Assembly: GCA_019456225.1 (NCBI GenBank)
Contig: VRUI01000007.1
Coordinates: 1 to 64,000, forward strand
From: Planctomycetota bacterium
GTDB taxonomy: Bacteria; Planctomycetota; Phycisphaerae; Sedimentisphaerales; Anaerohalosphaeraceae
Length of the DNA: 64,000 bases
Reading direction: 5' to 3'
This document shows, piece by piece, positions 1 to 64,000 of this stretch (positions within the stretch are counted from its first letter, which is position 1; each line of letters begins with the position of its first letter). The translations under genes were made by a program, and so were the position numbers. The notes under the pieces were generated by a model, which was not told the origin of the DNA, did not search any database, and was given only the letters and a program-made list of their open reading frames with translations.

Positions 1-326
1 CTTCTGTCTTTTTGCTTCCTTATTTTTTCTATCTTTTTTGCTTCCGGGCTTTCTTTTCCAAGTAATTTATTCTCCAGTAGTTCACACATTTGCTTTCTCG
101 CATAATAACGGTTCAGTCCCTGCCTGCGGCTCTTTTGAACCTTCACGGACAAACCGCTGCAAATATGTTTTAAATGCACACACGTAGAACTTTTATTAAC
201 TTTCTGCCCGCCCGCCCCACTGCTGCGAACGAATTTTTCTTCAATATCATCCTCAAGCAGATTGCAATTAAGCATACGCCGCTCAAGCCCATGCCGTTTA
301 CGTTCTGTAACTCCAAAATTAATCAT
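1..326 (-). CDS. Peptide chain release factor-like protein (GGQ domain), partial
   Basis: Seen: an ATG at 324-326 (minus strand) opens 108 codons that stay open to the left edge, so the 3' end is missing. The product starts MINFGVTERKRHGLERRML and carries RSSGAGGQKVNKSSTCVHL at about residues 38-56, then a basic segment rich in Lys and Arg. Known: GAGGQxVNK is the class I release-factor catalytic loop, whose Gln positions water to hydrolyse peptidyl-tRNA in the ribosome. The protein is short and lacks the stop-codon recognition domains, so it resembles the ArfB/release-factor-like group that rescues stalled ribosomes. Upstream is a weak GGA. The small plus-strand frame at 174-365 is an antisense shadow. 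Family confidence is high; the exact role (rescue or other ester hydrolysis) is inference. Confidence 0.82.
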   Translation of the reverse strand, partial: MINFGVTERKRHGLERRMLNCNLLEDDIEEKFVRSSGAGGQKVNKSSTCVHLKHICSGLSVKVQKSRRQGLNRYYARKQMCELLENKLLGKESPEAKKIEKIRKQKDR

Positions 327-797
327 AGAAGAATTCCAATATTAAGCCAAACAACGCGCATTTAAAAATACCATACAGTAGCCCTAATCGCCAGCGCCGG
401 GCTAATCGCATGACTAAAAACAAACTAAAACCTAACAAAATTCAATAAACGCCGACACAGAATCGCGAGTGCGCAAGCACTCCGAATAAAACGCTAAAAA
501 AACCTTTACTTACAATCATCACTCCCCAACTTGTCATTCCCGCGAAGGCGGGAATCCAGACTGCCAAAAACAAACACCCTAAACAAATTTGCCACCCTCT
601 GCCATAAAACAAATCCAAGATCCCATCAGACTTAATTGCCTAGTTCGCCAATAATACCCGAAGGGTCTTTAGTTGCCCTAGGTATTTTCCACGTTTTCAT
701 TTTTACGATTCCTTTGCCAAATAAACCTGCATATCACATAGTTATGACGTTTGACGAGATGATATTATCGCACTGAACACGCTTTTTTAAGCATTAT
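327..797. other. Gene-poor intergenic stretch
   Basis: No convincing reading frame on either strand between the release-factor-like gene and the DUF1638 promoter. It holds one clear inverted repeat (536-555, listed separately). Composition is AT-rich, with many short A runs and stop codons. Confidence 0.5.
536..555. repeat. Intergenic palindromic repeat with ATTCCCGC stem
   Basis: Perfect 8-bp inverted repeat, ATTCCCGC then GAAG then GCGGGAAT, flanked by GTC and CCAG. The sequence TCATTCCCGCGAAGGCGGGA belongs to a very widespread class of bacterial intergenic palindromes. No T-run follows, so it is not an obvious terminator. Only one copy was seen in this window. Confidence 0.6.
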
Positions 798-826
798 TTG
801 ACATTTTAACATAAAACAACTAATAT
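798..826 (+). promoter_or_regulatory. Sigma-70-type promoter for the DUF1638 gene, probably leaderless
   Basis: TTGACA at 798-803, a 17-bp spacer, then TAATAT at 821-826. The ATG of the downstream gene is at 833, seven bases after the -10 box, where transcription would normally start. No purine-rich ribosome site lies between. The box match and spacing are read directly; leaderless transcription is inferred. Confidence 0.65.
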
Positions 827-832
827 ATCCAG

Positions 833-1573
833 ATGCAAGAAGAAACCCAAAAACCACTGAGACTGAGATTTGTCGCCTGCAAGGTCGTTCAGCGTGAGGC
901 GTATCTCTGTGCCGCGCGCAGCCATAATATCGTCGATGTTCACCTGATGGCCCAGGGCCTCCACGACGAACCTAACAAACTCCGCGAGGAAGTTCGCAAG
1001 GCTCTGGAAACCACCACAGACATACAGGGTCGACCGTATGATGCTATACTGCTGGGGTATGGGTTGTGCAGCAACGGGATCATTGGTTTGTCGGCGAAGA
1101 TCCCGCTGGTTGTGCCGCGGGGGCATGACTGCATTACGCTTTTGCTGGGCTCGAAAGAGAGGTATCAGCAGTATTTCGATACGCATCGCGGGATCTACTG
1201 GTATAGTGCTGGGTGGGTCGAAAGCGGCTGGCAACCCTCTAAAGAGCGATTTGACCAGCTAGCCGAGGAATACACTGAGAAATATGGGGCTGATAATGCC
1301 GAGTATTTACTCGAAACTGAGAACGGCTGGCTGGAGGAGTATTCTTTTGCGACGTATATTGACTCCGGGCTTGCGTGCGACGGAGAGCATAAAGAGTTCA
1401 CAAAGACGGCTGCAGAGTATTTAAAGTGGAATTACGACGAGTTAAAGGGGGATATGTCGCTGGTTCAGCGGATGTGCGACGGGGTTTGGGACGATAAGGA
1501 ATTTCTGGTTTTGAAACCGGGTGAGATTGTTGCTGAGGACCTTACTAATCCGGGTATTATTAAGGCTGAGTAG
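833..1573 (+). CDS. DUF1638 family protein
   Basis: 246 residues, soluble, no signal peptide or membrane segment. The N-terminus (RFVACKVVQREAYLCAA) and the central YGLCSNGIIGL followed by VPRGHDCITLLLGSKERY match the pattern of DUF1638 proteins, which keep conserved Cys, Arg and HD residues. The biochemical role of the family is not established; members often sit near corrinoid methyltransferase genes in anaerobes, and none is visible here. The gene stands alone on the plus strand. The start at 833 is supported by the promoter placed just upstream, not by a ribosome site. The minus-strand frame 806-1234 is a shadow. Confidence 0.8.
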   Translation: MQEETQKPLRLRFVACKVVQREAYLCAARSHNIVDVHLMAQGLHDEPNKLREEVRKALETTTDIQGRPYDAILLGYGLCSNGIIGLSAKIPLVVPRGHDCITLLLGSKERYQQYFDTHRGIYWYSAGWVESGWQPSKERFDQLAEEYTEKYGADNAEYLLETENGWLEEYSFATYIDSGLACDGEHKEFTKTAAEYLKWNYDELKGDMSLVQRMCDGVWDDKEFLVLKPGEIVAEDLTNPGIIKAE

Positions 1574-2140
1574 GTGGGCGGAGTTGGTATTTGGGACATT
1601 GTGGACATTTCCCACCTATGGTTTTGGCCGTTTTTTTTGCTTTTTTTTTGACATTTTTTGAAATTAATCGCGAAAAAAACAGATATTTTGAAATTAATGA
1701 AGAAAAATGGCGCGTTTTTGAACGTTTTTTACACTTTTATTCAGAGGGTAAATAAATTCAACAAAGGGGGAATGACCGCTGTTTGACAGCAATTACGAAT
1801 TACTAATTACGAATTACGAATTGAGGACTCGCCTTTGGCGAGGCTATTTTTAAAAAGATTTTGTCTTCGAGAATTCAGAAACTACAGAGAAAAGATTTGA
1901 AAAAGTTTAGCCATCCGTCAGTACTGTCGGACTTTGCTTCGCTCAGCGAAAAGGAGGAAAAGAGAGAGTTAAGAGATTTTTTAGCCACAGATTAACGCAG
2001 ATTAACACAGATTAAAAAACTAAAAACTTTGCTACCGATAAAAGAGATAATTTGTCCGCGGATTTACGCGGATTTTTTCTTTTTATTTTCTGGGATTGTG
2101 TTATATTACAGCTATTAGCTATTAGCTATTAGCTTTTGGG
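1574..2140. repeat. Repeat-rich intergenic region with several word-like repeats
   Basis: No gene seen. Contents in order: two TTTGAAATTAAT words near 1660 and 1690; the attacgaatt word array (1791-1823) with its hairpin (1828-1842, listed separately); a small hairpin TTCGC-TCA-GCGAA at 1938-1950; a 10-bp period array of cagattaac words at 1988-2015; CGCGGATTTACGCGGATT at 2057-2074; and attagct repeated with an 8-bp period at about 2111-2135. All lie strictly between genes. Confidence 0.7.
1791..1856 (+). repeat. Composite element: word repeats, hairpin, GCTATTTTT
   Basis: The words AATTACGAATTACTAATTAC continue to about 1823. A perfect hairpin follows, CTCGCC (1828-1833), TTT loop, GGCGAG (1837-1842), and then GCTATTTTTAAAAAG. 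The same architecture with different stem bases occurs at 24293-24368, 49078-49125 (reverse orientation) and 62682-62775. It could act as a terminator, but the word array upstream is not explained by that. Confidence 0.65.
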
Positions 2141-2172
2141 TTGGAATGAATGTTTTTAGCAGGAGAGATATT

Positions 2173-2394
2173 ATGGCGGGTTGGAAGTTTGTTTTTGTTT
2201 GTTTGGTTTTTGGGGTGTTTTTCTGTTTTGATTTTCCTGTGCTTGCCGGTGAGGGTGGCGGTATCGAAACTGCGACTTCCAAGAAGAGTGATGACAGTGC
2301 TGGGCACCTTGAAAAGCTGGAAGTTTACATGAAGCAGCTTGGGGATATCCAGCAGGTATTGGCAAAGAGGGTTGTCCCTCTAATTTTTCTATAA
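2173..2394 (+). CDS. Small exported protein of unknown function
   Basis: 73 residues from the ATG at 2173, chosen because AGGAG lies at 2161-2165 with 7-nt spacing; the upstream in-frame ATG at 2146 has no such site. The N-terminus (MAGWKFVFVCLVFGVFFCF) is a hydrophobic signal sequence ending near PVLAGEG. The mature part is only about 45 residues, with a Lys/Asp-rich stretch and a short helix (HLEKLEVYMKQLGDIQQVLA). It ends three bases before the next coding region. I recognise no family. It may be a small secreted partner of the 741-residue protein or the remnant of a longer protein cut by a stop. Confidence 0.55.
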   Translation: MAGWKFVFVCLVFGVFFCFDFPVLAGEGGGIETATSKKSDDSAGHLEKLEVYMKQLGDIQQVLAKRVVPLIFL

Positions 2395-2409
2395 GAGATG
2401 GAGTTTAAA

Positions 2410-4623
2410 GTGAATTTACAAGATATGACCAAGACATTTGTTTGCATAATGATAGTTGGGCTTATGTCACAAGCGTCTTTAGTCTTTGCCTCTGGTAAAG
2501 GCCAGACTATTTCTGGTGGAGGTAATACCCCTTCAAAGGTTACGCAGGCTAATGTCAAATTGGTGTCTATATTCAACAATGCCAAGCCAGATGATTTTCA
2601 GATGATGACTTTTGCTAATATCAACAAAGATTGGTACCAGGCTAAGGTCACTCAGAACAAAGGTATGTTCAACCCAGTTTTCCTGGCGTTTGAGTATACA
2701 AGTACTTCTGACGTAGAAGATGATTATCAGCCGTTGACGTTTCCAAGTCTTCTTTCATTTAAGTTTGATTTCGTTCCAGATAATTACAGTGCGAGGCATC
2801 CGGCTTTTATTTTCAGGCGAGAACCTGTTTGGAAGATTATGCCGGAGGAAACTGAAAAGATATCCAAGTATATTACAGAATGGCATGCAACTCATGCTTT
2901 TGGCGGTAAAGTCATCTATACTCAGGAAGGTTATTCAGGGCAGTTGTTAGTATGGGATAAGGATGGTAATGAGGTTTTGAAACAGAATTATAAAAAGGCT
3001 TGTCCTTATTTTACTCTCATGGGTAAAATGGTTCGCAGTTGGATGGAATACAGGAAGCAGGAAGTTTCCGAAGAGCTTTATAAAGAGTTGACCCTGCCGA
3101 TGACTGATGATATGGAATGTGTCCGTATGTATGGCAAATCCTATGATGTCGAGTGGCGTTCAGAGGATGAATGGCAGATTTATGAAAGCATTCTGGCTAA
3201 GGATCCGAATTTTGCTGAGGTTCGTTTCTGGTACGCAAACCAGAAAGCATGGGAAACCGGTTTACATGATAAGCTTCGAATTGAAAAAGGCAGGGCCTTG
3301 AAAGGTCATCTTGTAATACCTGCGTTATGGGAATTTGGTCAAAAAAAATGCCTCGACCCGAGCATATTAAAAGCTTTTGACAAAGCACTTTCGCGAGCAG
3401 AATTAATTTGCCCAAATCATAGCACGGTGTTGTCGGTAAAAATCGATACTGATGGTGACAAGATGACGATCAAAGAACTGGACAGGTATTTGAATATCGC
3501 CGAAAAGACTCCGTGTAGTTACCAACTGATCAAAAATCTTGCGGTGCAATATCGAAAAAGAGGCTGTTATGAAAAATCGTTGCCGTTGTTTATTTCCGCA
3601 ATTAATTCCGGGTTCTTGAAAGGTGTTGGTTCTTTCGATTGGGAGTGGAGTATCTTAGCCGAGGATTTTTATGATCTTGGTTATATTGACGAGTCAATAT
3701 TTTGTGCTTTTAATTCACTTGTCGATTGTTCTGAACGTAGAAAGCGTTATTTGAACAGGACATTAGGCAAGGCTTATTGGGAGAAAAAACAGTATCAACG
3801 AGCAATTTCTGCATTTAAAAGAAATGTCGACAACTGGCCATACGATCTTTTCTATGTTTATCTCTGTGCTTACGAATCCGGTGACTTATCCTTACTGAAA
3901 GGGCTTGAAAAAAACGTTTTAAAAAAGGAGAAGATCAGGTTTATGCTTTCTTCAAGAGAATTTCTTGCAAAAGGTGACTTTAAGGTATCTTTGATAAATC
4001 TTAATCGGATGTCTGTGAAAGGTGCAAGCCCTAAGACCAACGATTTCTGTCGGCTTCATAAAAATATAATAGCTTCGGATATTCATATTTTAGCAGGTGA
4101 CATTAAAACCGCCAAAAAGCATGCGATATATGCTTTCCAAGCTTGTCCGAGAAGCAGACATGTTGCATATCTTCTGGAGACGTGTGCTAAAGACGACTTG
4201 ATTTCACTGGCTCGTTATGCAAAGGTTGGACAGTTCATCTGTAAAAAAGATCTGATCTGGAATGCGATGAATAGTCGTACAAGTAAGCACCTCGCCGCGG
4301 AAACTAAAGATGATGTCATGAAATTATTTAATGAAGCCCAAAAAAAACTTGCCGGGCTTTCTTCGAAGGATCAGAATGATTTCTGGCGAACATTTTTCCC
4401 TTTCGAAATTGAGTACATTACGTTGTATCTTCTTAATACTGATGATAAGGCTATCCGTGATGAAGTATTGCATTTCTATTTAAAATATTGCTCTGCAACT
4501 CGCGGAAATTCTAATTGGCAGGAAATGCACTTAAGATCGTTCTTCTTTCAGTTATTGACTTTAATACCTGAAGAAGAAGGGGATTTATGGAAAGATCAAT
4601 TGGTTTTTTTCAATAAACGTTAG
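2410..4623 (+). CDS. Large exported protein with TPR-like helical repeats, function unknown
   Basis: 737 residues from a GTG at 2410, preferred to the ATG at 2398 because GGAG (2400-2403) lies 6 nt upstream. A signal peptide is evident (TFVCIMIVGLMSQASLVFAS). The first third looks globular (a FAFEYTS-like beta region, then HATHAFGGKVIYTQEG). From about residue 270 there are helical pairs of TPR type: WQIYESILAKDPNFAEVRFW, then YEKSLPLFISAINSGFLKG and YQRAISAFKRNVDNWP. Known: TPR arrays bind protein partners. Inferred: a periplasmic scaffold or assembly protein. Lower GC and different codon use than the enzymes nearby hint at a fast-evolving or acquired gene. It probably shares a transcript with the small exported gene upstream. 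Confidence 0.65.
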   Translation: MNLQDMTKTFVCIMIVGLMSQASLVFASGKGQTISGGGNTPSKVTQANVKLVSIFNNAKPDDFQMMTFANINKDWYQAKVTQNKGMFNPVFLAFEYTSTSDVEDDYQPLTFPSLLSFKFDFVPDNYSARHPAFIFRREPVWKIMPEETEKISKYITEWHATHAFGGKVIYTQEGYSGQLLVWDKDGNEVLKQNYKKACPYFTLMGKMVRSWMEYRKQEVSEELYKELTLPMTDDMECVRMYGKSYDVEWRSEDEWQIYESILAKDPNFAEVRFWYANQKAWETGLHDKLRIEKGRALKGHLVIPALWEFGQKKCLDPSILKAFDKALSRAELICPNHSTVLSVKIDTDGDKMTIKELDRYLNIAEKTPCSYQLIKNLAVQYRKRGCYEKSLPLFISAINSGFLKGVGSFDWEWSILAEDFYDLGYIDESIFCAFNSLVDCSERRKRYLNRTLGKAYWEKKQYQRAISAFKRNVDNWPYDLFYVYLCAYESGDLSLLKGLEKNVLKKEKIRFMLSSREFLAKGDFKVSLINLNRMSVKGASPKTNDFCRLHKNIIASDIHILAGDIKTAKKHAIYAFQACPRSRHVAYLLETCAKDDLISLARYAKVGQFICKKDLIWNAMNSRTSKHLAAETKDDVMKLFNEAQKKLAGLSSKDQNDFWRTFFPFEIEYITLYLLNTDDKAIRDEVLHFYLKYCSATRGNSNWQEMHLRSFFFQLLTLIPEEEGDLWKDQLVFFNKR

Positions 4624-4707
4624 TCAATGTAAGGCCCAAACGCTTTTGGTTGTCTTAATTGTTATAGTTGGAGTTTTGCCTCAAGTGGATAGCCATGTTA
4701 ACTAAAG

Positions 4708-4873
4708 GCTCCGGGAGCCTTTTCCGAGGATTTGGGTAATTTAGCTTGGCGGGACGGTAAATGGGAATTCAAAAGCATCGACGCTGGAACATGCTATGGG
4801 TGATGATGATCTTGAGAGTATTCGGGATTTGGAATGGCTTAAGGGGATTAAGTGGGGGAGTGGGAAAAGTTAG
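4708..4873 (+). pseudogene. Possible gene relic
   Basis: Two adjacent frames look coding: one reads NLAWRDGKWEFKSIDAG and then meets a stop near 4801; a second continues HAMGDDDLESIRDLEWLKGI to a TAG at 4871-4873. Together they resemble the C-terminal end of one protein split by a frameshift. No start codon or family can be assigned. Low confidence; it could be chance in a 500-bp gap. Confidence 0.25.
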
Positions 4874-5103
4874 AAAGGTGCGAAAGGTGTGAAAGGTGCG
4901 AAAGGTTTGAAAGTTTAAGCCTTACGTAAGTCGCTATTCGGAGAGCTTGCGCTCTCGCGCTTTTGTTTGACGTGCGGTTGATTGACGGTTAATTTTGTTT
5001 TTGAGCAGGCGCACCCTTTGGGTGCTTTACCCCGCATTGGTGAATGCGGTTGTGGGGAGTTGTAAAAATCGGGGAAGTTCGGCGCCCGCCTTGGTGAATG
5101 CGG
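4871..5103 (+). repeat. Cluster of word repeats and hairpins upstream of the M28 peptidase
   Basis: A 10-bp period array (gaaaggtgcgaaaggtgt, 4871-4917) is followed by the palindrome CTTACGTAAG (4921-4930), the hairpin GAGAGC-TTGC-GCTCTC (4941-4956) then GCGCTTTTG, the hairpin GCACCC-TTT-GGGTGC (5011-5025), the hairpin CCGCATT-GGTG-AATGCGG (5032-5049), and a second TTGGTGAATGCGG at 5091-5103. No gene is seen apart from the possible relic before it. Confidence 0.65.
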
Positions 5104-5133
5104 GGCTAAATGTTTTTTTTGTGAGGTATTGTT

Positions 5134-6087
5134 ATGGGATCGAATATTGTTTGGGTTTTTGTGTTGTTTGTTTCTTTTTTGTTTTTTGGGGGGTGCGCTT
5201 CCGTTGAGTATTCTTATCCCGAAGTCGGGGTTAGCGGGGATAATCTTCGGGAAACTGTTGGTTTTCTTACTGAGATCAAGCCCGCTCGTAACTATCAGAA
5301 CCTTCGGTCGCTGGAGAAGGCGGCGGGGTATATCTCGGATAAGTTTGCTGAGTATGGGTTTAAGCCTAAACGGCAGGAGTTTGGGGCTAGCGGGCAGACG
5401 TATTGTAATATTATTGTAAGTGCAGGTACCAGCGAAGATGCGCGTCAGGTTTTTGTTATTGGGGCGCATTATGATGTTGCCGGAGATCAGCCCGGGGCCG
5501 ATGATAATGCCAGTGCTGTCGCGGGGCTGCTTGAGATCGCGCGGTTTGCAAAAAAGTATGAAGATCAGCTTCCCTGCAGAATTGAGTTTGTCGCATACAG
5601 CCTGGAAGAGCCGCCGTTTTTCGGTACCGATCAAATGGGAAGCTATGTCCACGCCAAGAGCCTTCACGATAAAGATATGAAGGTAAAGGGTATGATCAGC
5701 CTGGAGATGATCGGTTACTTTACGGATGTGAAAGGGTCGCAGAAGTATCCGATAGGGCTTATGGGGCTGTTCTATCCGAGCGAGGGTAACTTTATCGGAG
5801 TGATTAGCAACTATAAGAGCGGCGGGCTTAAAAGGCATACGGCAAGGCATATGAAAGCGGCGTCGATCAAAGTAAGGACACTGGCAGCGCCGTCATTTGT
5901 GCAAGGAGTAGACTTTTCGGATCAACGCAACTACTGGAAATTCGGGTATAAAGCTGTGATGGTTACCGATACGGCGTTTTACAGAAATCCAAACTACCAT
6001 CAGACGACCGATACTATCGACACGCTTTCGTTCGATAAGATGAAAGAGGTTGTCAAAGGGGTTTGCTGGGCGTTGTTGAATTTGTGA
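5134..6087 (+). CDS. M28-family zinc peptidase, predicted lipoprotein
   Basis: 317 residues. The N-terminus is a lipoprotein signal (VFVLFVSFLFFGGC, lipid Cys about residue 21), so the enzyme is probably anchored in a membrane facing the periplasm. The M28 fold is shown by the zinc and catalytic residues in order: GAHYD (His about 112), GADDNAS (bridging Asp about 124), SLEEPP (catalytic and ligand Glu about 158-159), SLEMIGY, and NYHQTTDTID near the C-terminus with the last His. Known: M28 enzymes release N-terminal amino acids or cut small peptides using two zinc ions. The gene stands alone, preceded by GTGAGG as a weak ribosome site and by a hairpin-rich region. The 311-residue minus-strand frame over it is a shadow. 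Confidence 0.85.
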   Translation: MGSNIVWVFVLFVSFLFFGGCASVEYSYPEVGVSGDNLRETVGFLTEIKPARNYQNLRSLEKAAGYISDKFAEYGFKPKRQEFGASGQTYCNIIVSAGTSEDARQVFVIGAHYDVAGDQPGADDNASAVAGLLEIARFAKKYEDQLPCRIEFVAYSLEEPPFFGTDQMGSYVHAKSLHDKDMKVKGMISLEMIGYFTDVKGSQKYPIGLMGLFYPSEGNFIGVISNYKSGGLKRHTARHMKAASIKVRTLAAPSFVQGVDFSDQRNYWKFGYKAVMVTDTAFYRNPNYHQTTDTIDTLSFDKMKEVVKGVCWALLNL

Positions 6088-6536
6088 TCTACGGAAGAGT
6101 ATAGATGCAGGGCAAAGGGATTTGAACCACGAATGAACACGAATTAAAAAAAGATAAAAAGAATTTATCCGCGGATTTCGCGGATTACGCGGATTATTTT
6201 TTAAAATAAAATGAAAAATTTGGCTGTGGGTGTTTTGTTGAGTATTGCTTACAACTTTTGCTATGTCAGTTTTGTTTCTGGCGGTTATTTTGCCACCGTT
6301 CGGCAAGCTCAGGGCAGGCTCCGGAAAACGAGGAAAAGAGAGAGATAAGAGAAAAGATTTTTTGACAGGATTACAGGATGAAAAACTGATTATTAAAAAT
6401 CATGTCAATCCAAAAGAAATATTATAACTTCGTAAGGTTAAAAATTAAATCCGCCGAAAGCGGACTGTTATCGACGTCAAAAATGAGAGCTTAGAGTGAT
6501 TAACAGGAAAAAAACGTGAATAGTTACGATATTTTT
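6088..6536. repeat. Intergenic region packed with four unrelated repeat words
   Basis: No gene is supported. In order: AACCACGAATGAACACGAAT (from about 6125); CCGCGGATTTCGCGGATTACGCGGATT-type words with 9-bp period (6169-6195); a GTTCGGCAAGCTCAGGGCAG block (from about 6298), whose translation gives the FGKLRAG peptide often seen in spurious gene calls; and TTGACAGGATTACAGGATG ... AATCATGTCAATCC (6362-6412). All are words met between genes in many unrelated bacteria. The short frames here (for example 6245-6427) are translations of these words. Confidence 0.65.
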
Positions 6537-6932
6537 TCATGCTTCTATTGGAGTTGTAAGCCATTGAATTGAATCTTCCAGCGAGGTGAAGGCTTTTACG
6601 TTTAAACCTCTGTTAGTGGCGCATAGTTCCATGAACCTGGAATTGTCGAGCTGCCTGCCATCTCTGGAAAGGACGGCGATCTTATTTCGGAACGCAGATC
6701 GATTCCTTACCAGTTCCTTTACAAATTCAAGAATTTCAAAATGGTTTATAAGTTTTTTAGCGTTACCGTTATGATTGACATCACGAATATCGAGCAAAAT
6801 CTCATAATCAGCAGGCGGTTTGGTGATCGACGCTATTGAAGCCAGAACTTTTTTGCTTTCCTGAAGATCAATTTGACCGGTCGGCTTTGCTTTTATGAAA
6901 TCTTTACCGCTGATTACCCTGTATTCGGCCAT
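6537..6932 (-). CDS. STAS/SpoIIAA-like small protein
   Basis: 131 residues, cytoplasmic. The start MAEYRVISGKDFIKAKPTG is followed by alternating strands and helices (SKKVLASIASI, YEILLDIRDV, EILEFVKELV, NKIAVLSRDG, LNVKAFTSLEDSIQWL), the pattern of a STAS or SpoIIAA-like single domain. Known: such domains act in protein switching or in membrane-associated lipid or ligand binding. There is no partner kinase or phosphatase next to it, although a Ser/Thr kinase lies 600 bp away on the same strand. GGGGGA sits 6-7 nt before the ATG. Family assignment is by fold pattern only. Confidence 0.6.
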   Translation of the reverse strand: MAEYRVISGKDFIKAKPTGQIDLQESKKVLASIASITKPPADYEILLDIRDVNHNGNAKKLINHFEILEFVKELVRNRSAFRNKIAVLSRDGRQLDNSRFMELCATNRGLNVKAFTSLEDSIQWLTTPIEA

Positions 6933-7352
6933 TACTGTGTCCCCCTTTTGGTTTATCTGTATTACCGGCTATGTAAATGCCAGAGTATCTTTGCGCTGAT
7001 AGTCGGCGATTGTCCCTTTTGCTCCTTTCGGCCAATTTACGTGGCAACTTTAACATAGCCACGCAGGTGAATTGAAAGCCTGAGAATGTATCTTATTGGC
7101 AGCCGGAATATCGCACTCAGGGTAGTACTTGCTATTTGGATTGATCCGGAAAATGCGTAGGTAACAGGCCGCAATAACACTACCTACAAGGCCAATAGTA
7201 TATGTTGACCCAGAATGTCACTCGTGGACATAGCGCGCGATTCCATCGACGGTGATATCGGTAATTTTATGTGTGGCAACAGGCGAGTTAATACTTCCAA
7301 GTCTGGTTTTATCGCTGCGCTTTCGGCGTCGCTTCGCTATGCCGGGACAAGT
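6933..7352. other. Intergenic region, no assignable gene
   Basis: The part nearest 6933 is the leader of the STAS-like gene. Between 7218 and 7406 both strands are open in codon-matched register (the minus strand reads HKITDITVDGIARYVHE before a stop at 7218), but neither has a start signal or a recognisable family. It may be a decayed gene end. Confidence 0.35.
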
Positions 7353-7502
7353 GCGATTGCGGGCGTGTTGGGCAATAGGAACTTGTCAGGTTTTGATGTT
7401 TATTGAGCACAGTGATTATCACTGCGATTGCAGGCGTGTTGGGCAATAGGAACTTGTCAGGTTTTGATGTTTATTGAGCACAGTGATTATCACTGCGATT
7501 GC
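7353..7502. repeat. 71-bp tandem repeat, about 2.1 copies
   Basis: GCGATTGC recurs at 7353, 7424 and 7495, exactly 71 bp apart, and the intervening sequence (GTGTTGGGCAATAGGAACTT ... CAGTGATTATCACT) is repeated almost perfectly; the first copy differs by gcggg against gcagg. Each unit contains the near-palindrome AGTGATTATCACT. The third, partial copy runs into a GCGCTTCGGGCTTTTATT element at 7501-7518 close to the end of the kinase gene. The repeat is too long and too few in number to be CRISPR. Confidence 0.85.
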
Positions 7503-7518
7503 GCTTCGGGCTTTTATT
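7494..7518 (+). repeat. GCGCTTCGGGCTTTTATT intergenic element
   Basis: TGCGATTGCGCTTCGGGCTT then TTATT. Closely related copies occur at 29572-29602 and 33790-33814 with the start TATCCCTGCGCTTGCGCTTC. Each lies at the 3' end of, or just outside, a gene. Confidence 0.6.
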
Positions 7519-7546
7519 TTGTCCCGCGTTTGCGGTACGGTGTTCG

Positions 7547-8791
7547 TTACCTGGTCATCTGGTATCCCACGGTCAGCAGCAGTAAGGCGATCACGGCGGA
7601 CATTATGATCATTATGACCCTGTACTTTGTAACGATGCGATCTATCTCATCGTTATACTCCTGCTGACCTTCGAGATCAATGTCGATGCCCTCTTGCTCG
7701 ATCTGCTCAAGGCCTTCCAGGGTAAATTTATTCTTTGCCACTACGGGAGCCTGGCCGCTCCTTATTGCGTTAAGGTCCAGGAGCAATTCCTCAATGCTCG
7801 AGTAGCGATCTTCCTTTCTCTTGGCCATGGCAACTTCTATGACCTCGGAGATCCCAGCCGACAATGAGGTATTGATGTGGTCCGGGGGGATTATCTGGTC
7901 GGTTAAATGCTTTCGCATAACCTCTGTTGGGGTCTTGGCCTGGAACGGAACCCGCCCGGTTAGCATGTGGTACAGCGTGGCCCCGACCGCATAAAGGTCT
8001 GCCCGTCCGTCAATATCTACCTCACCGCGAACCTGCTCTGGAGCGATATAATAAGGAGTACCAAACGCCTTGCCCTGTTCGTTCTTTGCCGCCTCGATAT
8101 CCGAAGTCTCCCTGGCCAATCCCATATCGGCAAGCTTAACGACGCCATCCGGTGTTATCATAATGTTTTTTGGCTTGACATCGCGGTGAACCATTCCCTG
8201 TTCATGGGCGTGCTGGAGTGCGTCGCAAAGCTGGATGATCAGGTCCAGTGCTTCGTCTTCTGTGAATATCTTCCCCTTTGCCAGGTCGTCGTAAAGTGTC
8301 TTGCCCTCGACGTATTCCATGACAAAATAGTAAAGCCCCCCAGACTCGCCTACGTCAATTGCCTGGACGATATTGTTGTGGTTGAGCTTTGCGGCGAGTT
8401 TTCCTTCCTTATAGAATCGCTCAATATAGTTAGACTTTTCGGAAAAGCGTTTCGGCAGAACCTTAATAGCGACGTCCCTGTCAAGGCTGAGCTGCCTGGC
8501 CTTATATACAACAGCCATCGCCCCCGAGCCGAGTTTGCCGCTTACCTTGTAGCCTGGGATCTGACCGGCGGCGGACTTGCTCTCTTTGATCATCTCGCGG
8601 ACTCTCCTGGCCTGGTTCTTTGTGATAAAACCATGCTTTACCATAAGAGCAGGCATATTCGTCGGGTTGGTTGCGGCAACCTTACGGAGGTGAGCTCCGC
8701 ACTTTTTAAATTCTTCTTCCGAACAGAGGTTCTGCTCTACTGCCATTCTTCCGAACAGCGTATCCTGACTAGTTGAGTCATTTGATGACAA
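7547..8791 (-). CDS. Ser/Thr protein kinase with C-terminal membrane anchor
   Basis: 414 residues from a TTG start at 8791, supported by GGAG 7 nt upstream. Residues 1-75 form a helical planctomycete-type N-terminal domain. The kinase domain (about 81-345) has the glycine loop GKLGSGAMAVV, VAIK (Lys about 110), HRDVKPKN (Asp about 204), ADMG in place of DFG, GTPYYIAPE and the late Arg helix. One membrane helix (IMIIMSAVIALLLLTVGY) lies at the C-terminus, so the kinase faces the cytoplasm. The usual extracellular sensor is absent, since the helix is the last segment. It is 19 bp downstream of the radical SAM gene and probably co-transcribed with it. Known: Hanks-type kinases phosphorylate Ser/Thr on regulators; the substrate here is unknown. 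Confidence 0.92.
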   Translation of the reverse strand: MSSNDSTSQDTLFGRMAVEQNLCSEEEFKKCGAHLRKVAATNPTNMPALMVKHGFITKNQARRVREMIKESKSAAGQIPGYKVSGKLGSGAMAVVYKARQLSLDRDVAIKVLPKRFSEKSNYIERFYKEGKLAAKLNHNNIVQAIDVGESGGLYYFVMEYVEGKTLYDDLAKGKIFTEDEALDLIIQLCDALQHAHEQGMVHRDVKPKNIMITPDGVVKLADMGLARETSDIEAAKNEQGKAFGTPYYIAPEQVRGEVDIDGRADLYAVGATLYHMLTGRVPFQAKTPTEVMRKHLTDQIIPPDHINTSLSAGISEVIEVAMAKRKEDRYSSIEELLLDLNAIRSGQAPVVAKNKFTLEGLEQIEQEGIDIDLEGQQEYNDEIDRIVTKYRVIMIIMSAVIALLLLTVGYQMTR

Positions 8792-8810
8792 TTTTAATCT
8801 CCGTGAGTTT

Positions 8811-9845
8811 CTACGAATAACATTCCGCAGGGCTAATTATCGAGTAATATTGGTCTTTGTCAAAGAAAAACTGCCTTACATCGCTGCAAAGATGACATTT
8901 ATCGGCATATTTTGGCTCAACCTGGAATCCAAGATCGACGGCTTCGTCGAGCAAAGCAGCCGGTGACCCCTTGACAAGACTGCCAACGACCGGCATATTG
9001 ACCGGGTCAAAACTCTTCCAGATATCCTTGAGCGATGTTTTGTTAACGTTTCCGATGGTAATGCCGCTGCATAGACCGCTAAAGACATTGCCGTACGGGT
9101 CGATATGAACCCCCCTGGATGACAGAAACGGCTTGGAGCAATTTTTCTCCGTCACTTCCTGAAGCGAGACGCCATCAACGACAGGTGCAAGCTTTTTAGC
9201 CGAGCGCCCGGTAAATCTTACCGGAAAATCAACCATTGCCTGTTTGTACATTTCACATCGTTGTTCTAAATTCAGGGATTTCATGTCAATTCCACAGCCG
9301 AGGTATTTAGCCCATCGGACAAGTACATTTTCCGGACCAATGACCTCTTTAGCAGTATCGGCAAGGAGTGTTACATTTTCTTCATCTATATACTCGGCAT
9401 GAAATGGGTCCCAGCTTATCTTTAGGCGCTTGATTCCGTAATCTCTCAGGATTTTCATTCTTTTGAGTATAGTATCGCGGTCTTTTGCCCAGTATGCATT
9501 GGTCTCGATTGCGTCGAGTCCGATAAGTTTACGCCGCTGCGCTTCGGCGAGGATCTCTACAAGATGATCGAAATACAAAAACGGTTCTCCGCCAGTAATG
9601 TGAATCTCTGCGGAGGGTCCTGCAAGGTCAATCAGGGACTGCCATGCATTAATTGCAGTTTCAATTGACATCAGGCCCTCTTTGTCTGGTGAACAGTTGT
9701 AATAGCAAAACTGGCAGGCTGCGGTACATTTATAGGTCAGCATAAGCCCTGCGTATCGCCAGATCGTAAGTTTCCGCTGGTCTTGCCTGAGGTTGATATT
9801 GAAACTGTTTTCTGATAGTTTTGTCATAGAAGATTCTTTACTCAA
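8811..9845 (-). CDS. Radical SAM protein with SPASM-like C-terminus
   Basis: Up to 344 residues; a TTG at 9845 or the ATG at 9827 could be the start, neither with a strong ribosome site. CTAACQFC (Cys about 40, 44, 47) is the CX3CX2C motif that binds the radical-SAM 4Fe-4S cluster, followed by HITGGEPFLY. The C-terminal third has more Cys (NCSKPF, GLCSGITIGN, KCHLC), the layout of a SPASM/twitch auxiliary cluster. Known: such enzymes modify peptides or proteins or activate partners. The kinase gene follows by 19 bp, so modification of a protein in the same signalling route is possible (inference). The substrate is unknown; a 49-residue protein gene 0.6 kb away is one candidate. Confidence 0.82.
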   Translation of the reverse strand: MSKESSMTKLSENSFNINLRQDQRKLTIWRYAGLMLTYKCTAACQFCYYNCSPDKEGLMSIETAINAWQSLIDLAGPSAEIHITGGEPFLYFDHLVEILAEAQRRKLIGLDAIETNAYWAKDRDTILKRMKILRDYGIKRLKISWDPFHAEYIDEENVTLLADTAKEVIGPENVLVRWAKYLGCGIDMKSLNLEQRCEMYKQAMVDFPVRFTGRSAKKLAPVVDGVSLQEVTEKNCSKPFLSSRGVHIDPYGNVFSGLCSGITIGNVNKTSLKDIWKSFDPVNMPVVGSLVKGSPAALLDEAVDLGFQVEPKYADKCHLCSDVRQFFFDKDQYYSIISPAECYS

Positions 9846-9958
9846 ATCGGCCAGTCGGCAGTTTGATAATGTCTAATGTCTAATGAAGAAAACCACCTTA
9901 CGATGGTAACTACTTATATTCGCGATCTGGAAGCCGTCGCTACGGAGTTTGGCAACAC

Positions 9959-9987
9959 GCCCCGGCGATTAGGGCTTTTTTTTTTTT
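9959..9987 (+). terminator. Terminator-like hairpin with T-run
   Basis: GCCC, a loop of about nine bases, GGGC, then eleven or more T. The stem is short. No plus-strand gene lies just upstream, so its role is uncertain. Confidence 0.4.
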
Positions 9988-10365
9988 GAAACCATACTTC
10001 CGATAATTATGTTTTTGGTAACTTTGGAATGAGGGTATTTAAAGCTGATAGTCTCAGGTGCGTCTCATTCACACATATTCAGGTGCAATTAAGAGTATTT
10101 TGTTACAAAAATTTTTCCCAAATTTCAAATTTTTCTTCAATTTTTTTTCCACCCTGCCAGTCTATCATCGTCGGTATTATTGGACTTAGTTTTCTATCAA
10201 TTCGCGAAACACCCACAAAGCACAATATAATGTGGCTTTGCGACTCAATTTCGGCATATTTAGTGGGTTTGTATTTATCGAGTACTATAATATCCGGCTA
10301 TCTAAGATTCAAGATAATTCCGAATCCCACCCGATAAGTTGTTTGTATGGCATGAGCAGAAAGAC

Positions 10366-10402
10366 CCGGACAAACATGGGAATAGCAGTCCGGTTTGTTT
10401 TT
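10366..10402 (+). promoter_or_regulatory. Terminator-like hairpin upstream of the 49-residue gene
   Basis: CCGGAC at 10366-10371 pairs with GTCCGG at 10388-10393, followed directly by TTTGTTTTT. An alternative pairing, ACAAAC (10370-10375) with GTTTGT (10393-10398), overlaps the first. Two mutually exclusive stems, one next to a T-run, about 60 bp before a start codon, is the layout of an attenuator. The pairing is seen; regulation is inferred. Confidence 0.4.
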
Positions 10403-10462
10403 GGGGGCGATCAGGCGCTATCAATCTGGCAAAAGTGACTATTTAACATAACGGAGTACGGC

Positions 10463-10612
10463 ATGAGCAAGAGAGAGATAATAGATTTTATTCTGGAAAT
10501 TAATAAAGGGGCTAAGCCCGAATTTCTGGCATTGTTTTCCATCAATGAGCTTGACAACTATCTTGAGCATCTTATGGAACTGGACCTCGAAGAGATCGCC
10601 GTTTGTGCCTGA
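10463..10612 (+). CDS. 49-residue acidic protein
   Basis: ATG at 10463 with GGAG at 10453-10456 (6-nt spacing); stop TGA at 10610-10612. The product begins MSKREIIDFILEINKGAKPE, continues with FLALFSINELDNYLEHLMEL and ends EEIAVCA. It is predicted to be two amphipathic helices, acidic at the end, with a Cys as the penultimate residue. No signal peptide. Good ribosome site, coding-like composition and start spacing make it a real gene despite its size. I recognise no family; possibilities are a small regulator or the substrate of the radical SAM enzyme nearby (speculative). Confidence 0.6.
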   Translation: MSKREIIDFILEINKGAKPEFLALFSINELDNYLEHLMELDLEEIAVCA

Positions 10613-10617
10613 TACAT

Positions 10618-10650
10618 TTATTATTGATAATTGATTATTGATTATTGTTG
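10618..10650. repeat. Word-like repeat (ttgattatt words)
   Basis: TTATTATTGATAATTGATTA with further gattattg copies. The antisense translation contains INNQLSIIN, a peptide often found in spurious gene calls built on this word. It lies between the 49-residue gene and the haem sensor gene. Confidence 0.6.
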
Positions 10651-10796
10651 TGGATTTGGGGAGCACTTCTTTTAGTGAGGGGTTTTGCTGGTTCAGTTTG
10701 GACTTCTTTTTGACGATTATTATGGTATAGCTACTGGGGCTTAATAGTTCAATTGAGTTTTACTGTTTTGGTGATCGTTTAAAACTGGGGGATTTC

Positions 10797-11525
10797 ATGC
10801 TACATTACAACGACAGGGCTGTGCGCGCGAGGATAATTATTGCTGGGATACTGTTACCTGTCATCGTCGTCGTTCCGATGATCATTGCTTTTTATCTTCA
10901 TGAGAAAAATACGGCGATACAATCACATCTGGATAAAGCAAAAGCGGTTTGTCTAACCGCCGAAAGTTTCGAGTGTGATCAAGGTTGCGAATTTAAACCG
11001 GTCGGGGCGAACAATAAAGATTTTGACCTGAGTTTTTCCGATCGCCGATCGTTCGATCAAAAGTATCTGTCCGGTGATGGTCCAAAAGATTTTTACCTGA
11101 TCGACGATTCAAAACAACTTCTTTGCTATACCGCCTTTATAAGAGCACGCAAATCCTGTCTTGACTGCCATGGGGATCCCTTCAAATCGAAAAAGCTGTG
11201 GGTTGGCGAGGACAAGTCGAAAGCAATACCGGCGCACCTGAGCGGTTTTAAGGAAGGTGATATCTGCGGAGCGTATGAAGTGATAAGCCCGCTTTGGAAA
11301 GACGGAACAGGCGCGTCGGGTGCAACTTTTATTGCAGGAATAATGCTTCTTGCCGGTATCAGTATTTACTCGATATCTTTCTTTGCCGTGGTGTCATACG
11401 TGCTCAATCAGGATGCGGATCAGCAGAAAGAGGCGATTTGTGCGGATTGGCAAATATACGATCCCGGCCCGACGAATAAAGAGCTGTCATCTGCCGGCAA
11501 GCGGCAAGCAGCGATAATCGATTAG
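10797..11525 (+). CDS. Membrane c-type haem sensor protein (DUF3365/Tll0287-like)
   Basis: 242 residues; GGGGGA lies 5 nt before the ATG. Membrane helices at about residues 12-34 and 175-203 enclose a periplasmic domain of about 140 residues. In that domain CLDCH (about 121-125) is a covalent haem attachment motif, preceded by the pattern of a Tll0287-like domain (FKPVGANN, DFYLIDDSKQLLCYTAFIRA). Known: this domain is usually the sensor half of chemoreceptors, histidine kinases or cyclases. Here only about 38 residues follow the second helix, with no HAMP or output domain. It may sense redox state or gas and pass the signal to a separate partner. Cys residues at about 52, 60 and 64 could form an extra disulphide. 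Confidence 0.8.
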   Translation: MLHYNDRAVRARIIIAGILLPVIVVVPMIIAFYLHEKNTAIQSHLDKAKAVCLTAESFECDQGCEFKPVGANNKDFDLSFSDRRSFDQKYLSGDGPKDFYLIDDSKQLLCYTAFIRARKSCLDCHGDPFKSKKLWVGEDKSKAIPAHLSGFKEGDICGAYEVISPLWKDGTGASGATFIAGIMLLAGISIYSISFFAVVSYVLNQDADQQKEAICADWQIYDPGPTNKELSSAGKRQAAIID

Positions 11526-11545
11526 CGTACGGAGTGATTTTGCGA

Positions 11546-12676
11546 TCAGTTTTCCGGGGTGTCTTGCGGCGCTGGTTTGTTTGCTTCTTCGAGGGCAGCT
11601 TTTTCTATATCTTCCTCTGTCGCCAGTTTTGGCAGCTTGATGCAATTATTTGATTTGAACTGCAGAAGCCTTGGCGTAAGATTTTCTGGAACATTAAATG
11701 CCAGATCTATCTTTGCGATTTGATCCTTGATAACTTTTCGATCGAATTCAATGACCTCAGTGAGTGGTACATCCTTTTTGACGGGCTGACCTTTTATGAG
11801 ATATGTTTCCGGATATAATACCCTAATGTTATCTCCTGTGAGCTCGGCCTGGTCCTTAGGTCCGCATAAAAGTCTTACCTGGGCGAGAGTGAAAGAGAGC
11901 CTATTATCCTTGTTCTTAGCACCTCCTTCTTTGACTTTCTTGTTACTGATGGTAAGCTCTATGACCGTACGGATATCTCCGCCGGGCAATTCCCTTTTGC
12001 GAACTCCAAGTTTATTGACGGACACGGCATCCTTTGCAGCTACTGTTATAACGCCATCCTTTGCCGCATAACGGTTCAGGTGTATCTGGTCGAGGAAGTC
12101 TGCGTGGACTACATCGAACCTATTGCCGGATGCCAAAGCACCCTTTGCGATAATATTATAAAAGCCCACGACAAAACCATCAGCAGGTATCAAAGGTGAT
12201 GAAGAGTTTGACTTACTGGCAGCATTTTCATAACGTTTTACGGATTGATAGTTTTGCAAACGGGTCGTCTCGTTAATGCGTGCGTATGGGATTGAACTGC
12301 GTAAAGGAGCAAGTCCCAGTGCAATGGAGAGATTGCCTGAAATGATGAATCCCGATAAAACCCCGCAAACGATAGCCGAAGCAATTTTAGCAGGTTTTCC
12401 AAAATCGATGTTTGCTCCTACAACAAAACCGACGAGAGTTTCTGATATGGCCCAGATAACAGCAAAAATGAAAATGAAACAGGCAGTCTGAGCCCATTGG
12501 ACGAGAAATCCGGACGATATTAGAAAGCTCGCCAAGAGTTCATAAAAGCTTAATGAGACAATAGAGCCGATGATCGCGGTCATGAGGGTCACAAATGATT
12601 TCATAGGAGAATACTTCAGGTAGAGACGTGATGTTATTCCAATAATAATTATAATTGTATAAATTGTAGATACCAT
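11546..12676 (-). CDS. CvpA-like membrane protein with a long soluble tail
   Basis: 376 residues. Four hydrophobic helices lie in the first 130 residues (TIYTIIIIIGITSRLYL; FVTLMTAIIGSIVSLSFY; TACFIFIFAVIWAISETLVG; IASAIVCGVLSGFIISGN), a CvpA-family layout, followed by about 240 soluble residues rich in beta strands and an acidic, Pro-rich end. CvpA proteins are usually about 160 residues, so the tail is an addition. It is the last gene of an operon with pilT and the pilB-like gene (43 bp between genes). Known: CvpA is linked to envelope stress and colicin V production in E. coli. The context suggests a role in the pilus or envelope here (inference). Confidence 0.6.
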   Translation of the reverse strand: MVSTIYTIIIIIGITSRLYLKYSPMKSFVTLMTAIIGSIVSLSFYELLASFLISSGFLVQWAQTACFIFIFAVIWAISETLVGFVVGANIDFGKPAKIASAIVCGVLSGFIISGNLSIALGLAPLRSSIPYARINETTRLQNYQSVKRYENAASKSNSSSPLIPADGFVVGFYNIIAKGALASGNRFDVVHADFLDQIHLNRYAAKDGVITVAAKDAVSVNKLGVRKRELPGGDIRTVIELTISNKKVKEGGAKNKDNRLSFTLAQVRLLCGPKDQAELTGDNIRVLYPETYLIKGQPVKKDVPLTEVIEFDRKVIKDQIAKIDLAFNVPENLTPRLLQFKSNNCIKLPKLATEEDIEKAALEEANKPAPQDTPEN

Positions 12677-12719
12677 ATAAGCTCCAGGTAAATTTTGGTA
12701 ATGTCAATCGAATAAAAAA

Positions 12720-14423
12720 TTACTGCTTTGGTTTCGGTTTGGCTTTGGCTTCGGCTTTTGCTTTGGCTTTGGCTTTGGCTTTTGGTCTGTTGCCTAAGGT
12801 AAGCTCCTTGATGACTTCGTTGATCGAAGTTTCGCCTACCAGTACCTTCATAAGCGCCCTGTCCTGAATACCTACGACTTTAGACTTTGCAAATGCCATC
12901 GCGATATCCTGCATTGTTTTTGCAGCCTTAAGCTTTATTCGAAGATCGTCGTCAACTATGATCGTTTCATATACTCCTGTTCTTCCAAAGTATCCTGTTC
13001 CCTGACACTGCTCGCAGAGTAATGGTTTTCCATGTTTGTCATATTCTATATCACCTGTCCGGTAGAAACTTTTGACTTTTTCCGGTGGGATATTAAATTT
13101 TTTCAGTAGCGTCGGTCTTGGCTTGTAAGGCTGCCTGCAATCGCCGCAGAGCTTTCTGGAAAGCCTCTGATTGATTATCCCTATCAGTGAGTCGACGACC
13201 ATATCTTTGTCGCCGGTGAGTTGGATCCATTTTGCAAGTGCCTTTATCGTGCTTGTCGCCTGGTAATTAACATGTACGACCCTGTTTAGATTAGCCGCTG
13301 CATTTGTGGCGATCTTTGCAGCTTCTGCATCATCACAGTCGGCAATACCAATAATACCTGGGCCCATCCGTATGATAGACTGAAGCTGCTCAGAGTAGGA
13401 ACCGGTGCTTGAGTCGTTTAGGGAATACCGATTCTGCGTAATATTGTCCAAGGTAGCGGTAATGTCCTTTTCATAAGTGTTTATGTCATTCATGAACGGG
13501 TCATGGTTTTTTATCATTGCATAAAAAGTCGTGCTTACACCTTCTTTTGCCGGTCCGGTTATTAGAAACAGGCCGGAGGTTCTATCGCGTACTGTTTTTA
13601 AAGCTTCTGCCTGGTCGTCATCCATACCGAGGTCGTCAATTTTCATTATCGCCTTATCTTCGAACCTTTTGAAGAGGGCCTGCTCACCTGCGGTAGAGCC
13701 TGCGGTTGTCAATTCCCATGCGACTTTTTCCCCGTCGATAACGACATACATTTTTCCAGTCTGCGGTTTTCTCTTCTCCTTGGTGTCAAGGTCGGCTATC
13801 TGCTTGACGAGATAGATAAACTGCTCCATGTCTTCGCGTTCTTTTGGAGGCTGCTTAACCGGTACGCCGTCTATTATGTAAGAGATCGCGTATTCCTGCT
13901 GGGCAGGAAGAAAAGCTATCTCGCTTACCCTTCTCCATGCGGCATCTTCGAATACTTCACAAACATCATGGTAAGCATAAGCTTCGTAAGTTTTTGGCTG
14001 GGGCAACGGCACTTCGTTTCCGTTTGCTGTAACAAACGAAATGCCCATAGTTAACTTGTCAGTTTTTTTGTTATTTTTCGTGAACAACCCCATAATGTGC
14101 TGCGGGGTCATAACTTTTTCGAACTCGGCGACAAGTAAGTTTCTGTGCATGACATATGCAAGCGAAATGGCACCGACGGAGATTATAAATATGAGCATAC
14201 CGATCAGAAAAAAAGGTGCCACGAGCCAGATCAGCAGAGATACTCCACCTGAAACGGCGATGGATGCGGTCCAGTGCTTTGACTTTGAACGCACCGCCTG
14301 AGTGTCGGTATGCGCCCAGTTGACAAGTGGAAACCATACAATTAAAAAAAATAAATAAACTGCTAGTTTGATCGGTGAAACATAGATACCGTAACTGAGG
14401 GCAGCCGATAATATAACTGGCAT
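12720..14423 (-). CDS. Membrane-anchored GspE/PilB-like protein with degenerate ATP site
   Basis: 567 residues. Membrane helices at about 16-36 and 53-92, then an N2-like domain and the C-terminal GspE fold. The Walker A position reads GPAKEGVSTT (290-299) where working enzymes have GPTGSGKTTT: the Lys is Val. The Walker B region reads GPGIIGIADCDDAEAA (354-369) in place of DPDVILVGEIRDFETA, and the Asp and His boxes are also altered. The zinc tetracysteine is intact (CGDC 426-429, CEQC 470-473) with the GYFGRTGVYE that follows. The last 20 residues are Lys/Ala repeats. Known family role: ATP-driven pilus assembly or secretion. Inferred: a non-hydrolysing subunit that pairs with PilT or PilB at the membrane. 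It lies 28 bp after pilT in the same operon. Confidence 0.85.
   Translation of the reverse strand: MPVILSAALSYGIYVSPIKLAVYLFFLIVWFPLVNWAHTDTQAVRSKSKHWTASIAVSGGVSLLIWLVAPFFLIGMLIFIISVGAISLAYVMHRNLLVAEFEKVMTPQHIMGLFTKNNKKTDKLTMGISFVTANGNEVPLPQPKTYEAYAYHDVCEVFEDAAWRRVSEIAFLPAQQEYAISYIIDGVPVKQPPKEREDMEQFIYLVKQIADLDTKEKRKPQTGKMYVVIDGEKVAWELTTAGSTAGEQALFKRFEDKAIMKIDDLGMDDDQAEALKTVRDRTSGLFLITGPAKEGVSTTFYAMIKNHDPFMNDINTYEKDITATLDNITQNRYSLNDSSTGSYSEQLQSIIRMGPGIIGIADCDDAEAAKIATNAAANLNRVVHVNYQATSTIKALAKWIQLTGDKDMVVDSLIGIINQRLSRKLCGDCRQPYKPRPTLLKKFNIPPEKVKSFYRTGDIEYDKHGKPLLCEQCQGTGYFGRTGVYETIIVDDDLRIKLKAAKTMQDIAMAFAKSKVVGIQDRALMKVLVGETSINEVIKELTLGNRPKAKAKAKAKAEAKAKPKPKQ
12725..12786. repeat. Hexamer repeat coding for a Lys/Ala tail
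   Basis: Repeated ggcttt units, with tcggct variants, at the 3' end of the pilB-like gene encode a KAKAKAEAKAKPKPKQ-type tail. Repeat slippage could change the tail length. Confidence 0.7.
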
Positions 14424-14451
14424 AGAATTCTCCGTGTTTTTTCGAATATAA

Positions 14452-15588
14452 TTACAACAGGCCGCCTGACGACGCCCGTACGCCTTTTAGCGCCATCTTC
14501 AATTCTTCTACGTTAGGTGCACAACGCATTCCTTCTTCGAGGCTGATCATTTCTCTTCTGATGAGGTCCTCAAGAGAGTCTGTAAAGTCCTGCATGCCTT
14601 CGCCTTTTCCGCCTCTTATGGCCGTTGGTATGTCTGCTTCGCGTTCTTCGGCGATGAGCTTTTTGACGATTGGGTTTGCCAGGAGAACTTCGACAGCAGG
14701 CACTCGCTTAGCATCGGGCTTTAGGCCCTTTAGGAGTTGCTGTGAGATTACAGCCTTGATGGTCAGCGAGAACGTCGCCCTTGCAAGATCCCGCTCTTCC
14801 TGCGGGAAGAGGTCGAGGATACGCTGGATAGTCTGTGCGGCACTGGCGGCGTGAAGTGTTCCGAATACGAGGTGGCCTGTTTCGGCAGCCCGCATCGCAG
14901 CGATAAGTGTTTCCTGGTCACGCATTTCACCAATGAGTACGATGTCGGGGTCCTGACGCATAAGCCCTCGAAGTGCGTCTTCGTAGTTGGCACAGTCGAT
15001 ACCGATCTCACGCTGTGAGACTATGCACTTGCGGTCCATGTGAAGATACTCGATAGGGTCCTCGATAGTTACGATATGGCTTGATCGATGCCTGTTGACG
15101 TAGTCGATCATCGATGCGATAGTCGTACTCTTTCCACATCCGGTCGGGCCGGTAACGAGGACAAGGCCATCGTGGGCAGTGTCTGCGATTTCCTGGACGA
15201 TGGGCGGAAGATTGAGCGTTTCGAATGCAGGGATGTTTCCGGTAATGTGACGTGCGACGAGACTGATCGAACCTCGCTGACGGAAAACGTTTACCCTGAA
15301 ACGGTCCATGCGGCTGAGCGAATGAGCAAAGTCAAAAGATCCGTGTTCGAGGAAATATTCTTTCTGCTTTCCGGTGAGTATCTCGAAGACGAGATCTTCC
15401 ATGTTCTGTTCGGTAATGACAGGAGCTTTGGTGTTTTTTAGGCCGCCGTTAACTCGTATCCTGGGGGCGAGGCCTACCTTTAAATGCAAGTCGCTGGCTC
15501 CGGCTTTTATCATGCCGATAAGAAGTTTGTCGATCTCCGCCTTCTTCGCCGAATACGTATGATCGTCTATTGGTTGTCCCTTGCTCAT
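14452..15588 (-). CDS. pilT: PilT-type retraction ATPase
   Basis: 378 residues, a usual PilT length. GPTGCGKSTT (Walker A, about 146-155), EDPIEYLH (Asp box), RQDPDIVLIGEMRD (Walker B) and the PilT signature AAETGHLVFGTLHA are all intact; ASDLHL near residue 31 is the expected N-terminal motif. PilT is a cytoplasmic hexamer that depolymerises type IV pili. It is the first gene of an operon with the degenerate pilB-like and cvpA-like genes. A Thr-to-Cys or Ser change in Walker A (GCGK) is tolerated in this family. The pilus core genes lie 36-47 kb away at 51.9-62.6 kb. Confidence 0.93.
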   Translation of the reverse strand: MSKGQPIDDHTYSAKKAEIDKLLIGMIKAGASDLHLKVGLAPRIRVNGGLKNTKAPVITEQNMEDLVFEILTGKQKEYFLEHGSFDFAHSLSRMDRFRVNVFRQRGSISLVARHITGNIPAFETLNLPPIVQEIADTAHDGLVLVTGPTGCGKSTTIASMIDYVNRHRSSHIVTIEDPIEYLHMDRKCIVSQREIGIDCANYEDALRGLMRQDPDIVLIGEMRDQETLIAAMRAAETGHLVFGTLHAASAAQTIQRILDLFPQEERDLARATFSLTIKAVISQQLLKGLKPDAKRVPAVEVLLANPIVKKLIAEEREADIPTAIRGGKGEGMQDFTDSLEDLIRREMISLEEGMRCAPNVEELKMALKGVRASSGGLL

Positions 15589-15828
15589 CGGATTTCTCCC
15601 TACGAGTATCTCAACGCGACCCGGCGGCCGAGTTGGAAATAACTAATGTTTATTTTTTACGTTTCTTGAAAGATTCGCCATTATTGGCGAAACGATATTT
15701 ATTAATAATAGTGGAGTTGTGTAAGAACTTTCGAATTACCGCGATCTACAAAAAGTAATACACACCCCAACAACCTGACAAAAGCTGAATTGCTTCAGTG
15801 TAACCAGCCTGAACTATTGATTATACCG

Positions 15829-15852
15829 AAAATTGACTCTAAAGTCAACTTC
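15829..15852 (-). terminator. Possible terminator downstream of mgtE
   Basis: On the minus strand GTTGACT-TTAG-AGTCAA is followed by TTTTC. The stem is 6 bp and AT-rich, about 105 bp after the mgtE stop. Weak. Confidence 0.35.
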
Positions 15853-15955
15853 AAATAGGGCTAAGCTGTCAGTATTTAGCAAATAGACCAGAAAAGCGGT
15901 ACTGAGCGTTATATCACTGCATTGGGTGAGGTAATCTGGGGGAGCAACTGCATTT

Positions 15956-17371
15956 TCATGCTAAGAGTAGGACTAATGTCAGGTATATTATTACGCTTAT
16001 TGAGTCGTTTGCGGTCGTTACGAGTGGGCCAGCGCTTATTGCGGGGTCGATTTTCACCCTTCGGAACAAAAACGGCAGGAAAAGCCCCAATGTTGTCGCG
16101 ACCATAATCGCCGAAAACATCGCTGTACTGAATGCAATGACAATGGGGATGTGGTCGGCAAATTTTATCGGACCAGCGGATAGATCGCCGACCGCATGGG
16201 GATTCATGAGGTTTGGCAGGAATCCGCATATCATTCCCCCTATAATTCCGCAGGAGATCGCTACAAACAGGGCAACCCTGACTTCTCGCGCAAATACCTC
16301 GCTTAGCCTTGCCGCGGCGAGGTCTCCGGTTGCAAGGCCTGAAACGACGATCGCTGAAGTCTGGAGGCCGGCGTTTCCGCTGATAGCTGCGATCATTGGG
16401 GCAAAAGCGAAAGCTGTCGTGAATATATACAGGGTATCTGCCTGGTTAAAAATGTTCCTGAAGGTAAGCCCGGCGAAAGCGGTTACGGCGGTTCCGGCAA
16501 GGCATGGGAGCAGCCAGGTCATCCTTACTCTTGCCGCATGAATTATGGAGATGTTTTCCAGCTCGGCAGCGTCTGTACCGGCCATCGTGTAGATGTCCTC
16601 GGCGGCTTCTTCCTCGGCAACTTCGATGACGCGGTCTGCGGTGATCCTGCCGACGAGAACGCCGGAATCGTCGATTACGGGGACTACGATGAGGTCGTTC
16701 TTACTAAAGATATTCCTGACCTCTTCCTGGTCGGTATCTGTCCTGACATGTATTGTATCGGTGTCAATAAGCTGCTTTATCGAGGTGCTATCGTGCTTTC
16801 TTATGAGATCGCGAATACGAACATCGCCGAGCAATTTGCCGCTTGAGTTTACGACATACACGCTGAAGAAATCTTCATCAATCTCGGCATTCTGTATCTC
16901 ACGGATAGCTTCGGCTACTGTCGCGGCCTCGTTTACGCTAACAAGGATTGGGTCCATGATACCGCCTGCGGAGTCCTCCGAGTAGCTCATCAGGTCCTTG
17001 ATCTGGTCGGCGTCGGCTTCTGGCATGTGCTCGAGAACTTCTTCGCTGTCTTCGGCGGGGAGTTCCGATAATACGTCAGCAGCATCGTCTGGATTAAGCT
17101 CAGAGATGAGCTCTCTAAGCTCTTGATCCTCAAGAATATCAAAAAGCTCCGAACGGGTGGCCTCGTCTACTTTTTCGAGTACTTCAGCTGAAACTGATTT
17201 ATCAAGAATATCAAAAACTACCCTGCGTTCCTCATTCTCCAGAATCTCGATGATCTCGGAGATGTCACTGCTTCTCTTCTCTTCGAGAGCAGTTTTCAGT
17301 GCGTCGCGGTCTCCCTTATCGAGGAAATCTTCGACAATCTGACGTAAAAGATGTTTTTGTTCTTCAGCCAT
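15956..17371 (-). CDS. mgtE: MgtE magnesium transporter
   Basis: 471 residues. Order of domains: acidic superhelical MgtE_N (about 20-135), two CBS domains (about 140-265), a long connecting helix, and five membrane helices. Signature pieces are present: SAGGIMDP at the start of the CBS region, ISGNAGLQTSAIVVSGLATG in the channel, and DPAISAGPLVTTANDS in the last helices, which carries the pore Asp. Known: a dimeric Mg2+ channel gated by Mg2+ binding at the N and CBS domains. GGGA precedes the ATG. No M-box riboswitch could be recognised in the 290-bp leader. Single-gene unit. Confidence 0.95.
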   Translation of the reverse strand: MAEEQKHLLRQIVEDFLDKGDRDALKTALEEKRSSDISEIIEILENEERRVVFDILDKSVSAEVLEKVDEATRSELFDILEDQELRELISELNPDDAADVLSELPAEDSEEVLEHMPEADADQIKDLMSYSEDSAGGIMDPILVSVNEAATVAEAIREIQNAEIDEDFFSVYVVNSSGKLLGDVRIRDLIRKHDSTSIKQLIDTDTIHVRTDTDQEEVRNIFSKNDLIVVPVIDDSGVLVGRITADRVIEVAEEEAAEDIYTMAGTDAAELENISIIHAARVRMTWLLPCLAGTAVTAFAGLTFRNIFNQADTLYIFTTAFAFAPMIAAISGNAGLQTSAIVVSGLATGDLAAARLSEVFAREVRVALFVAISCGIIGGMICGFLPNLMNPHAVGDLSAGPIKFADHIPIVIAFSTAMFSAIMVATTLGLFLPFLFRRVKIDPAISAGPLVTTANDSISVIIYLTLVLLLA

Positions 17372-17631
17372 AAATCCCTTTATTTTTGACTGTATTAGTC
17401 GATTATTTTCTCTAGCTGGACTATATTTCTATATTTATAAGCATTTTTTGATAATTTACAAGTGTAATGCCTCCGTATTTTGGTTTGATGAGTAAAAATC
17501 TCTTTACTTTGTGATGTTTTTATTGTAGTATGGTAATGTATTCTCCGATTTACAGAGTGTTGTTGCGTGTTCGTATTGTTTTTGAACAAAAACGATTATC
17601 GGGCTGTATGGACTGTTTAGAGAGATAATAA
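17372..17631. other. Divergent intergenic region between mgtE and an exported protein gene
   Basis: AT-rich. For mgtE, TTGTAA and TATAAA with a 16-bp spacer can be read on the minus strand near 17430-17460. The plus side carries the promoter listed at 17632-17659. A 64-codon minus-strand frame here is not supported. Confidence 0.4.
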
Positions 17632-17659
17632 TTGAACTTTTAACTGATACAGATATATA
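17632..17659 (+). promoter_or_regulatory. Sigma-70-type promoter for the exported protein gene
   Basis: TTGAAC at 17632-17637, 16-bp spacer, TATATA at 17654-17659. Transcription would start near 17666, giving a leader of about 9 nt that contains AAGGGTG. Confidence 0.5.
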
Positions 17660-17674
17660 TTGAAGGGTGTTTCC

Positions 17675-18331
17675 ATGAAAACATCGGCTTTTTCAATAAT
17701 GATTGCGGTCTTAATCTGCGTATTTTCATCAAGTTTGTGCTGGGCATATCCAGAGCCGACTGTCGCAGGCGGAATTAATGACTGGAATATGGACGTTGAA
17801 TTCGGCAAACCTCAGCAGATCAGCGTTAAACTTCCCGGCGACGCCAAGGGCGCCCCCGGACGCCGATTCTGGTACGTGATCCTTTCAGTTAAAAACGACA
17901 CCGGCAGCGATGTTGATTATTACCCTTCGTGCGACCTGATGACAGATACGTTTAAGGTCACCCCGGCAGGTAAGGATGTTATGGGTGTTGTGTTTGAGAA
18001 GATCAAACTTGTTCAGAAGAGCCGGTTTCCTTTCCTTGAGAGGTTTGAACTGGTTGCCAATCGGATTCTTCAGGGCGAAGACAATGCTAAGGACATCGTT
18101 GTTATCTGGCCGGATTTTGACGATAAGGCCAAAAATGTCGATCTTTTCATCGGCGGTCTGAGCAATGAAACTGTCGCTATCGAGCACCCTACAAAGAAAG
18201 ATAAGGACGGCAAGGCGGTAAAGGTTTATCTTCAAAAAACGCTCCAGCTGAAATACACGATCGGCGGCGACAAGAAGTTCCGGAGCGAGTCAAAGCTGAA
18301 ATACAGATCAAAACGCTGGATAATGCGTTAA
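17675..18331 (+). CDS. Exported protein of unknown function
   Basis: 218 residues from the ATG at 17675 (AAGGGTG 5 nt upstream; the in-frame TTG at 17660 is less likely). A clear signal peptide (SIMIAVLICVFSSSLCWAYP) is followed by an all-beta mature domain (QQISVKLPGD, RRFWYVILSVKNDTGSDVDY, VDLFIGGLSNETVAIEHP, LQLKYTIGGDKK). The strand-rich pattern with DxxGSDVDYYP resembles an Ig-like or DUF-type periplasmic domain, but no named family is claimed. It ends in basic residues. It is followed by a 105-bp gap and the glycosyltransferase gene on the same strand. Confidence 0.6.
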   Translation: MKTSAFSIMIAVLICVFSSSLCWAYPEPTVAGGINDWNMDVEFGKPQQISVKLPGDAKGAPGRRFWYVILSVKNDTGSDVDYYPSCDLMTDTFKVTPAGKDVMGVVFEKIKLVQKSRFPFLERFELVANRILQGEDNAKDIVVIWPDFDDKAKNVDLFIGGLSNETVAIEHPTKKDKDGKAVKVYLQKTLQLKYTIGGDKKFRSESKLKYRSKRWIMR

Positions 18332-18436
18332 GGTACTGTTGAAATTCCTGCAGATGCAGATGACCCTTCGATTTACAGGAGTCGCAGATTTAATTGACGA
18401 GTGAGGCTGTATCTATAACTATAATGGAAGATAAAA

Positions 18437-19372
18437 ATGAATAGCGCCAAAGGTTTGTCTGTAATAATCCCGGTTTATAACGAACAAGATGGCAGCATTT
18501 GCGAAACTGTAAATAATATCAGCAAACTGCTTGAGGATAATCTGAACTGCGATTTTGAAATTATTGCAGTCAATGACGGTTCGACTGACCGAACAATGGA
18601 TATCCTTCAAGGTCTGCAAGCGTCTTTTCGGTTGATATCACATGAAAAGAATCGCGGTTATGGAGCCGCAATCAAAACAGGTATTCAACATGCTTTATAT
18701 GACACAATTGCTATCACCGATGCCGATGGCACTTATCCTAATCATTTAATGTACGATTTTTATTGCAAGCTGAAAGAGGAAAATCTCGACATGGTTGTCG
18801 CAAAAAGGCCATTCCGTGCCCTTCCTCGCAAGACCTGGCTTGCCAAGTTTATACTGAGTAAATTGGCTGATTATATTACCGGGCAAAAAATACCGGACAT
18901 CAATTCAGGGCTGCGTCTTTTTAAAAAGCGTTCGTTTATTCCTTTTATTCCGATAATTCCAAATGGTTTTTCTCTGACGACAACGATTACGCTGGGTATG
19001 TTTATGGGTGGTTATAAAGTTAAATATATCCCCATAGAATACGCTAAACGCAAAGGTAGTTCGAAAATTAAGCCTGTAAGAGATACCTTGAATTTTATTA
19101 ACCTTATAATGAAGATCGGACTGTATTTTGCGCCGTTAAAAGTTTTCATGCCTGTTGCAATTTTCCTGTTTCTTATGGGTGTTACATGGGCGATTGTCAG
19201 TTGGCTCCTTGGAAGATTGGCAGATGTATCTTCTCTCGTAATTATTATGTCTTCATTCCAATTGGGCGCAATGGCGATTTTAGCCGAGCTTATTAACCAT
19301 AGAACTCCTAATTATTATAAAAAACAGGCCGATGCAGATGAAAGTCGTATTGATCAATCCCCCCTCAACTAA
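18437..19372 (+). CDS. Family 2 glycosyltransferase, polyprenyl-phosphate sugar type
   Basis: 311 residues. GT-A fold with VIIPVYNE (9-16), AVNDGSTD (44-51) and ITDADGTYP (93-101, DAD metal site), then INSGLRLFKK, as in dolichyl- or undecaprenyl-phosphate sugar transferases. Two membrane helices near the C-terminus (about 235-258, 264-290) anchor it. Known: these enzymes move a sugar from a nucleotide onto a lipid phosphate on the cytoplasmic side. GGAAGA precedes the ATG. The 3' end overlaps the next gene by about 35-41 nt in another frame, so translation is likely coupled. Confidence 0.88.
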   Translation: MNSAKGLSVIIPVYNEQDGSICETVNNISKLLEDNLNCDFEIIAVNDGSTDRTMDILQGLQASFRLISHEKNRGYGAAIKTGIQHALYDTIAITDADGTYPNHLMYDFYCKLKEENLDMVVAKRPFRALPRKTWLAKFILSKLADYITGQKIPDINSGLRLFKKRSFIPFIPIIPNGFSLTTTITLGMFMGGYKVKYIPIEYAKRKGSSKIKPVRDTLNFINLIMKIGLYFAPLKVFMPVAIFLFLMGVTWAIVSWLLGRLADVSSLVIIMSSFQLGAMAILAELINHRTPNYYKKQADADESRIDQSPLN

Positions 19373-20753
19373 TGAGATTATGGGCAATAATCCTTCTATC
19401 ATCGAATCTTCTAGGGGTTGTAATCCCCCGCTCGGGATTTTGTTTTTAGCGGGTTACCTTCTTGAGAACACCGATCATGAAGTGTCTGTTATCGATTGTC
19501 AGGTTGAGGCACTTGATTATTCCAAATTAGCTTTGCGATTACAGGCCTTAGAATTTGATGTTGCAGGCGTTACGGCTATGACTTTTACATTGCTTGATGT
19601 AATAGATACTATTAAAACTGTTCGTCAGGTTAATGCCGGCGCAAAGATAGTACTTGGCGGTCCCCACGTAAATTTATTTCCAGAAGAGTCTATAGCTTTG
19701 GATGATGTCGACTACCTGGTTTTAGGCGAAGGGGAGATCGCCTTTTCAAAACTGCTGGACGCGATGCAAAACAATAGTTCAGTTGAAGGAATAAAAGGCA
19801 TTGTGACATATAAAGACGATGAGATCATCAATAACGGTCCTTCTGAGATGATCGAAGATCTTGATAAATTAGCTTTTCCTGCCAGGCAACTGGTTCCCTA
19901 CGAAAAATATTCATCCCTGCTGGCAAAACGAATGCCGATCACCACTATGTTTACAAGCCGGGGTTGTCCCTTTAAATGTTCATTTTGCAATCGCCCCCAT
20001 CTTGGAAAAAAGTTCCGTGCCCATAGTGCTGGAAGAGTGATCGAAGAATTTCAGAATTGCCTGGATCTTGGCATTCATGAGTTTCTTATTTATGACGATA
20101 CATTTACGGTTAACAAGCAGCGGGTCAAGGATGTTTGCAGAATTGCTATTGAGAACAAACTCGACATCGGTTTCGATATCAGGGCAAGGGTTGACACAAT
20201 AGACGAAGAAATGCTGATACTGTTGAAAAAGGCCGGCTGTAGAGGAATACACTATGGGATAGAAGCCGGAACAGAAAAAATACTTAAGGTTCTAAACAAA
20301 GGCATCTCTCTTGACAGGGCTAAGGAGGTCTTTGATCTGACTAAAAAGTATAAAATGCAAACGCTCGCATATTTCATGATCGGAGCCCCTACTGAGACGA
20401 TTGACGACATCAACGAGACTTTCAGGGTTGCTCGCTGGTTGAAACCGGATTTCCTGCACATGACAATCTTAACGCCTTTCCCGGGAACTCCCATATATTT
20501 AGACGGGCTGGCCAGCGGGGCAATCAAAACCGATTATTGGCGTGAATTTTCAAAAAATCCGACAAAAGAATTTGCGCCGCCGTTCATCGATGAAAACTTT
20601 TCAAAGCAAGAGCTGCAGGAATTGATTGTCAAGGGCTATAAAATGTTTTATATGCGGCCTTCGTATATTATTAAGAAAATATTTTCTGTCAGTTCCTGGG
20701 GGGAATTTAAACGCAAGTCAAAAGCCGGATTGAAAGTTTTTACCATGAAATGA
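19332..20753 (+). CDS. B12-binding-type radical SAM protein
   Basis: 473 residues (or 471 from the ATG at 19338). The N-terminal Rossmann half (VVLINPPST; GGPHVNLFPEE; DYLVLGEGE) is the cobalamin-binding-type domain, although the base-off DxHxxG motif is not seen. CPFKCSFC (Cys about 212, 216, 219) binds the 4Fe-4S cluster, followed by GIEAGTEKILKVLNKG and the usual LTPFPGTP. Known: many members methylate or rearrange lipids, glycans or antibiotics. The place between a glycosyltransferase and a methyltransferase suggests a cell-surface lipid or glycan target (inference). It starts inside the 3' end of the glycosyltransferase gene. Confidence 0.88.
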   Translation: MQMKVVLINPPSTNEIMGNNPSIIESSRGCNPPLGILFLAGYLLENTDHEVSVIDCQVEALDYSKLALRLQALEFDVAGVTAMTFTLLDVIDTIKTVRQVNAGAKIVLGGPHVNLFPEESIALDDVDYLVLGEGEIAFSKLLDAMQNNSSVEGIKGIVTYKDDEIINNGPSEMIEDLDKLAFPARQLVPYEKYSSLLAKRMPITTMFTSRGCPFKCSFCNRPHLGKKFRAHSAGRVIEEFQNCLDLGIHEFLIYDDTFTVNKQRVKDVCRIAIENKLDIGFDIRARVDTIDEEMLILLKKAGCRGIHYGIEAGTEKILKVLNKGISLDRAKEVFDLTKKYKMQTLAYFMIGAPTETIDDINETFRVARWLKPDFLHMTILTPFPGTPIYLDGLASGAIKTDYWREFSKNPTKEFAPPFIDENFSKQELQELIVKGYKMFYMRPSYIIKKIFSVSSWGEFKRKSKAGLKVFTMK

Positions 20754-20776
20754 TATTTGGTTGAGAGAATTCTAAA

Positions 20777-21490
20777 GTGAAATCAGGTACCCTTGGCACC
20801 GAGTATGCAGATAAACGAAGCAGTAATAAAGCGATTTCGTTTCGTTATAAGCTCCGCGCATTTTATGCCGCACAGATGATAAAAAAATATCTGTCTTCGG
20901 ATAATTTGAAGATATTGGATTTTGGTTGCGCTGAAGGCAAAACTTTGTTATATATGGATCGGATGCTTGAAAACTGTTCTTTTACAGGGTTGGAGTATTC
21001 AGCCGATTTACTTGAAATGGCCTCTGAAATGCCCGGCAATATCACTCTCCAGCAGGGGGATATATTAAATTTACCCGAGAAATTCAGCCGGCAGGAATAC
21101 GACGTTGTCACGGCGATGGCCTTTTTCGAGCATCTTCAGGACCCTTCATCAGCCCTGAAAAAGGCTCACCAGGCTTTATCTGAAAAAGGCCTTCTCGTTG
21201 TGACGTTTCCGAATCCGACATGGGATCACATAGCTGAAAAGACTCACCTGCTTAAGGGAGGTGACCATCTGACTGATCTGAACAAAAAAAGTTTTATTGA
21301 AATGCTCTCGGATAATGGGTTTGAATTATTAGAGTATGCGAAATTCATGTGGGTATTTGTTGCGGTCATTCCTTATTTGAAAATTTCAGTGCATGAAAAA
21401 TTTGCCTATATGGTAGATAAGTGTCTTAGCAATATCCCGGTTATTAATATGTTTATGGTCAACCAGTTATTTGTAGCAAGAAAAGTTTAG
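20777..21490 (+). CDS. Class I SAM-dependent methyltransferase
   Basis: 237 residues from a GTG at 20777 with a weak GAGAG before it. KILDFGCAEGK is motif I, GLEYSADLLE motif II, YDVVTAMAFFEHLQDP the post-motif, and GLLVVTFPNP completes the fold. A C-terminal hydrophobic stretch (WVFVAVIPYLKI) may contact the membrane. Third gene in the plus-strand run with the glycosyltransferase and radical SAM genes (23-bp gap). Substrate unknown; surface polysaccharide or quinone-type modification are both possible. Confidence 0.85.
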   Translation: MKSGTLGTEYADKRSSNKAISFRYKLRAFYAAQMIKKYLSSDNLKILDFGCAEGKTLLYMDRMLENCSFTGLEYSADLLEMASEMPGNITLQQGDILNLPEKFSRQEYDVVTAMAFFEHLQDPSSALKKAHQALSEKGLLVVTFPNPTWDHIAEKTHLLKGGDHLTDLNKKSFIEMLSDNGFELLEYAKFMWVFVAVIPYLKISVHEKFAYMVDKCLSNIPVINMFMVNQLFVARKV

Positions 21491-21523
21491 TGAAGTTCTC
21501 TAATAAAGCAACTTGATGGTAGC

Positions 21524-22204
21524 CTAAATATTTTTGCTGCAAATCATTATATTGTAAAATGCCAGAGGGTATGCTCCGTCTATTAATTTGAAAATCCATA
21601 ATAAACTTTTCGGAGTCTTATTTGGTAAGATTGATCCCATTGACTGGATATGTAATGGTTTTAAGCCGCTTTGTGATGCGAGTTTTTTTAGATAGTTCGG
21701 ACTGAATTTTAGAGTTCCTCGTTCAACCGATTTTATTAATCCAAAAGCAAACATCAAAGGGTTATTTCGATTTGGTTCGGAAATGACAATATATTTTGAT
21801 GAAACCCGTTTCATCTCCAGTATCGGAACAAGAGGGTTGGCGATATGGTGAAGTAAATTAGAACAAAACACCAAATCAAAACTGTTATCATCAAAAGACA
21901 TGTTACAGGCATCACCGCATATTTTAGTGCAATCCACCGGATTCAATTCCAGCATTTTTTCTGAAAAATCCATGGCAGTACAATTTGCCCAACGTGACAA
22001 AGGCCTTGTAAAAAAGCCGTTACCACATCCAACATCCAGGATTGTTTTTATTTTGTCATCTTCAGGTGATTTTTCTATATAATCCCGAATCAATTTAATT
22101 TTAGGTTCAGCAAATGCTGACACAATCGGATGATCCGGGCTACGCCGTTTTTTTGTCTTATTCCAAAATCTTTTTTGTCTATGCTGGTTTGTTTCATTAA
22201 TCAT
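21524..22204 (-). CDS. Class I SAM-dependent methyltransferase
   Basis: 226 residues. ILDVGCGNGFFTRPL (motif I), AMDFSEKMLELN (motif II) and DDNSFDLVFCSNLLHHI mark a UbiE/MenG-like methyltransferase fold. The N-terminus is basic (RQKRFWNKTKKRR). GGGA lies upstream of the ATG. It follows the polytopic membrane gene by 20 bp on the same strand and converges with the other methyltransferase. Substrate not inferable. Confidence 0.85.
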   Translation of the reverse strand: MINETNQHRQKRFWNKTKKRRSPDHPIVSAFAEPKIKLIRDYIEKSPEDDKIKTILDVGCGNGFFTRPLSRWANCTAMDFSEKMLELNPVDCTKICGDACNMSFDDNSFDLVFCSNLLHHIANPLVPILEMKRVSSKYIVISEPNRNNPLMFAFGLIKSVERGTLKFSPNYLKKLASQSGLKPLHIQSMGSILPNKTPKSLLWIFKLIDGAYPLAFYNIMICSKNI

Positions 22205-22224
22205 ATGACTATTCCCGTAAGATA

Positions 22225-24144
22225 CTACAAGCCGTTAGCTTTTTGTTGGAGATCGATGATGCAAATATCTCCGTCGTCGTAGATTAATTTTCTTGTTTTC
22301 ATAAGCTCTGCCAGGTTGTCCTGGAAGTCAAAAGTTTTTTTTGCGGTAACATTAATCCACGATTCGGCAGGACGCTGGAGTCGATGACCGAAGGTTTTTT
22401 TAGAAAAACCGGCTTCGTTTGCGTAGGAATACGCAATGTATCGAATAGAATTTAAGGTAAAATAGTCAGCTACAGCTTGGGGTTGTATTCCTAGAGGCAG
22501 GCCCGGCGGCAGGCTGATATCTCCCGGCCAATCAGAAACATAGACGGTGTTGCGTTGAAAATCCAGCAAAAAGGGTTTTTGTAGTCTTGCCAGGATCACC
22601 TCCGATTCCGGGACAGCGTTTTGTGCCTGACGATATCGCTTTTTCTCATCGGGCCCGGCAGCGCGAGTTCCGCTTAATAGACTTATCGCACGGCTGCTCA
22701 GAGAAGCCGTAACAGAATAGCACCCATTGCCGGTTACGCTTAAAAAAAGCCCCGCGGCAATAAAAAGCATAATGCAATTTCTGTCAAGTAAACGCGTTTC
22801 TTTACAAAGCGCAGAACGTGTCAATTCTGCCAAAAGTACGATAATTGCCATAGTTAAAAAAGCAAGGGAATGTCGAAATACCATGTAACCGCTTGCATAA
22901 GTCAACAGAACAATGCCTGAGATTACAGTTATGATAACCGAAAGCAATAAAGGCTGGGCGAAGGCTTTTTTTCTGCTGAGGTAGAGACAAAAACCGGCAA
23001 GGACCAAAAAAGTAAAAACATAAGTACTTGAAACCAGTCGCATGGTAAACCAGAATATTTTTTTCACGCTCCACGGATCGGAATGGAATGAGAAAGTGCC
23101 ATAAGCCGAAGCGTGATATCCCTTTCCGAGGATCGGATAAAAAGCGGTGCCGCATGATTTGTACATCGACACCATCCACGGAGAAAGCATGATTATTACG
23201 AAAAAGCCAACCAGGCAAAGTTCAACAAAAATGCCGGTCTGAAATTTGCCCGATCTTATAGTTCGTAAAAGATAACCCGCACAAACAAAAATCGCCGCAA
23301 AAGGAATAGTATCGGATTTTAACGCACAAATTGCCGATGCTGTGAGAGCAACGATTATCGCGTTTTTAAGGTGTTTTCCTGATGTGAGCAAGGGCCCGTC
23401 AATGAGCCTGAATAAGGACAAAAACAAAGCGATCGGCAATATAACGCCTGCAGTGTTGACGACATATACAGACAGAGGCATGGTCAGAAAAATAGCAATA
23501 AGAAAGAGCCTGCTTGAAAGGGAGCTTAATTTTTCTTTGTAGGAAGCCAACAACACCACAACGAGCAATACGCCAATACCCCGATCCATAGAATTGATAA
23601 ATTCGATGGGAAAAACACTCACAATTAGTGTCTGAAGAAAGCTCATGCCGCCAAATGATGAAAGCATTTGACGATCGTTGAACGGGTCTGCTCCAAGCGT
23701 ATGCGACTGGATCATCTTCATCGGATGAACAAGATAGGCATGGTAATCATCGTGCCCGTTAAAGTTGTATGCATAAATAGAATAGGTATAATTGAAGAAT
23801 AATAAAAATAACACAACCATGACACCCTTAATCAGGTATTTGCTGTCTTTTGATTTTAAAGCTTGAAGTTGATGTATGGTTTGTTTTTTTTCCTTAAATG
23901 TATCAATGAAGAACAGGAGCAAGCCCATGCCGACAAGAAAGAATAATAATTCCTTGTAAATCAAGCCGTAAAGATTCAGGATGCCTCCGCCTAATATGAA
24001 AAGACTAACACCCCAGCAGGCTTTATGGCCTGCATCAATAATCTGTTTTCCGAAAACAATACGTCCAACAAGCCCACCCCACCCAATGAACGAAGCGAAG
24101 ATTATTAGAGTCCAGAACCAACATAAAATACAAGCGAATATCAT
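22225..24144 (-). CDS. Polytopic membrane protein, GT-C glycosyltransferase-like
   Basis: 639 residues with about 12-14 membrane helices in the first 500 and a soluble C-terminal part (about 510-639). After the third to fourth helix comes a loop with NGHDDYHAY and then HPMKM, an acidic first-loop motif of the sort GT-C enzymes use for catalysis. Length and layout resemble LIC_10190-type or oligosaccharyl/mannosyl transferase-like proteins. Inferred: transfer of lipid-linked sugars on the outer face of the membrane. Operon with the methyltransferase. No signal for export beyond the membrane helices. Confidence 0.6.
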   Translation of the reverse strand: MIFACILCWFWTLIIFASFIGWGGLVGRIVFGKQIIDAGHKACWGVSLFILGGGILNLYGLIYKELLFFLVGMGLLLFFIDTFKEKKQTIHQLQALKSKDSKYLIKGVMVVLFLLFFNYTYSIYAYNFNGHDDYHAYLVHPMKMIQSHTLGADPFNDRQMLSSFGGMSFLQTLIVSVFPIEFINSMDRGIGVLLVVVLLASYKEKLSSLSSRLFLIAIFLTMPLSVYVVNTAGVILPIALFLSLFRLIDGPLLTSGKHLKNAIIVALTASAICALKSDTIPFAAIFVCAGYLLRTIRSGKFQTGIFVELCLVGFFVIIMLSPWMVSMYKSCGTAFYPILGKGYHASAYGTFSFHSDPWSVKKIFWFTMRLVSSTYVFTFLVLAGFCLYLSRKKAFAQPLLLSVIITVISGIVLLTYASGYMVFRHSLAFLTMAIIVLLAELTRSALCKETRLLDRNCIMLFIAAGLFLSVTGNGCYSVTASLSSRAISLLSGTRAAGPDEKKRYRQAQNAVPESEVILARLQKPFLLDFQRNTVYVSDWPGDISLPPGLPLGIQPQAVADYFTLNSIRYIAYSYANEAGFSKKTFGHRLQRPAESWINVTAKKTFDFQDNLAELMKTRKLIYDDGDICIIDLQQKANGL

Positions 24145-24476
24145 CCAACTTTCTCAAAATAAGTAGCTAATTGTGCTGTTAATGTGCCAGTGCCGCTGCA
24201 AATCAATGGGTTTTGTCCGGCATAAACGGCCGAGCATAAGTGTACCCACTATCACCTATGTAGCCGATACCGCCTCAGTTGTCAATAATTAACTCAAACT
24301 GACCGTTTGAGAATGAAAAATGAAGAATGAAGAACAAGGTTTCGGCCTGACGGCCGAGGCATTTTTATTGAAAAACAGGTTTCACGTAAGTGTTTTTATT
24401 GCAGTGACTTAGGGCAAGGCCCCGGCCATTTCCGGTCAGTTTGAGAAATTAATTCTTTTCCGGTCAGTTTGAGTAA
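24145..24476. repeat. Intergenic region made mostly of repeat elements
   Basis: No gene. It contains the composite element at 24293-24368 and most of the 28-bp tandem repeat that starts at 24430, both listed separately. Confidence 0.6.
24293..24368 (+). repeat. Composite element: palindrome, word repeats, hairpin, GGCATTTTT
   Basis: CTCAAAC-TGACC-GTTTGAG (24293-24311), word array gaatgaaaaatgaagaatg (24311-24335), hairpin TCGGCC-TGAC-GGCCGA (24342-24357), then GGCATTTTTATTG. The same order of parts occurs at 62682-62775, including the CTCAAACTGACC palindrome. Stem bases differ between copies but pairing is perfect in each. Confidence 0.7.
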
Positions 24477-24491
24477 TTAATTCTTTTCCGG
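24430..24491. repeat. 28-bp tandem repeat, 2.2 copies
   Basis: TTCCGG recurs at 24430, 24458 and 24486. The unit is TTCCGGTCAGTTTGAG, one variable base (A or T), then AATTAATTCTT. It overlaps the stop codon and the last codons of the membrane glycosyltransferase gene (24477). GGTCAGTTTGAG is the arm of the palindrome in the composite elements, so this is a tandem relative of them. Confidence 0.75.
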
Positions 24492-25853
24492 CCAGGCATA
24501 GTCCGGCGGGTAAAGTTTTTTGTTGAGTTTTTTGGCGGTGTCTTCGACTCCTCTTTTACCCATGAAATGGTTGATGAAATCGATATCAGTTTTGTTCCAG
24601 GCCTGTGCCGGGCTTAGTATCGCGATCTCATCGGCTTTGAGGTTCAGTGTGGAGGGATCGAAATGCGGCCTTATCGGATTTACGAAATTACTTACAAACA
24701 GATGCAATCCGGTGGAGGCGAACATCGCAAATAATATTATGCTTATCGCGGCAAAAGTTTTCGCGGCTGTTTTTTTCGGAAACAAAGCGATTACAGCAAA
24801 AGTCAGTATGATCAATGATGGAGCGAAATGTCGTGGATCCAGACTCGCCTTGGAAAAAAAGAATGCACCAAATAACCCTAGCCCGTAAATCCAGATTAAT
24901 AATTCAGGCGGTCTTATCTTCTTGATGTTTTGCAAAACAAAAATGCTTGATAATGTGATAAGAGCGATAATAGTGCATATCCAGAATGTCATGGAGCTTC
25001 TTAACCGGACCCAATCCATAAAACTGATGTCATTGGAAGCTACGTTTTCAATTCGTGAGAAATCCCGAATTACTCCAAATGCCCCCATATAGTTGACCGG
25101 GCCGATAAGATAGCTGCAAATATTACCGGCGATAATGCCTACTATAATTATTGCCAGGATTTTTGGCTCATGGTTGAATTGCTGCCGCATTAGAAGACGT
25201 GTAAATAACAAAAACATTCCAACAGCAAAGATTGCGGTTAAAAGAATGATAGACCATTCCTGTTTGCCGGCAGCCAGGTAGAATGTCGCGCAAAAAAGAA
25301 GGACGTAACGAAAAAATGTTCTTTTATCCGATTTGGCAATAAACAACAGCGCAGCTGCAAATAACGCGTTCATCAAAATACCGACACCGCCGTCAATCTG
25401 GAGCCTGACAGAGGTTTTTATCGCCGTTGGCGAGACGGCTACCGCTAACAGGAGCAAGGCAAGCAAAATATTGACAGGTTTTTTTCGAGAGCACAGATAT
25501 GCCCCGATACCCAAAAGTATAAAAAACTGGAACAGTGAAAAAAGTAATCGCAAAACAGGCGTTATTTTCATGTCATCTGTGTATGGGACTTGTTTTATTA
25601 TCGGCGAACAAACAATACCCGCGATTCTTAGCGAATTATAAAGGGTTTCCGGGTGCCTGGGAAAGCCATAAAAATCCTCGCCATCTGACCTTCCCTGCTG
25701 CAAAAATTCCGGCCCATGGGTTTGATTTACAAATATATTTGCGAATGCCCCTTCTTCGCCGGTTAAAGGAAACCTGTAGAAATGCAGCCTCACTGCAAAA
25801 AACAACAAGACAAACGACGCAATGAAGATTATTTTTTTTGTATTTTCCCGCAT
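24477..25853 (-). CDS. Membrane glycosyltransferase-like protein (GT-C/GT39 type)
   Basis: 458 residues, about 10-11 membrane helices. After the first helix comes RFPLTGEEGAFANIF, the position of the acidic catalytic pair in GT39-type enzymes. Between helices 1 and 2 the loop contains QTHGPEFLQQGRSDGEDFYG, giving a long outward loop. AGGGATAAG precedes the ATG. The C-terminal 60 residues are soluble. Known: GT-C enzymes take sugar from a polyprenyl-phosphate donor, which the GT2 enzyme at 18437-19372 could make. The 3' end is overlapped by a tandem repeat. Confidence 0.65.
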   Translation of the reverse strand: MRENTKKIIFIASFVLLFFAVRLHFYRFPLTGEEGAFANIFVNQTHGPEFLQQGRSDGEDFYGFPRHPETLYNSLRIAGIVCSPIIKQVPYTDDMKITPVLRLLFSLFQFFILLGIGAYLCSRKKPVNILLALLLLAVAVSPTAIKTSVRLQIDGGVGILMNALFAAALLFIAKSDKRTFFRYVLLFCATFYLAAGKQEWSIILLTAIFAVGMFLLFTRLLMRQQFNHEPKILAIIIVGIIAGNICSYLIGPVNYMGAFGVIRDFSRIENVASNDISFMDWVRLRSSMTFWICTIIALITLSSIFVLQNIKKIRPPELLIWIYGLGLFGAFFFSKASLDPRHFAPSLIILTFAVIALFPKKTAAKTFAAISIILFAMFASTGLHLFVSNFVNPIRPHFDPSTLNLKADEIAILSPAQAWNKTDIDFINHFMGKRGVEDTAKKLNKKLYPPDYAWPEKN

Positions 25854-26036
25854 CTTATCCCTGTCCGCTATACCTATTTATCCATGAAAGGTCTGATTTT
25901 GCTGAATTATATCAAGTTGGAATAATAAATTCAAAGACATTGTTTCAAATAAACCTTAAATACTTAAAATATAATTCTTGAATTTAATAGCCTAAGATTG
26001 TACGTTATTTCTTTAGCTATTAAATAGGAAAGCACT

Positions 26037-26880
26037 ATGGACAAAAAATCAATTCTTCGTTGGCGTAAGCGTAATTCGTATTACTACGGATGGCTGGACA
26101 AGATTTATAAATTCGTTATTCGTCCCAACAGCAGGGTACTGCATGTCGGGTGCCAATCGGGTGATCGTTCCCTGCAAAGATGAAAGGGGCAACGTCGAAG
26201 ACGCGGTTAAGAGGATTCCGCAAATGGGCAAGGAAACGGAGATAATTTTTGTCGACGGCAACAGCAGCGACAATACGGCTGAAGAGATCGAAAGGGTTAT
26301 AAAGGAATACCCGGACAGGCCAATAAGTTTGATACATCAGGGTGACGGAATCGGCAAAGGCGACGCCGTCAGAAAAGGTTTCGCCGCGGCTAAGTGTGAC
26401 GTTCTGGTCATACAGGATGCCGATCTGACCGCACCGCCGGAAGACCTTCCCAAATTCTTCAAAGCGTTCTGCCAGGGCAAAGGGGAATATATTAATGGGT
26501 CGCGTCTGGTGTACCCGATGGAAAAACAGGCGATGCGATTTTTGAATCTGCTTGGCAACAAGTTTTTTGGCATGCTCTTTAGCTGGCTGCTTGGCCAACG
26601 GTTCAGGGATACGCTTTGCGGTACTAAAATGATCTCAAAAGAAGATTACGAAGTCCTTGCCGCTAATCGAAGTTATTTTGGCGATTTTGATCCTTTCGGT
26701 GATTTTGACCTGATCTTCGGTTCTATAAAACAAAATCTTAAAGTTGTCGAGATCCCGGTGACCTACCGGGCCAGAACCTACGGAGACACCAGTATCAGTC
26801 GTTTCAGGCACGGTTTGCTTTTGCTTAAGATGAGTTGGGTTGCTTTTAAGAAGATCAAGTGGCTTGGGAGCGGGCAGTAA
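26037..26880 (+). pseudogene. Broken methyltransferase-glycosyltransferase fusion gene (whole locus)
   Basis: An ATG at 26037 opens 48 codons: MDKKSILRWRKRNSYYYGWL, then IYKFVIRPNSRVLHVGCQSG, and stops at 26181-26183. This is the start of a class I methyltransferase domain up to motif I (VLHVGCQSGD). At the same place a second frame begins an otherwise complete GT2 domain. Related bacteria carry one long protein that starts with this RWRKRNSYYYGW segment, continues with a whole methyltransferase and ends with this type of GT2 (family memory, not searched). About 170-200 residues of the methyltransferase are missing and the frame shifts at about 26150-26165. Inferred: deletion in a bifunctional gene. 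The glycosyltransferase half could still be made by coupled start at 26143. Confidence 0.6.
26143..26880 (+). CDS. Family 2 glycosyltransferase domain, remaining open part of the broken fusion
   Basis: 245 residues from an ATG at 26143. VIVPCKDERGNVEDAV, EIIFVDGNSSDNTAEEIE, DGIGKGDAVRKGFA, LVIQDADLTAPPEDLP (DAD metal site) and FRDTLCGTKMI are all intact, and GDFDPFGDFDLIFG and YGDTSISRFRHG close the domain. The start codon lies inside the codons for VLHVGC of the overlapping methyltransferase fragment and has no ribosome site of its own. Known: such enzymes add sugars to lipid carriers or surface glycans. It probably works only if re-initiation occurs. Confidence 0.75.
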   Translation: MSGANRVIVPCKDERGNVEDAVKRIPQMGKETEIIFVDGNSSDNTAEEIERVIKEYPDRPISLIHQGDGIGKGDAVRKGFAAAKCDVLVIQDADLTAPPEDLPKFFKAFCQGKGEYINGSRLVYPMEKQAMRFLNLLGNKFFGMLFSWLLGQRFRDTLCGTKMISKEDYEVLAANRSYFGDFDPFGDFDLIFGSIKQNLKVVEIPVTYRARTYGDTSISRFRHGLLLLKMSWVAFKKIKWLGSGQ

Positions 26881-26965
26881 AGCAGAAACTTCGCGTGCCT
26901 TGAACCCGACCCCGAAACCCTGCATGCATCCATAAAACGTTTTTTCCTATTCACACAGTAACTTT

Positions 26966-28009
26966 TTATTTTACTGAGAATTTGTGTATTGTCAGGTGTT
27001 TGTATTCGTCGCCGGGTCTTAGTACCGCTGAGGGGAAGTCGGGTTGGTTTGGCGCGTCCGGGAAGTGCTGCGTTTCCAGGCACAAGCCGGTGCGGATTCC
27101 GTAGCTTGCTCCGCCTTTGCCTGCGATGCCGTCGAGATAATTTCCGACGTATAACTGTACGCCCGGCTCCGTTGTGAAAACTTCCATTACTCTGCCGGTG
27201 GTCTGTTCTGATACTTTTGCGGCGAGGGCGAGGCCTCCTCTGCCGTTTAGAACATAGTTATGGTCGTATCCGCCAGGGTCGCCCGGGATGTCATCGATCC
27301 TTGCTGCGATTGTTTGCGGGCTGCGGAAATCCATCTCTGTTGACGCTACGTCTTTTAGCTCGCCGGTAGGTATAGAGTCCTCATCAGTCACTGTATATCT
27401 GTCGGCGTTGATCATCATTTCATGGGCGAGGATGGTTCCGCTGTCATGACCTGCGAGATTCCAGTACGTGTGGTTGGTAAGGTTGATGACGGTTGCTTTG
27501 TCTGTTGTTGCCTTATAGTTGAACGACAGTTCGTTGTCGTCTGTGAGTTTGCAGGTGACCGAGCATGAAAGATTTCCGGGGTAACCTTCTTCGCCGTCTG
27601 GGCTTAGATAGGTGAACTCAACGGCGTCTCCGTCGGGAGCGTCGATCTGTGTTGGTTGCCAGATTGCTTTGTCAAAGCCGACTATTCCGCCGTGCAGGTG
27701 GTTTTCGCCATTGTTAACGGCAAGCGTGTATTCCGTACCGTCCAAGGTGAACTTGCCCTTGGCGATGCGGTTTGCATACCTTCCCGTCGTGCAGCCGAAA
27801 TACGGTGACTTTTGGGGGTATTCAGCGGCTGTGTCAAAGCCGAGCACTACGTCTGCCATGTTGCCGTCTTTGTCGGGTACTTCCAACGATACGAGAGTCG
27901 CGCCCAGCGTCATAACTTTTGCTTTGATACCGTTTGCGTTTGTAAGTGTAAAAATGTCGACCTGGCGGCCGTCGTCAAGTTTGCCGAAATCTTCTTTTGT
28001 AATGCTCAT
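26966..28009 (-). CDS. galM: Aldose 1-epimerase (galactose mutarotase)
   Basis: 347 residues, cytoplasmic (no signal). GalM pattern: GATLVSLEVPDKDGN near the N-terminus, GRYANRIAKGKF, NGENHLHGG, LTNHTYWNLAGHD with the catalytic His, DPGGYDHNYVL, and LCLETQHFPDAPNQP with the catalytic Glu. Converts beta- to alpha-galactose (or glucose) anomers. GGGA before the ATG. Tandem with a second, lipoprotein copy at 28191-29309; 181 bp between them contain a GGGAACTCGCGCTCCC hairpin. Probably for use of imported galactose-containing sugars. Confidence 0.93.
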   Translation of the reverse strand: MSITKEDFGKLDDGRQVDIFTLTNANGIKAKVMTLGATLVSLEVPDKDGNMADVVLGFDTAAEYPQKSPYFGCTTGRYANRIAKGKFTLDGTEYTLAVNNGENHLHGGIVGFDKAIWQPTQIDAPDGDAVEFTYLSPDGEEGYPGNLSCSVTCKLTDDNELSFNYKATTDKATVINLTNHTYWNLAGHDSGTILAHEMMINADRYTVTDEDSIPTGELKDVASTEMDFRSPQTIAARIDDIPGDPGGYDHNYVLNGRGGLALAAKVSEQTTGRVMEVFTTEPGVQLYVGNYLDGIAGKGGASYGIRTGLCLETQHFPDAPNQPDFPSAVLRPGDEYKHLTIHKFSVK

Positions 28010-28190
28010 ATTTTATCCCAATTATTGTAACATTTTAGCTAACTGTCACAATGGCAGTCTGTTTTACCGAATACTTTAGATCGATTCAAGATTTTTGATT
28101 TTAATCTGTATTCTCAGCGTTATATCGGGGAACTCGCGCTCCCGCGCTTTTAAAGTATTACCAATTATTATATTAGTGCCGGCGTTACGT

Positions 28191-29309
28191 TTATTTTGTT
28201 GAGAACTTGTATGCTGTTTCATAGGTGTAGGTTTGACCGGGTCTTAGCACTGTTGACGGGAATTGCGGCTGATTCGGCGAATCCGGGAAGTGCTGCGTTT
28301 CCAGGCAGAGACCGTTGTGCTTGTTGTATGTCGCTCCTTTGCCTTTGTTGCTGGAGTCGAGGAAGTTGCCAGAATAGAACTGCAGACCCAGTTCGGTTGT
28401 GAAAATTTCCATGAGTCTGCCTGACTCTGGATCGTAAAGGGAGGCGACTTTGGCGTATTTACCGTCTGAATTATTCAGAACCCAGTTATGGTCGTATCCG
28501 CCGGGGTCACCGGTCAGTTGTGCGATCCTTGCGCCGATCTTTATGGGCGTTCTAAAGTCCATGGGCGTTCCTTCTACTGGTGCAAGTTCTCCGGTTGGTA
28601 TAAGACCTGCGTCAACGGGTGTGTATTTGTCTGCGTCGATCATCAACTCCTGATCGAGAATGGTGCCTGAGTCGTGGCCCGCGAGGTTGAAGTAACTATG
28701 GTGGGTAAGGTTTACGACTGTCGGCGCGTCGGTCGTCGCTTCGTACTTTATCTTCAGTTCGTTGTCGTTAGTTAGCGTATAGATCACTTTGCATGTCAGG
28801 TTGCCGGGATAGCCCTCTTCGCCGTCTTTGCTGACGTATGTCAGTACAAGACTTGCGCCATTTTCGGTTTCTTTTGTTCTGGTATCCCAGACGACCTTGT
28901 CGAAACCAACATCTCCACCGTGGAGATGGTTTTCGTCGTTGTTTGTGGCAAGTGTGTATTCTTTGCCGTCGAGCGTGAACTTGCCCTTTGCGATGCGATT
29001 GCCGTACCTGCCGATGAGTGCTCCGAAATAGGGGGTTGCTTCGACGTATTTGTCGAGGTTTTCATAACCGAGGACGACGTCGGCCATATTGCCGTCGCGG
29101 TCGGGGACGTGGAGTTCGGTCACGATGCCGCCATATTCTGATATCTTTACGATCATGCCGTTGGCATTTTCCAAAACATACAGGTGTATGAATTTTCCGC
29201 CGCGGATTTTCCCGAATTCTTCGATAGAATATTTACCCTGGTTTTGCATGCATCCGGTAAGTGCGATGAGGGCGATAACTGCTACGATCAATAAGCTCTT
29301 CAATTTCAT
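28191..29309 (-). CDS. Aldose 1-epimerase, predicted lipoprotein
   Basis: 372 residues from the ATG at 29309 (AGGAG 6 nt upstream; the longer frame from 29357 lacks a site). The N-terminus MKLKSLLIVAVIALIALTGC is a lipobox, so the enzyme is probably fixed to a membrane outside the cytoplasm. The epimerase domain is complete: GRYGNRIAKGKF, LTHHSYFNLAGHD (catalytic His), DPGGYDHNWVLN and LCLETQHFPDSPNQP (catalytic Glu). Extracytoplasmic galactose mutarotases occur in bacteria that degrade polysaccharides. Clear paralogue of the galM gene next to it. Confidence 0.9.
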   Translation of the reverse strand: MKLKSLLIVAVIALIALTGCMQNQGKYSIEEFGKIRGGKFIHLYVLENANGMIVKISEYGGIVTELHVPDRDGNMADVVLGYENLDKYVEATPYFGALIGRYGNRIAKGKFTLDGKEYTLATNNDENHLHGGDVGFDKVVWDTRTKETENGASLVLTYVSKDGEEGYPGNLTCKVIYTLTNDNELKIKYEATTDAPTVVNLTHHSYFNLAGHDSGTILDQELMIDADKYTPVDAGLIPTGELAPVEGTPMDFRTPIKIGARIAQLTGDPGGYDHNWVLNNSDGKYAKVASLYDPESGRLMEIFTTELGLQFYSGNFLDSSNKGKGATYNKHNGLCLETQHFPDSPNQPQFPSTVLRPGQTYTYETAYKFSTK

Positions 29310-29386
29310 TTTTGTCTCCTTACATTTGAAAAAGATTGTCAATTGCGACCGAGCCAAGCCCGAGCCTGCAAGTCTGATTTTAGGAT

Positions 29387-29415
29387 ATAGTAAATCTTTA
29401 GGGTTGGCCAGTCAA
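29387..29415 (-). promoter_or_regulatory. Promoter for the lipoprotein aldose epimerase gene
   Basis: On the minus strand, TTGACT (29415-29410), a 17-bp spacer, and TACTAT (29392-29387). The start would be near 29380, giving a leader of about 70 nt. Confidence 0.5.
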
Positions 29416-29571
29416 GGGGATTTCGGAAAGATAATCAGAAAAGCGGGAGTGAAAAAAGCGAATACCCAATATCCAACAAGGAATATCGAATTATGAAATA
29501 AAAACAACAGTGTTTGTTTTGCAGGGGAGAGGCTTGCAACTCTTTGCAGTCGGGTTTGTTTTTTGAGGTTT

Positions 29572-29602
29572 TATCCCTGCGCTTGCGCTTCGGGCTTTTA
29601 TT
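29572..29602 (+). repeat. TATCCCTGCGCTTGCGCTTC element
   Basis: TATCCCTGCGCTTGCGCTTC then GGGCTTTTATT. Identical over 25 bases to 33790-33814 and partly to 7494-7518. Confidence 0.65.
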
Positions 29603-29721
29603 GGGTTTTGTTTGGGGTAAAACATGGCGAGTTTGCACTTGACAGGGGGTGTTTGGGGTGGATAATATGATTGTTTGATAAAAATTACACTTTTTATGAG
29701 ATTAACGCCGAAAACAGTACT

Positions 29722-30501
29722 ATGATAGCTGATTGCCATACACATATAAACAGCACTGCCGGTCAGGCTGATATCGCCGATCACCTTGCTGCTTGTGAAC
29801 AGATCGACTCGTGTATTGTCCTTACAACTGCGGGGGAAAGCTCCGAAAAGTCGAACAAGGATCTGTCTGATTATGTTAAGGATCAGCCTAAAATGGTCGG
29901 TTTCGGCATTTTTGACCCGCTAAGAGATAAGCCAACACCGAAAAATGTCAAATCTTTGATAAAAGACCCTGGTCTTAGAGGTGTTGTTTTGTATTGCCCG
30001 CAAGGTGGTTTTCATCCGACAGACAGCAGGATGATGCGGTTTTATGAGGCGGCAGAGGGTCTTGAATTGCCGGTTTTCTTTCATAACTGCCCCCCCTTCG
30101 CTAATAACGATATTCTGAATTACTCTCAGCCGTACCTCATCGACGAAATTGCCCGCAAATTTGGCGACCTTAAGATAATTATCGGCGGGATGGGGCAGCC
30201 GTTTATTTCACAGACTATCAACATGATCTCAAAGCATGCCAATGTTTATGCGGATCTTACAATATGCCCGCAGCGTGTCTGGGAAGTTTACAACCTGGTT
30301 CTTAGCTGCTATGAAGCCGGGACAATGAACAAGCTGCTGTTCGGCAGCGGTTATCCGCAGGGCCAACCCGGTGAGTGCATCGAGACATTGCTCGGATTTA
30401 ATAAACTGATGGCCAATACAAATTTGCCTAATGTTCCGCGTGAGGAAATTCTCGCGATCATCGAACGTGATACCATGTCGGTCCTGGGGATCGATTTATA
30501 A
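29722..30501 (+). CDS. Amidohydrolase-family (TIM-barrel metal hydrolase) protein
   Basis: 259 residues from the ATG at 29722, chosen because the metal motif DCHTHIN then lies four residues in, as is normal; the longer frame begins with a TTG at 29671. Later: VVLYCPQGGFHP, VFFHNCPPF (His), LKIIIGGMGQPF and LLFGSGYPQG near the C-terminus, the layout of Amidohydro_2 enzymes (decarboxylases, lactonases, cyclic-amide hydrolases). The canonical DSxxP is GSGYPQ here. The sodium symporter follows by 33 bp, so import and hydrolysis or decarboxylation of a common substrate is likely (inference). Substrate unknown. Confidence 0.78.
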   Translation: MIADCHTHINSTAGQADIADHLAACEQIDSCIVLTTAGESSEKSNKDLSDYVKDQPKMVGFGIFDPLRDKPTPKNVKSLIKDPGLRGVVLYCPQGGFHPTDSRMMRFYEAAEGLELPVFFHNCPPFANNDILNYSQPYLIDEIARKFGDLKIIIGGMGQPFISQTINMISKHANVYADLTICPQRVWEVYNLVLSCYEAGTMNKLLFGSGYPQGQPGECIETLLGFNKLMANTNLPNVPREEILAIIERDTMSVLGIDL

Positions 30502-30534
30502 TAACTTCAATTCGTATTTTGCCTGGAGGTTTGC

Positions 30535-32589
30535 TTGGCTGAGCTACTCGAAGAACAGCGAGAAACATGGGGCACCCGCGGAGGTTTCGTTTTAGCCGCC
30601 GTCGGGTCTGCTGTAGGACTTGGTAACCTTTGGGGATTTCCGTACAAACTTTATGACAGCGGCGGCGGTGCTTTCCTGGTCCCTTATATCATCGGAATGG
30701 TGTGCATCGGGATACCGCTTCTTATACTGGAATTCAGCCTTGGTCATTTTACACAGCGGGCGGCTCCGAATGCTTTCGGGCGATGTAATAAACGACTGGA
30801 GTTTGTAGGGTGGTGGGGGATACTGCTTGGGTTTGTTATCATTATGTATTACCCGGTGATCCTTGCGTACTGTTTCAGCTTTCTCTATTTCAGTGCTCAA
30901 TCGATAATCAATGGTACCGCACTTCCATGGGCCGGTTCCGGTATCGAAGGAGTTGAAAACGCAAAGACATTTTTTAACGAAACATATCTACATAAAATTG
31001 ACGGTCCGGGGTTCGGCAATATGCAATGGCATATACTTACCCCGCTAATCATTTCGTGGGTTCTGATGTATTTCTGCATTTTCAAAGGTGTCAAGCTTGT
31101 CGGTAAGATAGTTTGGCTGACCGTGCCTCTGCCCTTCCTTATGCTTATAGTTTTGGCTATTCGCGGGCTTACGCTGGAAGGTGCTATGGACGGGCTGGTT
31201 TATTATCTCGACCCGGACTGGTCGCAGCTTGCCAAACCTACGACATGGCGGCTTGCTTTCGGGCAGGTTTTCTTTTCACTGTCGCTTGCTTACGGCGTGA
31301 TGCTTACTTATGCAAGTTTTCTTCATAGGAAAAGCGACCTTAACAATAACGCCGCGATAATCTGCTTTGCCGATCTTGGTACCAGTTTTGTCGGCGGGAT
31401 CGCGATATTCGCGACACTTGGCGGGATGGCTTTTGTTACGCAGCAAAGCGGAAATGGTGTCGGTGTCGCAGATGTTGTTGACGGCGGGCCGGGCCTGGCG
31501 TTCATTGCGTTTCCTTATGCTCTTGCTCAATTGCCGGGTGCTGCGTGGTGGTCGCTGATATTTTTCTTTACGCTGGTAACACTTGGAATCGATTCGGCGT
31601 TTTCTATTACCGAGTCTGTCCTTGCCGGGCTGGTCGATAAGACCGGCTGGAAGAGGTCGATCGTTCTTCCGGCGATGACAGTTGTAGGGCTTGCGTTTGG
31701 GCTTGTGTTTGTGACACAGTCGGGGCTGAACTGGCTTTATACGATTGACGGATTTATCAACGGGACATGGGGAATAGCTTTTCTTGGGCTGCTTGAATGC
31801 GTTGCCCTGAGTTGGTTCTACAGGATCGAAACGCTTCGCAGCCATGCAAATGAACGCAGTGACTGGAAGCTTGGTGTGTGGTGGAATTATGCGATCAGGC
31901 TGGTTATACCTATCGTTCTGGGAACACTGTTTATCTGGAGCCTTATTGACGATGTCACTAAGGAAGGCGGTTTTTTGAAGACTCCTGACGGTGAGTGGAT
32001 TGTGTTTAACTGTGTTGGGCTGTGTGTTATGGCGATGGTGCCGATTGTTTCAATCGCGCTTAGCCTTGTAAAGAGCCCGGTTTACACCGGTGACGGTCAC
32101 GGCGTGCAAAAGACCATAACATATCATACTTCATATACAAATCGAGTTCTTTCTATCGTCGCCTTCTTAATGGCAATGATTTCCGCGGCCGTATTGATTG
32201 TTATCATCTCCGTGCATGGGACCAATATTGCCAATATGAAGGTGTGGATGTGTTATGCTTTAGTCATCGGCGTTGCCGCTGTGCTGCTGGCTAATTACCA
32301 GATGGCAAAGCTTGACAAATCAAATATCGCACCAACCGTTTTCAACAGGTTTGCAGGGGTAATCGGCACGCTTGACATAAGTGCATGCATCGCATTAACG
32401 CTGGTGACGCTTACGGGGACGGCTGCGAAAGCACCCAGGGAAACGGCCGCAAAAGGGCTTACTTCGACATCTTACATTATCCTCGCAGTCGCATGCCTGC
32501 TAATCGCGGGCGGGCTTTCATGGTGTTTCTGGCGTGCGATGACGGCGAGTTCCGATGAAGATAAATCTATACAGTATCCGTCAAGTTAA
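30535..32589 (+). CDS. Sodium:neurotransmitter symporter family (SLC6/NSS) transporter
   Basis: 684 residues from a TTG at 30535 with GGAGG 5 nt upstream. WGTRGGFVLAAVGSAVGLGN is the first-helix signature with the unwound sodium/substrate site, followed by LWGFPY, GGGAFLVPYI and the conserved ILEFSLG. About 14 helices; bacterial members of 12 helices are about 450-520 residues, so two extra C-terminal helices and a long tail are additions. Known: symport of amino acids or amines with Na+. Operon with the amidohydrolase. Confidence 0.9.
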   Translation: MAELLEEQRETWGTRGGFVLAAVGSAVGLGNLWGFPYKLYDSGGGAFLVPYIIGMVCIGIPLLILEFSLGHFTQRAAPNAFGRCNKRLEFVGWWGILLGFVIIMYYPVILAYCFSFLYFSAQSIINGTALPWAGSGIEGVENAKTFFNETYLHKIDGPGFGNMQWHILTPLIISWVLMYFCIFKGVKLVGKIVWLTVPLPFLMLIVLAIRGLTLEGAMDGLVYYLDPDWSQLAKPTTWRLAFGQVFFSLSLAYGVMLTYASFLHRKSDLNNNAAIICFADLGTSFVGGIAIFATLGGMAFVTQQSGNGVGVADVVDGGPGLAFIAFPYALAQLPGAAWWSLIFFFTLVTLGIDSAFSITESVLAGLVDKTGWKRSIVLPAMTVVGLAFGLVFVTQSGLNWLYTIDGFINGTWGIAFLGLLECVALSWFYRIETLRSHANERSDWKLGVWWNYAIRLVIPIVLGTLFIWSLIDDVTKEGGFLKTPDGEWIVFNCVGLCVMAMVPIVSIALSLVKSPVYTGDGHGVQKTITYHTSYTNRVLSIVAFLMAMISAAVLIVIISVHGTNIANMKVWMCYALVIGVAAVLLANYQMAKLDKSNIAPTVFNRFAGVIGTLDISACIALTLVTLTGTAAKAPRETAAKGLTSTSYIILAVACLLIAGGLSWCFWRAMTASSDEDKSIQYPSS

Positions 32590-32611
32590 TTAGATTAAAC
32601 CCAAGTACTCC

Positions 32612-33727
32612 CTATTTTTTTGTCATTAGTTTTGTGAATTCTTTGAACAGGTAGCTTGAGTCGTGGGGGCCTGGTGAGGCTTCGGGGTGGTGTTGTACTG
32701 AGAAGGCTTTTAACTTTTTGCTTCGGATTCCTTCTGCTGTTTTGTCGTTGAGGTTCAGGTGGGTCAGTTCAACTTTCGCATTTTTTATTGAGTCGAGATC
32801 CACGCAGAAGCCGTGGTTCTGGCTGGTTATCTCTACCGCTTTTGTTGCCATGTTCTTTACCGGGTGGTTTGCTCCGCGGTGACCGAATTTTAGCTTGTAT
32901 GTCTCGCCGCCCATCGCTATCGAAAGTATCTGGTGGCCAAGGCATATACCGAAGATCGGCACCTTGCCGAGAAGGCCCTTGACTGTCTTGGCGGCGTAAG
33001 TTACCGGTTCCGGGTCGCCGGGGCCGTTGCTCAGGAACACGCCGTCGGGTTTTCTCTTCAGGATATTGGCGGCTGTCGTCTTTGCCGGAACTACCGTAAC
33101 ATCACAGCCGTTTGATCGCAGCAGTCTTAAAATATTCTGCTTGACGCCGAAGTCTACGGCTATGACTTTAAATTTCTTTTTCGGAAGCGATTCTTCGCCG
33201 GTGATAGCGTCTACAACGCCCTTGTTCCACTTGTATGCTTTCTTCGTGGTGACGTCTTTGACGATGTCCCTGCCGACGAGGCCGGGGTATTCGGCTAACA
33301 TTTCGTTAAGCTTTGCTTTTCTTTTTTCGGTCGAAGAGATTATGCCTCGCATCGCGCCTTTCTCACGGATGTGGCGGACGAGTTTGCGGGTGTCTATACC
33401 TTCCAGGCCGACTATGTTATTCTTTTTGAGGTAGTCGCCCAGCGATGCACCGCTTCGCCAGTTGCTTGGATAATCGCAGTTTTCCTTTACGATGAAACCG
33501 CGTGCGAAAACATTATCCGATTCCCGGTCATCGTCGTTGGTTCCGTAATTGCCGATGAGCGGATATGTCATGGTAATAATCTGCTCGTTGTACGATGGGT
33601 CTGTTAGAATCTCCTGGTAACCGGTCATCGAAGTGTTAAAAACAACCTCGCCGCAACTAACGCCGGCAGCGCCAAAAGAAGTACCTTCAAAAACCGTGCC
33701 GTCTTCAAGTAACAAAATAGCTTTCAC
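32612..33727 (-). CDS. carA: Carbamoyl-phosphate synthase small (glutaminase) subunit
   Basis: 371 residues from a GTG at 33727 with AGGA 8 nt upstream. The N-terminal CPSase domain (FEGTSFGA, FNTSMTGYQEILTDPSY) and a class I glutaminase domain with SNGPGDP, GICLGHQ (catalytic Cys) and the later HHPEASPGP are complete. It releases ammonia from glutamine for the large subunit in arginine and pyrimidine synthesis. The stop of carB lies 88 bp upstream, with a repeat element in the gap, so the order is carB then carA. Confidence 0.96.
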   Translation of the reverse strand: MKAILLLEDGTVFEGTSFGAAGVSCGEVVFNTSMTGYQEILTDPSYNEQIITMTYPLIGNYGTNDDDRESDNVFARGFIVKENCDYPSNWRSGASLGDYLKKNNIVGLEGIDTRKLVRHIREKGAMRGIISSTEKRKAKLNEMLAEYPGLVGRDIVKDVTTKKAYKWNKGVVDAITGEESLPKKKFKVIAVDFGVKQNILRLLRSNGCDVTVVPAKTTAANILKRKPDGVFLSNGPGDPEPVTYAAKTVKGLLGKVPIFGICLGHQILSIAMGGETYKLKFGHRGANHPVKNMATKAVEITSQNHGFCVDLDSIKNAKVELTHLNLNDKTAEGIRSKKLKAFSVQHHPEASPGPHDSSYLFKEFTKLMTKK

Positions 33728-33789
33728 TGCAATTGTCCTTTAATAAAATAGTCTCGCTTTACGCGATTCAAATTTTTTATAATCGTTTT

Positions 33790-33814
33790 TATCCCTGCGC
33801 TTGCGCTTCGGGCT
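33790..33814 (+). repeat. TATCCCTGCGCTTGCGCTTC element between carB and carA
   Basis: 25-base match with 29572-29596. It lies inside the carB-carA transcript, one base short of the carB stop codon. Confidence 0.65.
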
Positions 33815-33815
33815 C

Positions 33816-37031
<3,216 letters not shown>

Positions 37032-37070
37032 CAATAAACCTCAAAACACAAAAGTAATTTATAATTAATA

Positions 37071-37105
37071 TTTCTTCATGTCCTTCATGCACTTCATGGT
37101 TATCT
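37071..37105. repeat. Word-like repeat (cttcatg words)
   Basis: TTCTTCATGTCCTTCATGCA then CTTCATGGTTATCTC, a 10-bp period array in the leader between nadE and carB. Confidence 0.55.
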
Positions 37106-37135
37106 CACGCAAAACAACCACACATAAAGTGACTT

Positions 37136-38770
37136 CTAATATTTATTAGTGATCGGCATTCTTCTGTCACGGCCGAAGGCTTTTGGTGTTATCTTTATGC
37201 CTGGCGGTGACTGCCTTCTTTTATATTCGTTTCTATCGACCAGCCGGACGACTTTTTTTACAAGCCCGGCGTCATGGCCTTCTTCTATCAGTTTGTCGAT
37301 AGACTTGTCGTCTTCGATATAGCCTTTCAGTATCGCGTCAAGCAGGTCGTAATCCGGCAGCGAATCGGAGTCTGCCTGGCCTTCTTTTAGCTCTGCGCTT
37401 GGCGGCCTTTCTATTACGCTTACAGGCACAACCTCGCGTCCGAATTTTTCGTTGATGTACTCGCAAAGCCGGTAAACCATCGTCTTCGGCACATCCTTGA
37501 TGACCGCAAATCCGCCGGCTGTATCGCCATACAAGGTCGAATACCCGACAGCTGTTTCGCTCTTATTGCCGCAGGTTAGCACCATACAGCCGAGCTGATT
37601 GCTCAAAGACATCAGCAGCGTTCCGCGGATCCTGGCCTGTAGATTCTCAAATGCTATTCCGGTATCCGACCAGCCCTCAACGACACCTAGCGTCTGGTCG
37701 AAACTGGTTAAACATTCGCTTATCGGTATCGTATGGAACTCGATACCGAGGTTTTCAGCAAGCAAACCAGCGTCGCCTATGGTGCCAGCGCTATTAAACT
37801 TCGAAGGCATAGTAACGCCGATGACATTTTCGCGGCCGAGAGCGGCAACAGCGATAACGGCGACCAGCGTGGAATCTATGCCGCCGCTTAGACCGATTAT
37901 AACCTTTTTGAACCCGTTCTTAATAACATAATCACGGCTGCCGAGCACAAGGGCCTCGTAGACTTCGGCAACGGGGCCAAGTTCCAGGTGCCCTGGTTTT
38001 TCTGCGATACCGGCATTTACAATCTCAGGTGTCTTGCCGGCACTAATATCGGCAACGATCATGTCTTTTTCAAAAGCGGCTCCCTGGCAGATAATTTCAC
38101 CGTCGGTGCCGACAAACATACTCCGGCCGTCAAAGACAAGTTCGTCCTGACCGCCGACAAGATTGCAATATCCGGCCGGACAGCCGAAATTCCGCGTGCA
38201 GTTGCCGACAACCTCACGCCGCTGGGCGACCTTGCCGAGATGAAACGGCGATGCCGAAAGATTCAAAATCAGGTCAGGCCCGGAATTTCCGACGAGGAAC
38301 TCGCCAAGCCATTGAGCATCCCAGATATCTTCACATATAGTAAAGGCGACATTAATGCCGCCATATTCTGCTACTAAAGGAGCGTTCCCCGCCGAAAAAT
38401 ACCGCTTCTCGTCGAAAACGCCATAGTTCGGCAAAACACACTTACGATAAACATGCTCAATCTTCCCGCCTTGCATAACCGCAAGCGAATTATAGCATTT
38501 ATCGCCGTCTCTTTCTGCAAAACCGGCGACTACAGTCATTTTGCCCGTTTCTTTCGCCAGTTTCCGCACACTTTCCGTCGAATATTCGAGGAAATGCTCT
38601 TTATGAAGAAGGTCTTCGGGCGGGTAACCGCAAACACACATCTCCGGAAAAACCAAAAGATCAACGCCCAGATCTTCCGCATTTGCGAAAAAACCACGCA
38701 TTGCCGCGATATTACCGGTGATATCACCGACCGAAGCATTAAATTGTACTAGTGCAACACGCAAACCCAT
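37136..38770 (-). CDS. nadE: Glutamine-dependent NAD+ synthetase
   Basis: 544 residues from the ATG at 38770 (GGGA 6-7 nt upstream; the frame is open 12 codons further). N-terminal nitrilase-type glutaminase with Glu (VFPEMC), Lys (RKCVLPNYGVFDEKRYF) and Cys (FTICEDIWD); C-terminal synthetase with the P-loop LSGGIDST and TCGNKSETAVGYSTLYGD. Makes NAD+ from deamido-NAD+ using glutamine as ammonia source. Full length. Same strand as carB but with a 104-bp gap. Confidence 0.96.
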   Translation of the reverse strand: MGLRVALVQFNASVGDITGNIAAMRGFFANAEDLGVDLLVFPEMCVCGYPPEDLLHKEHFLEYSTESVRKLAKETGKMTVVAGFAERDGDKCYNSLAVMQGGKIEHVYRKCVLPNYGVFDEKRYFSAGNAPLVAEYGGINVAFTICEDIWDAQWLGEFLVGNSGPDLILNLSASPFHLGKVAQRREVVGNCTRNFGCPAGYCNLVGGQDELVFDGRSMFVGTDGEIICQGAAFEKDMIVADISAGKTPEIVNAGIAEKPGHLELGPVAEVYEALVLGSRDYVIKNGFKKVIIGLSGGIDSTLVAVIAVAALGRENVIGVTMPSKFNSAGTIGDAGLLAENLGIEFHTIPISECLTSFDQTLGVVEGWSDTGIAFENLQARIRGTLLMSLSNQLGCMVLTCGNKSETAVGYSTLYGDTAGGFAVIKDVPKTMVYRLCEYINEKFGREVVPVSVIERPPSAELKEGQADSDSLPDYDLLDAILKGYIEDDKSIDKLIEEGHDAGLVKKVVRLVDRNEYKRRQSPPGIKITPKAFGRDRRMPITNKY

Positions 38771-38922
38771 CAAAAATCCCTTTATCAGCATGGGGTATAG
38801 ACGCAAAATATCCCGGCAAAATTATTCCGTCTAAGTCTAAGCACAACGGACAATTTGTCAAGCCCCAATCGAAAAAAAGAGTCATCCAAAAGCAAGTATC
38901 AGTATATCTATGCCGGATTTCG

Positions 38923-40212
38923 CTATTTTGCTGCTAAACTCAGGCAGATAAGTTGCTCGTCATTGCGTATATAGATATTCTTGTTTGCATAAGCCGGGTG
39001 GGTCCAGCAGACTCCGCCTCGTTGACTCAGTTGCTTTTTTGTGGTTTTAATTATTTTGGTTCGGCTTATTTCCTTAAAGCCTTTTGGCGACAGTTCGCTG
39101 ATTATCAGTTCGCCGCGTTCGTTAAACATCCATATTTTGCCGGCATTTTTGACCATGTGAATATTCGCCCACCTGGCTTTTTCAACCGTGGTGAGATCGG
39201 TCCACACCCTGTCTCCGGTCGCCAGGTCCAGGCATCTTAATTCGCCATAACTGTCTACGCCGTAAATGTAATCGCCGATTATCAATGGCGTTGAATTGCA
39301 GCATTGCAGACTGTCGGTTTTTTTCTCGTTTTCTCCTTTGCGTTTCCAGGCCCTTTTGGCGGTGAGCTCTTTGCTATCCAGTTTGATAAGCATCGAGCCT
39401 TCAAAAAATGCACTCACAAAAATATAGTCGCCGGATTTTACCGGGGTTGCAATATTCATCTGAAATTTCGACTTACCGTAATAACAATCCCAGTAAACCT
39501 TTCCGTCAAGCGGGTTCAAGCCAACAACCCGGCTGCCTGTCCAGCAGACAAGAACATCTTTTCCGGCTTGTTTGATAATGATCGGCGCCGAATAACTCGC
39601 TTTGTCAGAAATAGAACGCCACTTCTCTTTGCCCGTGTTCTTGTTTATTCCAACAACACAAGCGCCATCGGCGCCGCCGACCTGGGTAATTATCAGGTCG
39701 CCGTAAATAAGAGGGCTTGCCGCGATACCCCACATCGGCATCTTTATATTAAATACTTCCCTGAGATTTTCGTGCCATAGCACCTCACCGCTCTTTGCGT
39801 TAAAGCAAAGCATATCACCCATAGCACCGAGCGAATAAGCCTTGCCGCCGTCAATGACAAGCGAAGCCCTCGGCCCTGCCGGATATCCGATCTTGTACTT
39901 ACACGGATAGGTGCGGGTCCAGACCTCATCGCCGGTTTTGGCGTTAAAGCAGAGCACTCGTTCCGAAGATACCGGTTTGTCAATAAGGTCGGTAACGTAG
40001 ACAAGGCCATCGCTGACAACAGGCCCGCTGTATCCGGAGGAAATGGGAATATTCCAGAGAACCTTTAGGCCGTCTTTTGGAAATTGCTTAACAATACCGG
40101 ATTCGGTCCAGGCTGCGTCGCGGTTTATGCCTCGCCACTGCGGCCAATCGGCTGCGGATAATGAACATGAAAAAACAACCAGACAGAGTAAGATAAAACG
40201 AAATAACTTCAT
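38923..40212 (-). CDS. Exported PQQ-binding-like beta-propeller protein
   Basis: 429 residues, AGGAG before the ATG. Signal peptide (FILLCLVVFSCSLSAAD), then WPQWRGINRD, the usual start of this planctomycete protein group. Seven or eight propeller blades follow, marked by repeats of the type VLCFNAKTGDEVWTRTYP, MLCFNAKSGEVLWHENL and VVGINKNTGKEKWRSI. Known: members are often uncharacterised surface or periplasmic proteins and lack the residues of true quinoprotein dehydrogenases. No PQQ biosynthesis gene is in the window. Confidence 0.85.
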   Translation of the reverse strand: MKLFRFILLCLVVFSCSLSAADWPQWRGINRDAAWTESGIVKQFPKDGLKVLWNIPISSGYSGPVVSDGLVYVTDLIDKPVSSERVLCFNAKTGDEVWTRTYPCKYKIGYPAGPRASLVIDGGKAYSLGAMGDMLCFNAKSGEVLWHENLREVFNIKMPMWGIAASPLIYGDLIITQVGGADGACVVGINKNTGKEKWRSISDKASYSAPIIIKQAGKDVLVCWTGSRVVGLNPLDGKVYWDCYYGKSKFQMNIATPVKSGDYIFVSAFFEGSMLIKLDSKELTAKRAWKRKGENEKKTDSLQCCNSTPLIIGDYIYGVDSYGELRCLDLATGDRVWTDLTTVEKARWANIHMVKNAGKIWMFNERGELIISELSPKGFKEISRTKIIKTTKKQLSQRGGVCWTHPAYANKNIYIRNDEQLICLSLAAK

Positions 40213-40240
40213 ACCGATCTCCTTAGAATAATATTAACAT

Positions 40241-41677
40241 TTAGATATCTGGTGTCTCGTGGAAGCCGTCGCGGGCCGGGATCTTTTCTTCTTCGTGGTG
40301 GACGACTTTGATGGATTTCCATTTCCCGCTTCTGAACCTGAAATAGAACAGCAAACCAAAAAGCATGAAAATCGCGACAAAGGCTACCCAACCGGCTTGT
40401 GCGGACATATTGAATACCTTGAGCATTACATATAGAACCGGCACGATTATCCAATGCATTGATACCGAGATGCACATTGCCCAGAATGTATCGCCTGCAC
40501 CTCTCAGGGCCCCGCTAAAGACGATCACTACCGCTTCGAGCATTATATAAAATGCGATTGTCTTTACGAGGAAAAGTGCTATCGGAGCGGCTTGCTCGAA
40601 GACGGCCAGATTTTTGGGATCATTGGGCCTGAACATTCCTACCAGGTGCTCGGAAAAGCCAATGAACAGAATCAGTATTATTGCCGAATACATCCAACCG
40701 CATTTAAGGCCGGATATCGCCGCACGATGTGCCGTCTCCGGGTCGGACGCGCCCATATACCTGCCAACCAGGCTGGTTACTGCGATTTGTATCCCAATAA
40801 GCGGAAAAAAGCTGAGCATGTCCCAATTGAAAAGAATCGTAACAGCTACCCCTGTCACCGGGCCTAGTGAATGAAAAATCAATATTGCAACAGTAAATGC
40901 CGTAAGGTTCAGGAAAAACTCAAGACCGGCAGGATAACCGAAACGCAGCAGGGGTTTCATTATAGACCAGTCGAAACGAAACGCTGACATCACATTGTAT
41001 GCGGCGCGGTTTTTTGGACTGAGGTAGGCTACAGCTAAACAGATCAACCCGCACCCGCCGCCGCAAATCGTACCGATAGCCGCTCCGCGGATACCCATCG
41101 CCGGAAATCCCAACATGCCGAAGATCAGGACGTAGTTCATGAAAATGTTGACCACCATCGAAAGCATCGCCGAGAGCATGACGACTCTGGTCTTGCCGAT
41201 ACCGGAAAAAAAACAACTCAGGGCATTACGCACCAGGGCTATGATGACCGCATAGAGCAGGATGTTGTAGTACTCTATCTGCGGGTCAAGCTGCACTTTG
41301 GCAATGCCGGAAACGGCAAACAGCCATGGGCCGAGCGGACGCAGCAAAAGGATAATCGGGTAAGCAGCGACACAGATTATCAGTGCCTGCGTAATAACTA
41401 TTGCACATTTATCCTTTCGGCCGCTGCCAAGATTCTGGGCAACCAATGCCGTCGAAAAATTCGTCATGCCCATGATAAACGTCATCATCAGAAAACAGGT
41501 CAGACCCCCTACCATTGCAGCACTCATCTGCTCGGGCCCAAGCTTTGACAGGAAGAGACGGTCGGTAAACGTCATCACAACTTCGCAGGAGCTGGAGATA
41601 ACCATCGGCAAAGCGATAGTCAACAACTCGCGAACGCCGCCTGGTTTCAATTTAATTTGTTTGATATTTTCATCCAT
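40241..41677 (-). CDS. MATE-family efflux transporter
   Basis: 478 residues with 12 membrane helices in two bundles. ALPMVISSSCEVVMTFTDRLFLSKLG is the first-helix signature (quoted in part: VISSSCEVVMTFTDRLFLS), followed by FGMLGFPAMGIRGAAIGTI, the typical helix 5-6 region. The C-terminal tail is charged. Known: Na+ or H+ antiport of drugs or metabolites. Weak ribosome site. Between the PQQ-like gene and rnd, on the same strand. Confidence 0.9.
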   Translation of the reverse strand: MDENIKQIKLKPGGVRELLTIALPMVISSSCEVVMTFTDRLFLSKLGPEQMSAAMVGGLTCFLMMTFIMGMTNFSTALVAQNLGSGRKDKCAIVITQALIICVAAYPIILLLRPLGPWLFAVSGIAKVQLDPQIEYYNILLYAVIIALVRNALSCFFSGIGKTRVVMLSAMLSMVVNIFMNYVLIFGMLGFPAMGIRGAAIGTICGGGCGLICLAVAYLSPKNRAAYNVMSAFRFDWSIMKPLLRFGYPAGLEFFLNLTAFTVAILIFHSLGPVTGVAVTILFNWDMLSFFPLIGIQIAVTSLVGRYMGASDPETAHRAAISGLKCGWMYSAIILILFIGFSEHLVGMFRPNDPKNLAVFEQAAPIALFLVKTIAFYIMLEAVVIVFSGALRGAGDTFWAMCISVSMHWIIVPVLYVMLKVFNMSAQAGWVAFVAIFMLFGLLFYFRFRSGKWKSIKVVHHEEEKIPARDGFHETPDI

Positions 41678-41865
41678 AAAATTCTTTTACTATAAGGACG
41701 CATTGCCGTGGTTGCGTATTTCTAAAATCTTTGCTTTTAATTTTTAATCTTTTCTCTTATCCCTCTTTTTTCCTCGCCTTCCTCTGTGGCAAAATAACCG
41801 CCACAAACCAGAAAATTCCAAACAAAAACCAGAAAACCTACAAGGCACCCATTCGGCAATTGCTA

Positions 41866-43020
41866 TTATAATTCTTTGAGGATTTTTTTTATTGCCGGTT
41901 CCAGCAGTTTTGCCTGCCACTTCATTATTGCTCCGCAGCCAGCGATCTCTTTGAAATTCCGGGGTTGTCTTATCGCTATCGTTTTAAGAGTAGCTCTTGG
42001 TGAGACGACTTGTGTGGCAATCTTGAGTTCTTCGGCGATCCGGTCGCATTCGACTTTCAGCTTTTCGAAAATAACGTTCGTCTCAGGCGCCGGTTTTGGG
42101 TGGTACTTTTTTTTTGGATGTCCCGGCATTTTTGATTCGGGGATATTGTGGGCTATCGCAATAGCTTTCCTCAGTTCCTCAAGGCGCCTGCCTCTACAGT
42201 TTGCCGGAAGCTTCGGCCCCGATGACAGCGGATTATGCGGGTTCGCCGAAGACCATACCGCCAGTTTCATGAGCAGTGTATTTCCCATGACTTTAAACGG
42301 CGGGATATCCTGCATCTGCGACTGGCCTTCTCTCCACTTCCATATCTGCTGCAACTGAGTAAGAGCCACCTTGTCAAGATACCTTGCCCCCTTGATCCGC
42401 CAGGCTTCTTCCGGGTCAACAGACGGTTTATAATTTTCGGCGATGTCGAGGGTCCTTAGGCACCATTCTTCGTGCCAGGAAGTTCTGGAGAGTTTTTCGA
42501 GTTCTTCGGCGAAGCTGTCAGCAAGTTTGTGCAGATAGAAAGTATCCTCGGATGCATATTCAAGCTGTTTATCGCTAAGCGGACGTCTCGACCAATCGGA
42601 CTTCTGACCGCCTTTGGGCATCACTACCCCAAAATATTTCTCGACAAGCGAACCAAGCCCGAATTTTTCCTGGCCAAGCAGTTGAGCGGCAAGCATAGTG
42701 TCGAAAACTTTTCCCCCCGGAATAAAATCAAAAGTCGACCGCATCATCCGAAGGTCATAACCGGCATCGTGAAGGATCATAGGTTTTTTGGCGAGCAGCT
42801 TTAGAAATAATTTAAGGTCTATTTTTGACAATGGGTCAATAATGTAGTTCTGGTTGTCAAAAGTCAACTGAATAAGGCAAACCTTGTGGTAATAGTGATA
42901 AAGACTGTCGGCTTCTGTGTCCAGGGCAATGCTGCCGCCTCGCTGCATGTGTTCAAGCAGCGATTTCATCGCGTCATCCGTGTCAACATATATATGTTTT
43001 AATTGCGGTGCCTTGCTCAA
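41866..43020 (-). CDS. rnd: Ribonuclease D-like 3'-5' exonuclease
   Basis: 384 residues. DEDDy exonuclease residues appear in order: LDTEADS (Asp, Glu), HDAGYDLRMM (Asp), and YASEDTFYL (Tyr, Asp). An HRDC domain follows (about 210-290: LTQLQQIWKWRE and so on) and a second helical unit at the C-terminus. Matures tRNA and other RNA 3' ends. Normal length. It runs on the same strand as the RND efflux operon but with a 60-bp gap. Confidence 0.9.
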   Translation of the reverse strand: MSKAPQLKHIYVDTDDAMKSLLEHMQRGGSIALDTEADSLYHYYHKVCLIQLTFDNQNYIIDPLSKIDLKLFLKLLAKKPMILHDAGYDLRMMRSTFDFIPGGKVFDTMLAAQLLGQEKFGLGSLVEKYFGVVMPKGGQKSDWSRRPLSDKQLEYASEDTFYLHKLADSFAEELEKLSRTSWHEEWCLRTLDIAENYKPSVDPEEAWRIKGARYLDKVALTQLQQIWKWREGQSQMQDIPPFKVMGNTLLMKLAVWSSANPHNPLSSGPKLPANCRGRRLEELRKAIAIAHNIPESKMPGHPKKKYHPKPAPETNVIFEKLKVECDRIAEELKIATQVVSPRATLKTIAIRQPRNFKEIAGCGAIMKWQAKLLEPAIKKILKEL

Positions 43021-43083
43021 GGGGTATTCCTTTGCACATCTATTACCAAATCACACCTCTTATACCACACCTTGAACATTATA

Positions 43084-46000
43084 TCAAGTATAGATATTGC
43101 TTGAATCGTCGCTCTCTTTTTTGCCTCTTATCCTGTCCGGAAGGGCCTTGACGTCTTCGATTACCATATACAGCGAGGGCACGAGAATAAGGGTGATCAC
43201 CGTCGCGAATACTATACCGAAGGCAAGGCTGACTGCCATCGGAATAAGGAATCTTGCCTGTAGGCTTTTTTCCAGTAACATCGGGGCCAGGCCGAAAAAT
43301 GTCGTCAGCGTCGTCAGCAAAATCGGCCTGAAACGCCGCGTAGCCGAATCACGAATAACCTGGTGCAGTTCGATCCCTTCCTCACGCTCGCGGTTGATCA
43401 GGTCGATCATAATAAGTGAGTCGTTGACCACGACGCCGGTAAGAGCAACAATGCCGAAGATCGACAACATCGAAAGATCAAAGCCCATTACGATATGACC
43501 GATGATCGCCCCAACGAGCCCGAACGGAATAGCCGACATTATTATCGTCGGTTGAATATAACTCTTAAACTGAACGGCTAGCAGCGCGTAGATGGCAAGC
43601 AGAGCAATAAAGACACTGCTCAAAAGACTGACTTTGGTTTCCTTCTGTTCCCTCTGTTCGCCTTCAACTTTATACGTCAGGCCCGGGTAAACACCCATTA
43701 GCTTTGGAAGCACCTCAGCGAAAAGACTCTTATTAATCTCGGTGGGATTTGCGACATCACTGTCAACATCGGCGGTTACGCTTACAACGCGTCTTCGATT
43801 GGAACGTTTTATACTTGCATACCCTCTGCCCTGCTTGACAGTGGCAACTTCCCCGAACGGGATCTCGGTACCATCGCGCAAACGAATCATGACATTTTCA
43901 ATGTCGGCGACACTTTTTCTTTCGTCGAGCGGGTAACGCACCATCACCCTGATGTCGTCGCGGCCTCTCTGGGGTCTTTGAATTTCCTCGCCGTAAAAGC
44001 CCTGCCGTGCCTGGCGGGCAAGATCTTCAAGCGTAAGCCCCAGCGTCCTGCCATCTTCTGTAAGCGTAAGCTTCAGTTCGAGTTTGCCAGGCTCAAAACT
44101 GTCGTCAATGTCGCTTACACCGTTATATCCGGTCAACGCAAGCTTAAGTCCGTCGGCAGCTTTGAGCAGCATATCAAAATCGCTGTGACTCATTTCAATG
44201 TTGATCGCGTCGCCGGCCGTAAACAGCGACGACGTAAACGTAAGCGATGAGATACCGGGTATAGAGCCAACGGCCTCTCTCCACCTGTTGGCAATTTCCA
44301 ATGACCTGACATTTCGGTCTTCGCCGCTTAGCAGCTCGATGTTGACCTCTGCCAGGTGAGCGGAAGTTGCGCCTCCGCCTGAACCGTGAGGACCGCCATC
44401 GTCACCCCGGGTAAACGGCTGAGACCCGATGTCAGTAGCCACGTGTTTAAAAACTGACGGTGCATCAGGCACCTTGCCCTTGTCAATCTCTGCCCGTACC
44501 TGTTCGGCGGCGGCTTCGATCCGCTTGACAACCTCGGCGGTCTGATCGACGGAAGTGCCCTGAGGCATCCTGAGAGAAGCCCAGACATTGTCTGCATCGA
44601 TCTTGGGAAGCATCACAAATTTCATTCGTCCGCTCTTAACATAGCCGACAGCACACATTAGGACAAAGATCGCGATGGCGACTGTGACATATCTCCACGC
44701 TACGGCTTTTTCGACAAAGCGTGAGAACCTTCCGTAAATAAATTTATCAAGACCGTTGCGGATGAGCAACTGGAACCGGCCAATCGGTCCAAGCTCGCTT
44801 TTTTTACGTCGAATTTTCCCGCCGCCGGAAAGATGAGCCGGCAGGATCAACAAAGACTCGACCAGTGAAAACATCAGCACGGAAATAACAACTATAGGAA
44901 TTACGCGAATGAATTTCCCCATGATACCGGCAAGATAGAGCAAAGGCGTAAACGCGATCACGGTGGTAAGAACAGCCATGACCACCGGGGCGGTCATCTC
45001 TCTAACACCGCGAACAGCCGCTTCGACAGGGTTCATCCCTTTTTGTCTGTAAGCGAAGATGTTTTCACCGACAACGATAGCGTCATCAACGACTATACCG
45101 AGCGAGAGAATAAACGCAAACAGTGAAATCATGTTCACAGATGCGTCCAAAGACGGCATGATCCAGAAAGCACCCATAAACGAAATAGGAATACCCATCG
45201 TTGTCCAGAATGCAAGCCGCAGATCCAGGAAAAGAGCGAGGCACAGAAATACGAGTATCAGACCAATGCGAGCATTACGTGTAAGGAGCCCCATTCTTGC
45301 GTGAAGCATGTCAGAACGGTCAAACCATGTCCCGATAGATATTCCGGAAGGAAGGTTCTTCTCCTGCTCGGCGATGTATTTTTTCAGGGTACTGGCAATG
45401 TCAAGAACACCCTGATCGCCAACACGATAGACCTGCAGCATTACAGAGGGTTTATTATCGAAACGCGAGGCGATATCCGAATCCTCGAAACCGTCGATTA
45501 TCGTAGCGATGTCCTTAAGATACAGTTTTGTACCGTCATTTCTTGCCAGAACGACGATGTCCTCAAATTCCACACCGGTATACTTCTGCCCTTTTGTGCG
45601 GATCAATATCTGTCCGCCAGGAGTTTTAACCGAACCGCCCGGAAGATCCAGCGAAGATTCCCTCACAGCAGAGGCAACCTGCGTAAATGTCAAGTTGTGA
45701 CGTCTGAGGTTCTTTTCGGGGACTTCTATCGATATCTCAAATCTCCTTGCACCCGAAATGTCCACCTGCGAAATATTGTCCATCGCCGTCAGGTCGTCCC
45801 GTATGCGTTGAGCAAGATTTTTGAGAGTTCTTTCAGACGCATCGCCATAAACCACCAGCGACACTACGAGATTTCGCGTGATCACCTCGGAGATGATCGG
45901 CTTTTCGGTCTCTTTAGGGAACGTGATGATCCTGCTGACGCCTGCCTTTATATCGTCGAGAACCTTTTTCGAATCTGCAAACTCTTCCACCTCGGCGACG

Positions 46001-46296
46001 ACCAGGCCCACCCCTTCCGATGCAGTAGAATTCAACCGCTTTATTCCGTCAATACCGGCGATAGCTTCTTCAACCCTGATGCAGACGCCCTCTTCAACTT
46101 CTGCCGGAGAAGCACCAAGATACGGAACCGATACGGTAACCATATCCAGCGTCATGTCTGGGAAAATCTCGACCTTTATCTTGAATATGCTCAAGATACC
46201 GCCTGCAAGTATCATCAGCATCAACAAATTGGCAGCGACGTGATTGCGTGCAAACCAGGCGATCGGACCTTTTGGGTTTTTTTCTAGTTCGTTCAC
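43084..46296 (-). CDS. RND-family efflux pump inner-membrane subunit
   Basis: 1070 residues from a GTG overlapping the stop of the previous gene (GTGA). Twelve helices and two large periplasmic loops; VSVPYLGASPAEVEEGV is in the first loop, and the proton relay sits in helix 4 (LSLGIVVDDAIVVGENI, two Asp). ILLTTLTTFFGLAPM is in the second half. AcrB/MexB-type drug pump. Co-translated with the adaptor. Substrate unknown. Confidence 0.94.
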   Translation of the reverse strand: MNELEKNPKGPIAWFARNHVAANLLMLMILAGGILSIFKIKVEIFPDMTLDMVTVSVPYLGASPAEVEEGVCIRVEEAIAGIDGIKRLNSTASEGVGLVVAEVEEFADSKKVLDDIKAGVSRIITFPKETEKPIISEVITRNLVVSLVVYGDASERTLKNLAQRIRDDLTAMDNISQVDISGARRFEISIEVPEKNLRRHNLTFTQVASAVRESSLDLPGGSVKTPGGQILIRTKGQKYTGVEFEDIVVLARNDGTKLYLKDIATIIDGFEDSDIASRFDNKPSVMLQVYRVGDQGVLDIASTLKKYIAEQEKNLPSGISIGTWFDRSDMLHARMGLLTRNARIGLILVFLCLALFLDLRLAFWTTMGIPISFMGAFWIMPSLDASVNMISLFAFILSLGIVVDDAIVVGENIFAYRQKGMNPVEAAVRGVREMTAPVVMAVLTTVIAFTPLLYLAGIMGKFIRVIPIVVISVLMFSLVESLLILPAHLSGGGKIRRKKSELGPIGRFQLLIRNGLDKFIYGRFSRFVEKAVAWRYVTVAIAIFVLMCAVGYVKSGRMKFVMLPKIDADNVWASLRMPQGTSVDQTAEVVKRIEAAAEQVRAEIDKGKVPDAPSVFKHVATDIGSQPFTRGDDGGPHGSGGGATSAHLAEVNIELLSGEDRNVRSLEIANRWREAVGSIPGISSLTFTSSLFTAGDAINIEMSHSDFDMLLKAADGLKLALTGYNGVSDIDDSFEPGKLELKLTLTEDGRTLGLTLEDLARQARQGFYGEEIQRPQRGRDDIRVMVRYPLDERKSVADIENVMIRLRDGTEIPFGEVATVKQGRGYASIKRSNRRRVVSVTADVDSDVANPTEINKSLFAEVLPKLMGVYPGLTYKVEGEQREQKETKVSLLSSVFIALLAIYALLAVQFKSYIQPTIIMSAIPFGLVGAIIGHIVMGFDLSMLSIFGIVALTGVVVNDSLIMIDLINREREEGIELHQVIRDSATRRFRPILLTTLTTFFGLAPMLLEKSLQARFLIPMAVSLAFGIVFATVITLILVPSLYMVIEDVKALPDRIRGKKESDDSSNIYT

Positions 46297-47588
46297 TGTA
46301 TTTCAATCTCTTTTTGTTTTGTTTTTTCCGGGTTAAGGATATTTATCCTGATCTTCATACCATCAGTTACTATGTCCAGCGGGCTAACAATCACAACATC
46401 TCCGTCTGCCAATCCCTCTGAGATATAAGCATGCTCTCTGTCCATCCGCACTATCTCGACTTCGACTATTTTAAGAGTACTCTCTTTTTTAGAAGCGACA
46501 TCCTTTTTAGGAGCGTCATCTTTTTTAGGAGCGTCATCTTTTTTAAGATCGATTTCTTTTTCAGGATCGACCTCTTTTTCGATCCAGACTTCGCCGACCT
46601 GCTTAACTTTTTTATCGATCAACACCTTTTTTATCTTGCGAATAGCGTAACGTGGAACGCGGATCACCTTATTAATTTTAGTTCCCTGTATATCGACCTC
46701 TACAAACATACCCGGAACAAGAGGCGGTCTCGATTTTGAAAGTTTGAACGGGTCAGCGACCTCTACGACGACGTGTACCATCCGTGAAACAGAATCGATC
46801 TGACCACGCGTGCGAACCACCTGGCCGGGCCAGCAGTGTGTACCACCTGCGAATTCGGCGGTAACTTCGACCTTCGATCCCACACCGTCAATAGAGTCAG
46901 AACTGTTGCTATAACCGCCCGGCACATCAAACCACGCCAATTGCGAGTCGGCAAACGGTATTGCGATCTCGACGGCGTCTGTCGAATAAACAGTCGCGAT
47001 CGGCTGACCGGCAGGTATGTATTGTCCAATGTCAACGGACTCGGCGGAGACTCTCCCGCTAAACGGCATTTTTATTATAGTTCGTTCAAGGGCCAGCTGA
47101 GCAATTTTAAGGTTAGCATATGCCGACTTAAGCTGAAGCTCTCTTGTAACCAGCGGAGAAGTTGGTTTTTCGTTAGGGTGCATTTGATCCCATTCAAGCA
47201 GCGCTACTTTTTTCTCGGCAAGCTCTTTTTCATAAACGACTTTTGCCTGCTCGACGGCAAGGGCATAATCGTTGGGATCTATCACGACCAAAGGCTCGCC
47301 TGCCTCGAAGAAACCGCCGTTAACGAAATCCTCGTGACAGTCGATGATCTTGCCCGAAACCTGCGGAATGACCGTAACTTCAACCTTCGGCTGGACGGTA
47401 CCATAACCCGAAATGACTACCTGTACATCTTCGGTCTCTACTATCCGGGCGTTAAGCAGAGGAACAACAGGCTTCTGAGCCTTTTTCTCCGGTGACTTAT
47501 GCGACAAAAGAAGCAGCAGAAAAACCGCCGTACCCGCTAAAATAATAGCCACTGCAAATACTGTTTGTTTTACTACCATTTTATTCAT
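46293..47588 (-). CDS. RND efflux membrane fusion (adaptor) protein
   Basis: 431 residues; AGGAG 6 nt before the ATG, which overlaps the end of the outer-membrane gene by 8 nt. N-terminal membrane helix (VFAVAIILAGTAVFLLLLL), lipoyl/hairpin region, beta barrel. An unusual insert at about 350-385 contains KKDDAPKKDDAPKKD, coded by a short tandem repeat at about 46486-46545. The insert lies in the membrane-proximal domain and its length may vary. Joins the pump and the outer-membrane channel. Confidence 0.93.
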   Translation of the reverse strand: MNKMVVKQTVFAVAIILAGTAVFLLLLLSHKSPEKKAQKPVVPLLNARIVETEDVQVVISGYGTVQPKVEVTVIPQVSGKIIDCHEDFVNGGFFEAGEPLVVIDPNDYALAVEQAKVVYEKELAEKKVALLEWDQMHPNEKPTSPLVTRELQLKSAYANLKIAQLALERTIIKMPFSGRVSAESVDIGQYIPAGQPIATVYSTDAVEIAIPFADSQLAWFDVPGGYSNSSDSIDGVGSKVEVTAEFAGGTHCWPGQVVRTRGQIDSVSRMVHVVVEVADPFKLSKSRPPLVPGMFVEVDIQGTKINKVIRVPRYAIRKIKKVLIDKKVKQVGEVWIEKEVDPEKEIDLKKDDAPKKDDAPKKDVASKKESTLKIVEVEIVRMDREHAYISEGLADGDVVIVSPLDIVTDGMKIRINILNPEKTKQKEIEIQ

Positions 47589-49047
47589 TATTTACTCCTG
47601 CTCCGATAACATTCTCTTTATCGGCTGTTTCCTGATCCGTCTTCCAGTCTCCGCCAAGGGCAAGGAACAAATTTATCCTGGCGTTATAAAGAAGGCCTTT
47701 TGTTAGTATGTACTGGTCTTCTGCGAGCCGTCTTCTTCTTTCGGTATCCAGTACCACCAGCAGTATTTCCAAACCCTGCGAATATCTTTCATTGGCAAGC
47801 TTTTCGCCCCTGAGAGCTTCGGCAAGCCTTTCTTTCTGGTGGAGTGCGCTTTCGGCAAGATACTCCTGACTCGACAGGGAATCTTCAACTTCCTGAAGCG
47901 CCTTAAGCACCAGGCCGGAGTAATTCGCCGCCGCCTGCTCGGTGCGGGCCTTTGCCGCTTTGACCTGGGCCTTAAGCCTTCCGCCCTTGTAGATCGGAGC
48001 CGCTATACTCATAATAAATGAGAACACCTGGTTTTCGATATCAAAAACATCTTTGAAGCTATCTGCCCGATAACCGCCAACCCCTGTAAGGGTCATGTCC
48101 GGGTACATCTCGGCGATACTGGCACCGATACGTTCGTTCGACGCTTTCAACAGAAATTCCGAGGCCCTTAGATCCGGCCTTCTGTCCAGCAATGCAGCCG
48201 GGATCCCGACAGGAACAGCGGTAAGCTCCGGAAGTTCGGCAAGCGTATCCGGAACTATCTCGGTCGTACCGGCAGCGGCGCCGATAAGCACTTCAAGACT
48301 GTGCTGAGCAAGCGCCAGCGACTCTTTTAGTATTGGCTCAAGAGACTTGGCGGTTGCGAGGTTTTCTTTTGCCTGGTAAACATCCAGCGGACTTGTAAGC
48401 CCGGATTTATACCTTCGCTCTACAACTTTCAGTGTATTTGTCCTGCTCTTGATATTGGCCTGAGCTGTCGCCAGGAGCCGCTGCTGGGTAGCAACTCTGA
48501 CGCGGGCTCTTACGACCTGTGCGATTATCGAATGAGTCAGTGCAGTTCGGTTTGCCTCGGTAGCAAGCAGCTCGGCGAACGAGGCCCGTTCGAGACGTTT
48601 AAGCTTGCCGAAGAAATCGACCATGTAATTTATTGAAATATCCTGGGCATACGTCTTGTTTATAAAACTCTCCCTCCCGCCAAACGGTGAGGTGAAAGAT
48701 ATTTTCGAGCGGGACCGAACACCTGAATACTGCACATCGGGGAGCCTGCGGCCGTGGCTTTGGGCAAGCAACGCTTCGGCTTCGAGAACACGGGCAGCGG
48801 CGGCTTTTAAGTCAAAATTATTCGACAGTGCCTTTTGAACATATTTGTCTATAACAGGATCCTTAAAACTTTTCCACCATGTTTGCGACGGGTCAAGCTT
48901 TTCCGCTCCGGTCCACTGGCTGGGAGTGGTGGAGTAACCTTCGATCCCATCAACTGGCGTAACCGGCCTGGTATAATCAGGCCCCAGCATACAGCCGCCA
49001 ACTGTCAAAACAGCGGCTGACAACACTAATATCATCCTTATATGCAT
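47581..49047 (-). CDS. TolC/NodT-type outer-membrane efflux lipoprotein
   Basis: 488 residues from the ATG at 49047 (GGAG 8 nt upstream). Lipobox LTVGGC near residue 19, then MLGPDYTRP, the usual mature start. Two repeats of the OEP domain with long helices (ANRTALTHSIIAQVVRARVR; KTYAQDISINYMVDFFGKL). Forms the outer-membrane exit duct with the RND pump. Confidence 0.92.
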   Translation of the reverse strand: MHIRMILVLSAAVLTVGGCMLGPDYTRPVTPVDGIEGYSTTPSQWTGAEKLDPSQTWWKSFKDPVIDKYVQKALSNNFDLKAAAARVLEAEALLAQSHGRRLPDVQYSGVRSRSKISFTSPFGGRESFINKTYAQDISINYMVDFFGKLKRLERASFAELLATEANRTALTHSIIAQVVRARVRVATQQRLLATAQANIKSRTNTLKVVERRYKSGLTSPLDVYQAKENLATAKSLEPILKESLALAQHSLEVLIGAAAGTTEIVPDTLAELPELTAVPVGIPAALLDRRPDLRASEFLLKASNERIGASIAEMYPDMTLTGVGGYRADSFKDVFDIENQVFSFIMSIAAPIYKGGRLKAQVKAAKARTEQAAANYSGLVLKALQEVEDSLSSQEYLAESALHQKERLAEALRGEKLANERYSQGLEILLVVLDTERRRRLAEDQYILTKGLLYNARINLFLALGGDWKTDQETADKENVIGAGVNNE

Positions 49048-49077
49048 TTTCAATTCTCCATTACTGCTGCAAATGCG

Positions 49078-49125
49078 TCGGCCGCAGGCCGAATCCGCAA
49101 TTCGTAATTCGTAATTAGTAATTTA
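49078..49125 (-). repeat. Composite element, reverse orientation
   Basis: Read on the minus strand: the word array attactaattacgaattacg, then hairpin TCGGCC-TGC-GGCCGA (49092-49078) and CGCATTTG. It lies between the tetR stop (49123) and the outer-membrane gene. Same architecture as 1791-1856, 24293-24368 and 62682-62775. Confidence 0.65.
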
Positions 49126-49785
49126 AGCGATCAGCGCCTCAACGCCGGCAACTGTGAAAGCTACAATGTGATCGACCGCACTTGACACCTCAAAGGGATT
49201 AGAAAACTTCTCGCCCGAGTTGCTTGAGAGCATGTCCTGTATATGCATTGTATGAAGGAGTTGGCCAACTAACGAAAAGATCGACCAGAGAGCCTGCCGC
49301 TCGCCGAGACCCGGGCAAACTTTTACCATTGCATCCTGAAGTACCGTCGACATCGGAAGGATTAACTCCTCAAACACCATGTTCGCAGGCAATTGCGGAA
49401 AAAGCATTTCCCGCACCATCAGCTTCATAACATTTCGCCCGGAAGCTTCTTCGATGAGGGGAGCAAGAAAAGCCCTGGAAAAGTTATACAAAAGCCCTTC
49501 CAGCGAAATATCTTCGGGGCTTTGGGCCATGTAGTCATTGATGCTGTTGATCCTGAAATCACGAAGTGCGTTAAGACGGCGCTTGCAAACCTGCTTATAG
49601 AGGTTGTCCTTGCCGGTAAAATAGTAATTGATAGAGGCGACATTGCACCCGGCACTGCTGGTAATATCCCGGGCACTGGTCCCGGCAAACCCATTTTCAG
49701 CAAACAAAACCTCAGCAGCATCCAAAATGCGGGTTGCGGTATCGTCAGCACCCTTCTTATTTTCTTGACTCTTCAACTGGCTCAA
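49123..49785 (-). CDS. TetR-family repressor of the RND operon
   Basis: 220 residues from a TTG at 49785, chosen because GGAG lies 5 nt upstream; this also gives the normal length, whereas the open frame to 49854 would add a non-conserved leader running into the promoter. N-terminal helix-turn-helix: ILDAAEVLFAENGFAGTSAR, then ITSSAGCNVASINYYFTGKD. The C-terminal ligand domain resembles the CecR/YbiH group. It is the first gene of the operon; a palindrome overlaps its own promoter, so it probably represses itself and the pump. A repeat element lies between it and the next gene. Confidence 0.9.
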   Translation of the reverse strand: MSQLKSQENKKGADDTATRILDAAEVLFAENGFAGTSARDITSSAGCNVASINYYFTGKDNLYKQVCKRRLNALRDFRINSINDYMAQSPEDISLEGLLYNFSRAFLAPLIEEASGRNVMKLMVREMLFPQLPANMVFEELILPMSTVLQDAMVKVCPGLGERQALWSIFSLVGQLLHTMHIQDMLSSNSGEKFSNPFEVSSAVDHIVAFTVAGVEALIA

Positions 49786-49815
49786 AATAGCTCCAATCAC
49801 AAAATAAAACAACCA

Positions 49816-49854
49816 CTTTAAACAAAAGTATAAAACATTTGTTTGAAAAGTCAA
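49816..49854 (-). promoter_or_regulatory. Promoter and TetR operator of the RND operon
   Basis: Minus strand: TTGACT (49854-49849), 16-bp spacer, TATACT (49832-49827), start near 49820. A near-palindrome, CTTTAAACAAA ... TTTGTTTGAAAAG (49816-49850, arms AAACAAA at 49820-49826 and TTTGTTT at 49838-49844), covers the spacer and -10 box. Boxes and symmetry are seen; TetR binding is inferred from position. Confidence 0.65.
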
Positions 49855-50012
49855 GAAAAAAAAATTAAATTTTTACTCTCCACCCTTCCTGGCCCTTATT
49901 ATCCGCCCTTCGCTGTTGAACAACTAATTATTATTGAAAAAAAGTAAGTTCTTAATTACTATAGCACACTTAAGCCGATACAATATATGGTTTAATGAAA
50001 GGGTTGTCATAA

Positions 50013-50318
50013 ATGACATTTCATGGTTTTGAGATTTCCGAAGAAAAGATCGCAAGCTTTTGCAGAGAAAACAAAATATCTGAATTTGCTGTTTTTGGTT
50101 CGATATTAACAGGAGATTTTCGCCCTTCCAGCGACATAGACATTCTTGTAACTTTCGACGCTAACTGTGGTTACAGCCTTTTTGAACTTGCTATGATACA
50201 AGAAAAATTGCAGAACATCCTCGGCAGGAAAGTAGATCTAGTAGAAAAAGCAGCCCTGAAAAACCCCTTTAGAAAAAAGGATATACTCGACCACATGGAG
50301 GTAATATATGCTGCCTGA
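50013..50318 (+). CDS. mntA: MntA-type minimal nucleotidyltransferase antitoxin
   Basis: 101 residues. FGSILTGDFRPSSDIDILV holds the GSx10DxD motif of MNT enzymes. Known: MntA adds AMP to the HepT toxin and so disables it. AAGGG lies about 8 nt before the ATG; a possible promoter (TTGAAA, 17 bp, TACTAT) ends near 49962. The next frame overlaps its stop by 11 nt. Confidence 0.87.
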   Translation: MTFHGFEISEEKIASFCRENKISEFAVFGSILTGDFRPSSDIDILVTFDANCGYSLFELAMIQEKLQNILGRKVDLVEKAALKNPFRKKDILDHMEVIYAA

Positions 50319-50644
50319 GCAAAAAGATAGAGCCCTACTCTGGGATATTAAGGAGGCAGCACAGGATATCCTTGATTTTATTGAAGGCATGAGCAGCAAA
50401 GACTTTGAAGCTAATTAAGGTAACCAGGTATGCCGTCGAGCGACAAATACTGGTTATTGGAGAAGCCGCCAACAAAATATCTGACTCGTTTAAGGAAGAA
50501 AACCCTCAAATTCCATGGTCAGCAATAATCGCCCAAAGAAACATCATTGCCCACGAATACGGTGAAATACTCGTAGATCGAATCTGGCTTCTTACGCGTG
50601 AGCACTTACCGGAATTGATAAAACAGATCGAAAGGTTCATCTAA
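50308..50644 (+). pseudogene. hepT: HepT-type HEPN toxin gene with frameshift
   Basis: An ATG at 50308 with GGAGG (50297-50301) opens MLPEQKDRALLWDIKEAAQD and ends at TAA 50416-50418. The rest of the protein (KVTRYAVERQILVIGEAANK and so on) is in the +1 frame and ends at 50644, with the RNase motif RNIIAHEY intact. Removing one base in AATT just before 50417 joins the halves into about 112 residues, the normal HepT length. Known: HepT is an RNase or toxin. The frameshift would disable it, or it is a sequencing error. The C-terminal piece has no start signal of its own. Confidence 0.78.
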
Positions 50645-50778
50645 CGCCTTGCTTTTCCGTCAAGACCAATCATAAGTAGATATTATAGACGTTTTAAGTT
50701 GCGCGACTGCGAAAGTGTGTCAAAAAGGTGTCATTTTTCGCGGATTTCACACCCCCAAACCAAAGGAATCGACTCGGC

Positions 50779-51633
50779 CTACAGTTTATTGGCTTTTTTC
50801 GTGAAATCTTTGTCTTTCAGGCCGTTATTGAATTTCAAACCCGTGTAAGAGTACTTGCTGATCAAATTGCCCTTGCCGTCAAGACTTGTTATCGAAACCG
50901 GCAGACGGTATCGCATATCCATAACCAGTATCAGCCTGCGGGTTGGCGAAATCTTATTGTTCGGCATAATCGTCTCAAGAACGATGCACGGACGCTTGTC
51001 GATCTCCTCGGTGCCGATGTATTTCGCACTAAATCCCTTGTCCTTCATATTGCCTTTATACAAGCCCGTAACCCGGTTAAGCAGGTTTCTTATCCCGAAC
51101 TGGTCGCATGTACGCAGGCTGGTCTTTAGAATACTCTTACTCCTCGGATCGCGTTCGACAGATTTTATGAATCCGAGCAAACCCCTGGGATGAACGACCA
51201 TCTTATTGTTGTTTTGTCCCTTAACATAAAGCATCCGGTCGGCTTTACCCGGGTTTTTCTTCCACTTCATGAAAATCGAAAAGGGCTTGTTACGGAATTT
51301 AAAACTTATGACCTGGAGCTTTCTAAGCTTTTTCTTGACCCTTTCCTGCTTGGTGAATATCCCGGTATAATCGACGATACTGGAATCATAATTGGCTTTC
51401 ATTACCTCCAGCAGCTTGCCGTAATCATTAGCTGCAAAGTCGAGAAAATCCTCGTCGGAAATATCGCTCTTGTCAGCTGAGAAAAACTTCTTTATCGGAT
51501 CCAGCAACCTGTTTTTAGTATCAGATTCGGCCTTGCCAGCCGGTGCTGCCAGCGCAAAGCTCAACATCACCAGCAAAGACATCAAAACCACCAGTACATA
51601 TCTATAACGATTAAGACATTTGCAGCAACTCAT
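50779..51633 (-). CDS. DUF1571 exported protein
   Basis: 284 residues. Signal peptide with two Cys before it (VLVVLMSLLVMLSFALAAPA). Pattern of DUF1571: YTGIFTKQERVKKKLRKLQ, FRNKPFSIFMKW, RMLYVKGQNNNKMVVHPRGL, and RRLILVMDMRYRLPVSITSLD. Resembles LolA-like lipid-carrier folds in layout; the family is frequent in planctomycetes and its role is unknown. Stands alone; 130 bp to the toxin gene, opposite strand. Confidence 0.8.
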   Translation of the reverse strand: MSCCKCLNRYRYVLVVLMSLLVMLSFALAAPAGKAESDTKNRLLDPIKKFFSADKSDISDEDFLDFAANDYGKLLEVMKANYDSSIVDYTGIFTKQERVKKKLRKLQVISFKFRNKPFSIFMKWKKNPGKADRMLYVKGQNNNKMVVHPRGLLGFIKSVERDPRSKSILKTSLRTCDQFGIRNLLNRVTGLYKGNMKDKGFSAKYIGTEEIDKRPCIVLETIMPNNKISPTRRLILVMDMRYRLPVSITSLDGKGNLISKYSYTGLKFNNGLKDKDFTKKANKL

Positions 51634-51790
51634 AATCGTATCCTTTCAAATATTTGCTCTTCCCAAAAAACAACTGCGAAAAACTCCACATTTCCACAAA
51701 TATGTATTCGGTTATTTATACTCAAATCAAGCATAATTGTTTAGATTAAACCGGCATGTAGAGCTGTCACCCGCAGCAGTATAGAGAATT

Positions 51791-51887
51791 TCCGCAGATT
51801 ATGCGGGTATCGCAGATTGCGCAGACAATAGCGTAAGGCGAAAAGTGTAAGGAGTAAGGAGTAAAGCGCAAGGTGTACGCTTTACGG
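51791..51887. repeat. Word-like repeats downstream of the secretin gene
   Basis: CGCAGATT and GCGGGTATCGCAGATTGCGC words with 9-10 bp period (51792-51825), then gtaaggagtaaggagtaaag (about 51845-51870). The words end almost exactly at the secretin stop (51889). Confidence 0.6.
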
Positions 51888-51888
51888 T

Positions 51889-53238
51889 TTATTTCTTTTC
51901 CAGTTTGTTTTGCGGCACTATCTTTTTGACGAACTCCTGCTCCGGGCGGATCTTCCTGCGAAGTCTTATCGGTTCCAGGTTTTTAACTTCGTTCCAGAGG
52001 GCTTCTTCCGATTTTTTCAGATCATCTCTTCCATTGTATACGTGCGGCGAGATAAGTATGAGAAGCTCACTGTTTTCAACTACCTCTTTATCGTTCGAGA
52101 AAAAACCACCAATAAAAGGCAAGTCTCCGAGCAACGGGATCTTGTCCTGAACTATCTTGACATTTTTGCTTCTAAGCCCGCCTATTACGGCAATGTCCCC
52201 ATCTTCCATAAGCAGGGTCGTCTTGACGGTTCTTCTGTCGACAATCGGAACGGTCGAATTCCCGACACCTGCGACACCGGTATTAATACTCTGGCTCGGC
52301 TGGATTTCGATCATGATCCTGCCATCGTCTGTAACAGTAGGTTTAACAGTCAAAGTTATCCCGGCATTTTTAAATTTCGTCGAAGCAATGGCGCTATCGC
52401 CTCCGCCACCGGCACTTGTTTGCGTTATATCGGTATACGGTATCTCCTCGATAGTTTCGAGCATAGCTTCCTGACCGCTCAGCACAAGAACGCGCGGGCT
52501 TGCGAGTATCTCGGTTTTTCTCTCTCTCTGCAAGGCCTTTATGGTGTTTTCAACGCTTCCCTTTATCAATGTAAGCGAACCGCCGCTGCCAGCAGCGTTG
52601 CCAAGCTTATTAAGCTGCTGGACATAGCTTACCGAACCTTGAATGAGGTTGTCCCAGTTTACGCCCAGCTCGGTATCGTTGCTGAGCTGAACATCGATAA
52701 TTACTACTTCAACGAGGATCTGTTGGGGTGTTTTGTCAGCTTTTGCGACCTGGGCGATAATATTGTCGATGTTTTCGGGAGCATCGCATACTATCAGCGT
52801 GTTTGTCTGTTCGTCTATCGAAGCGGTCCCGTATTCTGTAAGCATTCTGTTAACAACCGGAAGGACATTAGCGGCGCGAAGGAATTTAAGCATGATACTT
52901 TTGATGCGTCTTTCGGGAATTATTTTCACCGGTTCTACGACACCGGCGACAGAGTTTGAGTTGCCGGAGGCCTGCATCGCTGCCTGCATCGCTGCCTGCA
53001 GCTGAGCCTGCGTAATACCAGTCCCCTCAACCGACTGAATTATTTGCTTTCCGGCGAACGTTGAAGGGTCTACTACCGTAAAGGGATCTTCTTTCCCGAC
53101 CTGTTCGCCGGCAGATTTAGTTTCGTCCGGATTTTTGTCATCCTGTCCGGCTGCGTTACAAATTGCAGCGGTAAAAAACAGCATTAAGATCAGAACCAGT
53201 CCGCTAATTATAATTTGTGTGTAATTGCGTTTACTCAT
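51889..53238 (-). CDS. Secretin (PilQ/GspD type)
   Basis: 449 residues, short for the family (usually 600-750), with only one clear N-domain (about 110-165: MLKFLRAANVLPVVNRMLTE, TNTLIVCDAPENI). Signal peptide at the start. The secretin core is complete: EILASPRVLVLSGQEA, GITLTVKPTVTDDGRIMI, and KIPLLGDLPFIGGFFSN near the end. Forms the outer-membrane pore of the pilus or secretion machine. Overlaps the pilO stop (ATGAGTAA), so translation is coupled. Last gene of the run. Confidence 0.92.
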   Translation of the reverse strand: MSKRNYTQIIISGLVLILMLFFTAAICNAAGQDDKNPDETKSAGEQVGKEDPFTVVDPSTFAGKQIIQSVEGTGITQAQLQAAMQAAMQASGNSNSVAGVVEPVKIIPERRIKSIMLKFLRAANVLPVVNRMLTEYGTASIDEQTNTLIVCDAPENIDNIIAQVAKADKTPQQILVEVVIIDVQLSNDTELGVNWDNLIQGSVSYVQQLNKLGNAAGSGGSLTLIKGSVENTIKALQRERKTEILASPRVLVLSGQEAMLETIEEIPYTDITQTSAGGGGDSAIASTKFKNAGITLTVKPTVTDDGRIMIEIQPSQSINTGVAGVGNSTVPIVDRRTVKTTLLMEDGDIAVIGGLRSKNVKIVQDKIPLLGDLPFIGGFFSNDKEVVENSELLILISPHVYNGRDDLKKSEEALWNEVKNLEPIRLRRKIRPEQEFVKKIVPQNKLEKK

Positions 53239-53839
53239 CTAATAACAGCTCCTTATCTTCGGTAAGGTAAACCTTTATATTCATTGAACATGACAATTTA
53301 TTCGTTGTGGAACTTGTCGTCCTTATCAGCAGGTCGTTTAAGTATACTGTCAACGGATAATCTTTTATGGCGGAGGTTAAACCGACAATCGCTCCGTATG
53401 TACCAAGGATTTTCACAGAAACTTCCTTTTCTGTAATCTTTGTGGATTTGGGTTTATTTTTATCAAGTTTGGTAGTCTTTTCTGTTGCAAACACCATCGA
53501 CTCAAGGTTGCAACCGGCAGTGACTGACATTATTTCAAGTTGGGCAAAGAAATCTGTCGCTTGGGCAGCACTGAAAAAACTACTTCCTGAAGATTTAAGT
53601 TTGTCCTGTAGTTTTTTGAGCTTTACTTCCTGCACCCTTACAGTGTTGCCCATAATCTTCACTTTATTTTCTATATCCTGTGACACCGTTTCAAACTGCT
53701 GTGCAGCATGCAGATAAGAGGCTTGCGGTGAAACGGCCCAGCTATATGTCAGCAGACCGACGGAAGCGACGATAGCAATCGAAATAATAACCCGCGAAAC
53801 CTGACTCGATTTCATAATGGTTTCAGTCAGCCTCGGCAT
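53231..53839 (-). CDS. pilO: PilO-like inner-membrane protein
   Basis: 202 residues from the ATG at 53839, supported by GGAGG 4 nt upstream, inside the end of the PilM-PilN gene (17-nt overlap); the next ATG at 53815 is possible. One membrane helix (VIISIAIVASVGLLTYSWAV), a coiled-coil (about 45-90), then a ferredoxin-like domain (SVTAGCNLESMVFA; VSVKILGTYGAIVGLTSAI). PilO pairs with PilN in the alignment complex between platform and secretin. Confidence 0.78.
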   Translation of the reverse strand: MPRLTETIMKSSQVSRVIISIAIVASVGLLTYSWAVSPQASYLHAAQQFETVSQDIENKVKIMGNTVRVQEVKLKKLQDKLKSSGSSFFSAAQATDFFAQLEIMSVTAGCNLESMVFATEKTTKLDKNKPKSTKITEKEVSVKILGTYGAIVGLTSAIKDYPLTVYLNDLLIRTTSSTTNKLSCSMNIKVYLTEDKELLLDE

Positions 53840-55340
53840 AGAGCCTCCTGTTATCGGCAACGGTACATTTTATAGTATAAAAGACAATCCCCTCTTCACT
53901 GTTTTTTCTCTCTATCTCTTTTACATTCGAAGATGCGAATATTTCCGACCTATCGAGATGACTGCAAAACAGGTTTACAGCGGCCGGTTTAAGAGCCTTT
54001 CCTTTTATCACAAGATCAAAATCGCCTTTGGTTTCCACCTTGGTTATGTACAACGAAGCGGGAACATTGCGTCGTATTTCGTCCAGTACCACCGACCAAT
54101 CGACAGAAATACTTTTTTCGAGCACCTTATCTACAAGCTGCTTCTTTTCCAATAAGATCGCAATCTCCTCCTTGATTTCCTTTTGCCTTGATACAAGGGA
54201 CTCGATACGTTTTAGTGGGATTTTCTCTTTTCGTTCCTCTACGGCCTCCTGGGTCCTGTCAAATTGTGAAGCAGCAAAGCCTGCAAAAATAAATATTGCC
54301 AGCAGTATTCCGGCAACGGCATTTGCAAAAACGAGCAGTTCTCGTTTTGCTGCCTGAGATTCTTTGATCTCGTCGGGGACGAGATTTGTTTTAACGTTCG
54401 GGCAGAGAACTTTCAGCGGATTGAGTGCCAGGCCAATAGCTGTCAAACTAACGGACATATCCTCAACTTTTGATTCTACCGGAGTATCCGACAATATCGA
54501 ATCGCATGAACAAACATGAACATTCATTCCGACAACTTCGCTGAAACTGGTTTGAATTTTGTCGTGTTCTTCCAGGGAGGGCAATTCCATAACACAATCC
54601 CACGCGATTTCATCGGCGCCTCCGAACTCGATTTCATAGTACTGGGCGATTGCCTTCATTTCAGTTTCACATCTGCTAAGGCATGACTCGGCAGACAGCC
54701 CGGTAACATCTACTCTTCTGACAAAATCAAAAGCTGTTTTTCTAAATACGCAGAGATTAAGAACATTGTCTCTTACTACAACTAACATAACATTGCTCTT
54801 AAATCTGGGCTTAATATGCTTTTCGTAAACGCTTCTCATCCAGGCAGCAATAGGCATTTCAATTGTTTTCGGTTCAATACCGGCAAGCTTTAGAGTTTTG
54901 AGAAGCGGGTTTATTTTATTTTTTTCGACCGCAGAAACAAACACTTTTGACGGCAATGCCGCAGAAAGGCCAAGACCGCAATAATCCATCTGTATATCTT
55001 TACCGGTCAGAAAAGCGCTGTGCCTGATTTCGGAATGAACGAAGTTTGTGACATTATCAGGCATTTCATCCGGCAGTTCAATGATCTGAGCGAGTGATGG
55101 ACTTACAGTAAGCGAGACGGTAGTTTTTAAGCCTCTGTATTTCTTGCTGCCGATAAGTCCCCTCAGGGCTTTGGCAATAGCTGCCGGATCGGTGATGTTG
55201 CCGTCTTTTATCGCACCTGCGGGGGTTTGTGTTTTCCCGGCGGAAATTATCTTTACGCCGGACTTTTCCTGTGCGGCAACAGCATAGCTGATGCAATCGC
55301 CGGAGATATCAACACCCAATGATACTTTTTTATTTATCAT
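53823..55340 (-). CDS. PilM-PilN fusion protein
   Basis: 505 residues. Residues 1-325 have the PilM actin-like fold (LGVDISGDCISYAVA; ELPDEMPDNVTNFVHSEIRH; VSAVEKNKI). From about 326 the PilN start NLVPDEIKESQAAKRELLVF leads into a membrane helix (AVAGILLAIFIFAGF), a coiled-coil and a ferredoxin-like domain. Usually PilM and PilN are separate genes and PilM binds the N-terminal tail of PilN; here they are one chain. Overlaps the PilX-like stop by 1 nt (TAATG). Confidence 0.85.
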   Translation of the reverse strand: MINKKVSLGVDISGDCISYAVAAQEKSGVKIISAGKTQTPAGAIKDGNITDPAAIAKALRGLIGSKKYRGLKTTVSLTVSPSLAQIIELPDEMPDNVTNFVHSEIRHSAFLTGKDIQMDYCGLGLSAALPSKVFVSAVEKNKINPLLKTLKLAGIEPKTIEMPIAAWMRSVYEKHIKPRFKSNVMLVVVRDNVLNLCVFRKTAFDFVRRVDVTGLSAESCLSRCETEMKAIAQYYEIEFGGADEIAWDCVMELPSLEEHDKIQTSFSEVVGMNVHVCSCDSILSDTPVESKVEDMSVSLTAIGLALNPLKVLCPNVKTNLVPDEIKESQAAKRELLVFANAVAGILLAIFIFAGFAASQFDRTQEAVEERKEKIPLKRIESLVSRQKEIKEEIAILLEKKQLVDKVLEKSISVDWSVVLDEIRRNVPASLYITKVETKGDFDLVIKGKALKPAAVNLFCSHLDRSEIFASSNVKEIERKNSEEGIVFYTIKCTVADNRRLYAEAD

Positions 55341-55741
55341 TATTCGTTTATCCTCAACTGGTCAATTCTTATCACGTACGGACTTGCGGTCGAAACCGTC
55401 ATGTCGGCTGCTAGACGAGCGGTAAAGCCGTTTAGAAGACTGGTCGATTCGACGGTCAACGACGGTAATGTGCCGCTGACTGTTACGGTGTATGTGCCGT
55501 CGGAAAACGATTTGTCCGTAAAACCCGAATTCCAGCTTGAATTGCTCCTTAGCTCTGCAAAGGCATCGTTAAGTCCGGCATTGGCTATCGCAAGCGTCTC
55601 GGCGGCGCTGACCTGATTTTGCATAAGCATCAGTTCTTCGGTATTCATCTGGAGCATTCCCGTAACGAGAGTCGTCAGCAAAGCTATCGCAAAGACAACT
55701 ACCAGAAGTACCGAACCGTTCCTGTTCCATTTCTTTTTCAT
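55340..55741 (-). CDS. PilX/GspK-like minor pilin
   Basis: 133 residues. N-terminal NGSVLLVVVFAIALLTTLVT is a pilin helix with the GSVLL type of cleavage site seen in PilX and GspK, followed by EELMLMQNQVSAAETLAIAN (long amphipathic helix). The rest is a short beta domain. Known: such minor pilins start or cap the fibre. AGGTG upstream. First gene of the PilX-PilMN-PilO-secretin run. Confidence 0.75.
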   Translation of the reverse strand: MKKKWNRNGSVLLVVVFAIALLTTLVTGMLQMNTEELMLMQNQVSAAETLAIANAGLNDAFAELRSNSSWNSGFTDKSFSDGTYTVTVSGTLPSLTVESTSLLNGFTARLAADMTVSTASPYVIRIDQLRINE

Positions 55742-56006
55742 TAAGTTAACACCTGGCTATCACAAAAAATGTGTAGAAAAACTCGACCAGAATTACTTCG
55801 ACCTTTACAGCCGGGGTAATCATTACATACTAAAACAATATAATAAGCCGAGACTTCAAGGGGATTATCGCGAAATGATGTGCTTAATGCTGGGTTTTAC
55901 AGGACTATGTCACCAGGGAGGCAACGGAAATGATGCCGGCGAAAAAAGGGTCCTATAATTTTCACGCCGAGGATTTATCTTATCGTAAATGACGATCTGG
56001 CCAATT

Positions 56007-56843
56007 CTATATGGACATTTTTCTGCGATTACCGAGCAATGCCAAAGCCCCGGCCATCAGGAGCATAACGGATGCGGGCTCAGGGATGACACCTGTAAAC
56101 CCTTCGATATCTTTGCCGTGTAAAACTTCGTCAAAAGTGGCTGCCAATGAAGTGGTACCGCTTTGGACATCAAACCTGAATAAATCGCCCTTGTGGACTT
56201 TCAGGTCATTAAGTTTTGAGGGGCCATGGATCGAAAAAAGTATATCACCGTCATCGAGCAGATGGACAGCCTGGACATTTCCATTACTACCGATAGTCCC
56301 GCCATCCATAAGTATATTCAGTTGATCAGCAACAGGGTCGTATTCGACGATGTCGCCCTTTCCAAAACTGACATTTGCTAATTTGGCGTCATCTTTAGTA
56401 GAAAAGACAACATTGCCATTGCTTCTGACATAAACGGCGTCGATGTTCTCTTTTTTGTCGAACAGCTTGCCGCTAAAATACAGGCTTGACTGACCGGTAT
56501 TAGGATTATATTCAAACAAGTCGCCCGACTCATACCTTTCCGAGCCAACATGTATATGCGAATATGTCGATAGTACGAATTTCCCGCTATCTAGTTGATG
56601 TATGGCGTTAATCTTGTGCGACTTGGATATAATACCCATGCCGAGATCGCCTAACCCGGAAACACCGTCAAAGTCAACGGTGTAAATCTCATCACCCTTG
56701 ACCTTGAGGTCCGAGAACCAGTTCAATTGGGTGCCTTCCTTATCAATTTCAACTTTCACGGGACACGCAAACACTTGCGAACTCAGCAGACAGAAAAGTC
56801 CGATAGTTATTATATTCTTGCTCATAATAGACATTATTGGCAC
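56007..56843 (-). CDS. PEP-CTERM exported protein with propeller-like repeats
   Basis: 278 residues from a GTG at 56843 (GGAGG 7 nt upstream). Signal peptide (IITIGLFCLLSSQVFACP). The body repeats units of the type DSGKFVLSTYSHIHVGSERY, SNGNVVFSTKDDAKLANVSF and DDGDILFSIHGPSKL: WD-like strands, probably a beta-propeller. The end is VIPEPASVMLLMAGALALLG then NRRK, a PEP-CTERM sorting tag. Known: these are cut by exosortase, and often tied to exopolysaccharide. No exosortase gene is in the window. Lies between pilus genes on the same strand, with its own promoter region. Confidence 0.88.
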   Translation of the reverse strand: MPIMSIMSKNIITIGLFCLLSSQVFACPVKVEIDKEGTQLNWFSDLKVKGDEIYTVDFDGVSGLGDLGMGIISKSHKINAIHQLDSGKFVLSTYSHIHVGSERYESGDLFEYNPNTGQSSLYFSGKLFDKKENIDAVYVRSNGNVVFSTKDDAKLANVSFGKGDIVEYDPVADQLNILMDGGTIGSNGNVQAVHLLDDGDILFSIHGPSKLNDLKVHKGDLFRFDVQSGTTSLAATFDEVLHGKDIEGFTGVIPEPASVMLLMAGALALLGNRRKMSI

Positions 56844-57048
56844 AACAATACCTCCGCAAAAAAACTAAACACATTTATCGCCTTAAGTAAACCTGACAGG
56901 CACTGAAACCTACTACATAAAGCATACAAAATAAAAAGTAGAAATCATACTCAGCCACAAAAAACTTATTACATGGCAAAATATTCAGCTTAGATTCTGG
57001 AAATTACCTGTAAAAACAATATCTAATAATAACGGAAACTTCAAAAAT

Positions 57049-58254
57049 CTATGGCAATATCTCACCACCGCTACTTCCGGCGAGAGTGGCGATTTCTCCA
57101 GCAGTAAGTGCATAGTCGAAAATACGCACATCATCGATCAATCCATTCCATGATTCCTTATCTTTTTCTTTCGAATAGTCACCTATAGCGGCAGCTTTGG
57201 CACCGGGATTTTCCGGCACACCGTAAACCGTAATCAGCATGTCAACACCGTCAAGATAGATATGTATGTCAGTACCGTCCCATGTCGCCGCTATGTGGTG
57301 CCAAACATTGTGGGTCCAGGCACCGACTGCCAAATTAGCGCCTTTGCCATTACCTCCGCAATCAAGCCATAAAATCGGAAATTCCCCGCGATCGACTCCT
57401 AACCATATCTCCTGCTCTGCCGAATAGATCACTGCCCATTTGTTGCTGTCAAATATAGTATTTGTGTCCTTAGCCCAAGCAGCTACTGTAAAGTTAGCGG
57501 TCGGGCAGTTCCCTATCCCTTCAACACGATCATCAATTCCGTCAAAAGCTAAGGCACCACCATCAACACCTGTCGTCCATTCATCACCTGTCATTTCATT
57601 TAAAGTTCCATCATTGCCGTTACCGCTGGAATCGACAGCTGTAGTACCTGATGCGTCATCAAATTTCCACCAACCTATTGGAGGAGTTGATATTGGCTCT
57701 TCTGGTACTGGCCCGGATCCAGAACTACCATTTACCGCTAGAAATGCAGATGTTTTGAAAGTCTTATCCCTGCCATTGGCGGAGGTATTGCCTAAAACGG
57801 CCTCAACTTTTACAAGTCGAATCTTTTCTGTATCGGTAATTGGCGTGCTTAAGTCGTTAAGGCCGTAGCAAGTAAATTGCAGCTTGGTAACGGGGCCTGC
57901 AAGTTCGGACTGTGAACCTACTTCGCCGAATTGCACATAATTGTTTGCTGCGATATCGAAACGCAGGGTAGTGCCTGCGGTATCTTCATACTCTATGTAA
58001 CCGTTGGTTTCAGTCGGGTCGCTTACGCCGATTATTTTTACGGCTTTCATAAGACGGCTGTTGATGTAATCGACGAGGATCCTGCCGTTCTGGATCGCTT
58101 CGCTTGATGCCTGTCTTGACTTCCAGGAGTTGCCGGCGGTTGTAAAAACCGGCAGGACCACGGCGAACAGGACCGAGACTATACCAAGGGCAATAATCAT
58201 TTCGAGAAGCGTTAACGCTTTACGGCAACTGCAATTTTGATTTTTATGCGGCAT
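57049..58254 (-). CDS. Prepilin (GspJ-like) fused to a LamG domain
   Basis: 401 residues from the ATG at 58254 (AAGGTGG about 8 nt upstream; two GTG codons before it are less likely). RKALTLLEMIIALGIV is a prepilin signal with Ala, not Gly, before the cleavage point and the Glu at +5 intact. Pilin-like part to about 185, then a LamG/concanavalin-like sandwich (WWKFDDASGTTAVDSSGNGN, WHHIAATWDGTDIHIYLDG, IDDVRIFDYALTAGEI). LamG usually binds sugars. Displays a lectin-like domain on a pseudopilus, an arrangement met in planctomycetes. Overlaps the previous gene's stop region. Confidence 0.85.
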   Translation of the reverse strand: MPHKNQNCSCRKALTLLEMIIALGIVSVLFAVVLPVFTTAGNSWKSRQASSEAIQNGRILVDYINSRLMKAVKIIGVSDPTETNGYIEYEDTAGTTLRFDIAANNYVQFGEVGSQSELAGPVTKLQFTCYGLNDLSTPITDTEKIRLVKVEAVLGNTSANGRDKTFKTSAFLAVNGSSGSGPVPEEPISTPPIGWWKFDDASGTTAVDSSGNGNDGTLNEMTGDEWTTGVDGGALAFDGIDDRVEGIGNCPTANFTVAAWAKDTNTIFDSNKWAVIYSAEQEIWLGVDRGEFPILWLDCGGNGKGANLAVGAWTHNVWHHIAATWDGTDIHIYLDGVDMLITVYGVPENPGAKAAAIGDYSKEKDKESWNGLIDDVRIFDYALTAGEIATLAGSSGGEILP

Positions 58255-58259
58255 ATTTT

Positions 58260-58679
58260 TCACCACCTTCTAGCCAGCGATGTTTGCAGGGTCACCCTGA
58301 TCTCATCACTGTCAAGTATATTGTCGGCGTCTTCGTCGAAACCTGTGGAGACATTTATATTTCGCAGATCCGCACTAACTGAGGTATCTGTAACGTTGCA
58401 GTAATATCTATCGCCGAGAGACGTATTGCTCTCTGAAAGTGAACTGCCATAGTTATATATTGAACGGGCCTTTACCTCTTCCAGTTTCATCTGGGCGTAG
58501 GAAAGGCTTTTTGTTTTTTTCTCAATGATGGTCGCTGTCATATGGGCATTTACCAACCCCTTAAGAATAGGAACCATTGCAAATGCAAGTATCGACGAGG
58601 CGACGACGACTTCGGTCAGTGTGAAACCGCAGCGCCGGGAACTTGCGTTATTAGATTTGCCTGTTAATTTTCGTCGCAT
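58260..58679 (-). CDS. Type II secretion/type IV pilus minor prepilin (GspI/PilV-like)
   Basis: 139 residues from the ATG at 58679, which overlaps the previous gene by 16 nt; the longer frame to 58811 has no start signal and a basic leader. RRCGFTLTEVVVASSILAFA is a prepilin signal with Gly before the cut and Glu at +5. Short pilin body. Confidence 0.8.
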   Translation of the reverse strand: MRRKLTGKSNNASSRRCGFTLTEVVVASSILAFAMVPILKGLVNAHMTATIIEKKTKSLSYAQMKLEEVKARSIYNYGSSLSESNTSLGDRYYCNVTDTSVSADLRNINVSTGFDEDADNILDSDEIRVTLQTSLARRW

Positions 58680-59125
58680 TTTATCATGCCTGTTGCAGTT
58701 ATCACTGTTATAGTAAAAGTTTTCCCATTTGATGACAGCTGGACCTGAGTATCGCTTGGTCCAAGCAGGTTTCCGAGCGGGCCGAATTGAAAAGTCGCTC
58801 CGCCGGTACAATCGATCTTATCGTCAATGGTGTGCGTATCGATGGTTACCGAGGTGTCGAGGTTATTGATCTGATAGGAGTCGTACGGGCTTGAACCTGT
58901 CATCTTCAGTTCGAAGCCTGCCGAGTTGGTTGCCGCATTGCTTATTGCCAGCCTTCGGGTTCTGCGAAGGTCGGTAACTAATTTTCTGGCTGTTGTGTCC
59001 GCGGATTTTTTGTAGACAGCCGAAAAGCTGAACCTGGGAACGGCGATCGCGGTAAGTATGCCGATAAACAGCAATACGACGATAACCTCAACAAAACTGG
59101 TTCCACGTAAGTTTTTTTTCATCAT
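58664..59125 (-). CDS. GspH/FimT-like prepilin
   Basis: 153 residues. NLRGTSFVEVIVVLLFIGIL: prepilin signal with Gly, then TSFVE with Glu at +5. The body carries RKLVTDLRRTRRLAISNAAT, the GspH helix, and strands at the C-terminus (FTITVITATGMIKC). A minor pseudopilin at the fibre tip. Two Met at the start. Confidence 0.82.
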   Translation of the reverse strand: MMKKNLRGTSFVEVIVVLLFIGILTAIAVPRFSFSAVYKKSADTTARKLVTDLRRTRRLAISNAATNSAGFELKMTGSSPYDSYQINNLDTSVTIDTHTIDDKIDCTGGATFQFGPLGNLLGPSDTQVQLSSNGKTFTITVITATGMIKCDEN

Positions 59126-59151
59126 GGTCTTATAACCGCTGTAAGCAAAAG

Positions 59152-59191
59152 AAAAGGATGGTCACAGGTTGTTACTGTAAGCCATCCTTTT
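59152..59191 (-). terminator. Bidirectional-looking terminator after the major prepilin gene
   Basis: AAAAGGATGG (59152-59161) pairs with CCATCCTTTT (59182-59191), with a smaller inner pairing (CACAG with CTGT). On the minus strand the stem ends in TTTTCTTTT. Placed 45 bp after the stop at 59236, so most transcripts of the major prepilin probably end here, with some read-through to the minor prepilins. Confidence 0.7.
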
Positions 59192-59235
59192 AATAGATAT
59201 TCAGGAAAACGGTCAGAGTTCCTGCAACCTTTTTT

Positions 59236-59559
59236 TTAGTGAGAGTGACCTGTAGGGTCAACTCTGTTGTTTACGAGAGTAGCGGTGTAGACCGCATCAT
59301 TTACCGGACACTTTGGAGCACCGTCCGGGAAATAAACCGTACTACCGGTGATGGTAGTCAGGTCAGTCGGATAGCCATCTTCATCGGCGTTGTAGAGTTC
59401 TATAGAAGAGTTCAGAATGTTGATATTAGTATCACATGCTTTTGCCTTAGCGTTTGTGGCACTTTTTGAAATCCTCGGAATAGCAATCGCAGACAACGCG
59501 GCTAAAATCAGGACAACGATCAACAACTCAATCAGGGTTACACCTTTTCTTTTATACAT
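59236..59559 (-). CDS. Major prepilin, GspG/PilA-like
   Basis: 107 residues. YKRKGVTLIELLIVVLILAA: prepilin signal, cut after Gly, Glu at +5. A short body with RISKSATNAKAKACDTNINI and two Cys (about 42 and 83). Size suits GspG/ComGC-type major subunits. Starts 157 bp after the platform gene and ends before a strong terminator, which fits high expression of one subunit. Confidence 0.85.
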   Translation of the reverse strand: MYKRKGVTLIELLIVVLILAALSAIAIPRISKSATNAKAKACDTNINILNSSIELYNADEDGYPTDLTTITGSTVYFPDGAPKCPVNDAVYTATLVNNRVDPTGHSH

Positions 59560-59716
59560 CTTACATATCCTCTCTAAAACTCTAAAAAATATTGTTATAT
59601 TTTACTATCGTCTAAAAACAGGGGGCACTTAGTTAAAATATGCCAAAAGTATTAGTTTTTTTCAAACTCGTAATTATCGGCGAATTGCGGCATTTAAACC
59701 TCATATTCGGTTCAAC

Positions 59717-60913
59717 CTATTTTATATGTCCCATATAATCGAACATAGGCAGGTAAACTCCGAGCAGTATCATTCCTACTACCAATCCCAGTACGACCGA
59801 TAAGATCGGTTCGATTTTAATTAGTAAAGCGCTGATCGCCCTTTCGATCTTTACATCGAGAAAGTCTACGCCTTTTTCGAGCATCTCCGGAAGGACGCCT
59901 GCTTCTTCTCCGGCACTGGCAAGCTGTTGGACCATAGGCGGAATAATGGTACTTTCTGACAGAAGCTCTGAAAGAGAACTTCCGGTCATTAGCCTATCCT
60001 GAATATCATTCGAATAATTCCTCATTACGCAGTTATTGGCGACCTGCTTGGAAAGCTCGATGGCTTCGACGACACCGATACCCGAAGAGAGCATCATCGC
60101 CAGGGTCCGAATAAAACGGCTTGCAACGATCATTCGGTTAAGCGGTCCGAAGACCGGAATGTTTAGTTTTATAGAGTCGATCTTATCCCTTACCGAAGGT
60201 ACGCCATATAAATATCGGACGCCGAATACTATCCCTACTATCGACGGTACTATGACCCCCCAGTAATTTCTTACCGCTTCGCTGACAAAAATAAGCACAA
60301 GGGTCGGCCACGGCAGAACTATATGAAGCTGGTTGTATAATTTCTGAAAGACCGGGATGACAAATATCACCAGTGCTGTCACGATCAGAAAACACATTAT
60401 CACGACGGTTATCGGGTATGCGAATGCCGCCTTGATCTTGCTCCTCAAATCTGCTTGTTTTTCGAGGTATTCGGCGGTCATCTGGAGAGTCTCGTTTAAT
60501 TTTCCGCCGGTTTCGCCGGCTTCGAGCATTCCCAGGAAGAAATCCGAGAAGACTTCCCTGTGTATTCCAAAGGCCTCCCTGAGCGACATTCCGGCTTCGA
60601 CCTGTATTCTCACATCGCCGATCACCGCTTTGAACGTAGGATTATCGCTTTGTGACTCGAAGGTTTCCAGACATCTTATTATCGAAAGTCCAGCGTTGTA
60701 CATTCCTGCAAACTCATAAGTAAAAGCAACGATCTCACTTTGTTTGATCCTGTTTTTTTTCAAAGCCTTTTGATTTTCGCACTTTGCTTTCAGCAGTTTA
60801 TAGCCCATTTTCTTAAGCTCACTGCGGAGTGCTTTTATGCTCTCGATATCGGTGTATATTCCTGTCTGAATGTTTCCGCCGGTATCTTTTGCGGTATACT
60901 CGAAGGTTGACAT
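59717..60913 (-). CDS. GspF/PilC inner-membrane platform protein
   Basis: 398 residues from the second ATG (60913), with GAGGAG 6 nt before. Two T2SSF domains (about 70-190 and 270-395), helices at the end of each (ITVVIMCFLIVTALVIFVIP; LSVVLGLVVGMILLGVYLP). FFLGMLEAGETGGKLNETL and QQLASAGEEAGVLPEML are the signature repeats. Holds the ATPase and pulls or adds pilin. Overlaps the stop of the ATPase gene. Confidence 0.93.
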   Translation of the reverse strand: MSTFEYTAKDTGGNIQTGIYTDIESIKALRSELKKMGYKLLKAKCENQKALKKNRIKQSEIVAFTYEFAGMYNAGLSIIRCLETFESQSDNPTFKAVIGDVRIQVEAGMSLREAFGIHREVFSDFFLGMLEAGETGGKLNETLQMTAEYLEKQADLRSKIKAAFAYPITVVIMCFLIVTALVIFVIPVFQKLYNQLHIVLPWPTLVLIFVSEAVRNYWGVIVPSIVGIVFGVRYLYGVPSVRDKIDSIKLNIPVFGPLNRMIVASRFIRTLAMMLSSGIGVVEAIELSKQVANNCVMRNYSNDIQDRLMTGSSLSELLSESTIIPPMVQQLASAGEEAGVLPEMLEKGVDFLDVKIERAISALLIKIEPILSVVLGLVVGMILLGVYLPMFDYMGHIK

Positions 60914-62622
60914 CATTGACTCCTCATATCGACTACCCGAAGTAGTTCGTCAAGCGATGTGATTCCATTGAACGCCTGTCGCAGACCTTCGAGCCTAAGC
61001 GTATTCATACCCTGCTGCATCGCTGTTGCCAGTATCTGGTCATCAGAAGCGCCTTTTACAATAAGTGACCTGATTTCCGGCGTGACATTTAGTATTTCAT
61101 ACACGCCCTGCCGCCCCATGTATCCGAGGTCCCTGCATTTACTGCAGCCATCGCTCTTATAGAGAGTAATGCCGCTTTGACGTTCCTGCGGTGTGAAGTT
61201 TTCCAGTTCCTCTTCTGAGGGAGTATACGAACTTTTGCAGTTGGGGCAGATCTTTCTGACAAGTCTCTGGGCAACGGCTCCGAGCAGCGACGAGGCTACG
61301 TGGAAAGCCGGTATACCGAGGCTTACAAGCCTGGATATGGTACCTACGGCATCGTTTGTGTGCAGTGTGCTTAGTACGAGATGGCCGGTAAGAGCGGCGC
61401 TTACCGCTATTTCGGCAGTCTCGAAGTCGCGTATTTCACCTACAAGTATAACGTCGGGATCCTGTCTCAATATACTTTTAAGCCCGGACGCGAAGGTCAT
61501 GCCTATCGTCGGTTTCACCTGTATCTGCGTAATACCATTAAGCCGATATTCGACGGGATCTTCGATGGTAACGATGTTTCTGTCGACAGTATTAAGTGCC
61601 TGGATCATCGAATAGAGTGTGGTGGTTTTTCCGCTTCCGGTCGGTCCTGTCAAAAGCACCATGCCGTAGGGATTTGAGATAAGCGAGCTTAATCGTTTAT
61701 AACTTTCATCGGAACCGGCGATTTGTTCCATCCCGACAAGACCGGAGGTGGTGTCGAGAATCCTTAAAACAATCTTTTCACCGCCTGTTGCCGGAAGCGT
61801 AGAAACTCGCAAGTCGTATTCCTTGCCGTTGTGCTCAAAACAAATATGCCCGTCCTGCGGGACGCGGCGTTCGGAGATGTCTATCTCGGAGAGAATTTTA
61901 ATATGCGAAATAACTTCCTGATGAGCAGAGGAAGGTATGCTTAGAGCATCAATCAGGATTCCGTCAACGCGGTATCTTACCCGCATCTCGGGTTCGTGGG
62001 GCTCTATATGTATATCACTGCTGCGGGAGTCAATTGCTCCGGTGATTATCGAATCTACCAGGCGAACGATCGGGGCATCTGCTGTTTTTGCCGAATGTAC
62101 TTTTTTGATTTTGATATCTTCGCCGGCACTGTCTTTCAGACGCATCGCAACAATGTCCTGCTTTGTGACGCTTTCTACGTTGAAGTGGAAAGCGGCGGCA
62201 TGCTTAATGGCCTCGACGGTAGCTGCAAGGGGCACTACCTTATAGCCGGTTTTCATGGCAATTGCATCCCTTACAGAAAGGTTCATCGGCGAACTCATCG
62301 CCACGAAAAGGGTGTCCTTTTCGATACGGACAGGTATAAGGTTGTGCTGACGAGCCATATCGAAAGGAATCAGGCGAACGGCCATCTGGTCTATCATATC
62401 GGACGTAAGATCGATAAACTCGATGTCATTGCTAATCGCGGTGACCCTTGTAAGCTGCTGCTGGTCGATGAGATCGCGGTTTTTCAGAACGCTTATCAGG
62501 CTTCTGCCTGAAGCATCACACGAGTCTACAAGCTCACTAAGCTCGGTTTCTTCAAGAACATTCTCTTTTAGAAGATACGTAATTACGGATTCATCACTTG
62601 CCATTAGATTTTCCAAGCGCAC
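60913..62622 (-). CDS. GspE/PilB assembly ATPase
   Basis: 569 residues from a GTG at 62622; the ATG at 62604 (GGA upstream) is the other candidate. N-terminal MshEN-like domain, then GTGSGK-type Walker A (GPTGSGKTTTLYS), EDPVEYRLNGITQIQV, RQDPDVILVGEIRDFETAEI (Walker B) and TGHLVLSTLHTNDA, plus the zinc pair CPNC and CSKC. All catalytic residues are present, unlike the paralogue at 12720-14423. Drives pilus extension or secretion. First gene of the cluster; its leader holds the composite repeat. Confidence 0.95.
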   Translation of the reverse strand: MRLENLMASDESVITYLLKENVLEETELSELVDSCDASGRSLISVLKNRDLIDQQQLTRVTAISNDIEFIDLTSDMIDQMAVRLIPFDMARQHNLIPVRIEKDTLFVAMSSPMNLSVRDAIAMKTGYKVVPLAATVEAIKHAAAFHFNVESVTKQDIVAMRLKDSAGEDIKIKKVHSAKTADAPIVRLVDSIITGAIDSRSSDIHIEPHEPEMRVRYRVDGILIDALSIPSSAHQEVISHIKILSEIDISERRVPQDGHICFEHNGKEYDLRVSTLPATGGEKIVLRILDTTSGLVGMEQIAGSDESYKRLSSLISNPYGMVLLTGPTGSGKTTTLYSMIQALNTVDRNIVTIEDPVEYRLNGITQIQVKPTIGMTFASGLKSILRQDPDVILVGEIRDFETAEIAVSAALTGHLVLSTLHTNDAVGTISRLVSLGIPAFHVASSLLGAVAQRLVRKICPNCKSSYTPSEEELENFTPQERQSGITLYKSDGCSKCRDLGYMGRQGVYEILNVTPEIRSLIVKGASDDQILATAMQQGMNTLRLEGLRQAFNGITSLDELLRVVDMRSQ

Positions 62623-62681
62623 TGGTTAACATATATTGCGTACCGCGGTTTATCGACATTTGACAGAAGCGACTTAACTAA

Positions 62682-62775
62682 CTCAAACTGACCAATCGGT
62701 CAGTTTGAGAGTCGTTAGTCGTTAGTTTTTAGTCGTTAGGGTTGGATTCGCCCTTACGGGCGAAGCTATTTTATT
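62682..62775 (+). repeat. Composite element: palindrome, word repeats, hairpin, GCTATTTT
   Basis: CTCAAACTGACC-AATC-GGTCAGTTTGAG (62682-62709), word array gtcgttagtcgttag (62711-62740), hairpin TTCGCCC-TTAC-GGGCGAA (62747-62764), then GCTATTTTATT. Closest to the copy at 24293-24368. Confidence 0.72.
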
Positions 62776-62815
62776 AAAAAAGGGCCGAAAGAATTGATCT
62801 TTCGGCCCTTTTTTC
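62776..62815. terminator. Bidirectional terminator
   Basis: AGGGCCGAAAGA (62781-62792), five-base loop, TCTTTCGGCCCT (62798-62809), a perfect 12-bp stem with T-runs on both sides (AAAAA before, TTTTT after). It ends the minus-strand gene that stops at 62860. Confidence 0.88.
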
Positions 62816-62859
62816 CTTTAAATCTGCCCCCCTTTCAAGGGGCATACGGTTTTATTAGA

Positions 62860-64000
62860 TTATCCGTTTTTATTGAATATTACACTCCAGCCAGATTCGT
62901 TCTTCCTCTGAGAAGTGTCACGTGCCTTAACCCTGTAATCACGATTCGTGAAAGGACCATCAATTTCAGAGAGCCAGAATGTATCAGTTACCCAGCCACT
63001 GTTTTCGTGGGTACTGGCTTCCTCGAAGTAGTATTCTACCTCAAAGCCCTGCGGATCGACAGACGGCCCGATTTCCGCAAAATCCCACCAGCCTAATTGA
63101 TCACATAGGCTAAGATCAATGTCGACCGGCCTACACTCGGATCGCTCAATTCTAAGCCAGACCGGAACAGGCGGAGCCTCAGTGTCACCATCGTCAGGAA
63201 CGAGTTCGGCAATGGCGGTCGCTCTACCGGAAGGAGCACTTACGCTCTTATTGGAACTCTTATCCCACATCATAACATAATAGGTGTATTCTTCATCTGG
63301 GATTAACCTGTTATCTGCCAAATTACCGTCAGTCCATGTCAGACCGCCTTGAGCTTCTGTTTCCCAGTCTCTGGATGCAAGCGTAGCCCCTGTAACAGGA
63401 TCGATTCTCATGAACTTGTAATATACTTCCTTGCCCTGAGGATCGACACCTTGCTGAGCGGTCATACTGATCGTAGGATAAGGATCGCCGACCATCGCAG
63501 AGGCATAAGGAGGACCGTATTCAAGATAAACCATCGTTTCGACTTCTGGGTCTACTTCGGTATCAATCTCTATCTTGAAGGCGAAGTCTGCTCTTGGTTT
63601 TACAACACCGTCAAAATCTACGCCCATCAAGATGCTTCCGTAAATACCTGTAACCTCAGGCGGGAAGTCATCATCGCTGGTCCATATAAAGCCGACCTTC
63701 GAATAATCCGTCTTATTACCAGAGGCATCACGAGTCCTTACTACAAACTTATAGGTCGATTCAAGGTCAAGACCACTAACCGCAAAGGTGTTATCGGTTA
63801 TCCATCCACTGTCATAAGTCGAACCGGCACCTTCACCTTCGAACTGGTACTCAACATCAGTGCCCCACCATGCGTCAACGGCCAGCTTAGCGGTCATTGT
63901 CGCAGATGTAGGATCACCATCGACAAGAGCAGGTTCACCATTGACTGCCCACTCGGCGGCGTCCGACATCGGTGCCTCTGTATCGGAAATGAACCAGCAC
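62860..64000 (-). CDS. Repeat-containing secreted protein with Fn3-like units, partial
   Basis: Open to the right edge (380 codons visible); the 5' end is missing, and the apparent start at 63969 is inside the gene because the codons before it read FISDTEAP. Three to four units of about 110 residues, each starting DTEAP or similar and holding patterns such as VEYQFEGEGAGSTYDSGWIT, LESTYKFVVRTRDASGN and RDYRVKARDTSQRKNESGWS: Fn3-like beta-sandwiches of the kind that repeat in planctomycete surface proteins. Acidic. Function unknown, possibly adhesion or carbohydrate binding. Ends 50 bp before a strong terminator. Confidence 0.8.
   Translation of the reverse strand, partial: CWFISDTEAPMSDAAEWAVNGEPALVDGDPTSATMTAKLAVDAWWGTDVEYQFEGEGAGSTYDSGWITDNTFAVSGLDLESTYKFVVRTRDASGNKTDYSKVGFIWTSDDDFPPEVTGIYGSILMGVDFDGVVKPRADFAFKIEIDTEVDPEVETMVYLEYGPPYASAMVGDPYPTISMTAQQGVDPQGKEVYYKFMRIDPVTGATLASRDWETEAQGGLTWTDGNLADNRLIPDEEYTYYVMMWDKSSNKSVSAPSGRATAIAELVPDDGDTEAPPVPVWLRIERSECRPVDIDLSLCDQLGWWDFAEIGPSVDPQGFEVEYYFEEASTHENSGWVTDTFWLSEIDGPFTNRDYRVKARDTSQRKNESGWSVIFNKNG

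Follow-up and report, generated by a model that had tools for sequence, protein, structure and literature searches.

A conserved, membrane-anchored PilB-like protein with a degenerate ATP site, probably a structural partner of PilT, encoded beside a CvpA-family gene in Phycisphaerae

The question raised by this locus is what a PilB-type protein can still do for the cell once the residues needed to hydrolyze ATP have gone. Secretion and pilus ATPases are usually viewed as engines; the window analyzed here, a stretch of 64,000 nucleotides from a bacterium of the phylum Planctomycetota, encodes a membrane-fixed member of this group that is apparently dead, yet is strongly selected across a whole class. 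We propose, with a probability of about 0.5, that the protein is a conserved inner-membrane pseudo-ATPase within a module of PilT, membrane PilB, and CvpA, where it probably acts as a docking platform or stator for PilT.

The product of positions 12720 to 14423 matched the Pfam T2SSE domain (PF00437) over residues 154 to 538 (E = 5.9e-47), and the solved structures in the PDB closest to it by sequence were those of PilF, PilB, and GspE. It missed the equivalog cutoffs for PilB and GspE, scoring 163 and 191 bits against the 676 and 630 required (NCBIfam TIGR02538 and TIGR02533). The AlphaFold models were weak (pLDDT of 61 and 54, from few input sequences), and the core fold alone was used; with a low-confidence predicted model as the query, the top Foldseek matches were PilF, PilB, and EpsE (E of 1e-30 to 1e-26). 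The features of the locus are as follows.

12720 to 14423, minus strand: membrane-anchored, predicted PilB/GspE-type pseudo-ATPase, 567 aa, ATG start (T2SSE match, class-wide orthologues, catalytic residues lost)
14181 to 14387, minus strand: two N-terminal hydrophobic segments, residues 13 to 31 and 63 to 81, where PilB would have its N1/MshEN domain (hydropathy scan)
13527 to 13556, minus strand: degenerate Walker A, GPAKEGVSTT, residues 290 to 299, Lys to Val at 296 (95-member class alignment)
13455 to 13472, minus strand: degenerate Asp box, residues 318 to 323, with Thr322 at the Mg-coordinating Glu (E357 of Geobacter PilB)
13335 to 13364, minus strand: degenerate Walker B region, GPGIIGIADC, residues 354 to 363, with Asp362 at the catalytic Glu (E395)
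13248 to 13292, minus strand: degenerate His box, residues 378 to 392, with Arg381 and Gln388 at H413 and H420
13005 to 13148, minus strand: zinc tetracysteine, Cys426, Cys429, Cys470, and Cys473, kept (at or below the 5th percentile of variability, 95 members)
14452 to 15588, minus strand: module PilT, 378 aa, catalytic motifs all intact (TIGR01420, 429 bits)
11546 to 12676, minus strand: CvpA-family membrane protein, 376 aa, with a long C-terminal extension (homologues match PF02674; downstream-protein profile)

The pilT gene ends 28 bases before the PilB-like gene, which is followed after 43 bases by the CvpA-like gene, and an intact PilB is encoded in the same window at 60913 to 62622; an earlier note on this DNA had described this arrangement. 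The C-terminal tail of the PilB-like protein (window positions 12723 to 12785) is of low complexity and rich in Lys, Ala, and Pro (KAKAKAKAEAKAKPKPKQ); no other stretch is so poorly conserved in the family.

Catalytic positions were numbered by aligning the window's intact PilB over its full length to Geobacter PilB (PDB 5tsg), and the roles of the residues, such as Mg binding by E357, catalysis by E395, and the trans-acting fingers R271 and R286, were taken from the study of that protein (PMC5424180). Since the Walker B acid is missing from PilT-like ATPases in any case (PMC5424180), the residues that matter are the Glu of the Asp box and the Glu after Walker B; in the window protein, these are T322 and D362. 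The arginine fingers, which were absent from the earlier note, correspond to E237 and K252. In 18 catalytic homologues, positions 296, 322, 362, 381/388, and 237/252 do not vary; when the core columns of 95 aligned class members are ranked by variability, the same positions fall between the 65th and the 90th percentile. Of these 95 proteins, 94 have no Walker A Lys and 78 no catalytic Glu (17 keep it), and nearly all have lost both arginine fingers, the His of the His box, and the Glu that binds Mg. Conversely, R218, G242, D308, E318, R423, and the four cysteines rank no higher than the 5th percentile of variability. R455 of Geobacter PilB, the tether of its apo interface, has a kept counterpart in R423; the residues that grip the nucleotide across the closed interface are lost.

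These results uphold the earlier picture of a membrane-anchored, PilB-like protein that keeps its zinc tetracysteine, fold, and length, but has a destroyed ATP site with a replaced Walker A Lys and altered Asp and His boxes. The Gly-Pro-Gly reported at Walker B is present in the window protein but is partly private to the host genome: Gly354 is order-wide (38 of 46 members), but Asp356 is retained in 36 of the 46. That the protein is a pseudo-enzyme is well supported, and it is predicted to be inactive as an ATPase. The donation of an arginine finger to an active neighbor, as by the alpha subunits of F1, was considered and rejected, because both fingers are lost. In family f10 (L128, L129, and L132), degeneration has gone one step further, with the loss of three of the four zinc cysteines.

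The P-loop is among the best-conserved stretches of the core (mean entropy of 1.09 in the order and 1.51 in the class); Gly295 is at 100% and Thr or Ser at 297 occurs in 94 of 95 proteins, and many order members have a Lys at 292 or 293. The conservation of Gly295 and Thr297, for which a purely structural role would account only loosely, would allow a ligand to be bound but not hydrolyzed. It can be envisioned that the pocket is a nucleotide or phosphate sensor, which binds nucleotide without hydrolyzing it and informs PilT or CvpA of the state of energy or of the pilus. We consider this explanation rather unlikely, since Lys296, the equivalent of the Mg-binding Glu at 322, the phosphate-binding arginine finger, and the His box are lost and variable, and the Lys at 292 or 293 is not fixed across the class. 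The same displaced lysine might instead serve a residual or rewired ATPase, a reading with which the Glu at the catalytic position in 17 of 95 members and the Walker A Lys in one would agree; however, only 4 of the 95 proteins combine two out of the three main catalytic residues that act in cis and the arginine fingers are lost as well, so this reading is very improbable. The single class member with a Walker A Lys (L032) still lacks other catalytic residues, so its Lys is probably a chance return, and among the close relatives there is none in which the site is intact.

Several substitutions at catalytic positions would also be expected of a pseudogene or of recent decay. The nearest named relatives of the window protein come from metagenome-assembled genomes of Sedimentisphaerales and Anaerohalosphaeraceae. 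Within the order Sedimentisphaerales, which is part of the class Phycisphaerae, 39 of 40 genomes encode an orthologue that extends through the N-terminal membrane part, with 33 to 57% identity. Across the class, 179 of 198 genomes gave a match at an E value of 1e-50 or below, and 4 of the rest gave one of 1e-46 to 1e-50 in a second search; near-full-length orthologues were thus found in at least 183 of the 198 class genomes searched. Locus L134 (10 bases) was left out. In the close degenerate pairs measured, dN/dS (NG86) was about 0.02 to 0.17 and mostly 0.03 to 0.10, with similar values for the neighboring pilT and none like that of a pseudogene. The low dN/dS and the class-wide conservation of an open frame with invariant columns rule out decay, to which we attach a negligible probability. 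Together with the variable catalytic columns, they agree with the suggestion in the earlier note that selection maintains the structure without catalysis.

The N terminus sets this family apart from other PilBs. There was no Pfam match to an N1/MshEN domain in the window protein, which has membrane segments there instead; by hydropathy, nearly all members of the family have one to three such segments, and the genome's canonical PilBs have none there, except for one segment in L005. Anchored proteins in which every catalytic motif is intact occur in other planctomycetes (families f49, f56, and f70). Since these intact proteins are already anchored, the membrane helices are older than the catalytic loss, and the idea that the helices were gained along with that loss has to be abandoned.

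In a core tree built with the catalytic columns omitted, the class proteins formed one clade (support of 100/99) adjoining the intact f49 proteins. With support of 91/69, f49 was joined by another degenerate group, f90/f99; its members L123, L125, and L127 are degenerate anchored PilBs encoded beside an intact PilT and a CvpA gene. This topology suggests that catalysis was lost twice, in the class and in f90/f99; a single loss is still plausible, with an AU P value of 0.476 for one clade uniting the two. The anchored family is likely to be monophyletic, a conclusion short of proof because the split from the canonical PilBs is weakly supported (71/76).

The order of pilT, degenerate pilB, and cvpA, the recurrence of which had been proposed as a check, does recur class-wide. 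In 80 of 92 class loci, pilT immediately precedes the degenerate gene, and in two more (L077 and L078) a PilB is interposed between them; for the intact anchored form (f49, f56, and f70), pilT is upstream in 5 of 11 loci. The module PilTs of the same loci retain their catalytic motifs almost without exception; thus, the catalytic loss is specific to the PilB-like gene. In family f49 and in parts of f9, f16, f21, f23, and f13, pilT is not adjacent, and a fixed partnership with PilT is therefore not proven. Module-type PilTs were told apart by comparing two profiles, since a PilT tree had very long branches and was dropped; one was encoded elsewhere in the genome in all nine f49 genomes searched and, clearly, in five class genomes that lack an adjacent pilT. 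In f13, a diverged, weak candidate was found in three of four genomes, and G067 was ambiguous. A dedicated PilT with intact catalytic motifs is thus encoded in almost every genome, adjacent or not.

The host genome also encodes approximately nine further PilB/GspE-type proteins, with 25 to 29% identity to the product of 12720 to 14423, and several more PilTs, so the membrane PilB-like protein is one specialized paralogue among many. A PilB-PilT-PilB-PilC cluster lies elsewhere in this genome (G000 contig C87, about 10.8 to 15.2 kb). The interposed genes of family f9 (L077, positions 3160 to 4872; L078, positions 3107 to 4855) encode PilB-type ATPases with intact motifs, with an N-terminal FHA domain detected by Pfam in L077. 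That an intact PilB directly precedes the degenerate one in f9 is what might be expected of a brake or poison subunit, which would join mixed rings with canonical PilB and slow or stop pilus extension, and the PilB-like core fold and the conserved ring-interface residue R423 would permit such mixing. Nevertheless, the membrane anchor, the low identity to PilBs encoded in the same genome, and the fact that the usual neighbor is PilT and not PilB make a brake improbable.

The most constant neighbor of the PilB-like gene is the CvpA-family gene (effectively 92 of 92 loci), ahead of pilT (82 of 92). The window CvpA-like protein had no Pfam match of its own; homologous downstream proteins in L077, L121, L126, and L127 passed the cutoff of PF02674 (Colicin_V), which supports the CvpA-like label. 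In 90 of 92 class loci, a profile made from the downstream proteins had its match immediately after the PilB-like gene, which the matches in the other two loci overlap. The match was also there in 10 of 11 intact anchored loci and in all three loci of f90/f99; among 4146 open reading frames, 122 of the 125 matches were in this position. The C-terminal extension is long in the class (giving a protein of up to 740 aa, in L077) and is beta-rich in a low-confidence model; the CvpA-like proteins of f49, f56, and f70 are only 185 to 231 aa. Since CvpA, not PilT, is the closest genomic partner, the link to pili is itself one that we infer. One explanation may be that this is a nonpilus envelope module, in which the PilB-like protein chiefly serves the CvpA-type protein as its cytosolic partner and PilT drives that system; no pilins, PilC, or secretins were found among the cluster-adjoining genes examined, and separate PilB, PilT, and PilC genes are present elsewhere in the genome. 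We regard this explanation as unlikely, since the retained PilB fold, the zinc region, and the module-dedicated PilT point to pilus-type machinery and a single PilC encoded elsewhere is able to serve several ATPases.

The dead PilB-like protein has, therefore, probably become a structural part rather than an engine: its ATP residues are lost, yet it is kept throughout the class, fixed in the membrane, in the company of CvpA and a working PilT. A physical complex and any link to pilus retraction are what we infer; a docking role would fit the loss of the cis and trans catalytic residues, the retained ring and zinc surfaces, and the intact PilT. We postulate that the N-terminal helical hairpin fixes a PilB/GspE-type subunit in the inner membrane and that this subunit, which would neither hydrolyze ATP nor offer an arginine finger to a neighbor, retains the PilB fold and its ring-forming surfaces. 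It would then dock the active PilT ring at the membrane, beside CvpA, as a platform or stator, with PilT carrying out all of the ATP hydrolysis. More tentatively, the dedicated PilT, the anchored PilB-type protein, and the CvpA-family protein may form an undescribed three-part inner-membrane machine, whose PilB-type member went from motor to stator class-wide, and perhaps independently in f90/f99, while it remains an active motor in sister lineages.

The presence of a dead class alongside catalytic sister lineages is a natural experiment that separates the parts of a PilB ring needed for structure from those needed for force, and the PilT of the module suggests that labor is divided, with one ring active and the scaffold dead. 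In addition, the universal pairing provides a handle on CvpA, a widespread membrane family whose function is poorly known. A partial literature search found neither a comparable degenerate PilB nor any account of PilB or PilT in Phycisphaerae or of a link between CvpA and PilT.

The protein resembles PilB and GspE (PF00437; TIGR02538 and TIGR02533) in its N2D and CTD core, its zinc tetracysteine, and its length; unlike them, it lacks a working ATP site, arginine fingers, and an N1/MshEN domain, and has a membrane hairpin instead. The CvpA/Colicin_V family (PF02674) supplies the downstream partner, which differs here in its long C-terminal extension and in being tied to a PilB-like gene; the literature searched did not describe such a tie. 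PilU is likewise a second motor-family protein that is often encoded with pilT, a PilT-dependent retraction ATPase that works only with PilT (PMC6762196); however, PilU, an ATPase in its own right, is a member of the PilT subfamily, whereas the window protein is PilB-type, predicted to be catalytically dead, and membrane bound. The anchored PilBs of f49, f56, and f70 are sister lineages in the core tree with the same anchor and the same downstream CvpA; the window protein differs from them in that their catalytic motifs are all intact.

Follow-up and report, generated by a model that had tools for sequence, protein, structure and literature searches.

This study revealed that the four composite repeats in the window, by which we mean the whole stretch of 64,000 nucleotides that was analysed, belong to a numerous family that extends across the genome of their host (G000; 4,454,371 bases, 152 contigs). 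They are probably copies of one dispersed, non-coding and non-autonomous intercistronic repeat of about 60-110 nt, which appears to be structured as RNA and to behave like a mobile element. This reading draws on features that can be taken directly from the DNA, namely the copy number, the architecture, the covariation of the stems, the position and orientation between genes, the absence from orthologous gaps, the supply of stop codons and a few inverted copies of coding ends.

Architecture of the element

From 5' to 3', the element comprises a 5' hairpin, usually of the TCAAACTGACC type, an array of heptads, a GGA motif common to most copies (alignment A1), a GC-rich 3' hairpin and the tail GGC(T)ATTTT. 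The parts of the four window copies are as follows.

62682..62709, + strand: copy 62682, 5' hairpin CTCAAACTGACC aatc GGTCAGTTTGAG (direct reading; the same palindrome type stands beside elements elsewhere in the genome)
62710..62739, + strand: copy 62682, heptad array of the AGTCGTT type, 4.3 copies (TRF)
62740..62746, + strand: copy 62682, spacer GGTTGGA with the GGA motif (direct reading, alignment A1)
62747..62764, + strand: copy 62682, 3' GC hairpin TTCGCCC ttac GGGCGAA (model match 62722-62777, 54.5 bits)
62765..62776, + strand: copy 62682, T-rich tail GCTATTTTATTA (hairpin and tail score as terminator-like)
24293..24311, + strand: copy 24293, shortened 5' hairpin CTCAAAC tgacc GTTTGAG (direct reading, fold)
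24310..24334, + strand: copy 24293, heptad array of the AGAATGA type (TRF)
24342..24369, + strand: copy 24293, 3' hairpin TCGGCC tgac GGCCGA and tail GGCATTTTTATT (model match 24317-24371, 51.7 bits)
1778..1790, + strand: copy 1791, hairpin GCTGT ttg ACAGC ahead of the heptads, weak (5 bp) and unlike the TCAAACTGACC type (fold; may be chance)
1791..1822, + strand: copy 1791, heptad array of the AATTACG type (TRF)
1828..1852, + strand: copy 1791, 3' hairpin CTCGCC ttt GGCGAG and tail GCTATTTTTA (model match 1803-1855, 60.3 bits)
49099..49123, - strand: copy 49078, heptad array of the AATTACG type, directly after the stop codon of a TetR-family gene (TRF, direct reading)
49069..49092, - strand: copy 49078, 3' hairpin TCGGCC tgc GGCCGA and tail CGCATTTGC, upstream of an outer-membrane efflux gene (model match 49064-49118, 55.1 bits)

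The initial annotation had described a shared order of short word repeats, a perfect GC hairpin and (G)GC(T)ATTTT. All four loci indeed exhibit heptads, a perfect GC stem and GC followed by a T-rich tail, but the tail of copy 49078 reads CGCATTTG and departs from the proposed consensus. The stems are those that had been listed: CTCGCC/GGCGAG at 1828, TCGGCC/GGCCGA at 24342 and at 49092 (minus strand), and TTCGCCC/GGGCGAA at 62747. A palindrome (CTCAAACTGACC) had also been placed in front of two copies; at 62682 its stem has the full 12 bp, whereas at 24293 it is reduced to the 7 bp of CTCAAAC/GTTTGAG.

Further repeats were seen in the window. Directly 3' of the 62682 element, an A-tract, a long inverted repeat and a T-tract (62780-62815) form, by eye, a likely bidirectional terminator. 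Just 3' of copy 24293, positions 24429-24495 hold a 28-nt tandem repeat (2.4 copies) that contains GGTCAGTTTGAG, the 3' arm of the 5' hairpin. A 71-bp tandem repeat (2.1 copies, 98% match) occupies 7352-7502, and the decamer CACAGATTAA is repeated three times at 1986-2015.

Across the 111 elements retained for context analysis, the heptads were sorted by regular expression into AATTACN (60), ATTATTG/T (27), AATGTMT (14), TAGTYGT (4), AATGAAG (1) and other words (5). The CGGCC stem is combined with every heptad class in this set, and the CCGCC stem occurs with AATTACN, ATTATTG/T, AATGTMT, TAGTYGT and other classes. Given that each of these stems accompanies several heptad classes, either the modules reassort or the stems have changed several times. 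In the host genome, 30 occurrences of the TCAAACTGRCC palindrome are close to an element and 4 are not, which makes this palindrome part of the element. It is also present in the relative G002, where the heptads are mostly of the AATG or TTAG type. The hairpins are thus common to different genera and the heptad word is not. No terminal inverted repeat spanning the whole element was seen in the copies read, no open reading frame was found within the composites, which are intercistronic and lie outside 23S rRNA, and the 64-kb window gave no Rfam match at the gathering score.

Copy number and spread

A search of the host genome with the pattern AATTACGAATTACGAATT, allowing up to two mismatches, returned 246 places and the reversed control one; these are overlapping registers and do not give the number of arrays. 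Sampled stretches of the genome repeatedly showed the same succession of parts, and 28 copies from the sampled scans, the window copy at 49064 included, were aligned (A1) and converted into a covariance model, R1. The expectation that there are more copies than chance would produce was borne out by this model, according to which the 4.45 Mb genome holds at least 150 copies. In 1,154,626 bases, consisting of the window and of genome stretches some of which had been picked for their element content, R1 gave 128 matches with E up to 0.1; the 111 that reached at least 34 bits were used for the context counts and the 17 below 34 bits were dropped.

Matches to R1 were found in 17 of 59 genomes of the host and its relatives, with 61 in G002, 35 in G049, 22 in G005, 9 each in G029 and G057, 8 in G035 and at most 4 in the rest. 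Even within one genus (g13, six genomes) the number ranges from 0 to 9. For G002, 26 elements entered the context analysis after removal of 2 of 28 weak matches, and 18 matches in other relatives stand outside the context counts. Only one of 392 genomes matched in a scan of the phylum, which is insensitive because only 14 candidates per genome were scored. One pattern scan of genome contigs returned eight stretches (L128-L135), from Saprospiraceae, Bacteroidales/Bacteroidota, Patescibacteria and Kapaibacterium, in which AATTACG heptads are followed by GGAWTCG and in which no such GC hairpin was seen by eye; a pattern scan of viral contigs returned nothing. Letter and word searches of the literature collection found no published description of the composite.

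Covariation of the stems

The pairing of the 3' hairpin is maintained while its sequence changes, as had been noticed from the four window copies. With regard to alignment A2 (128 rows), 98.6% of the cells are paired, two-sided changes occur in each of the four modelled pairs, and covariation scores 0.326, a level that none of 500 shuffles reached (0.066 after shuffling); A2 was fitted to the model, and its cells represent sequences rather than events. Since the sampling for A1 partly required perfect stems, the model and the covariation tests lean towards pairing, and the clean test is provided by arrays selected by their heptads alone. Among 65 such arrays, 57 were followed by a perfect stem of at least 5 bp starting 4-10 nt downstream, where shuffled sequences predict 1.2, and these 57 stems comprise 12 different 5' arms. 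Because the same stem variants occur across heptad classes, part of the covariation may reflect module reassortment or a few founder variants.

That the pattern reflects random resemblance, sequences of low complexity or a fault of assembly is scarcely credible. The heptads are indeed simple repeats, but the pattern, stem and covariation controls speak against such an origin, as does the occurrence of the composite in several independent assemblies. In the scan of sampled stretches the reversed-sequence control is useless, as two hairpins flank the element.

The strand on which the structure would act is less readily apparent. Folding energy, which was lower on the element strand in 60 of the 80 elements folded (of 111), favours that strand, whereas the non-canonical pairs of the 5' hairpin, with 32 A.C/C.A against 15 G.T/T.G, favour the opposite one. 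An RNA on the element strand is therefore not clearly favoured by the sequences.

Position and direction between genes

Genes were called with a home-made caller (964 genes, 85% coding), whose start codons are approximate. The element was found to be strongly co-directional with its neighbours: out of 111 copies, 91 are oriented like both flanking genes (co/co) and 5 against both (anti/anti; p about 2e-21 at equal odds), while 6 are co/anti, 5 anti/co, 3 at an edge and 1 inside a called gene. The first gene caller gave 81 co/co and 4 anti/anti. Two of the window copies, those with model matches from 24317 and 62722, are among the five anti/anti cases, and those from 1803 and 49064 are co/co, the latter between the TetR-family gene and the outer-membrane efflux gene. 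In G002, the 26 elements divide into 16 co/co, 5 anti/anti, 4 co/anti, 0 anti/co and 1 at an edge (16 against 5, p 0.027). Other repeats have too few copies to serve as orientation controls; the best of them, of the GAATATC type, shows 12 co/co and 4 anti/anti among 24.

The usual order is a stop codon, 0-6 nt, the element, 0-80 nt and a start codon, with a median of 35 nt from the end of the model to the start codon. In some of the 63 tight co/co copies the upstream gene takes its stop codon from the element: from the TGA of the 5' hairpin (AAC-TGA-CC) in 9 and from the TAA of a heptad in 5. Within the same 63 copies, 24 have a motif resembling a Shine-Dalgarno (SD) sequence after the element, 25 have none, and 14 have a start codon that overlaps the tail.

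One reading of the GC hairpin and T-rich tail is that these copies are dispersed intrinsic terminators or attenuators causing a partial stop after the upstream gene. Hairpin and tail score as terminator-like at window position 62747 and in two of the four elements in L110, but the T run is interrupted and starts after GGC, the gaps that hold most copies are short and co-directional, so that a complete stop there would be polar, and the heptads, the 5' hairpin and the shared sequence are left unexplained. On the sequence features, we regard this reading as unlikely. As the sense strand is the more terminator-like one, simple tolerance predicts the reverse of the observed bias. Either the message would profit from the sense structure or at least not suffer from it, or insertion would depend on transcription or on gene ends.

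The same position between genes recalls the TAACTGA heptads of Beggiatoaceae, Cyanobacteria and Bacteroidetes. According to the excerpt of MacGregor 2015 consulted (PMC4679880), more than 100 sets of these repeats are intergenic, forward and just before start codons; some overlap the upstream stop codon, their distribution over phyla is patchy and no mechanism was evident, although protein binding before start codons and control of translation were proposed. The present element shares tandem heptads that run forward upstream of start codons. It differs from the one fixed word described in that excerpt by its many words, chiefly AATTACN, ATTATTG/T and AATGTMT, by its 5' hairpin and by its co-varying 3' hairpin, and TAACTGA itself is not among the main heptad words of the 111 elements.

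This resemblance in position (PMC4679880, excerpt), together with the orientation and nearness to start codons, the overlap of start codon and tail in 14 copies and the 25 copies that have no other SD-like motif between the element and the start codon, would agree with a vertically kept regulatory RNA. In such a post-transcriptional regulon, a protein on the heptads or hairpins before start codons would control translation. Nevertheless, the sites are mostly unshared among relatives, the heptad word varies by genus and by copy, and 24 of the 63 copies retain a native SD-like motif downstream of the element, so that we hold this alternative to be rather unlikely. For the mobile-like repeat favoured here, the transcript would carry one hairpin by the stop codon and, ahead of the next start codon, a GC hairpin with its T-rich tail, the two being linked by AU-rich heptads. 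This structure may act as RNA, and the element may be tolerated or may serve as intercistronic punctuation, through shielding or processing of message ends or through weak attenuation.

Insertion into gene gaps and inverted copies of gene ends

Orthologous gaps were compared at roughly 65-90% protein identity, that is, at genus-to-family level, with boundaries that are not resolved to the base. The host carries an element in both gaps of its etf operon, and the native SD is still present after each. When the etf gaps of 29 relatives were inspected by eye, an element was found in both gaps of G029 and a degenerate one in G032; G014 and G022 showed heptad-like arrays only, G010 showed an ORF for S23 (the 23S rRNA intervening-sequence protein) with heptads, and 24 showed none of these.

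Five G002 elements were aligned to their counterparts in the host. At L241, the host gap is 34 nt long and free of the element, which in G002 takes the place of the final codons and the stop codon; the elements at L237 and L250 are likewise absent from the host. The gap before the L243 gene holds an element in both genomes, in opposite directions and with different heptads; both genomes also have one in the gap preceding a der-like gene (L234/L046), where the two run the same way and differ in their heptads and 5' hairpins. Most sites are thus unshared, and one may be old or a hot spot. No transposase was found, and no target-site duplication was seen between these genomes, among which none is a congener of the host. 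Of the two possibilities raised at the outset, a functional structure or a mobile element, it is the mobile-like character that is strengthened by the patchy copy number, the orthologous gaps that lack the element and the stop codons that the element supplies. It would be moved in trans by other machinery. Group IIC introns and attC-type insertions similarly lie beside stem-loops at gene ends in a fixed orientation, but the element is without an intron RNA or a reverse transcriptase.

In a few cases the 5' hairpin departs from the TCAAACTGACC type and contains the coding end of the upstream gene together with its inverted copy. The hairpin at L250 of G002 reads AGCTTATAAAAAGTCG tgaa CGACTTTTTATAAGCT, and its 5' arm encodes the conserved end EAYKK; the ortholog in the host has no inverted copy. 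The lon gene of the host (L125) ends in AAGACCGC ttt GCGGTCTT followed by TGA, whereas the lon genes at 27 other loci in relatives end, for example, in VLKTTLQD or VLKAALEN without an inverted copy, those of G020 and G021 being out of frame at the end. A glutamate-synthase-like gene of the host (L127) shows ATCAGCCC ga GGGCTGAT, where the two closest relatives end in DNKPGD and DNKPEKK, again without an inverted copy. All three examined cases agree with templated copying, in inverted form, at the junction; being few, they should be taken as a lead rather than a rule. An automatic search for such target-derived 5' hairpins identified 4 among 55 elements without a TCAAACTGACC-type hairpin and 7 among 757 other gene ends (Fisher p 0.004), a count that is soft because one of the four (L112) resembles a TCAAACTGACC derivative. 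At L061, a 13-bp candidate inverted copy of a coding end was also seen.

S23 genes and Y1/RAYT genes

Genes of the S23 family (PF05635) are present in 49 of the 59 genomes, with 0-13 per genome, and in none of 14 named control genomes. At the 29 S23 loci with both flanks available, 26 ORFs have neighbours on both sides that share one direction, and in 18 the match of the left flank to the reverse complement of the right one exceeds the 95% level of a null with swapped flanks. Strong self-match periods of 7 (13 flanks) and 8 (9 flanks) were observed, and none in shuffled flanks. Such heptads, arranged as inverted arrays around S23 genes, suggest an insertion process that may be shared with the element. 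The number of S23 genes was tried as a predictor of the number of elements and is a weak one (Spearman 0.31, p 0.016), and genomes with 11-13 S23 genes can hold 0-9 elements.

At the loci L192-L221, for instance L195, L207, L213 and L204, the ORF between operon genes is flanked by imperfect arrays of heptads or octads, with the reverse complements of these arrays. By eye, L204 lies between two apparent tRNA genes. Three of the 29 loci show long flank-to-flank matches that are direct and not inverted (scores 58, 64 and 99), and a direct match was seen by eye at L199 and L218.

A more speculative proposal, which we consider unlikely as a whole, is that the element is laid down by 3'-end extension at gene or transcript ends. 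The end would snap back and be copied, giving a 5' hairpin that is an inverted copy of the target, after which a slipping, template-guided polymerase would add the heptads and then the GC hairpin. The same machinery would make the inverted heptad ends of S23 loci, the heptad arrays of distant phyla would be its traces, and together these would form an unrecognised class of mobile element. If true, such snap-back extension would also explain the orientation and the closeness to stop codons.

Movement by a RAYT (Y1) transposase, as a REP/REPIN-type element, was also considered. The GGA motif with its hairpin resembles the REP foot and stem, and Y1 genes occur in 52 of the 59 genomes, with a number correlated with that of the elements (Spearman 0.43, p 0.0008, kinship ignored). 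Despite this correlation, neither of the two Y1 genes read among the five of the host has an adjoining element, several Y1 genes of relatives are flanked by other hairpins of their own, and G002 holds 61 elements with a single Y1 gene. An origin of this kind is accordingly very unlikely. The element shares with REP/REPIN sequences (PMC3116915) the form of short, dispersed intergenic hairpins, and differs in not standing beside the RAYT genes read. Repeated hairpins of their own, several preceded by GTAG or TTAG, were seen on the flanks of the Y1/RAYT genes at L227, L229 and L230 in relatives.

Comparison with known repeats and significance

With at least 150 copies, one of 111 inside a called gene, a conserved structure and empty sites at genus-to-family level, the mobile-like repeat agrees with what defines dispersed, MITE-like intergenic stem-loop repeats. 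Like ERIC, NEMIS, YPAL, BIME and others, as covered by the excerpt consulted of PMC2267715, it is short, intergenic and present in many copies with a conserved stem-loop; some such repeats, for example the ERIC sequences of Yersinia, are reported there as RNA hairpins that act on neighbouring genes. In contrast to the families in that excerpt, its two hairpins are joined by heptads of changeable word, it is strongly co-oriented with both neighbours, cases of inverted target gene ends occur, and no terminal inverted repeat of the whole element was seen. The intervening sequence of Coxiella 23S rRNA, according to the excerpt of PMC4990558, has tandem heptads before an S23 ORF and complementary ends. 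In the taxonomic order of the host, heptads likewise accompany S23 ORFs, inverted on both sides and between operon genes, whereas the composite, set against that excerpt, has no ORF, carries heptads in one direction only and lies outside rRNA. The element behaves like the intergenic stem-loop repeats and is placed like the TAACTGA repeats, while being a member of neither named family.

Heptad arrays, which have been reported from several bacterial groups, here form one part of a structured, mobile-like element whose position and direction in operons are strict. In addition, heptad repeats and the intervening sequences of 23S rRNA are linked in a way that can be tested, and the snap-back signature, if true, would offer a clue to how such elements are made.
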